This document shows positions 1-32,025 of a DNA stretch of 32,025 bases, one piece after another (within the stretch, counting starts at the first letter, position 1; the number at the start of each line of letters is the position of its first letter). The translations under genes and the position numbers were made by a program. Source of the stretch: Candidatus Nomurabacteria bacterium (GTDB taxonomy: Bacteria; Patescibacteriota; Minisyncoccia; Phycocordibacterales; UBA9973); NCBI GenBank assembly GCA_943350875.1, contig CALRAL010000001.1, positions 132,992 to 165,016 of the forward strand, in the 5' to 3' direction. A model generated the notes under the pieces. It searched no databases. It was not told the origin of the DNA and was given only the letters and a program-made list of their open reading frames with translations.

Positions 1-2
1 AT

Positions 3-889
3 ACTCAATTAGGATTATTTGGAGATGATAAAACTTTAGAGCCTATAAAAGGGCGCCCTAAGACAAATGCCAATAAATTAATCATTAATGAGGTCAATGA
101 TCTTGATGGCGATGGTGCTTTTGATTTGCGTGATATTGCCGAACAATTAAAAGCAAATAAAAATAATGAATGGTCCCAATGGAAGGTGATGGAGATTTTA
201 GAAGTAATGAAAGTATAGAGCTTTTGAAGCAAGCAGATATTGTTGTAACAAACCCACCTTTTTCATTATTTCGAGAATATATTGCACAGTTAGTTGAATA
301 TAATAAAAAGTTTTTGATTTTAGGAAATATGAATGCAATTACGTATAAAGAGGTTTTTAGATTAATAAAAGAAAATAAATTATGGTCTGGTTACGGCTTC
401 AATATGTCAATGGTATACAAAACTCCTTATAGTAATGATCTTGAGGCCAACAAGCAATTTGTTAAAGGGAAAGGTTATAATCCGAATGATGGATATGTTA
501 AAGTTCCAGCAGTCAATTGGTATACAAATCTTGATACGGGAAAGCGACATGAAAAATTAGTTTTCTATAAAAAATATTCGTCAAAAGAGTATCCGAAGTA
601 TGATAACTACGAAGCAATAAACGTGAATAAAGTTTCAGATATTCCAATGGATTATAAAGGTGTTATGGGTGTACCAATTACTTTTCTTGATAAATATAAT
701 CCAGATCAGTTTGAAATAATTTGGATAGCAGATAGGCAAAACTCTGAAGGGATAAGAACAAAAATTTATACCATAGAAGATAATAAAAATTATAATGACC
801 TTAATAGAGGTCCAGTCGTTAATTTAAATGGTGAATTGAAGGTTGTTTATATGAGAATTTTAATTAAAAATAAAAAATTACATAAATAA
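3..889 (+). pseudogene. EcoRI-type adenine-specific DNA methyltransferase, 5' truncated by the window and apparently frameshifted
   Basis: Frame 3 from nt 3 reads TQLGLFGDDKTLEPIKGRPKTNANKLIINEVNDLDGDGAFDLRDIAEQLKANKNNEW, then would continue out of family. The family sequence resumes in frame 2 (ORF 170..889: VPMEGDGDFRSNESIELLKQADIVVTNPPFSLF...) with the NPPF catalytic motif. A single missing G near 172-174 explains it. Confidence 0.8.
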
Positions 890-890
890 T

Positions 891-1415
891 ATGGAAAATA
901 ATTATACAACAATTATTGATTTCTTAATGAAAGGATCTATTTCAATTATTGGTGTAATAGTTGGTTTTTTTATAGCAAAAAATAAATATGTTTTTGAAAA
1001 AACTTATGATAGAAAATCTATCTTAATAACAGAACTTTATGCCGAGATAATTCGATTAGAATTTGAATTAAAAAGATATATATATTTTATAGGGGCAGAT
1101 ATGCAAGCAAATATTTTAGAAGAAAAAATAAAATCACTTAATGATATTAAAGTTAAATTTCAAAAATTTCAACACAAATTTTGGGAGATAGAAATTATTC
1201 TAGATGAATCTTCAAATGATAAAATAGAAACATTTTTAAAGAAATATATTGAAATTACCTCAAAATTATCAAGATCACACATATCACAACAATTAGAATC
1301 GTCGAATAAAGCTTTTGAAAGTTGGGATGAGAGTTTGAAACTATTCGAATCAGATCTTGTAGAAATAAAAAACGAACTAAAAAAAGATTTTAAAAATAAT
1401 TTGAATAAAAAATAA
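891..1415 (+). CDS. hypothetical protein with N-terminal transmembrane segment and coiled-coil-like body
   Basis: ORF starts 1 nt after the upstream stop; hydrophobic GSISIIGVIVGFFIA segment followed by charged helical sequence. Confidence 0.7.
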   Translation: MENNYTTIIDFLMKGSISIIGVIVGFFIAKNKYVFEKTYDRKSILITELYAEIIRLEFELKRYIYFIGADMQANILEEKIKSLNDIKVKFQKFQHKFWEIEIILDESSNDKIETFLKKYIEITSKLSRSHISQQLESSNKAFESWDESLKLFESDLVEIKNELKKDFKNNLNKK

Positions 1416-1416
1416 A

Positions 1417-2520
1417 ATGAAAATAGAACTGCACAAAATAAAAATTTCAGAAGTTGTAAAAGACTACAAAGACAGTGCCGAGGAAGGCGTGTCTGCTTTT
1501 GGTGGTAAGCTAGATATTCGTCCTAAATATCAGCGAGAATTCGTTTACAGCGGAAAACAAAGAGACGAAGTAATCAGAACTGTAAAAAATTGTTTTCCGC
1601 TCAATGTGATGTATTGGGTCAAAAAAGAAGATGGAAATTTTGAAGTGTTAGACGGACAACAGCGAACAATCAGTATTGCTCAATTCGTGAACGGAGATTT
1701 TTCTATTGAATTTAGTGGAAGAACAGCAATGTTCCACAATCTGACTTCCGAAGAACAAGAGCAAATTATGAACTACGATCTCATGATTTATCATTGTGAA
1801 GGAAAAGACAAGGAAAAACTTGATTGGTTTAAAATTATTAATATCGCAGGAGAAAGACTAACAGATCAAGAACTTAGAAATGCTGTTTATACTGGACCAT
1901 GGCTTTCTGACGCAAAACTTAAATTTAGTAAATCAAATTGTGCGGCGTATCTACTTGCAAATGACGGAGGTTCTTTGGTATCTGGTTCACCAATTCGCCA
2001 AGAATATTTAGAAACTGCATTGTCTTGGATAAACAATGAAGACATTGAAGGATATATGGCGAAAAACCAGCATGATAAAAATGCAGATGAATTGTGGCAG
2101 TATTTTCAAGATGTAATTCACTGGGTGCGAAAAACTTTTCCAAATTACAGAAAGGAAATGGCGGGTGTAAATTGGGGTGAACTTTACAATGAGTTTAGGA
2201 ATAAAAAACCTGATTCAGAAAAACTTGAAAAAGAAATCAAAGAATTGATGCAAGACGAAGATGTAACAAAAAAATCTGGTATCTATCCTTATGTATTAAC
2301 CCGAAAAGAAAGATATCTCTCTATCCGTGCTTTTACGCCAAACATGAAGCGTGAAGCATATGAAAGACAAGATGGTATTTGCCCCGTCTGTAAAAAAGAG
2401 TTTGCTATTGGAGAAATGGAAGCTGACCATATAACACCTTGGCATGAAGGTGGTAAAACAATTTTAGAGAATTGTCAGATGTTGTGCAAAGATGACAACC
2501 GAAGAAAATCAGGGATATAA
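1417..2520 (+). CDS. DUF262 (GmrS/ParB-like fold) protein with C-terminal HNH endonuclease domain
   Basis: LDGQQRTISI motif typical of DUF262; C-terminal CPVCKKEF...EADHITPWHEGGKTILENCQMLCKDDNRRKSG HNH signature. Confidence 0.88.
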   Translation: MKIELHKIKISEVVKDYKDSAEEGVSAFGGKLDIRPKYQREFVYSGKQRDEVIRTVKNCFPLNVMYWVKKEDGNFEVLDGQQRTISIAQFVNGDFSIEFSGRTAMFHNLTSEEQEQIMNYDLMIYHCEGKDKEKLDWFKIINIAGERLTDQELRNAVYTGPWLSDAKLKFSKSNCAAYLLANDGGSLVSGSPIRQEYLETALSWINNEDIEGYMAKNQHDKNADELWQYFQDVIHWVRKTFPNYRKEMAGVNWGELYNEFRNKKPDSEKLEKEIKELMQDEDVTKKSGIYPYVLTRKERYLSIRAFTPNMKREAYERQDGICPVCKKEFAIGEMEADHITPWHEGGKTILENCQMLCKDDNRRKSGI

Positions 2521-2552
2521 AAATAGTAGAAAGTGTGAAATAAGCTTAAAAA

Positions 2553-2575
2553 TGCTAAAATAACGTTATATTATG
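2553..2575 (+). promoter_or_regulatory. promoter/operator-like element upstream of pemK-like gene (copy 1 of a 23-bp identical pair)
   Basis: TGCTAAAATAACGTTATATTATG: extended -10 TGCTAAAAT plus palindrome ATAACGTTAT; identical at 3082-3104. Confidence 0.7.
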
Positions 2576-2959
2576 GAAAAAGATTTTGATAATTGGAACA
2601 AACTTAAGAAAAGCATGAATCTTAAGAATTTAATTCCCTTATTTTCTGAAAGAGAAATCTGGAATTGTTCTTTGGGTTTAAATGTAGGTAGTGAAGAAGA
2701 TGGCAAAGGTATCAATCATTTGAGGCCTATGCTCATAGTTAGAAAATTTAATAAAGAAATCTTTTATGGTATCCCTATCACTTCAAAAATTAAAAATGAT
2801 ATATTTCACATCCAAATAAATTCTGGAGAAGTAAATGGCTCATTAATTTTGTCTCAAATGAGGTTAATTGATGCTAAAAGATTAAGTTATTTAATGGGTA
2901 AAATAACAGAGAAAGAAATGTCACAAATAAAAGAAAAACTTAAGGCATTATTTCCTTAA
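2573..2959 (+). CDS. PemK/MazF-like toxin-family protein
   Basis: REIWNCSLGLNVGSEEDGKGINHLRPMLIVRKFNKEIFYGIPITSK resembles the PemK/MazF core. Confidence 0.7.
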   Translation: MEKDFDNWNKLKKSMNLKNLIPLFSEREIWNCSLGLNVGSEEDGKGINHLRPMLIVRKFNKEIFYGIPITSKIKNDIFHIQINSGEVNGSLILSQMRLIDAKRLSYLMGKITEKEMSQIKEKLKALFP

Positions 2960-2977
2960 GTTTTTCTCAGTATTTAC

Positions 2978-3008
2978 CTCCGCCGAAGCGGAGTCGTGCC
3001 AAATGGCA
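2978..3008. repeat. two adjacent hairpins (CTCCGC-CGAA-GCGGAG and TGCCA-AA-TGGCA)
   Basis: direct reading; 6-bp and 5-bp perfect stems between 2978-2993 and 2997-3008. Confidence 0.75.
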
Positions 3009-3081
3009 ATTTGTAGATTAAGTATAACAAAATCATATTTTATGTCAAATCAAAAAGTGGAAAACAAAATAAATATAAAAG

Positions 3082-3104
3082 TGCTAAAATAACGTTATAT
3101 TATG
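3082..3104 (+). promoter_or_regulatory. promoter/operator-like element upstream of VirD4-like gene (copy 2)
   Basis: identical 23 bp to 2553-2575 including the start codon. Confidence 0.7.
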
Positions 3105-4682
3105 CCTAAGCCAAATCGAGTTCAAATAATCAAATATGCTCCGCCACCACCAGAATTGCCTGTTTTTGGCAAGGTTGACCCAGCAGAGGTTTCTTTTATT
3201 GGACGGACGAATTATGTGGCAGCCCTAGAAGAGAAGAAATTTATTTTCGGAATCAAGAGAGTGGACAGAAGAAGGCACCTCTATATCATTGGAAAGTCTG
3301 GAGTAGGGAAGACGAAGCTTTTGGAATTAATGATTAGACAAGATGTGACGTATGGGCACGGACTTTGCTTGATTGATCCGCACGGAGATGTGATAGAAGC
3401 AATGCTAGATTATATACCTCGCGAACGGATGGATGATGTGTGCATTATAGATCCTTCCGACGTTGATTTCCCAGCGTCATTTAATCCACTTGCGAATGTG
3501 GATCCGATGTTTAAATTTCAATTGACCCAAGGGCTAATCGAAGTCTTACAGAAACAATTCGGCGCAAATTGGACCCCTCGTCTAGAACACGTCTTTCGTT
3601 TTACTTGTTTAGCGCTTCTCGATTATCCACATGCCACGATGAGGGGGATGATCTCGATGTTGACGGATAGGAATTATAGACAGAAAGTAGTGGAATATAT
3701 CACAGACGACATGGTGAAAAGATTCTTCGCTATCGAATTCGCGGATTGGTCTGAGAAGTTTGACACCGATGCTATCATTCCGCTTGTGAACAAGCTTGGG
3801 CAATTCCTTTCTGATCCGTTGCTTCGAAATATTTTCGGACAAAAACAAAATAAAATAGATATCAGTAAACTCATGAATGATCAGAAAATTATTTTCATTA
3901 ATTTATCCAAAGGACGCATTGGTGAAGAGAATTCTTCTTTTTTTGGATCAATGTTCTTGACGAAAATAAAACAAGCTGGAATGGAACGGGCTGCTATCCC
4001 TGAAAAAGAGCGTAAGGATTTCTACCTATATGTGGATGAGTTTCAAAATATCGTGACTCAGACTTTTGAAAACATTCTCTCAGAAGCTAGAAAATATGCT
4101 TTAAATTTAACTATGGCGCATCAATATGTTGGTCAGATTTTACCCAAAGTGCACCAAGCAGTTTTAGGAAATACCGGTAGCGTCATCTCTTTCAGAGTAG
4201 GTGGAGAAGATGCAGTAAAATTAAAACCAGAGTTTTCACCAGTTTTTGATGTGAAAGATTTGATCAATTTAGCGGTGACAGAATTCTATATTAAAATGAC
4301 GATTGACGGAGAATCTTATGATCCATTTTCTGCCGAAACTTTACGGGTTTTGCCTCCTACTCATCCTTCATATCGGGAAGAAATTGTAGCTTTGTCTCGT
4401 CAAAAATATTCAATCCCGAAAGGTGATGCGCAAAAATTGATCGCTGAGGAGGAAGCAACCATTATCCGTAGTGCAGAAGAAAAAGCGATAATTGAAGGGA
4501 AGCCTGCCCGCAATGCTTCGCAAAGTGATGCCCGCCCGCATGACTCGCAACAGCGTGTTGGGCAGGCAGGCGGGGGTAAAAAAGTTAAAACAAAAGAAAC
4601 AGAATTAGAAAACAAAGAAGAAAAATCAGAATCCAAAGAAACGAAAGTCAAATCTTCACAAGAAGCCGAACCGATGATATAG
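3102..4682 (+). CDS. VirD4/TraD/HerA-like ATPase (type IV secretion coupling-protein family)
   Basis: Walker A IIGKSGVGKTKLLE; LCLIDPHGD; VDEFQNIVTQTFENILSEARKYALNLTMAHQYVGQI. Confidence 0.85.
   Translation: MPKPNRVQIIKYAPPPPELPVFGKVDPAEVSFIGRTNYVAALEEKKFIFGIKRVDRRRHLYIIGKSGVGKTKLLELMIRQDVTYGHGLCLIDPHGDVIEAMLDYIPRERMDDVCIIDPSDVDFPASFNPLANVDPMFKFQLTQGLIEVLQKQFGANWTPRLEHVFRFTCLALLDYPHATMRGMISMLTDRNYRQKVVEYITDDMVKRFFAIEFADWSEKFDTDAIIPLVNKLGQFLSDPLLRNIFGQKQNKIDISKLMNDQKIIFINLSKGRIGEENSSFFGSMFLTKIKQAGMERAAIPEKERKDFYLYVDEFQNIVTQTFENILSEARKYALNLTMAHQYVGQILPKVHQAVLGNTGSVISFRVGGEDAVKLKPEFSPVFDVKDLINLAVTEFYIKMTIDGESYDPFSAETLRVLPPTHPSYREEIVALSRQKYSIPKGDAQKLIAEEEATIIRSAEEKAIIEGKPARNASQSDARPHDSQQRVGQAGGGKKVKTKETELENKEEKSESKETKVKSSQEAEPMI
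4502..4567. repeat. GC-rich inverted repeat inside the VirD4-like CDS
   Basis: GCCTGCCC (4502-4509) and GGGCAGGC (4560-4567) are perfect 8-bp arms in an otherwise AT-rich gene. Confidence 0.75.
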
Positions 4683-4724
4683 CCAATATAGAGTATCAGC
4701 CTACTAGTATGGTGATATAAAATC

Positions 4725-6419
4725 ATGGAAACAAAAAATTGCCAAAACTGTAAGAAAGATTTTGTAATAGAGCCAGAAGATTTTAACTTTTATGAGAAAA
4801 TAAAAGTTCCTGTACCTACCTTTTGTCCTGAGTGTAGAAATATGCAGAGGATGGCAACTAGGAATGTGAAATCTTTATATAAAAAGGAATGTGATTTATG
4901 TAAAAAAAGTGTCATTTCTAGATTCTCACCGAATAATCCTGCCAGAATGTATTGTAGAGACTGTTGGTGGGGAGACGGTTGGGACGCTATGTCTTTTGGA
5001 AAAGAATATGACTTTTCTAAAACGTTTTTTGAACAATTCAAGGAGCTTCTTTTTATCGTGCCACATGTTTCGCTTTTGAGTTCAAATATGACTGAAAGTG
5101 ATTATTCAAATATGGAATCTGATGGCAAACGTTGCTATCTGACTTTTGGTGGACATTACAATGAAGATTGTGCTTTTACTGAATACTGTCTTTGGGGTAG
5201 GGAAGTTTATGATTCTTATTGGGCTTTTAAATCAGAGCAATGTTATCAATGTTTACTGATCGAGCGTTGCTATAGAACTTTTTATTCACAGCAATGTTAT
5301 GACTGTTTAGATACTTATTTTTCTTACGATTGTTCTAATTGTTCAAATATTATAGGTTGCGCAGGCTTACGTAATAAATCTTATTGTATTTTCAATCAGC
5401 AATATTCTCATAAAGAGTTTTTGAAGATAAAAGATAGTTTTAATCTAAGCTCCAAGAAAGGTGTTTTAGAACTATTGGAAAAATCAAAAAAAGTCTGGCT
5501 TGGTTTTCCACATAAAGAAAGTTTAATAACTCATTCAAATAATTGCTCAGGGAATAGTGTAGTTAATTCAAAAAATTCAAAGAATATTTATCAAGCAGAT
5601 CAAGTAGAAGATTCAAAATATGTCTATATTGGGGCTTGGAATAAAAACTGTTACGACGAAACTTCTACCGGTAATAATGAACTAACTTATATGTGTGCTA
5701 ACGGTGGTGGACTTTACAATTGTATTGCTGTTCTATATTCTTTTGGTTCAGATGTAGTCAAAAAGAAAAATGCTTTCGATTGTCAATATTCATATACAGT
5801 TTTGAATTGTAATGATTGTTTTGGTTGTGTTGGACTTCGCAATAAACAGTATTGTATTTTAAATAAACAATATACCAAAGAGGAATATTTTAAGCTTTTA
5901 GAAAAAATAAAAAAGGAGATGTTGGTAAATCCTTTTAAATCACAAAAAACAGGGCAAGTTTTTAGTTATGGAGATTTTTTCCCTTCAGAACATTCACTTT
6001 TTTCATATAATGAAACTGTAGCCAATGATTTTTACCCAAAAACAAAAGAAGAAGTAGAAAAAGCAGGTTTTATCTGGCGAGAAGAACCAGAAACCAATTA
6101 TGATTTTAGCGATTATGATATTCTTGATGATATAAAGGATGTGGATGATTCTATATTATCGAAAGTTTTGAAATGTGAAAAGAGTGGCAAGGGTTATAAG
6201 ATAATAAACCAAGAATTTACTTTTTACAAAAAAATGGGAATCCCTATCCCTCGTATTTCACCATTAGCCAGGATTAAAGATAGAATATATCTACTTTTAC
6301 CTTTTAAACTTTTTGCTCGACAATGTCAAAAATGTTACAAAGATATCCAAACCCCGTATGCCCCCGAACGCCCAGAAATAGTGTATTGCGAAAAATGTTA
6401 CCAGCAGGAAGTTTACTAG
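4725..6419 (+). CDS. Cys-rich zinc-ribbon protein, tandem paralog 1
   Basis: N-terminal CQNCKKDF...FCPEC; about 34 Cys by eye; two internal copies of CxGCxGLRNKxYCIxNxQYxxxE; C-terminal CEKCYQQEVY. Confidence 0.85.
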   Translation: METKNCQNCKKDFVIEPEDFNFYEKIKVPVPTFCPECRNMQRMATRNVKSLYKKECDLCKKSVISRFSPNNPARMYCRDCWWGDGWDAMSFGKEYDFSKTFFEQFKELLFIVPHVSLLSSNMTESDYSNMESDGKRCYLTFGGHYNEDCAFTEYCLWGREVYDSYWAFKSEQCYQCLLIERCYRTFYSQQCYDCLDTYFSYDCSNCSNIIGCAGLRNKSYCIFNQQYSHKEFLKIKDSFNLSSKKGVLELLEKSKKVWLGFPHKESLITHSNNCSGNSVVNSKNSKNIYQADQVEDSKYVYIGAWNKNCYDETSTGNNELTYMCANGGGLYNCIAVLYSFGSDVVKKKNAFDCQYSYTVLNCNDCFGCVGLRNKQYCILNKQYTKEEYFKLLEKIKKEMLVNPFKSQKTGQVFSYGDFFPSEHSLFSYNETVANDFYPKTKEEVEKAGFIWREEPETNYDFSDYDILDDIKDVDDSILSKVLKCEKSGKGYKIINQEFTFYKKMGIPIPRISPLARIKDRIYLLLPFKLFARQCQKCYKDIQTPYAPERPEIVYCEKCYQQEVY

Positions 6420-6431
6420 CCTTTGGCTAGT
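6415..6431 (+). terminator. hairpin ACTAGCC-TTT-GGCTAGT overlapping the stop codon of paralog 1
   Basis: perfect 7-bp stem; no strong U-tract, so terminator function is uncertain. Confidence 0.35.
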
Positions 6432-6440
6432 TTATCAAAA

Positions 6441-6480
6441 TACAATTTACTACAATATACTGTAGCAAAACAAAATTATG
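6441..6480 (+). promoter_or_regulatory. shared 40-bp upstream element, copy A (with TACAATATACTGTA dyad)
   Basis: about 33/40 identical, ungapped, to 23107-23146; both end in the start codon. Confidence 0.65.
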
Positions 6481-8199
6481 CAAAGCGAAACAAAAATTTG
6501 TCAAAATTGTAAAAAAGATTTTATTATAGAACCTGAAGATTTTAACTTTTACGAAAAAATGAAAGTGCCTGCGCCGACATGGTGCCCAGAATGTCGAATG
6601 GTTCGTCGTCTTTCTTTTAGGAATGAATCAATGCTTTTTCGTAGACTTGATTCACATACTGGGAAAGAAATTTTTTCTGGTTTTTCTCCAAAATCGAAAG
6701 TTATAACATATGAAAATAACTATTGGTATAGTTCCGATTGGGACCAACTTGAGACTGGAGTAGATTATGATTTTTCAAAAACTTTTTTTGAACAGTTCAG
6801 ATTACTTTTTTCTCGAGCACCTGTTTTAGCAAGGTCAGTATACAACATGGTTAATTCAGATTATTGTCAAGAAGCCAGTGAATGTAAAAATGCTTATTTA
6901 TGTTTTAATGCAGATTATATTGAAAATTCTGCCTATCTTCGAAAATCTCATAGAGTCAAAGACTCTTTTGATTGTTATGAAGTTGATGAAAATGAACTTT
7001 GTTATGAGAATGTTTTAGTAGATAAAAGTTATCAGACTTTTTTCTCTACTGATTGTGAAAGTTGTGTAGATGTATGGTTTTCAAAAGGACTTCGTGGGTG
7101 TACTAATTGCTTTGGTTGTGTAAATTTAAGAAATAAATCTTATTATTATTTCAATAAAGCATGTACTAGAGAAGAATATTTAGAAAATATTAGATTTCTA
7201 ACTTCAGGTTCTTATAAAATAATGTTGGAAACAAAAAAGAAAGTCGCAAACTTTTGGTTGAATTTTCCAAATAAATTTTATCATGGTCTTCGTGTTATTA
7301 ACTCGACAGGAGAAAGAATTTTTGATTCAAAAAATGTTAAAGATTCTTATTTTGTTAAAAATGCTCAGAATATGCGTTATTGCCAAGATGTTTGGATAAA
7401 AGCCAGTGATTGTTATGACTATTCTGTATGGGGAGATGGTGCTGAGAATATATATGAATGCATGACTTGTGGTATGGGTGTTTATAATTTGAAATTTTGT
7501 TTTCATTGCTGGGAAGAAGCACGTGATTTAGAATATTGTGCTTATTGTATAGGTTCAAAAAATTGTTTCGGTTGTGTTGGTTTGTATAAAAAAGAATACT
7601 GTATTTTTAATAAGCAATATACAAAAGAAGAGTATTTTTTAATGGTACAAAAAATTAAAAAACAGATGAATGAGGTGCCATATATAGATAAAAATGGAAG
7701 AATTTATAGATATGGTGAATTCTTCTCATTTGATATTTCTCCACTTTCTTACAATGAAAGTTTGGCCCAGTTTTTCTTCCCTTTAGATAAAAATACAGCT
7801 GAAGAAAAAGGTTATCAATGGAGAGAAAATAGTACCAGAGAATATGATATAACAATTGATGCAAAAGATTTGAAAGACAATATTGATGATATTGAAGACA
7901 CTATTTTAAATGAAGCAATAAAGTGTATAAATTGCAATAGAGCATATAGAATAATTAGTCTTGAATTTCAATTTTACAAAAGAATGAAATTACCCTTACC
8001 GAGAACTTGTCACAATTGTAGATTTATTGAACGTTTTAAATTAGTTAATCCACCAAAACTTTGGCATCGAAAATGTATGTGTGATAAAACAAGTCATAAT
8101 CACCAAGGAAAATGTGAGGTAGAATTTGAAACCCCATATGCCCCCGAACGCCCTGAAATAGTTTATTGCGAAAAATGTTATCAGCAGGAGGTATATTAG
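6478..8199 (+). CDS. Cys-rich zinc-ribbon protein, tandem paralog 2
   Basis: same architecture as paralog 1; about 35 Cys by eye; retains CINC...CHNC ligands missing from paralog 1. Confidence 0.85.
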   Translation: MQSETKICQNCKKDFIIEPEDFNFYEKMKVPAPTWCPECRMVRRLSFRNESMLFRRLDSHTGKEIFSGFSPKSKVITYENNYWYSSDWDQLETGVDYDFSKTFFEQFRLLFSRAPVLARSVYNMVNSDYCQEASECKNAYLCFNADYIENSAYLRKSHRVKDSFDCYEVDENELCYENVLVDKSYQTFFSTDCESCVDVWFSKGLRGCTNCFGCVNLRNKSYYYFNKACTREEYLENIRFLTSGSYKIMLETKKKVANFWLNFPNKFYHGLRVINSTGERIFDSKNVKDSYFVKNAQNMRYCQDVWIKASDCYDYSVWGDGAENIYECMTCGMGVYNLKFCFHCWEEARDLEYCAYCIGSKNCFGCVGLYKKEYCIFNKQYTKEEYFLMVQKIKKQMNEVPYIDKNGRIYRYGEFFSFDISPLSYNESLAQFFFPLDKNTAEEKGYQWRENSTREYDITIDAKDLKDNIDDIEDTILNEAIKCINCNRAYRIISLEFQFYKRMKLPLPRTCHNCRFIERFKLVNPPKLWHRKCMCDKTSHNHQGKCEVEFETPYAPERPEIVYCEKCYQQEVY

Positions 8200-8212
8200 C
8201 CTTACCAAAAAT

Positions 8213-8254
8213 ACTGATGCCATAAAACAATGCGGTCGTCTCATTTTGTAGTAT
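8213..8254. repeat. 42-bp dispersed intergenic repeat, copy A
   Basis: ACTGATGCCATAAAACAATGCGGTCGTCTCATTTTGTAGTAT; 38/42 identical to 27974-28015. Confidence 0.85.
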
Positions 8255-8301
8255 GGAAATTTAATTTTGATTTTTGCTGTAATTTTTGATAGTATAGTCT
8301 T

Positions 8302-8958
8302 ATGTCTAAAGACTATTACGATACTTTAGGGGTAAATAAGAGCGCGTCAAAAGAGGAAATAAAAAAGGCTTTTTATAAAATGGCGCATAAATATCACCCC
8401 GATAAAAAGGATGGGAATGAACAGAAATTCAAAGAGGTAAATGAAGCTTATCAGGTGCTTTCTGATGATTCTAAGCGTTCAAAATACGATCAATACGGAG
8501 CGGGTTTTGAAAACATGCAAGGAGGTTTCGGAGGGCAACATAGTCAAGGTGGATTTGAGGGTTTTGATTTCAGTAATTTTACTGGGGGTTTCCAGGGTGG
8601 GAATGCAGATTTTGATTTTGGGAATTTGAATGATATTTTTACAGATTTCTTTGGAGGGATGAGTGGTTTTCGTACTCGCACTCCTCGTGGGAGAGATTTT
8701 CAGACTGAAATACAAATTTCTTTGGTTGATTCTATTTTAGGAGTAGATAAAAAAATAATTATTAATCAGAAAGAAATAATAGCCAAAATTCCTGCTGGTA
8801 TTCAAAACGGTCAGACTCTGAAGATGGTGGGTTATGGTGAAGCAATAAAAAATGGAAAAGCAGGAGATTTATATATAAAAATAAATGTAAAAATTCCTAG
8901 TAAAATTTCTAAAAAAGCTCGCGAACTTCTCGAAGAACTCAAAAAAGAGGGAATATGA
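8302..8958 (+). CDS. DnaJ-class chaperone (J domain, G/F region, C-terminal domain; no zinc finger seen)
   Basis: [34 protein letters not shown]-rich linker; [19 protein letters not shown]. Confidence 0.9.
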
Positions 8959-9888
8959 TTATTTTAATTTATCCCTAAACTTCTCAGCGATCATGCTGTA
9001 GCAAAGTTGGGCGGAGCTGTATTCAGTGAGGACTGAGTCTGGGATTGGGGAGATTTCTACTATATCAGCTCCGATTAATTCCTTTGCATTAATAGCTTTT
9101 TCTATCAAATTTACTCCATACCACCATTCGAGACCGCCTTGGACAGCTGTACCAGTGCCAGGCATCACACTTGGATCAAATCCATCCACGTCTATCGTGA
9201 TGTATAGATATTTTGTCTTTATAGCTTTCAGAATTGTATTTATTAAAGGTGGTTGCCAAATTTTATTCCCCTCTTGAGGGGTGGCTTTAGCCGGGGTGGA
9301 AGGGTTCCATTCAAAAACTGTCACATTATTTTTCTTGTCGCTAAAGTATTCATATTCATCTGTGGAGTACGTGCGGATGCCAACTTGGATAATAGGGAAG
9401 CCGAGAGAGCTCGCATGACGCATGACTGTGGAATGTGCAAGGCTTGAAGGGTTATCAGTATAATCACTGTCGTCTTTTCGCAAGTCGCAGTGTGCATCTA
9501 TCTGTAATATCGTGACATCTTTCGGATTATATTTCTCTGCCAATGCTCGGAATGCTCCTATGCACACTGAATGTTCGCCACCCAAGAGAAAAATAAATTT
9601 ATCTTTTGCTAGTATTTTTTGATAAGTCTTTTTTATTTTATTTAATGTTTCTTCGGGCAATAAATTCTTTATTTCTTTTAAATTTTGATGGGCTATTTTT
9701 ACAAAACTATTTACTTCTTTTTTATATTTACGATCAAAGAACTCAATTTGAGTATTCAAAGCTTTAACCACTTTTTCTGGGCCGTTCACAGTGCCTTTGT
9801 GCGAAGAAGCAGTCTTTTCGTACGGAGCCGAGAGTAATACTACGTCTGCTTTTTCCCAATTCTTTTCATTAATGATCGTTTTTACCAT
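8959..9888 (-). CDS. speB: agmatinase / arginase-family ureohydrolase
   Basis: LLGGEHSV, LQIDAHCDLR, ITIDVDGFDPSVMPGTGT, ADIVEISP motifs. Confidence 0.9.
   Translation of the reverse strand: MVKTIINEKNWEKADVVLLSAPYEKTASSHKGTVNGPEKVVKALNTQIEFFDRKYKKEVNSFVKIAHQNLKEIKNLLPEETLNKIKKTYQKILAKDKFIFLLGGEHSVCIGAFRALAEKYNPKDVTILQIDAHCDLRKDDSDYTDNPSSLAHSTVMRHASSLGFPIIQVGIRTYSTDEYEYFSDKKNNVTVFEWNPSTPAKATPQEGNKIWQPPLINTILKAIKTKYLYITIDVDGFDPSVMPGTGTAVQGGLEWWYGVNLIEKAINAKELIGADIVEISPIPDSVLTEYSSAQLCYSMIAEKFRDKLK
9268..9300. repeat. GC-rich in-frame palindromic segment inside speB
   Basis: CCCCTC-TT-GAGGGG (9268-9281) followed by GGCT-TT-AGCC (9283-9292); encodes STPAKATPQEGN. Confidence 0.65.
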
Positions 9889-9948
9889 ATCTTTAAGAGT
9901 ATCATTTTTTCTTTTATATGCAAAATATTATGATATAATCTATCCACT

Positions 9949-10890
9949 ATGAGTATTAAAACAGCTGAATTTGTGAGCCCGAGCCATCCGGACAAGATCT
10001 GCGATTTTATTGCAGATTCTATTTTGGATGCTTATTTGGCAGAAGATGCTGACAGTAGAGTGGCGGTAGAAGTCATGGGTGGGCATAACCTCATCACTAT
10101 CAATGGAGAAGTCACGAGCAAAACTCATCCGGATTTGGAATCAATAGTTAAAAAAATTGTAGGGGAAAATTTTAAAATAATTATTAATTTATCAAAGCAA
10201 AGTCCGAGCATCGCGAGCGGGGTAGATACTGGGGGTGCTGGGGACCAAGGCATCATGAAAGGCTATGCGACTGTTGAGACAGAAAATATGATGCCCAGAG
10301 AGTATGAACTGGCTCTAAATTTGTGTCAGAAAGTTTATGAAAAATATCCGTATGATGGAAAAGTGCAAGTGACTTTAAATGGCGCAGATGTTGAGACGGT
10401 AGTGGTGAGCTTTCAAAATACGAAGAATGAAGAATTATTGCCATTGGTGAAAAATTTAATTCAAGCAAAAGAATATTTAATAAATCCGGCAGGGGAATGG
10501 ATGCAAGGAGGATTCGATGCGGATACTGGACTTTCTGGTAGGAAAATAGTGATAGATAATTATGGTCCAGAGGTCCCTATTGGAGGGGGTTCTTTTTCGG
10601 GCAAAGATTATACAAAAGTTGATAGGAGTGGAGCTTATATGGCTCGTAAAATAGCTATTGATTATTTGAAAAATAAAAAGGCCAAAGAGGTTTTTGTAAA
10701 GCTCGCTTATGCGATAGGTAAGCCTGACCCAGTGATGGCTGTGGCAGTAGTAGATGGGGAGGAAATGAAAATAGAGGGCTATGATCTCACTCCAAAAGGA
10801 ATAAAAAATATGTTGAATCTAAATAATGTAAAATTTGCCGAAACTGCCAAATGGGGACACTTCGGCAGAGGATTCACTTGGGATAAATAA
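9949..10890 (+). CDS. metK: S-adenosylmethionine synthetase (short form, 313 aa)
   Basis: SPSHPDKICD, GAGDQGIMKGYA, TGLSGRKIVIDNYG, GGGSFSGKDYTKVDRS, WGHFGR motifs. Confidence 0.95.
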   Translation: MSIKTAEFVSPSHPDKICDFIADSILDAYLAEDADSRVAVEVMGGHNLITINGEVTSKTHPDLESIVKKIVGENFKIIINLSKQSPSIASGVDTGGAGDQGIMKGYATVETENMMPREYELALNLCQKVYEKYPYDGKVQVTLNGADVETVVVSFQNTKNEELLPLVKNLIQAKEYLINPAGEWMQGGFDADTGLSGRKIVIDNYGPEVPIGGGSFSGKDYTKVDRSGAYMARKIAIDYLKNKKAKEVFVKLAYAIGKPDPVMAVAVVDGEEMKIEGYDLTPKGIKNMLNLNNVKFAETAKWGHFGRGFTWDK

Positions 10891-10894
10891 ATTT

Positions 10895-12259
10895 CTAAAT
10901 TTTCCCTATCTCATACCCCCCATCTTTATCTTCAATTTTATAACCAAGAGAAAATATTTTATCTCGGAGTTCATCGGATTTTTTCCAATCTTTATTTTTG
11001 CGAGCAGACTCTCGCTCATCTCCAAGTTTTTTTATATCTTCTGGAATTTCAACTTTTTCAGCCATTTTTATTTTATCGAACCCAAGCCCTAGGACTTTAT
11101 CAAAATCTAAGATAGTGGCTTTTTTATCAGCATTACTTACATTTTCATCCTTTACGAGGTCCCAAAGTAGGGAAAGCGCTCTAGGTGTGTCTAAGTCATC
11201 AGAAACGTATTCTTTGAACTTTTGTTGGTATTTTTTGGCTATTTTACCCATCTCGTCGCCTAGCTCAATATAGAGCTTATAGAGGCGTTTTAGAGCCGTT
11301 TCTGCCCCCTCTAGGGCTTCCCAGACAAAATTAACCCTTGTTCTATAATTCGCCATTAAGAGCCAGAATCGAAAAGAAATAGGATTAATATTTCTATCTA
11401 TAACATCCTTTAAAATATAAGAATTATTTAAAGATTTAGACATCTTTTTTTGATCCACGAGCATCCATTCATTGTGCATCCAATATTTTACAAATTGTTT
11501 TCCTGTCGCGCTTTCTGATTGAGCAATCTCATTTTCATGATGAGGAAAAATATTATCAACTCCGCCAGTATGGATGTCTAATTGTTCACCGAGATTCTTT
11601 ATAGACATGGCAGAACATTCTATATGCCAGCCAGGGCGACCTTTGCCTAAGGAAGTTTCCCAAAATACATCTCCATCTTCTTTGTCCCACGCTTTCCATA
11701 GAGCGAAATCTTGCGGATTATCTTTTTCATATTCGTCTTTTTTTATTCTGCCTGAAGCATTTTCTTTTTGTTCTCCTAAAACAAGGTTTGAAAGTTTCCC
11801 GTAATTTTTAAATTTCTTTATATCAAAATATACACTGCCGTCTGGACTCTTATAAGCTATTCCATTCGTAAGGAGTTTCTTAATTATTTCTACCATTTCA
11901 TCTATGTAGTCAGTGGCTTTGGTGAATTTATCTGGGCTTAAAATATTGAGCATTTTTTCATCTTTGTAAAATTCTTCAGTATAAAATTCAGTGAATTCTT
12001 TGAGACTTTTACCAGCTTGTTGTGAATCACGAATAGTCTTGTCATCTATATCTGTGATGTTCATGATGTGCTTCACTTTGTATCCATTGTAAAGGAACAC
12101 ACGTTTCAAAGTATCCGCGAAAATATATGCGCGATAATTCCCAATGTGCGGATAGTTATACACTGTCGGTCCGCAATTGTACATGCGTACCTCGCCTTCG
12201 TGTATTGGCACAAATTCCTCCTTTTCCTTGGTCAATGTATTGTAGAATTTGAGAGACAT
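10895..12259 (-). CDS. cysS: cysteinyl-tRNA synthetase
   Basis: YNCGPTVYNYPHIGNYRAY, GWHIECSAMS, HTGGVDNIFPHHENEIAQSE, KMSKSLNN. Confidence 0.97.
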   Translation of the reverse strand: MSLKFYNTLTKEKEEFVPIHEGEVRMYNCGPTVYNYPHIGNYRAYIFADTLKRVFLYNGYKVKHIMNITDIDDKTIRDSQQAGKSLKEFTEFYTEEFYKDEKMLNILSPDKFTKATDYIDEMVEIIKKLLTNGIAYKSPDGSVYFDIKKFKNYGKLSNLVLGEQKENASGRIKKDEYEKDNPQDFALWKAWDKEDGDVFWETSLGKGRPGWHIECSAMSIKNLGEQLDIHTGGVDNIFPHHENEIAQSESATGKQFVKYWMHNEWMLVDQKKMSKSLNNSYILKDVIDRNINPISFRFWLLMANYRTRVNFVWEALEGAETALKRLYKLYIELGDEMGKIAKKYQQKFKEYVSDDLDTPRALSLLWDLVKDENVSNADKKATILDFDKVLGLGFDKIKMAEKVEIPEDIKKLGDERESARKNKDWKKSDELRDKIFSLGYKIEDKDGGYEIGKI

Positions 12260-12319
12260 CTATTTATATTAAGGCATATTTGCTTTTTTTACAACTTTCG
12301 TGTAATATAGGGCTTACTT

Positions 12320-12655
12320 ATGAACAAGGACGAATTCGCAGTTATACAAACAGGTGGCAAGCAATACAAGGTCTCACAAGGGGCTTTTGTCACTATTGAG
12401 AAAATAAAGACAGTGGGAGTAGACTACAAAAAAGGGGATAAAATCTCTTTCGATAAAGTGCTACTTACTAATGATGGCAAGGACACTGTTGTCGGGATGC
12501 CTTATGTAAAAGGTGCTAAAGTTGATGCTGAAATAATGGAAATAGGCCGCGCTCGCAAAGTCCTCGTGATGAAATACAAACAGAAATCTCGCTATCTCCG
12601 CAGGAACGGTCACCGTCAGCCATTCTTCCAAGTCAAAATAACTTCTGTAAAATAA
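12320..12655 (+). CDS. rplU: 50S ribosomal protein L21
   Basis: EFAVIQTGGKQYKVSQG ... KYKQKSRYLRRNGHRQPFFQVKI. Confidence 0.95.
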   Translation: MNKDEFAVIQTGGKQYKVSQGAFVTIEKIKTVGVDYKKGDKISFDKVLLTNDGKDTVVGMPYVKGAKVDAEIMEIGRARKVLVMKYKQKSRYLRRNGHRQPFFQVKITSVK

Positions 12656-12682
12656 AAATCCGCTGCAAAGTGGCTTTTTATT
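12651..12682. terminator. bidirectional terminator-like hairpin between rplU and recR
   Basis: AATAAAAA-T-CCGCT-GCAA-AGTGG-C-TTTTTATT between convergent genes. Confidence 0.7.
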
Positions 12683-13292
12683 GTCTATTCTTTAATGCAT
12701 TTTTGAGAGTGTCATTGTCGGAATATTCGAGTTCGGTGCCAGTAGAGAGTCCTCGACCGAGGGAGGAGATTTTGATGCCTAATGGTTCGGTTATGGGTTT
12801 CAGTTGGTTTCGTACATAAAAGTCTGTATGGTCGCCTTGAGGGGAAAGTGAAAAAGCCAAAATGATTTCCCCGAAGACGGTCTTCGGGGAAGACTTAATT
12901 TTGTTTTCTAATTCTTTTATTCGCACTTGGCTTTTGGTCGTTTTCTCAACTATGGGAACCAGTCCACCTAGGACAAAATATTTCCCATTATATGTCCTGC
13001 TTTTTCTAACACTTTCCAAATCAGAATCTTTTTCCACTACCATTAAGATGGAAGAATCTACATTAGGATCAGTGCAAATATTACACAAATTTGATTTCTC
13101 ATGAGAGAGGAAATATCTAAAACAATCTTTACATTGAGTTACTTCTTTTTTTAAATCTAAAATGAGGCTGGAAAGCAAGGTAGCATAGTTCGGATTCCGA
13201 GACATTAAAAAATACACAAATCTTTTTGCTTGCCTTTCTCCTATACCGGGGAATTCCTTAAATATTTCTGTTAATTTATCTATTGTATCCAT
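12678..13292 (-). CDS. recR: recombination mediator RecR
   Basis: EFPGIGERQAKRFVYFL; four-Cys motif CKDC...CNIC; LSTGTELEYSD. Confidence 0.93.
   Translation of the reverse strand: MDTIDKLTEIFKEFPGIGERQAKRFVYFLMSRNPNYATLLSSLILDLKKEVTQCKDCFRYFLSHEKSNLCNICTDPNVDSSILMVVEKDSDLESVRKSRTYNGKYFVLGGLVPIVEKTTKSQVRIKELENKIKSSPKTVFGEIILAFSLSPQGDHTDFYVRNQLKPITEPLGIKISSLGRGLSTGTELEYSDNDTLKNALKNRQ
12867..12891. repeat. 25-bp palindrome inside recR
   Basis: TTCCCCGAAGAC-G-GTCTTCGGGGAA, 12-bp perfect arms. Confidence 0.9.
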
Positions 13293-13294
13293 TT

Positions 13295-14686
13295 TTAAAA
13301 TTCATCCAAGTTATCACTTATTTTTGAAGGTGAAAATTCGCTCAACGTGCTCTTTTCAAGAGTGAGAAATGTAGTGGTTTTTTCATCAAAGTAAAGTTCA
13401 ACTTTTCCAGTTGGTCCATTTCTATGCTTTTCAATCAAGATTTCTGCAATATTTGTCTTTTCAGATTCATCTTTACCTTTATCTTCTCTGTGGATAAACA
13501 TTACAAGATCGGCATCTTGTTCGATAGATCCAGAGTCACGCAAGTCAGAAAGGCGAGGCTTACCACCGCGAGATTCTACTGCGCGGTTTAATTGAGATAA
13601 GGCAAGTACTGGCACATCGAGCTCTTTTGCTAAACTTTTTAAGGATCTAGAAATCTCTGTCACTTGATTTACCATTGAATCGTAATTTTTCGAAGTAGTC
13701 ATAAGCTGTAAATAGTCTACTACTATGAGGTCGAGACCTTTTTCCATTTTTAATCGGCGAGAAAGGGCTTTCATTTTTACGATAGAATTCCCCGGAGTGT
13801 CATCAATATATATTTTCGCTTTTGAAAGCTTGTCTAATGAATCACGGAGGTGCGAGAATTCAGTATCAGAGGACAAGCGCCCTGTACGCAGATTCCATGC
13901 ATTCACTCTAGATTCTGCAGAGAGCATCCTGTCCACGAGTTGCTGGGAAGACATTTCAAGGGAGAATATTAAAACAGACTTACCATGTGTTATGGCAGAC
14001 ATGCGAGCCATATCTAGGGCGAGGGTAGTCTTACCGACGCTTGGTCTAGCAGCCAGAATAATTAAATCTTGTTTTTGTAAACCAGAGAGCATTATGTCTA
14101 GATCTTTAAATCCCGTTGGGAGTCCGCGGAGGGCGTCTTTATGTTCATGTAGTTTTTCTAATCTTTCCCATGCTTCAGGTAATGCGTCTTTTAAGCTTGT
14201 ATATTTTTGATTTTTAGGAGAAGAGACCACGCTAAATATTTTCTTCTCTGCCATATCCAAAATGTCATCCATATGATCATCGCCTTCCTCAAATCCAAGT
14301 TCAGAGACATAGTCCGCGGCCTCTATCAAACTTCGCAAGACATATTTTTTCTGAACAATAGTGGCGTAGTGTTTGACATTAGTAGAAGAGGGGACGACGT
14401 TTACTATTTCTGCCAGATATTGATTTCCACCGACTGAATCCAAGAGTTTCTGTTCACTTAATTTAGTTGAAAGTGAGAGCATATCTATCGGTTCATTCTT
14501 GAGCGATAGGTCGAGCATTGCTTGGAAAATCATTTTATGTTTTTCAGCATAAAAAGAATCCGCATTTACAATATCTTCCACTTCGTGAATTGCGTCTTTG
14601 CGGAGCATTATTGAACCCAGGACGGCTTTTTCAGAGTCCAAGCTTTGGGGAGGGATGCGGACTTCTTTTTTAGTTTGTTTGACCAT
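13295..14686 (-). CDS. dnaB: replicative DNA helicase
   Basis: PPQSLDSEKAVLGSIML; Walker A AARPSVGKTTLALDMAR; VVDYLQLM; LSQLNRAVE. Confidence 0.96.
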   Translation of the reverse strand: MVKQTKKEVRIPPQSLDSEKAVLGSIMLRKDAIHEVEDIVNADSFYAEKHKMIFQAMLDLSLKNEPIDMLSLSTKLSEQKLLDSVGGNQYLAEIVNVVPSSTNVKHYATIVQKKYVLRSLIEAADYVSELGFEEGDDHMDDILDMAEKKIFSVVSSPKNQKYTSLKDALPEAWERLEKLHEHKDALRGLPTGFKDLDIMLSGLQKQDLIILAARPSVGKTTLALDMARMSAITHGKSVLIFSLEMSSQQLVDRMLSAESRVNAWNLRTGRLSSDTEFSHLRDSLDKLSKAKIYIDDTPGNSIVKMKALSRRLKMEKGLDLIVVDYLQLMTTSKNYDSMVNQVTEISRSLKSLAKELDVPVLALSQLNRAVESRGGKPRLSDLRDSGSIEQDADLVMFIHREDKGKDESEKTNIAEILIEKHRNGPTGKVELYFDEKTTTFLTLEKSTLSEFSPSKISDNLDEF

Positions 14687-14821
14687 GAGTTTATATTAGC
14701 ACAGCCAAAAAATAGTCAAAATCAAAAAGTGTGTAAATATGTTATTAAAATGTGGAGAAAAACTTTAAATATAGACTTTTGTTATATTTTAAGTTTTTTG
14801 CTTTTGTGCTAAAATATAGTT

Positions 14822-15772
14822 ATGTCTAAAAAAGTGTTATTGTCAGGTGTTAGGCCTTCAGGAAAACCGCATATTGGCAACTATTTTGGGGCATTAAAGC
14901 AATTTGTGGATCTTCAAGACCAATATGAAGCATATATAATGATTGCTGATTATCATGCTTTAGATTTCGTGCAAAATGGTAAAGATATGAAGCAGAATAT
15001 TATGAATGTTTTACTAGATTATTTAGCTGTCGGTCTTGATCCTAAAAAAGTGACTATTTTTAAACAATCAGATGTATCTGAACATACCGAACTTGCTCGT
15101 ATTTTTGAAACCATTACTACTATGCCATATCTAATGCGAGCGCATGCTTTCAAAGATGCGGAAGCAAAAAATAAAGATTTGAGCGTTGGAGTTTTTAATT
15201 ATCCGATGTTGATGGCGGCAGATATTTTACTTTATAGCCCAGATATTGTGCCAGTAGGAGCTGATCAGAAACAGCATATTGAAATAGCTCGTGATACAGC
15301 CGAGAAATTCAATCGTATTTTCGGAGACACTTTTAAATTACCAGAACCACTAATAATGAAAGAGGTAGCGACTGTGCCTGGGACCGATGGCAGAAAGATG
15401 TCCAAAAGTTACGGCAATACCATTCCACTTTTTGCGGAATATGAGGAGATAAAGAAATGTGTGATGAGTATCGTCACAGATTCGGCGGGCGGATTTCCAA
15501 AAAATGTTTTTGAAATACATAAACTTTTACGACCAGAAGATGAATTGAAAAAGATTTATGAAGAAAAAGCAGGAAAGTACAAAGAGTTGAAGGAAATGTT
15601 GATCGAGGATTTAGAAAAATTTATTGCACCACTTCGAGAAAAAAGAAAAGAATTTGAAAAAGATATTCCAAAGGCCCTAGAAATATTAAAAGCTGGTGGT
15701 GAAAAAGCCAAAAAAATATCCGGCCCAAAAATGGACGAAGTGAGGGAGAAAGTAGGGGTAAAATTATATTAA
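14822..15772 (+). CDS. trpS: tryptophanyl-tRNA synthetase
   Basis: SGVRPSGKPHIGNYFGAL; VGADQKQHIE; GRKMSKSYGNTI. Confidence 0.97.
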   Translation: MSKKVLLSGVRPSGKPHIGNYFGALKQFVDLQDQYEAYIMIADYHALDFVQNGKDMKQNIMNVLLDYLAVGLDPKKVTIFKQSDVSEHTELARIFETITTMPYLMRAHAFKDAEAKNKDLSVGVFNYPMLMAADILLYSPDIVPVGADQKQHIEIARDTAEKFNRIFGDTFKLPEPLIMKEVATVPGTDGRKMSKSYGNTIPLFAEYEEIKKCVMSIVTDSAGGFPKNVFEIHKLLRPEDELKKIYEEKAGKYKELKEMLIEDLEKFIAPLREKRKEFEKDIPKALEILKAGGEKAKKISGPKMDEVREKVGVKLY

Positions 15773-15777
15773 AATTT

Positions 15778-15810
15778 AAAGCCTCATGAAATTACTTTCA
15801 ATGAGGCTTT
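15778..15810. terminator. bidirectional terminator-like hairpin between convergent trpS and prs-like genes
   Basis: AAAGCCTCAT-GAAA-TTAC-TTTC-A-ATGAGGCTTT. Confidence 0.8.
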
Positions 15811-15831
15811 GGCGTTTTATATTTAAAAGAG

Positions 15832-16929
15832 TTATTTATTTTCTAAACTCTTTAGTATTTGAAACAATGAATCAGCAAATAAACTTGCTACTGAAATATC
15901 AATAATCAATCCACCAGTTCTTTTTTCATATCCTCGATAGATAGTGTTTGTTACAATAATTTTTTCAAATGGGTTTTTATTGAAAAGTTTATTTCTCCAA
16001 CCTGGAGTTAAAACAGTATGAGTAGCAACAAGTATAATTGATTTTGCTTTTGTACCCTGTAATAATCTACCTGTATCATTTGCTGTAGTTCCAGAAGCAA
16101 TTTCATCTTCGACCATAATCATAATATTATCTTGAACAAGTTCATGAGTCATATGATGAATATCTTCAAATTTATAGAATTTTTTTAATTCTAAAATTAG
16201 TTCTTTGATTTCATTTTCTTCTTTTTGCACAATAGAGATTTCACTATTAATTGCTCTATTTTTTTGATTAAACAAAACTGGACAATTAAAGATTCTTCCC
16301 ATTTCAATAGCTCTTTCCATTGAACCAATATCTGGAGCGTATGTCCTTAATTTATTTCGATCTTCAAGTCTTACAAAAGTATTAATTTTTGTGGCAAATA
16401 AAGATGCTGGATTAATTTCATGAAATACAATGTTGTACTTTTTGCAAAGTTTGGACATTGCATTAGAATGAGGGGTAGCAACCATCATCTCGTTTACTCC
16501 ACAAACACTAAACAAATGTATACTTCTTTCCAATCTTTTTATTTCGTCTGGTTTCAAAATTTTCTTTGACCAGGGTCCTTCTTTTTCATTTTCATTTGAA
16601 ATCGGATCTTGTCTCCGATTCCAAAAGAAAGGAAAAATTGCAATAACATATTTAGCACCATACTGATGTTTTATAGCCCAAATTAAATCAAAAGCTTCAG
16701 TTTGAAGTTCTTGACTATATATACTTTGATAAAATACTACAGTTTTTCCTTTAATTTTTTCGTATTTTACAATACGATCATCTGGTTCTCCATCTGGCCA
16801 ATCATTATAATTAATATGGTCAAATTCACAATTTTCACCAAGCAGTTCGCTTAGTTCTTTTAGTATTTCGGAACCAAGTTGATGATTCCCGTTTCCGCTC
16901 AAAAAAACAATTTTTTCAACATTTTTCAT
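15832..16929 (-). CDS. divergent ribose-phosphate pyrophosphokinase (PRPP synthetase)-like protein
   Basis: N-terminal LSGNGNHQLGSEI; NRRQDP flexible-loop-like motif; VEDEIASGTTANDTGRLL PRPP-binding-like loop. Confidence 0.75.
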   Translation of the reverse strand: MKNVEKIVFLSGNGNHQLGSEILKELSELLGENCEFDHINYNDWPDGEPDDRIVKYEKIKGKTVVFYQSIYSQELQTEAFDLIWAIKHQYGAKYVIAIFPFFWNRRQDPISNENEKEGPWSKKILKPDEIKRLERSIHLFSVCGVNEMMVATPHSNAMSKLCKKYNIVFHEINPASLFATKINTFVRLEDRNKLRTYAPDIGSMERAIEMGRIFNCPVLFNQKNRAINSEISIVQKEENEIKELILELKKFYKFEDIHHMTHELVQDNIMIMVEDEIASGTTANDTGRLLQGTKAKSIILVATHTVLTPGWRNKLFNKNPFEKIIVTNTIYRGYEKRTGGLIIDISVASLFADSLFQILKSLENK

Positions 16930-17061
16930 ACTCTATATCTGATTTCAATGAACAAAACTGGTTTGCACCAGGAGCCCTTTTCCAGGTAAAGGGTTTCTTA
17001 ACCTACCCATAAGATAACATAGACATTGTATAAAGTAAAAATTTTATGTTATAGTATTTTT

Positions 17062-18375
17062 ATGGAAAGAATTTTATCAAATGAAATTAAAAACTATATA
17101 GGAAAAGAGATTTTGGTTAAAGGCTGGCTTCATAAGAAGCGAGCGATGGGGGGACTAATGTTTATAGTCTTGCGGGATAGGAGAGGGGTGGTACAGATAC
17201 TCGTAGAAGATAAAAATGAAGGAGAAAAACTGCAAGGTATCCAAATTGGTTCAGTTTTACAGATAGTGGGGAATGTTATTTCTGAACCTCGGGCTCCAGG
17301 AGAAGTAGAAATCCACGAACCTAAAATACAAGTATTGATACCAGTCACAGAAGCCGGACCGATTGAAATAGATAAACCAATTTCTCACAAATCTGATAAT
17401 TTAGATACTCTTTTTGAATATAGAGTTTTAGGAGTGCGTAATATTCAAGAGGGGAAAGTTTTTAAGATTAGGAGTGAGCTTAATCGTTACATTAGAGAAT
17501 TTTTAAATAAAAATGAATTTGTGGAAATCCAAACACCAAAGATATTAGCTGGAGCCACAGAAGGCGGGGCAGAAGTTTTCAAGTTTGATTATTTTGGCAA
17601 AGAGGCAACTCTCGCACAGAGCCCGCAATTCTATAAACAAATAATGGTGGGCGCTTTTGAGCGTGTTTTTGAAATAGGTCCAGCCTTTCGGGCAGAGCCA
17701 AGCACCACTTCCAGGCATTTGAGTGAGATAACGATGCTAGATATGGAGATGGGTTTCATAGAATCGCATGATGATGTTTTGCAAATGACAGAGAACCTTT
17801 TTTACAGTGTTCTCACTCGAGTATATGAAGAACATGGGGAAGAATTAAAAAGCTGGAATGCACCAGAATTAATTCTGAAACCATCTTTTCCTCGATATAC
17901 TTTGAAACAAATTCATGAGATGTACACTAAAGCCACAGGTACGGACACAACCAGAGAGAAGGATATGACTCCTGATGAAGAAAAATGGATTTGTGAATAT
18001 TCAAAAAAAGAGAATGGTTGTGAAGCTATTTTTGTCACCGAGTTTCCGATTGAGAGTATGAAATTCTATCACATGGTAAATCCAAAAGATCCTACGACGG
18101 TGCTCTGGGCGGATTTGCTTTTTAGAGGGTTAGAGATAGCTACGTGTCCAATGCGTGAACACAGATATGAGAATCTTGTATCTCAAATGAAGAAAGCTGG
18201 ACTCAATCCTGAACATTCAGGTTATAAATATTATTTACAAGCTTTCAAATACGGCTTGCCTCCGCATGGAGGGTTTGGTTTTGGCATAGACAGATTGGTA
18301 GAAAAGACTATTGGTCTTGGCAATGTCAAAGAGGCAACTCTCTTTCCAAGAGACATAAATCGCTTAACTCCGTAA
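17062..18375 (+). CDS. aspS: aspartyl-tRNA synthetase, archaeal-type architecture (likely start 17062, not 17026)
   Basis: OB-fold GWLHKKRAMGGLMFIVLRDR; FRAEPSTTSRHLSE; GFGIDRLVEKTIGLGNVKEATLFPRDINRLTP; -10 TGTTATAGT lies exactly 6 nt before ATG 17062. Confidence 0.92.
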   Translation: MERILSNEIKNYIGKEILVKGWLHKKRAMGGLMFIVLRDRRGVVQILVEDKNEGEKLQGIQIGSVLQIVGNVISEPRAPGEVEIHEPKIQVLIPVTEAGPIEIDKPISHKSDNLDTLFEYRVLGVRNIQEGKVFKIRSELNRYIREFLNKNEFVEIQTPKILAGATEGGAEVFKFDYFGKEATLAQSPQFYKQIMVGAFERVFEIGPAFRAEPSTTSRHLSEITMLDMEMGFIESHDDVLQMTENLFYSVLTRVYEEHGEELKSWNAPELILKPSFPRYTLKQIHEMYTKATGTDTTREKDMTPDEEKWICEYSKKENGCEAIFVTEFPIESMKFYHMVNPKDPTTVLWADLLFRGLEIATCPMREHRYENLVSQMKKAGLNPEHSGYKYYLQAFKYGLPPHGGFGFGIDRLVEKTIGLGNVKEATLFPRDINRLTP

Positions 18376-18376
18376 G

Positions 18377-18748
18377 ATGGAAATTAAGGGTAAGGTGATA
18401 AGAGGTGATAGGTATGGTAGGGAGATTGGATTTCCGACGATAAATTTGTCGAGGAATGGTTTTTTAAAAATGAAAATAAAACCAGCTTTTGGAGTTTATG
18501 CAGGAGAAGTTTCAATTATGTCAAACACCCGATGTCTGACATATAAGGCGGGGATCGTTATTGGCCCGCTTGATAAAAGAAAGTTACCAAAGATAGAGGC
18601 TCACATGATAGGTTTCAAGGGGAATGCTTACGGTAAAACAGCAGTTTTTAAAATAAATAAATTTATCAGGAAATTCAAAAAATTTAAGACAGAAAAAGAA
18701 TTAATAGAACAGATAAAGAAAGATTTGAAAAAACTTGTCCCGTACTAA
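18377..18748 (+). CDS. stand-alone riboflavin kinase domain (RibF C-terminal type)
   Basis: GKVIRGDRYGREIGFPTINL ... PAFGVYAGEV. Confidence 0.85.
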   Translation: MEIKGKVIRGDRYGREIGFPTINLSRNGFLKMKIKPAFGVYAGEVSIMSNTRCLTYKAGIVIGPLDKRKLPKIEAHMIGFKGNAYGKTAVFKINKFIRKFKKFKTEKELIEQIKKDLKKLVPY

Positions 18749-18804
18749 ATTTTTGATTACGGGATATAATGATAAATATTAATAAATAAAATTTTAGTAC
18801 TGGG
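18738..18804 (+). promoter_or_regulatory. inverted-repeat element abutting the ribE start codon
   Basis: CCCGTACTAAA (18739-18749) pairs with TTTAGTAC-T-GGG (18793-18804); ATG at 18805. Confidence 0.65.
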
Positions 18805-19371
18805 ATGTTCACGGGTATAATACAAAAAACTTCAAAAGTAGCAAACATAAAATCTAATAAAAACAGGATGCTTTTGGAAGTTATAAATAATTTAGGGAAA
18901 ATAAAACTTGGAGAAAGTATCTCTGTAAATGGGGTTTGTTCTACGGTTAAAGGAAGCAATAAGAATATTTCATTTGAATATATGCCAGAGACTTTAAAAC
19001 TTTCAAATATGAGTTTACTTAAAAAGAATGATTTAGTTAATTTAGAAAGATCAATGAAGTTTGGTGACAGGCTTGATGGGCATATAGTGCTTGGACATAT
19101 TGATACAACTGGTAAAATAATCTCAATAAAAAGGGAAGGGAATTCAAATGTATTTGAAATAAAAATAGATAAGAAATTTAGGAAGTTTTTAGTCTACAAA
19201 GGATCTATAGCCCTAGAAGGAATAAGTTTAACAACTACAAAAGTTTCAACTAGTTCTTTTGTGGTGAAGATATTACCTTACACATTAAAAAATACAAATC
19301 TTAAATCAAAACAAAAAGGGGATACTGTTAATTTAGAATTTGATATACTGGCAAAGTACGTGTCCCGTTAG
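18805..19371 (+). CDS. ribE: riboflavin synthase alpha chain
   Basis: MFTGIIQKTSKV; LGESISVNGVCSTV; GDRLDGHIVLGHID. Confidence 0.93.
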   Translation: MFTGIIQKTSKVANIKSNKNRMLLEVINNLGKIKLGESISVNGVCSTVKGSNKNISFEYMPETLKLSNMSLLKKNDLVNLERSMKFGDRLDGHIVLGHIDTTGKIISIKREGNSNVFEIKIDKKFRKFLVYKGSIALEGISLTTTKVSTSSFVVKILPYTLKNTNLKSKQKGDTVNLEFDILAKYVSR

Positions 19372-19428
19372 AAAATCAGCCTACGAGGCAGTACGAAAAA
19401 CTTTTATTATTTTAATTTTCTAATGGGA
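19363..19428 (+). promoter_or_regulatory. inverted-repeat element abutting the ribH start codon
   Basis: CCCGTTAGAAAAT (19364-19376) pairs with ATTTTCTAATGGG (19415-19427), 12 WC pairs + 1 G.U; ATG at 19428. Confidence 0.75.
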
Positions 19429-19874
19429 TGCAAATAAGAAATAAAAAATATTTACAAATAAATGGAGAGAAGCTACGAGTAGGCATTGTAGTAGCTAGAT
19501 TTAACAAAGAATTCACTGATGCTCTACTTGTAAATGCTTTGGATGCATTGGAAAAATGTAAAGTCTCTGATAAAAATATCAGAGTTGTGTCTGTAGCTGG
19601 TGTCGTTGAGATACCATATATACTTCAAAAGCTTGCAATTACCAAGAAATTTGATTTTCTTGTAGCTTTGGGATGTGTCATAAAAGGGAAGACTCCACAT
19701 TTTGATTATGTTTGTAAAATGGCGCAGGAAGGTATTTTGAAAGTTATGCTCGATAAGAATATTCCAATAAGCTTTGGAGTGCTTACTGTAAATAATGAAA
19801 AACAAGCGAAGGAACGACTCCATGTAGGTAAAGAAGCTGCACTAGCTGCTTTAGAATCAGCGCTTATAAAATAA
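19428..19874 (+). CDS. ribH: 6,7-dimethyl-8-ribityllumazine synthase
   Basis: VGIVVARFNKEFTDALL; VAGVVEIPYILQKLA; ALGCVIKGKTPHFDYVC; PISFGVLTVNN. Confidence 0.95.
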   Translation: MQIRNKKYLQINGEKLRVGIVVARFNKEFTDALLVNALDALEKCKVSDKNIRVVSVAGVVEIPYILQKLAITKKFDFLVALGCVIKGKTPHFDYVCKMAQEGILKVMLDKNIPISFGVLTVNNEKQAKERLHVGKEAALAALESALIK

Positions 19875-19883
19875 TATTTATAT

Positions 19884-20246
19884 ATGAATGATTTGTTAAA
19901 GAAAAAGTGTGTGCCTTGCGAAGGCAAAAACATAAAACCTTTTAGCAAGGAAGAGGCACAGAAATATTTGTCTCAAGTTGAAGGGTGGGAATTAATTTGG
20001 GAAGACAACCCCAAACCAGAGCAAGCTCGGTTCGGGGCGAGAATTTCAAAAGAATTTAAATTCAAAGATTTCATCGGAGCGATAAATTTCGTTGAGCGAG
20101 TGGCTGATGTGGCAGAAATGGAAGGGCATCATCCAGATATACAAATACATTATAATAAAGTTTTATTAGACCTCTCTACACATTCTATCGGTGGCCTCTC
20201 TGAAAACGACTTTATCTTAGCTTCTAAAATCGATGCGCATAAATAG
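19884..20246 (+). CDS. pterin-4a-carbinolamine dehydratase
   Basis: KFKDFIGAINFVERVADVAEMEGHHPDIQIHYNKVLLDLSTHSIGGLSENDFILA. Confidence 0.92.
   Translation: MNDLLKKKCVPCEGKNIKPFSKEEAQKYLSQVEGWELIWEDNPKPEQARFGARISKEFKFKDFIGAINFVERVADVAEMEGHHPDIQIHYNKVLLDLSTHSIGGLSENDFILASKIDAHK
20009..20037. repeat. in-frame palindromic segment inside the PCD gene
   Basis: CCCCAAACCAGAGC-AA-GCTCGGTTCGGGG; encodes NPKPEQARFGA. Confidence 0.65.
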
Positions 20247-20278
20247 ACACATTTCTAAAAAAAGTGTATATTTAGAGG

Positions 20279-21712
20279 ATGAAAATAACTTTTAAAAATG
20301 ATGCAAAAGGCATAAAAGAGGCACTTTTTGTGTCTGTGGGTTCAGAAAATAAGGATGAAATAATTAAGGAAAATGGTGTTAAAACCCTTTATTTAAAATG
20401 CGAGGAGGTGGAAAAGATGAATTTGAGGAAACTTTTTTTACTTGTACGAAAGATGGTATTTTTAGCTAAAAGTGTAAAAGCTGAAAAATTAGTTTTTAAT
20501 TTTAATGATTTCTCCACCCGAGGCGGACCATCCTCGGGCTGGAAGTTTGGAAAGCTCACTGATTCAGAATTAGCAGAAATAATCGGTTCCCAACTTGATT
20601 TTGCTAATTATGAATTTGTGGAATATAAAACTCCACTGAAGGAAGGTTTTTCTTTTATTAAAGAAGTTTGTATTTTAGGTACGGATAGTAAAATACAGAA
20701 AGCTATTTTAAAAGGGCACGCTATAGCTGAAGAAATAAATAAAACTCGTTCACTTTCTAACACTCCCGGAGGAGATATGACTCCAAGTATTTTGGCCAGA
20801 AAAGCGGTAGAAGCAATGAAAAATTTACCAGTAAAAGTGAAAGTTTTAGGTGAGAAAGAAATGCAGAAAGAAAATATGCAGGCGATACTGGCTGTAGGAA
20901 AAGGATCCGACGAAGAATCAAAATTTATAATTATGGAGTATATGGAAGGTAAAAAAGGTGAGAAACCAATAGTACTTGTTGGTAAAGGTGTGACATTTGA
21001 TACTGGAGGAATAAATTTAAAACCTTCGAGCGGTTTACTTGGCATGAATATGGATATGTCTGGTGGAGCATCTGTCATACACACCGTAGCTCTAGTAGCA
21101 AAAATGAAATTGAAAATAAATGTGATTGGGCTTATACCATCTGTGGAGAATATGGCTTCTGGTAAAAGTTATAGACCTGGGGATGTGATTCGTTCTATGT
21201 CAGGGCAGACGATTGAAGTTTTAAATACAGATGCAGAAGGACGGGTGATCTTAGCGGATGCACTTACTTATGCTCAAAAATACAATCCAGAGTTGGTGGT
21301 GGATATTGCCACTTTGACAGGGGCTGCCTGTGTGGCGTTGGGCGAGAGGGCTTCTGCCATTTTTACTAATGATGACGATTTGTCAAAAACTTTAGAACAA
21401 ATAGGCGAGAGGACAGGGGATTACTTATGGCGTTTGCCAATGTGGGAAGAATATGAAAATGAAATCAAAGGTAGTCTTGGGGATTGGACAAATATACACA
21501 ACAAAGATTCGCGTTATGGTGGGGCTATTTATGGAGCAATATTTTTATATCAATTTATTAAAGGCAAAGCCGGAGGCGGTAAAGGTCCGAGATGGGCACA
21601 TTTAGACATCGCTCCTCGAATGACTGCGATGGCAGGGGAATATCTGGCTACAGGCGCGCTTGGTACTCCTGTCGGACTTTTATATAAAATGATTGAAGAG
21701 TATAAAAAATAA
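20279..21712 (+). CDS. pepA: M17 leucyl aminopeptidase
   Basis: LVGKGVTFDTGGINLKPSSGLLGMNMDMSGGA; NTDAEGRVILADAL. Confidence 0.96.
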   Translation: MKITFKNDAKGIKEALFVSVGSENKDEIIKENGVKTLYLKCEEVEKMNLRKLFLLVRKMVFLAKSVKAEKLVFNFNDFSTRGGPSSGWKFGKLTDSELAEIIGSQLDFANYEFVEYKTPLKEGFSFIKEVCILGTDSKIQKAILKGHAIAEEINKTRSLSNTPGGDMTPSILARKAVEAMKNLPVKVKVLGEKEMQKENMQAILAVGKGSDEESKFIIMEYMEGKKGEKPIVLVGKGVTFDTGGINLKPSSGLLGMNMDMSGGASVIHTVALVAKMKLKINVIGLIPSVENMASGKSYRPGDVIRSMSGQTIEVLNTDAEGRVILADALTYAQKYNPELVVDIATLTGAACVALGERASAIFTNDDDLSKTLEQIGERTGDYLWRLPMWEEYENEIKGSLGDWTNIHNKDSRYGGAIYGAIFLYQFIKGKAGGGKGPRWAHLDIAPRMTAMAGEYLATGALGTPVGLLYKMIEEYKK

Positions 21713-22459
21713 ATGAATCCAGAAATTTTAGAGAATGCATATAAGGTAAAAACAGCCGGTTTTGAAGGGCCTTTTCATCTGCTTTTAAACCTCATAGAAA
21801 AACACAAACTTTTCATAAATGACATATCTTTGGCTGAGGTGACAGAGGATTATCTAAAATATGTGAACAATCCAAATGAAGTAGATAGGGCTCAAATCTC
21901 TAGTTTTATAGTTGTAGCTGCGACTTTGATCTTAATAAAGTCAAAATCATTATTGCCGAATCTTGATCTGACTTCGGAAGAAGAAAGCGATATCAGTAAT
22001 CTAGAAAAAAGATTAAAACTCTACGAGATGTTTTTGAATCTCGGAGTAAATATAAAAAGTAAATTTGGAGAGAATATTATTTTCGCGCCACAGGAAAGAA
22101 AGAACGACATTCTAGTTTTCTTGCCAGATGAACAGATTACGAAAGACAATATGATGACTTTTGCTCGTGAGGCATTAGGTAGGATGCCAAAGAAGACATT
22201 TTTACCAGAAGTGGAAGTGAAAAAAGTCATCAGTATTGAGGAGATGATTTTAAACTTAACGAATAGAATTCAGAATTCTTTAAAAATGAATTTCAAAGAT
22301 TTTGCAGGTAAACCTATCACCCGCGAACATAAAGTGACAGTGATTGTGAGCTTCCTCGCAATGCTCGAGCTCGTCAGACAGGGAATAATGGATGCTATAC
22401 AGAATAATAATTTTGAAGATATTATGATGGAGAAACAAGAAGTTATAAATAACATATAA
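21713..22459 (+). CDS. scpA: segregation and condensation protein A
   Basis: GFEGPFHLLLNLIEKHKLFINDISLAEVTEDYL. Confidence 0.94.
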   Translation: MNPEILENAYKVKTAGFEGPFHLLLNLIEKHKLFINDISLAEVTEDYLKYVNNPNEVDRAQISSFIVVAATLILIKSKSLLPNLDLTSEEESDISNLEKRLKLYEMFLNLGVNIKSKFGENIIFAPQERKNDILVFLPDEQITKDNMMTFAREALGRMPKKTFLPEVEVKKVISIEEMILNLTNRIQNSLKMNFKDFAGKPITREHKVTVIVSFLAMLELVRQGIMDAIQNNNFEDIMMEKQEVINNI

Positions 22460-22466
22460 TAAATAT

Positions 22467-23108
22467 ATGATAGATATAGATACAAATGAAAAAATAGATC
22501 CCGTTAGAGATAGAGGCTCGCTGCGAGCCCTCGCGATCTCTAACGGGATAGAAGCGTTACTTTTTTGGAAAGGAGAACCAATGTCTCGAAAGAAACTGGC
22601 GGAAGTTTTGAATGTCGGACAAAATGAGATAAATGAAGCTATTGAAAAATTAAAAGAGAATCTAAAAGGACGGGGAATAGTGTTGCAAGAAAAAGAAAAT
22701 GAAATTACTTTAGGTACAATGCCAGAGCTTTCAGAATTGATTGAAAAATTACAAAAAGAAGAGCTAAATAAAGAACTTTCAAAAGCGAGCTTAGAGACAT
22801 TGTCTATTATTTTATATAAAAATGGAGCAAGTAGAGCAGAGATTGATTATATCAGAGGGGTAAACTCTAGTTTTACTTTACGGGCATTGTCTATCAGAGG
22901 GCTAGTAGAGAAGATCACTGATCCAGATGACAGCAGGCGTTATATATACAAGCCAAGCTTTGAATTGCTATCATTTATGGGCGTAAAATCAGTGGAAGAA
23001 TTGCCAGACTTTTCAGAAATAAAAAACTCTATTTCAAATGTGGCAGAGAATTTAAATGACCTGTCTAATGACAAGACAGGAGAATTAAAAGATGAAAATA
23101 TGGAATAA
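22467..23108 (+). CDS. scpB: segregation and condensation protein B
   Basis: IEALLFWKGEPMSRKKLAEVLNV ... SRAEIDYIRGVNSSFTLRALSIRGLVE. Confidence 0.94.
   Translation: MIDIDTNEKIDPVRDRGSLRALAISNGIEALLFWKGEPMSRKKLAEVLNVGQNEINEAIEKLKENLKGRGIVLQEKENEITLGTMPELSELIEKLQKEELNKELSKASLETLSIILYKNGASRAEIDYIRGVNSSFTLRALSIRGLVEKITDPDDSRRYIYKPSFELLSFMGVKSVEELPDFSEIKNSISNVAENLNDLSNDKTGELKDENME
22498..22549. repeat. perfect inverted repeat inside the scpB 5' coding region
   Basis: ATCCCGTTAGAGAT (22498-22511) and ATCTCTAACGGGAT (22536-22549) with inner hairpin GGCTCG-CTG-CGAGCC. Confidence 0.9.
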
Positions 23109-23146
23109 CAATTTGTTACAGTATATTGTAGTAAAATAAAATTATG
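23107..23146 (+). promoter_or_regulatory. shared 40-bp upstream element, copy B (with TACAGTATATTGTA dyad)
   Basis: about 33/40 identical to 6441-6480; its dyad is the exact reverse complement of copy A's. Confidence 0.65.
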
Positions 23147-23926
23147 AAAGAAGGAGAATTTGGAAAAATAAGAAAGGCAATTAAAATAAATAAAGAAGTT
23201 TCTATGGGCAATTTTGCTATTGAAGAAAAGTGGCCCACACGTGACTCATCAATAGAAGATTTCTCTAAAACTTTTTTTAGTTGTATTTCGGATGAATATA
23301 ATACAAGACATAATTTTGATAGATCTAAAAAAGAAAATATTTTTAAAAATTATATAGAGGATACATTAAAGAACAATGAAAATAAAAAATTGTATGCCAT
23401 TGAATTTGGTGGTTCTGGATCAGAATTGTTTCGTGGATTTTCGAAAGATTTTTTTTATAAAACTATTGGTATTTGTCTTAAAGATTTACGCAAAATAAGT
23501 GAAAAATTTAGTGATAAATTAAATAATCATTTTGTTATTGAAGGAGATATTTTAGACATATTTGATAAAAAAATATATAATGATATTAATAAAAAATTTA
23601 ATATGAAAAAAGTGGATCTTATTATCTCTAGAATGATGGGGGCTGTATATGATTTTAAAAAGAATGAAGCGATATTAAATAATATAGCTAGAAAATGGTA
23701 TAGCATATTGAATGAAAATGGTCTTATGTTTGTACAATTTGCTTTACCTAAAGTTGAAATAAACACAGAAGAATTGGTGCATAAATGGGTTGGTTACATT
23801 AATCAAAATTTTAAAGATAAAATTGAAATACAAGTAGAAAAAAATGTTTTTTGTTTACATAAAAAATTTGGTGCACCAGAAGAATTACCGGAATATAAGC
23901 CTGAAGAAATCAATACAGTAAAATAA
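23144..23926 (+). CDS. class I SAM-dependent methyltransferase-like protein
   Basis: YAIEFGGSGSELFRGFS glycine-rich motif; VDLIISRMMGAVYDF; layout resembles Rossmann MTases. Confidence 0.5.
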   Translation: MKEGEFGKIRKAIKINKEVSMGNFAIEEKWPTRDSSIEDFSKTFFSCISDEYNTRHNFDRSKKENIFKNYIEDTLKNNENKKLYAIEFGGSGSELFRGFSKDFFYKTIGICLKDLRKISEKFSDKLNNHFVIEGDILDIFDKKIYNDINKKFNMKKVDLIISRMMGAVYDFKKNEAILNNIARKWYSILNENGLMFVQFALPKVEINTEELVHKWVGYINQNFKDKIEIQVEKNVFCLHKKFGAPEELPEYKPEEINTVK

Positions 23927-23941
23927 TGCTATAATATTACA

Positions 23942-25003
23942 ATGCTCACTGACTTAATTAAAATTTTTCTACCGACGACGCTAGCTTTCTTTTTAGGTAT
24001 TTTTATCACACCTTTGGCTACACATTTCTTCTACAAACACAAAATGTGGAAGAAGAAAACAAGGACAGACGACGTGCCACTGGAAGATTTCAAAAAAGTT
24101 TTTAAAGAAAGGGAAAGCAATGAAGTCTCTGTGCCTTGTGTGGGAGGGATCATTATATGGGTTTCAGTATTCGTTACTGTTTTTTTATTTACTTTATTTT
24201 TATATATTTTTCCAGATACTATTTTTACTAAATTAAATTTCCTTAGCCGTTCGCAGACATTCATACCGATTGCGATGTTGTTACTGGGTTCACTTTTCGG
24301 ACTTGTAGATGACATTTTAGAAATTATAGGTAAATCAAGAATAACTCGTAATTCTCATTGGTACACTTTTGGGAAAATTGTACTAGTACTCATTTTGGGT
24401 TTTATCGCCGGTTGGTGGTTCTTTTATAAATTAGGAATGACAGGAATACATATACCATTTAATGGAATTTTAGAACTTGGTATTTTATTTATTCCTTTTG
24501 TGATGTTGGTGATGCTTTCGGCTTTTTCTGGTGGAATCATAGACGGGTTGGACGGACTTTCTGGTGGAGTTTTGGCTTCTATTTTTGCTGCATATTCAAC
24601 GGTGGCTTTTTTAAATAATCAGATAGATTTAGCTACATTTTGTGGAGTGACTACAGGAGCAATATTGGCGTTTCTGTGGTTCAATATTCCTCCGGCGAGG
24701 TTCTATATGGGGGAGACGGGGATAATGGGACTCACTATTACTCTGGCAACCTTGGCATTTTTAACCGATTCAGTTCTAGTTTTACCTGTTATTGCTATGC
24801 CACTGGTCATCACCTCTGGTTCAGTTATTTTACAAAAAATTTCTAAAGTATTCAGAGGTGGAAAAAGAATTTTTAGAATAACACCACTCCATCATCATTT
24901 TGAAGCTATCGGTTGGCCATCTTACAAAGTGACAATGCGTTTCTGGGTTTTGAGCATTATTTTTGCAATTATAGGAATAATATTAGTAGTTATTAGTAGA
25001 TGA
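23942..25003 (+). CDS. mraY: phospho-N-acetylmuramoyl-pentapeptide transferase
   Basis: VDDILE; IIDGLDGLSGG; FLWFNIPPARFYMGETG; TPLHHHFEAIGWPSYKVTMRFW. Confidence 0.96.
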   Translation: MLTDLIKIFLPTTLAFFLGIFITPLATHFFYKHKMWKKKTRTDDVPLEDFKKVFKERESNEVSVPCVGGIIIWVSVFVTVFLFTLFLYIFPDTIFTKLNFLSRSQTFIPIAMLLLGSLFGLVDDILEIIGKSRITRNSHWYTFGKIVLVLILGFIAGWWFFYKLGMTGIHIPFNGILELGILFIPFVMLVMLSAFSGGIIDGLDGLSGGVLASIFAAYSTVAFLNNQIDLATFCGVTTGAILAFLWFNIPPARFYMGETGIMGLTITLATLAFLTDSVLVLPVIAMPLVITSGSVILQKISKVFRGGKRIFRITPLHHHFEAIGWPSYKVTMRFWVLSIIFAIIGIILVVISR

Positions 25004-26097
25004 AAGAAAAAAAGGTAGATAGATTTTTCTTGGTACTTGTGTCCCTTATTATTTTTTTAGGGACGGCAATGTTTATTTCTGCTTCTTTAGGGATATTATC
25101 TCGAAGCCAAAGTACTTTTTATTCAGTACTTTTTAGTCAGCTTGTTCTGGGTCTTGGTTTGGGTTTAGTTTGCATGTTTTTCTGCTTAAAAATAGATTAT
25201 TTATTTTGGCGAAAATATTCTTTTTATATTTTTTTAAGTTCTATACTTTTGACTTTAGCAGTATTTATTCCAGGATTAGGATTGACGCATCTGGGAGCAG
25301 AACGATGGATAAAATTAGGACCGATATCTTTTCAACCAGTTGAATTTTTGAAATTTGGTTTTGTTATTTATTTTGCTGCTTGGCTTTCTTGGGCAAAAAA
25401 TAAAGCGCAAGATTTTAAATTTGGCATTTTACCACTTGGCGTATTACTCACTATCATCGCCATTATTTTATTTAAACAACCAGACACTAAAAGTTTTATT
25501 TTAATAGCAGTGACAGGCATATCTATGCTTTTTATCTCTGGCGTGTCAGTGAAATACATTTTAAGTGTTTTATTGGGTTCAATCCTTGTTTTGGGTTCAC
25601 TTGTTTTCTTTACCCCATATCTTCAAGATCGAGTGAAAACTTTTATTGATCCATCTTCAGATCCCAGAGGTTCATCGTATCAGATACAACAGTCTCAAAT
25701 AGCGCTCGGTTCTGGAGGAGTATTTGGCAGAGGCTATGGACAGGGGATTCAGAAATTTAGTTATTTACCAGAACCACAAGGGGATTCACTTTTTGCTGTG
25801 CTAGGAGAAGAATTAGGTTTTGCTGGGGCTATTTTTACTATATTACTTTATTTACTTTTTATCTTGCGAGGGTTTAAAATAGCGAACAATTCATCTGATT
25901 TATTTAGTAGACTTTTGGTCTCTGGAATTGTTATACTTATCGGAGCGCAGGCTTTTATGCATATTTCTTCTGTAATAGGAGTGTTTCCGCTTACAGGAGT
26001 GCCACTGCCTTTTATGAGTCACGGAGGCACTTCTCTCATGATAGACCTTGTCGCTATAGGTATAATTTTACAAATATCAAAATTTAGCAGAAATTAA
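25000..26097 (+). CDS. FtsW/RodA/SpoVE (SEDS) family protein
   Basis: multi-TM; RWIKLGPISFQPVEFLKFG; GRGYGQGIQKFSYLPEPQGDSLFAVLGEELGF; PLPFMSHGGTS. Confidence 0.94.
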   Translation: MKEKKVDRFFLVLVSLIIFLGTAMFISASLGILSRSQSTFYSVLFSQLVLGLGLGLVCMFFCLKIDYLFWRKYSFYIFLSSILLTLAVFIPGLGLTHLGAERWIKLGPISFQPVEFLKFGFVIYFAAWLSWAKNKAQDFKFGILPLGVLLTIIAIILFKQPDTKSFILIAVTGISMLFISGVSVKYILSVLLGSILVLGSLVFFTPYLQDRVKTFIDPSSDPRGSSYQIQQSQIALGSGGVFGRGYGQGIQKFSYLPEPQGDSLFAVLGEELGFAGAIFTILLYLLFILRGFKIANNSSDLFSRLLVSGIVILIGAQAFMHISSVIGVFPLTGVPLPFMSHGGTSLMIDLVAIGIILQISKFSRN

Positions 26098-26217
26098 CGA
26101 GTGAAACGAATATAATTTCGCTACCCTGTTAAATAACTTTTGCCAAGCAAAAGTTGTCCGAAGGACATTTAACAGGGTAAAGATTTTAATAATCGCTTCG
26201 CTCATTTAAAATCATTT
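26091..26217 (+). promoter_or_regulatory. multi-helix structured leader upstream of murG
   Basis: P1 CCCTGTTAAAT/ATTTAACAGGG, P2 AACTTTTGC/GCAAAAGTT, P3 GTCC/GGAC, P4 GATTTTAAT/ATTTAAAATC; matching architecture at 31709-31846. Confidence 0.8.
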
Positions 26218-27348
26218 ATGAAAATAGTTTTTACAGGAGGAGGAACTGGCGGTCATTTTTATCCAATTATCGCCGTGGCTCAAAAAGTCAACCAAATAAT
26301 AAGCGACGAAAAGATAATAGGCGCCAAGCTGTATTATTTTTCTGATAATCCTTATGACAAGGAAGCTCTTTTTGAAAACGGCATTATATTTGAAGAAGTG
26401 AAAGCGGGAAAAATGCGCACTTATTTTTCTTTCAAGAATTTTTCAGATATTTTTAAAACTTTTTTTGGAGTGATAAATGGAATATATAAGATGTTTTCAA
26501 TCTATCCAGATGTAGTTTTCTGTAAAGGCGGATATGCGAGTTTCCCTTCAATCGTTGCTGCGAGGATTCTTCGTATCCCAGTTTTTGTACACGAATCAGA
26601 TACTGCACCAGGACGGGTAAACAAATGGGCAGGGAAGTTTGCCAAGAGGGTGGCGGTATCCTTTAAAGATGCAGTCTCATTTTTCCCGCCAAAAACTACT
26701 GCTTGGACTGGTCAGCCAATAAGAACAGAGATAGAGCATGGTGCCGAGAGAAGCGAAGCTCTAAAATATTTTAAATTTGAATCTAGTTTGCCTGTGATAT
26801 TTATTATCGGAGGGTCTCAAGGGGCAGAACTCATAAACAATACGGTACTTGATGCTCTGCCTCGGCTTCTAGAGAATTATCAAATAGTGCATCAGGCAGG
26901 AGTAAATAATTTCAAACTTGTTTCTGGTAGGGCAGAAGTAGTGCTAGCGGATAATCCAAATAAAAGCAGATATTTAGTGATGCCATTTTTAAATCCACTG
27001 GCTTTGAAGATGGTGGCTGGAGCTTCTTCACTCGTCGTCTCTCGAGCTGGTTCACAAATATTTGAAATAGCTTCCTGGGGTATTCCTTCGATACTTGTTC
27101 CTATTACAAAGACGAATCTTGATCATCAGAAAAAGAATGCTTTTGCCTATGCTCGCACAGGAGCATGCAGTGTGATAGAAGAGATGAATATGACTGCCAA
27201 TATTTTTAGTTCGGAAATTGAGAGGATAATAGGGGACAAAGAAACACTACAACGCATGGCACATTCGGCTCTCGCTTTCAGTAAACCAGGTGCTTCTCTC
27301 CAAATAGCCCGCGAACTTGTAGATATGGCTTTGAGCCATGAGAAATAG
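26218..27348 (+). CDS. murG: UDP-GlcNAc:undecaprenyl-PP-MurNAc-pentapeptide GlcNAc transferase
   Basis: FTGGGTGGHFYPIIAVA; FVHESDTAPGRVNKWAGKFAKRVAVSF; IGGSQGAELINN; SRAGSQIFEIASWGIPSILVPI. Confidence 0.96.
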   Translation: MKIVFTGGGTGGHFYPIIAVAQKVNQIISDEKIIGAKLYYFSDNPYDKEALFENGIIFEEVKAGKMRTYFSFKNFSDIFKTFFGVINGIYKMFSIYPDVVFCKGGYASFPSIVAARILRIPVFVHESDTAPGRVNKWAGKFAKRVAVSFKDAVSFFPPKTTAWTGQPIRTEIEHGAERSEALKYFKFESSLPVIFIIGGSQGAELINNTVLDALPRLLENYQIVHQAGVNNFKLVSGRAEVVLADNPNKSRYLVMPFLNPLALKMVAGASSLVVSRAGSQIFEIASWGIPSILVPITKTNLDHQKKNAFAYARTGACSVIEEMNMTANIFSSEIERIIGDKETLQRMAHSALAFSKPGASLQIARELVDMALSHEK

Positions 27349-27386
27349 AATAAAAGCTTATATTTAAAGGCTTAATCGTAAAGTCC

Positions 27387-27415
27387 TTGACTTTTAAACT
27401 TGGTTGTGCTATACT
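27387..27415 (+). promoter_or_regulatory. sigma70-like promoter: TTGACT, 17-bp spacer, TATACT with TG extension
   Basis: direct reading of hexamers and spacing. Confidence 0.8.
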
Positions 27416-27494
27416 TCTATTGAATAAGTTATTTTATAATAATTCCCGAGGTCGCTGAAAATCGGTTCAAGAGTAAGCATTATTAAAAAAATTT

Positions 27495-27746
27495 ATGGAC
27501 GAAAAAGTCCTAACCGAGCAAGAAGAGCAAGTAATTCTTAGAAAAATAGTGAAAGCTCTTTTTAAAAGAAAAGAAATCTGTTTTGCTGATGCAAAAAGAG
27601 ATGTAGGAAACATGTCCTCTGAAATAAAGGAAGACAATCAGAAAGTAGCTATGGTTATGGGAAAGCTATTAGCTGAGATTGTTTCTGAATCTTTTAAACC
27701 CGAAAATTACGAAAAAGGTATCGCCAAGTATAATGGCGGTCACTAA
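27495..27746 (+). CDS. small hypothetical protein (83 aa)
   Basis: ORF bounded by a consensus promoter upstream and a terminator downstream; no family recognised. Confidence 0.6.
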   Translation: MDEKVLTEQEEQVILRKIVKALFKRKEICFADAKRDVGNMSSEIKEDNQKVAMVMGKLLAEIVSESFKPENYEKGIAKYNGGH

Positions 27747-27769
27747 TTTAGTAAATTGTAAAAATAATA

Positions 27770-27960
27770 AAATTTAGTTCTGGTGGAGTTTACTCCCTAA
27801 ACGGGTAATTATTCCTCGGCGAAAGCTTTAGGATAGAACAAGAACCGTTTCCTCACTAAATAATTATTTTAAACGCTGGTAATTCTTCTCCAGTGATTGG
27901 CTAAGCCAAGAAGAAATTAACTCAACCCTTTATATTTGTATAAAGGGTTGTTTCTTTTTT
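27770..27960 (+). ncRNA. candidate structured RNA (or structured 3' UTR), family unassigned
   Basis: non-coding, hairpin-rich: GGAG-TTTA-CTCC, AAACGG/CCGTTT, TGGAG/CTCCA long-range pairing; ends in a strong intrinsic terminator. Confidence 0.4.
27923..27960 (+). terminator. intrinsic terminator
   Basis: CAACCCTTTAT-ATTTGT-ATAAAGGGTTG + TTTCTTTTTT. Confidence 0.93.
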
Positions 27961-27973
27961 ATATGTCATATTT

Positions 27974-28015
27974 ACTGATACTATAAAACAATGCGGTCGT
28001 CTTATTTCGTAGTAT
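27974..28015. repeat. 42-bp dispersed intergenic repeat, copy B
   Basis: ACTGATACTATAAAACAATGCGGTCGTCTTATTTCGTAGTAT; 38/42 identical to 8213-8254. Confidence 0.85.
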
Positions 28016-28019
28016 ACGT

Positions 28020-28044
28020 ATGACATAGGAGTTTCCTATGTCAT
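28020..28044. repeat. 25-bp palindrome upstream of gltX
   Basis: ATGACATAGGA-GTT-TCCTATGTCAT, 11-bp perfect arms. Confidence 0.9.
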
Positions 28045-28079
28045 TTTGAAACTTAGTATATTTAAAGTATAATATCCCT

Positions 28080-29393
28080 ATGTCATCAAAAGTGGTAACA
28101 AGATTTGCGCCGAGTCCGACAGGACTTTTGCATTTAGGTACTTATAGGACTGCTATTTTTTCCTATCTATATGCCAAAAAGAATAATGGCACTTTTGTAC
28201 TTCGAATAGAAGATACAGATAAAGAACGCTCAAAAAAAGAATATGAAGAAAATATAATAGAAAGCTTGAAATGGTTGGGACTTGATTATGATCAATTTTA
28301 TCGTCAATCGGATAATTTAGATAGGCATAAATTTTATTTAGAAAAAATGATAAAAGAAGGCAAGGCTTATATTTCAAAAGAAGAAGCAAAAGATGGTACA
28401 GGCGAGATAAAAGAACTTGTAAGATTTAAGAATCCAAATATAGATATTACTTTTCATGATGAAATAAAAGGAGAAGTAAAAATGAATACAACTGATTTAA
28501 ATGATTTTGTGATTGCTAGGAATTTAAATGAACCACTTTTCCATTTAGCGGTAGTGATAGATGATTTTGAAGAAGGAATCACGCATGTGATACGAGGTGA
28601 AGACCATGTTTCAAATACTCCTAGGCAGATTCTCATACAAAGAGCCATAGGTGCTCCGACTCCAATATACGCGCATTTACCACTTGTTTTGGGTGCTGAT
28701 AAATTAAAACTCTCAAAAAGGCGAGGAGCTTTGCCTATCACATCATATAAAGATATGGGTTTTCTACCAGAAGCAATTTTAAACGGTGTTGCTTTTGTAG
28801 GCTGGAATCCAGGCACAGACAAAGAGATATTTACTCATGATGAATTAGTAAAAGATTTTGATTTATCAAAAGTGCAAAAAAGCCCAGCTGTTTTTAATGA
28901 AGAAAAATTAAATTGGTTCAACAAAGAGCATATGAAGCTTTTGTCGACAGAAGAAGTAAATAAAAATATTTTGGAGAATTTGCCAGAGAATATGCGCAAT
29001 GTGAAACTCGTGCCAATAATTTTTGAACGTATCACAAAATGGGGAGATATTAAGAATATGGTTTCAGTGGGGGAGCTTGATTTCTTCTTTAAACAGCCGG
29101 AATATGATAAAAGTAAATTAATTTATAAAAATGTTCAAAGTTCGACTTTGAACATATCAGAAAATATAAATAAAGCTATTTCAGTATTAGAAGAATTGAA
29201 TGAAAATAATTTCACAAAGGAAAATGTCAAAGAAGTTTTGATGAAAATAGCTGATAGCTTAGAGAGTAGGGGAGAGTTACTGCATCCTGTGCGGTTTGCC
29301 CTCTCTGGGCTAGATAAGTCTCCAGATCCATTTGTGATAGCAGAAGTTTTAGGTAAAAATGAAACATTGGCTCGCTTACAAAAAGCTATTTAG
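28080..29393 (+). CDS. gltX: glutamyl-tRNA synthetase
   Basis: RFAPSPTGLLHLGTYRTAIFSYLYA; LRIEDTDKERS; KLSKRRGALPI. Confidence 0.96.
   Translation: MSSKVVTRFAPSPTGLLHLGTYRTAIFSYLYAKKNNGTFVLRIEDTDKERSKKEYEENIIESLKWLGLDYDQFYRQSDNLDRHKFYLEKMIKEGKAYISKEEAKDGTGEIKELVRFKNPNIDITFHDEIKGEVKMNTTDLNDFVIARNLNEPLFHLAVVIDDFEEGITHVIRGEDHVSNTPRQILIQRAIGAPTPIYAHLPLVLGADKLKLSKRRGALPITSYKDMGFLPEAILNGVAFVGWNPGTDKEIFTHDELVKDFDLSKVQKSPAVFNEEKLNWFNKEHMKLLSTEEVNKNILENLPENMRNVKLVPIIFERITKWGDIKNMVSVGELDFFFKQPEYDKSKLIYKNVQSSTLNISENINKAISVLEELNENNFTKENVKEVLMKIADSLESRGELLHPVRFALSGLDKSPDPFVIAEVLGKNETLARLQKAI
29131..29155. repeat. 25-bp palindrome inside gltX
   Basis: ATGTTCAAAGT-TCG-ACTTTGAACAT, 11-bp perfect arms. Confidence 0.9.
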
Positions 29394-30639
29394 TGTTTTT
29401 CTGGTTGGGATTTTTTTAATAATTCCAATTGTTTTTTTGTATGCTGGAACTATTGATGACTTGAATAATAAAATAAAAAGTAGAAATAATGACATAGCTA
29501 AACTTGAAGAAGAGATAAAGAATTATCAAAATCAACTTGAAGATTTGAGTAGACAAAAGGATTCCCTGAATGGGTCGCTGAAACAGCTTGATTTAACACG
29601 TAAGAAGCTTATTGTCAATATCTCAATAACTCAAAATAAAATTGCTAATACAAATACAAAAATAGAAGAATTGAGTTTGGATATTTCAGATAAAGAATAT
29701 ACTATCACGAGTTTCTCAGATTCTATTTCCGAGCAGATCAAGCAGACACATGAAGTCGAGTCTAATTCTGTTTTAGGCCAACTACTCTCGAAAGACAATT
29801 TGAGTTTAGTTTGGAATGATATAGACAATATGATGGTAGTCAGTGATAAAATCCGTGAAAAAATAGTCCAATTAAAACAAATAAAGATAGATCTCGAAGA
29901 CAAGAAAACACAGACAGAAAAAGCTAAGAAAGAATTAGTTTCTCTTAAAAATCAATTGGCCGATGAGAAAAAGATAGTGGACCAAAATACAGCTGAAAAG
30001 AAAAAACTTCTAGCTCAGACAAAAAATAATGAATCAAACTATCAGAAACTTTTGAAAGACAGATTAGCTAAAAAAGATGCTTTTGAGAAAGAGCTTCGGG
30101 ATTATGAATCACAATTAAAATATATTTTAGATCCTTCAAAATTGCCTAATGGAGGGGTGTTGAGCTGGCCTCTTGATTATATTTACATAACACAGAATTT
30201 TGGTAAGACAGAAGCAGGGAAACGTTTATATGCTAATGGTTCTCACAACGGCGTTGATTTTAGAGCTTTGGTGGGTACTCCGGTCAAAGCCATGGCTGAT
30301 GGGGTAGTCGCGGGTACTGGTGATACTGACATACAGTGCGCTGGGGTCTCTTTTGGGCGTTTTGTGCTTATCAAGTACAATAATGGCCTTGCCAGCACCT
30401 TTGGGCATTTATCCCTTATAAAGGCCAATATAGGGCAAAACGTCTCCAGGGGTGATGTAGTGGGCTACAGTGGCAATACAGGCTATTCTACAGGCCCGCA
30501 TCTACATGTGTCGTTATATGCAAAAGATGCTGTAGAGCTCAAAACACTGCCTAGCAAGTCTTGCCCTGGACGCGTTTTGACTCAGCCAATTTCTCCTATA
30601 AATGCGTATCTTGACCCACTATTTTATTTGCCTCATTAA
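29359..30639 (+). CDS. secreted coiled-coil + M23 (LytM) peptidase, EnvC-like
   Basis: signal-peptide-like N-terminus, long coiled coil, HNGVDFRALVGTPVKAMADGVV ... FGHLS ... GPHLHVSLY. Confidence 0.93.
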   Translation: MKHWLAYKKLFSVFLVGIFLIIPIVFLYAGTIDDLNNKIKSRNNDIAKLEEEIKNYQNQLEDLSRQKDSLNGSLKQLDLTRKKLIVNISITQNKIANTNTKIEELSLDISDKEYTITSFSDSISEQIKQTHEVESNSVLGQLLSKDNLSLVWNDIDNMMVVSDKIREKIVQLKQIKIDLEDKKTQTEKAKKELVSLKNQLADEKKIVDQNTAEKKKLLAQTKNNESNYQKLLKDRLAKKDAFEKELRDYESQLKYILDPSKLPNGGVLSWPLDYIYITQNFGKTEAGKRLYANGSHNGVDFRALVGTPVKAMADGVVAGTGDTDIQCAGVSFGRFVLIKYNNGLASTFGHLSLIKANIGQNVSRGDVVGYSGNTGYSTGPHLHVSLYAKDAVELKTLPSKSCPGRVLTQPISPINAYLDPLFYLPH

Positions 30640-30663
30640 AGCGTGTTATGGTAAAATATAAGT

Positions 30664-30810
30664 ATGAATAATAAAGAAAATAAACAAGGTGGGTTTCTCA
30701 GATTTATAATTGTTTTCATTATTGCGATTTTAATCATGAAATATCTGCACATCACTTTTGCTGATGTTTTTGAATGGATAAAAAATTTCTTTCAAAGTTT
30801 TTCTAAATAA
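30664..30810 (+). CDS. small single-TM protein (48 aa), not in supplied ORF track
   Basis: MNNKENKQGGFLRFIIVFIIAILIMKYLHITFADVFEWIKNFFQSFSK; preceded by TGGTAAAAT exactly 6 nt before ATG. Confidence 0.65.
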   Translation: MNNKENKQGGFLRFIIVFIIAILIMKYLHITFADVFEWIKNFFQSFSK

Positions 30811-30821
30811 TAAAATTTAAA

Positions 30822-31157
30822 ATGCAAAAAAATACAAAACAAAAAGGAGGGATAAGTATACTTGGAATCCTACTTTTAGGTTTGCTTTTGATACTAGTGC
30901 TCAGTTATTTTCATATTAGTATCCGCGCTGTAGTAGAGAGTCCTGATACGCAAGATAATTTGCATTATGTTGGGGGAGGCAGTAAAAGCATCTGGAATGA
31001 CTATTTTAAAGAGCCATTATCATATCTCTGGAATGATGTTTTTGTAAATATTTTCTGGGCATCATTTATAAATAATATGGAGCGTATCCGTGATGGCCAG
31101 CCTACAGACTACGAAGTCTACGCGCCAACTTTTCCAGGCAACAAAAGTCCGCAGTAG
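30822..31157 (+). CDS. small membrane protein (111 aa)
   Basis: KQKGGISILGILLLGLLLILVLSYFHI TM segment; adjacent to the 48-aa TM ORF. Confidence 0.7.
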   Translation: MQKNTKQKGGISILGILLLGLLLILVLSYFHISIRAVVESPDTQDNLHYVGGGSKSIWNDYFKEPLSYLWNDVFVNIFWASFINNMERIRDGQPTDYEVYAPTFPGNKSPQ

Positions 31158-31256
31158 TTTAAAGCTTATATAATAAATAATGACGTCGCAAAGATATATT
31201 GTGCGACCCGCCAGAGGACGGGCAGGCGTATTATAAATAGCGCTTCCCTCTAGTGT

Positions 31257-31682
31257 TTATTTGCAAGAAGTGGATTTTGAGTACCCTGCATTTTGGGCAT
31301 CTATTTCAGTTGTAAAATAAATTTTATTTGTTTCTTTAATTGTTTTTCCTGCAGAGCAACCTATAGAATAATATTTCTTGCCTTTTTTTGAAGCAAAAAA
31401 ATTATTATTCACTAAATCAGATTTTGAGCCATTTGTGTCAAAGACGGTCTTTGACACACTTTTATCCCCTTTTTGGGTATAATCTATGGTGTTATCTATG
31501 ACATTTGCCTCTTGTGCAGGGTATTCTATTTTTACACCAGTATTTTCTGAATTATTATTTTTGGATAATCTGCCCAGTCCAAACGAGCCTAGACCTACTA
31601 GCATGACTATGATTACAGTCATTATGTTTTTGCCTTTATCACTTTCTATACAGTATTTTGAAAATAGCTTGATTTTTTCCAT
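31257..31682 (-). CDS. membrane-anchored protein with C-terminal Ada-like metal-binding-type domain
   Basis: TM near N-terminus; NNFFASKKGKKYYSIGCSAGKTIKETNKIYFTTEIDAQNAGYSKSTSC. Confidence 0.7.
   Translation of the reverse strand: MEKIKLFSKYCIESDKGKNIMTVIIVMLVGLGSFGLGRLSKNNNSENTGVKIEYPAQEANVIDNTIDYTQKGDKSVSKTVFDTNGSKSDLVNNNFFASKKGKKYYSIGCSAGKTIKETNKIYFTTEIDAQNAGYSKSTSCK
31434..31458. repeat. 25-bp palindrome inside the 31257..31682 CDS
   Basis: TGTGTCAAAGAC-G-GTCTTTGACACA, 12-bp perfect arms. Confidence 0.9.
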
Positions 31683-31708
31683 ATAATTGTTTATACTTGA
31701 TTATATAA

Positions 31709-31846
31709 GAAATTAACGAGCAAAGCGAGTTTTTATTATATAATCAACCCCGTTAAATAACTTTTGCAGAGCAAAAGTTGAAATCTGAAAGATTTCATTT
31801 AACAGGGGTAAAGATTTTCTAATCGCTTCGCTCAAGAAAATCAATT
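31709..31846 (+). promoter_or_regulatory. multi-helix structured leader upstream of rpmA
   Basis: P1 CCCCGTTAAAT/ATTTAACAGGGG, P2 AACTTTTGC/GCAAAAGTT, P3 GAAATC/GATTTC, P4 GATTTTCT/AGAAAATC. Confidence 0.8.
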
Positions 31847-32025
31847 ATGGCACATAGAAAAGCCGGCGGAACCGCCAAAAACTTAAGAGACTCAAACCCA
31901 AAGTACCTCGGTACGAAGTTGGCTGACGGCCAAAACGCTTCTAAGGGGCATATTATAGTCCGCCAACGTGGTACACCTATCATAGCTGGTACAAATGTCG
32001 GCATGGGTAAAGATCATACCCTCTT
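31847..32025 (+). CDS. rpmA: 50S ribosomal protein L27 (truncated by window end)
   Basis: [59 protein letters not shown]. Confidence 0.95.

Follow-up and report, generated by a model that had tools for sequence, protein, structure and literature searches.

Palindromic repeats abutting start codons in a Patescibacteria genome: probable non-autonomous relatives of GIY-YIG-encoding mobile elements

Bacterial MITEs, e.g., MITEAba12, are short, share their ends with a protein-coding element and show insertion polymorphism. Elements of the IS200/IS605 type carry the Y1 transposase TnpA and lack terminal inverted repeats; at their ends, TnpA relies on pairing between guide and cleavage-site sequences. 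REPINs of the REP-RAYT system are small, extragenic and non-autonomous elements composed of two inverted imperfect palindromes (PMC3116915). The seg genes of phage T4 are free-standing GIY-YIG homing endonuclease genes that reside between conserved genes without breaking their neighbours and may carry their own promoter (PMC2988022); that paper describes no inverted repeats co-segregating with the nuclease.

The window analysed here is a stretch of 32,025 nucleotides from a Candidatus Nomurabacteria bacterium. Read directly from the sequence, positions 26085-26217 and 31697-31846 have one architecture in common, P0-P1(P2,P3)-P4, which is a symmetric palindrome of two mutually inverted outer hairpins, P0 and P4, around the P1 inverted repeat (CCC-GTTAAAT/ATTTAAC-A-GGG). 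Both copies end 4 nt 5' of an ATG (P4, then ANNN-ATG, these four nucleotides being counted within P4 below). Pfam identifies FtsW 5' of the first copy and MurG and L27 3' of the copies. The features are as follows.

26085-26123, + strand: P0 outer hairpin, murG copy, TAGC-A-GAAATT (26090-26095)...AATTTC (26114-26119)-GCTA; based on sequence, TAGC/GCTA pairing, apical covariation and the DNA fold
26096-26113: apical motif in P0, murG copy, AACGAGTGAAACGAATAT
26095-26097: ftsW stop codon TAA, inside P0 of the murG copy
26124-26134, + strand: P1 5' arm, murG copy, CCC-T-GTTAAAT; based on sequence, P1 being invariant or covarying as GTTAAAT/GTGAAAT
26135-26155, + strand: P2 hairpin, murG copy, AACTTTTGC-CAA-GCAAAAGTT; based on sequence and covariation
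26156-26166, + strand: P3 hairpin, murG copy, GTCC-GAA-GGAC; based on sequence and covariation
26167-26177, + strand: P1 3' arm, murG copy, ATTTAAC-A-GGG
26178-26217, + strand: P4 outer hairpin, murG copy, T-AAA-GATTTTAA...TTAAAATC-A-TTT; AAA pairs with TTT just 5' of the ATG (26218)
Within P4 of the murG copy, - strand: apical motif AATGAGCGAAGCGATTAT
26218-27348, + strand: murG, flanking target gene outside the element (PF03033, PF04101)
31697-31747, + strand: P0 outer hairpin, rpmA copy, TTGATTATATAA (31697-31708)...TTATATAATCAA (31736-31747), apical motif AACGAGCAAAGCGAG
31748-31758, + strand: P1 5' arm, rpmA copy, CCCC-GTTAAAT
31759-31779, + strand: P2 hairpin, rpmA copy, AACTTTTGC-AGA-GCAAAAGTT, the same stem as in the murG copy
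31780-31796, + strand: P3 hairpin, rpmA copy, GAAATC-TGAAA-GATTTC
31797-31808, + strand: P1 3' arm, rpmA copy, ATTTAAC-A-GGGG
31809-31846, + strand: P4 outer hairpin, rpmA copy, T-AAA-GATTTTCT...AGAAAATC-A-ATT, up to the rpmA ATG (31847); the triplets AAA/ATT pair at 2 of 3 positions
31847-32025, + strand: rpmA (L27), flanking target gene running off the window end (PF01016)

A sequence-only reading had proposed two copies of one multi-helix architecture upstream of murG and rpmA; all the stems it named are present and both genes are correctly assigned. It set the start of the element too late and reduced the outer hairpin P0 to a "AGAAATTAACGAG start". Relative to dinucleotide-shuffled controls, both copies have a far better fold (z of -7.9 and -7.4), and neither contains an ORF. 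Each outer hairpin harbours an internal covarying motif, a tandem G.A with a GNA triloop, which is of the d(GCGAAGC) DNA-minihairpin type and whose strand at one end is opposite to that at the other. The P1 sequence GTTAAAT...ATTTAAC recalls the GTTRRRY/RYYYAAC of attC sites; by inspection, the order is opposite, and we rejected an integron core site.

Covariance searches were seeded with two sequences, as MAFFT aligned the variable hairpins out of register, and the rpmA and rplB copies were held-out recoveries. The searches, of the kind the sequence-only reading had called for, located the element in 74 of 397 genomes of the order. A scan of named genomes returned 82 matches, nearly all in Patescibacteria, with an ATG 33-48 nt past P1 in 77 of them and P4 in constant orientation relative to the ATG. 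In its own genome, the short inverted-repeat element is dispersed at typA, murG, rpmA, rplB, rpsS and rpsN, and one copy (L018) resembles P0 and P4 without the core. Across species, murG, typA, dnaJ, rpsS, rplK and rpsL are occupied repeatedly. The downstream genes are unrelated housekeeping genes without a coherent regulon, as already remarked for murG and rpmA.

The junctions themselves are polymorphic. At rplB, only one genome (G000) among about 30 congeners carries the element; most have an empty site, and in others four different palindromes take this position. At the murG junction, the loci of 27 of 30 congeners are empty; in two, a different inverted-repeat element, CCCGTTAGAA, is present, with ATGAA duplicated in one. 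Such empty sites at rplB and murG are the insertion polymorphism typical of MITEs. Cores of typA copies from different species are inverted relative to each other. The sequence-only reading had held that homologues found in both orientations and away from start codons would denote a mobile repeat only; both orientations of the core do occur, but the second half of this test is inapplicable because copies almost always adjoin a start codon, a placement for which insertion at stop/start junctions is the better account.

The ends of the window copies are also those of a protein-coding element. In full-length relatives, and only there, an ORF of about 85 residues encoding a GIY-YIG domain (PF01541, E 5e-16) replaces P2 and P3 inside P1. 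P1-type arms flank both sides of 15 out of the 15 closest GIY-YIG genes examined, about half of which also have P0/P4, whereas some P1-GIY elements are devoid of outer hairpins. The genome of the window has one such gene between P1-type arms (C3:102014), 5' of rplJ. The repeat arm co-segregates with the nuclease clade, and elements are found in 14 of 16 genomes with a close GIY-YIG homologue versus 20 of 132 without (Fisher p 8e-9); in the search made, 20 of 34 element-positive genomes have no close homologue. Five GIY elements, one of them of the GTTAAAT type (L142), lie between two copies of ATGA; in four of these (L142, L154, L157 and L158) the left TGA terminates an upstream ORF of 72-486 codons. 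No ATGA duplication is visible around the window copies.

Of the two options left by the sequence-only reading, a structured mobile repeat or a new cis-regulatory RNA, the former is favoured by the scatter of copies, the empty sites, the occupation of one site by other elements, the nuclease-coding versions with the same ends and the cores in both orientations. The murG and rpmA copies are thus probably non-autonomous, MITE-like members of a Patescibacteria mobile DNA family whose full-length elements encode a GIY-YIG protein. They resemble bacterial MITEs in their shortness, their inverted-repeat ends belonging to a protein-coding element and their insertion polymorphism, but differ in that the partner element codes for a GIY-YIG nuclease instead of a known transposase and in the precise placement at stop/start junctions. 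As with the seg genes, a GIY-YIG gene lies between conserved genes, leaves them unbroken and may come with a promoter of its own; unlike there, the protein has a single domain of about 85 residues, inverted repeats co-segregate with the nuclease clade, and non-coding hairpin derivatives exist.

The covariation of the stems is massive but DNA-like. Pairs in P2 and P3 comprise 13 G.U, 10 A.C and 1379 Watson-Crick, compared with 34 G.U, 0 A.C and 553 Watson-Crick in tRNAs from the same set of loci; in the element, G.U is no commoner than A.C. The 3 nt after GGGT pair perfectly with the 3 nt before the ATG in 60 of 86 elements, with 10 different triplets among these and 18 among all 86, and the mismatches at this ATG-end triplet include 6 G.U versus 10 A.C. 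The cis-regulatory alternative, an RNA or translation-initiation element in the 5' leader whose P4 hides or presents the start codon while the P0 and P4 loops act as a switch, draws on the strong fold, a spacing from P1 to the ATG that is almost always 35-46 nt, the constant orientation of P4 and the conservation of some sites across species. Transcripts could, moreover, start at P1, since a TATAAT-like hexamer usually precedes CCC by 8 nt; the hexamer is perfect in 17 of 112 P0 versus 3 of 112 P4 mirrors. The pseudoknot suggested by the sequence-only reading, between the P4 loop and upstream GAGTGAAACGA, rests on genuine complementarity, a consequence of P0 and P4 being one motif in inverted copies, and P0 does pair with P4 in the single-sequence RNA MFE structure computed for the murG copy; however, within-element covariation was missing across 68 elements (9.84 vs 9.79 of 14, p 0.38), and we rejected the pseudoknot or kissing loop. 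Together with the antisense location of the P4 apical motif, the unrelated genes without a regulon, the absence at orthologous genes of most congeners, the nuclease ORF in place of P2/P3 in some copies and an Rfam check that found no match in the window at the gathering score (five loci searched permissively produced sub-threshold matches only), this makes a cis-regulatory RNA improbable. Transcribed hairpins may have a secondary effect on expression. Strong covariation in Patescibacteria leaders can hence stem from DNA palindromes instead of RNA regulation, which the asymmetry between G.U and A.C can tell apart.

Mobility could also be of the REPIN kind, two inverted REP-like hairpins being moved by a trans-acting Y1/RAYT transposase from the IS200/IS605 lineage; the 3-nt complement at the foot would then serve as guide/cleavage-site pairing, and the GIY-YIG/P1 core would be a nested second element. 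Like REPINs, the element is small (about 135 nt) and extragenic with two inverted imperfect hairpins, and like IS200/IS605 it has a short hairpin-foot sequence complementary to the flank. The P1-GIY elements lacking outer hairpins and the coreless L018 would suit such nesting, and the genome contains ten Y1 matches. Y1 transposases occur in most of these genomes, but this association (p 0.016) is much weaker than that with GIY-YIG; a pattern search detected P0/P4-like sequence within 1.5 kb of 0 of 10 Y1 loci, and a Y1 match is absent from 7 of 34 element-positive genomes, among them G078 and G047, which have at least 8 and at least 6 matches to the element. Unlike in REPINs, a conserved P1 core encloses inner hairpins or a GIY-YIG ORF, start codons are adjacent, and foot triplets vary in place of a fixed GTAG-type tag. 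Unlike in IS200/IS605, the ends are inverted and symmetric, the triplet changes from copy to copy, and no Y1 gene lies inside. On account of the weak association and the missing flanking copies we rejected a RAYT as the mobiliser, and we regard the REPIN-like account as unlikely. Formerly mobile copies might instead be domesticated as intercistronic or promoter/insulator hairpins, maintained through selection on the host or through palindrome correction by template switching. The typA, dnaJ and murG sites are retained across species with coordinated changes, at murG a triplet change between AAA/TTT and GAC/GTC along with a replaced P3, hinting at domestication or structure maintenance; the promoter-like hexamer in P0 and the six genes occupied in different species point the same way. 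Repeated occupation fits site-specific homing too, however, and the same site is empty in many close relatives, leaving domestication without ongoing mobility little chance of being the main explanation.

For the mobile family with GIY-YIG elements, we infer that the GIY-YIG protein acts as nuclease and mover. Made in cis or in trans, it would recognise the P1 ends of its element, along with the ssDNA-like minihairpins on the outside where these exist, and assist in copying the element to sites where one gene's stop codon meets the start codon of the next. The ATGA overlap is duplicated in related subfamilies, the left copy still terminating the upstream gene and the right one still initiating the downstream gene, which would make insertion nearly silent in a streamlined genome. 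Tentatively, the family may represent an undescribed class of transposable elements, in which a single-domain GIY-YIG protein is its own transposase, inverted-repeat ends form DNA minihairpins (tandem G.A and GNA triloop), insertion targets start sites, ATGA duplication restores both neighbours, and derivatives with hairpins only have spread between genes within Patescibacteria operons. We found no description of the element in the open literature searched, which is no proof of novelty. In the mostly uncultured, streamlined Patescibacteria, it would be a striking adaptation for a mobile element to enter operons of essential genes with both neighbours intact; should the GIY-YIG protein be what mobilises it, about 85 residues would suffice for a compact, start-codon-directed insertion system. 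The single-domain GIY-YIG proteins of the UPF0213 family (PDB 1zg2 and 1ywl) are related in sequence (E 2e-6 and 1.5e-5), unlike which the GIY-YIG protein here is encoded inside a repeat-bounded mobile element.

Every stem named in a sequence-only reading was found on direct reading of both window copies, and its neighboring genes murG and rpmA were confirmed by identification of FtsW/MurG and L27:
26085-26217, P0-P4 element before murG
31697-31846, P0-P4 element before rpmA (L27)
Both copies fold far more strongly than dinucleotide shuffles. In gene sense, the layout is TNNN - x - P0 hairpin - nnnA - CCC - GTTAAAT - P2 - P3 - ATTTAAC - A - GGG - Tnnn - P4 hairpin - A - NNN - ATG. Within each outer hairpin (P0 and P4), positions 2-14, 5-11, and 6-10 covary, positions 3.13 and 4.12 hardly vary from G.A and A.G, and most triloops are GNA. 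Among heptamers in P0, d(GCGAAGC) is the most frequent; PMC6582339, citing Hirao 1994, describes it as a known DNA minihairpin of extraordinary stability. P0 carries this motif on the sense strand and P4 on the antisense strand, so that each strand has it close to its 5' end, an arrangement that fits recognition as DNA rather than as one RNA.

A covariance-model search of related genomes, which the sequence-only reading had proposed, recovered further copies within and beyond the window genome, which comprises 646 kb in 6 contigs and contains the window at 132992-165016 of contig C1. The first model, seeded with the murG and typA copies only and leaving out the ATG, retrieved the rpmA, rplB, rpsS, and rpsN copies in the same genome; in a search of 60 genomes, it found copies in 19. 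A 20-sequence model, with at most ten candidates scored per genome, had matches in 74 of 397 genomes, from 51 of the order's 179 genera. Scanning 84,980 named species genomes, possibly excluding the window's own record, for the pattern ending before a start codon yielded 82 places. Patescibacteria account for nearly all of them (Nomura-, Yonath-, Taylor-, Zambryski-, Kaiser-, and Wolfebacteria, and one Chisholmbacteria); the single place labeled Proteobacteria had neither P1 arm nor ATG. The ATG lay 33-48 nt past P1 in 77 of the 82 places, at exactly 40 nt in 48. These counts derive from drafts of uncultured organisms, with genes defined by ORF thresholds, and are inflated by related sequences. 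The genes 3' of the elements, identified by eye from translations, are mixed, including ribosomal proteins, rpoB/rpoC, recA, nusA, typA, dnaJ, groEL, murG, secE, atpF, msrA, and mutM. At one locus (L018, G000:C1:90651), P0 and P4 hairpins abut without the P1 core, 5' of a small secreted-protein-like gene; this is perhaps a core-deleted element.

Among about 30 congeners, only the window genome carries the P0-P4 element at the rplW-rplB junction, which is tight in most of them; four carry other palindromes at the same place. These four further families (L162, L163, L164, and L170; CCCTACACCAGGTGTC...GACACCTGGTGTAGGG is one example), which share the stop/start junction 5' of rplB, suggest that other start-codon-adjacent elements exist. 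Of 30 murG loci, 27 have an empty junction, and in some of these (L341, L345, L349) stop and start codons overlap as ATGA. In two loci (L357, L359), the murG ATG is instead preceded by another kind of inverted-repeat element (CCCGTTAGAA...TTCTAACGGG), and ATGAA is duplicated in L359; both encode a similar micro-ORF of about 20 residues (..NIKYQ.RELIA.CF*) with its stop codon in the 3' arm. At the typA site, the element core occurs in opposite orientations in different species.

Full-length relatives point to a candidate mobilizer. In the window genome, 5' of rplJ (C3:102014), P1 arms surround a GIY-YIG ORF (PF01541) that terminates at the end of the P1 3' arm, where its stop codon is located. 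Among the order's closest GIY-YIG genes (at least 60% identity), all 15 inspected lay between P1-type arms, with P0/P4 also present around about half. More distant clades have other arms, namely CCCGTTAGA or CCCGTACGAA for the RFL type and CCCGTAGTAGAAT for the KEFL type. ATGA flanks five GIY elements on both sides; in four loci (L142, L154, L157, L158), the left TGA ends an upstream ORF of 72-486 codons, and the downstream gene begins at the right ATG. An element that inserts at a 4-nt stop/start overlap and duplicates it would restore both neighboring genes; among co-directional overlaps in prokaryotes, this 4-nt kind is the most common (PMC6728339). Elements occurred in 14 of 16 genomes with a close GIY-YIG gene versus 20 of 132 others (Fisher p 8e-9, for related genomes without phylogenetic correction). 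For the Y1 transposases of the IS200/IS605 lineage, considered as alternative mobilizers, the association had p 0.016, and none was found in seven element-positive genomes. Ten Y1 (RAYT-like) matches (L053-L062) are present in the 646 kb of the window genome. The best reading makes both window copies non-autonomous derivatives of a mobile element that is associated with GIY-YIG genes and settles at stop/start junctions. Anatomy, distribution, polymorphism, and linkage are shown directly, and we infer the enzyme, mechanism, and current activity.

The sequence-only reading had offered either a mobile repeat or a cis-regulatory RNA. Covariation itself is strong: in the 20-sequence alignment, standard pairs fill 98.7% of pair cells and 80 double changes occur, above all shuffles and slides. 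In 109 inserts, two abutting hairpins place 70% of bases in Watson-Crick pairs (30% when shuffled), and 118 of the 218 loops measure exactly 3 nt. An RNA helix tolerates sense-strand G.U and not A.C, whereas a DNA palindrome treats both alike. The inserts contain 1379 Watson-Crick, 13 G.U, and 10 A.C pairs; unlike 27 control tRNAs from the fetched loci (553, 34, and 0), they therefore behave like DNA. These pair statistics speak against the regulatory RNA, while dispersed copies, insertion polymorphism, and nuclease-coding relatives favor the mobile repeat. The P0/P4 loop pairing, earlier proposed as a pseudoknot or switch, is explained by the loops being inverted copies, with no covariation within an element. 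An RNA-level side effect is possible. On the P0 side, a TATAAT-like box is often found 8 nt 5' of P1, with 17 perfect cases there versus 3 on the mirror side.

In 60 of 86 elements, the triplet that follows GGGT is complementary to the one directly preceding ATG, and ten different triplets occur among them. Pairing averages 2.52 of 3, compared with 1.63 (maximum 1.88) when shuffled and 0.41-0.90 when slid by one, and the excess persists without the commonest triplet, GAT (2.24 versus 1.17, maximum 1.55). Mismatches comprise six G.U and ten A.C. Another Nomurabacteria MAG (L317) differs on both sides at once at its murG site, with GAC/GTC in place of AAA/TTT. Complementarity is weaker at the distal end (2.03 of 4 versus 1.50). 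Either pairing of guide and target, of the kind seen at IS200/IS605 ends, or palindrome correction by template switching could account for the triplet complementarity. Before one gene (MSQTQYLKML...), the foot TGAC pairs with GTCA 5' of the ATG in L091 and with GTCA inside ATGTCA in L084.

The window holds further features:
2538-2575 and 3067-3104, 38-nt repeat (...TGCTAAAATAACGTTATATTATG) whose two copies each run exactly up to a start codon and may be a common promoter followed by a very short leader
4725-6419 (564 aa) and 6478-8199 (573 aa), two paralogous cysteine-rich ORFs with internal repeats, the first with only a sub-threshold zinc-finger match in Pfam
8212-8254 and 27973-28015, 43-nt direct repeat (TACTGATGCCATAAAACAATGCGGTCGTCTCATTTTGTAGTAT), 91% identical, about 20 kb apart, and unrelated to the P0-P4 element
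about 27445-27479 (L002:2818-2852), match to the Rfam family DUF805b RNA, below threshold (24.2 bits, gathering 35.6)
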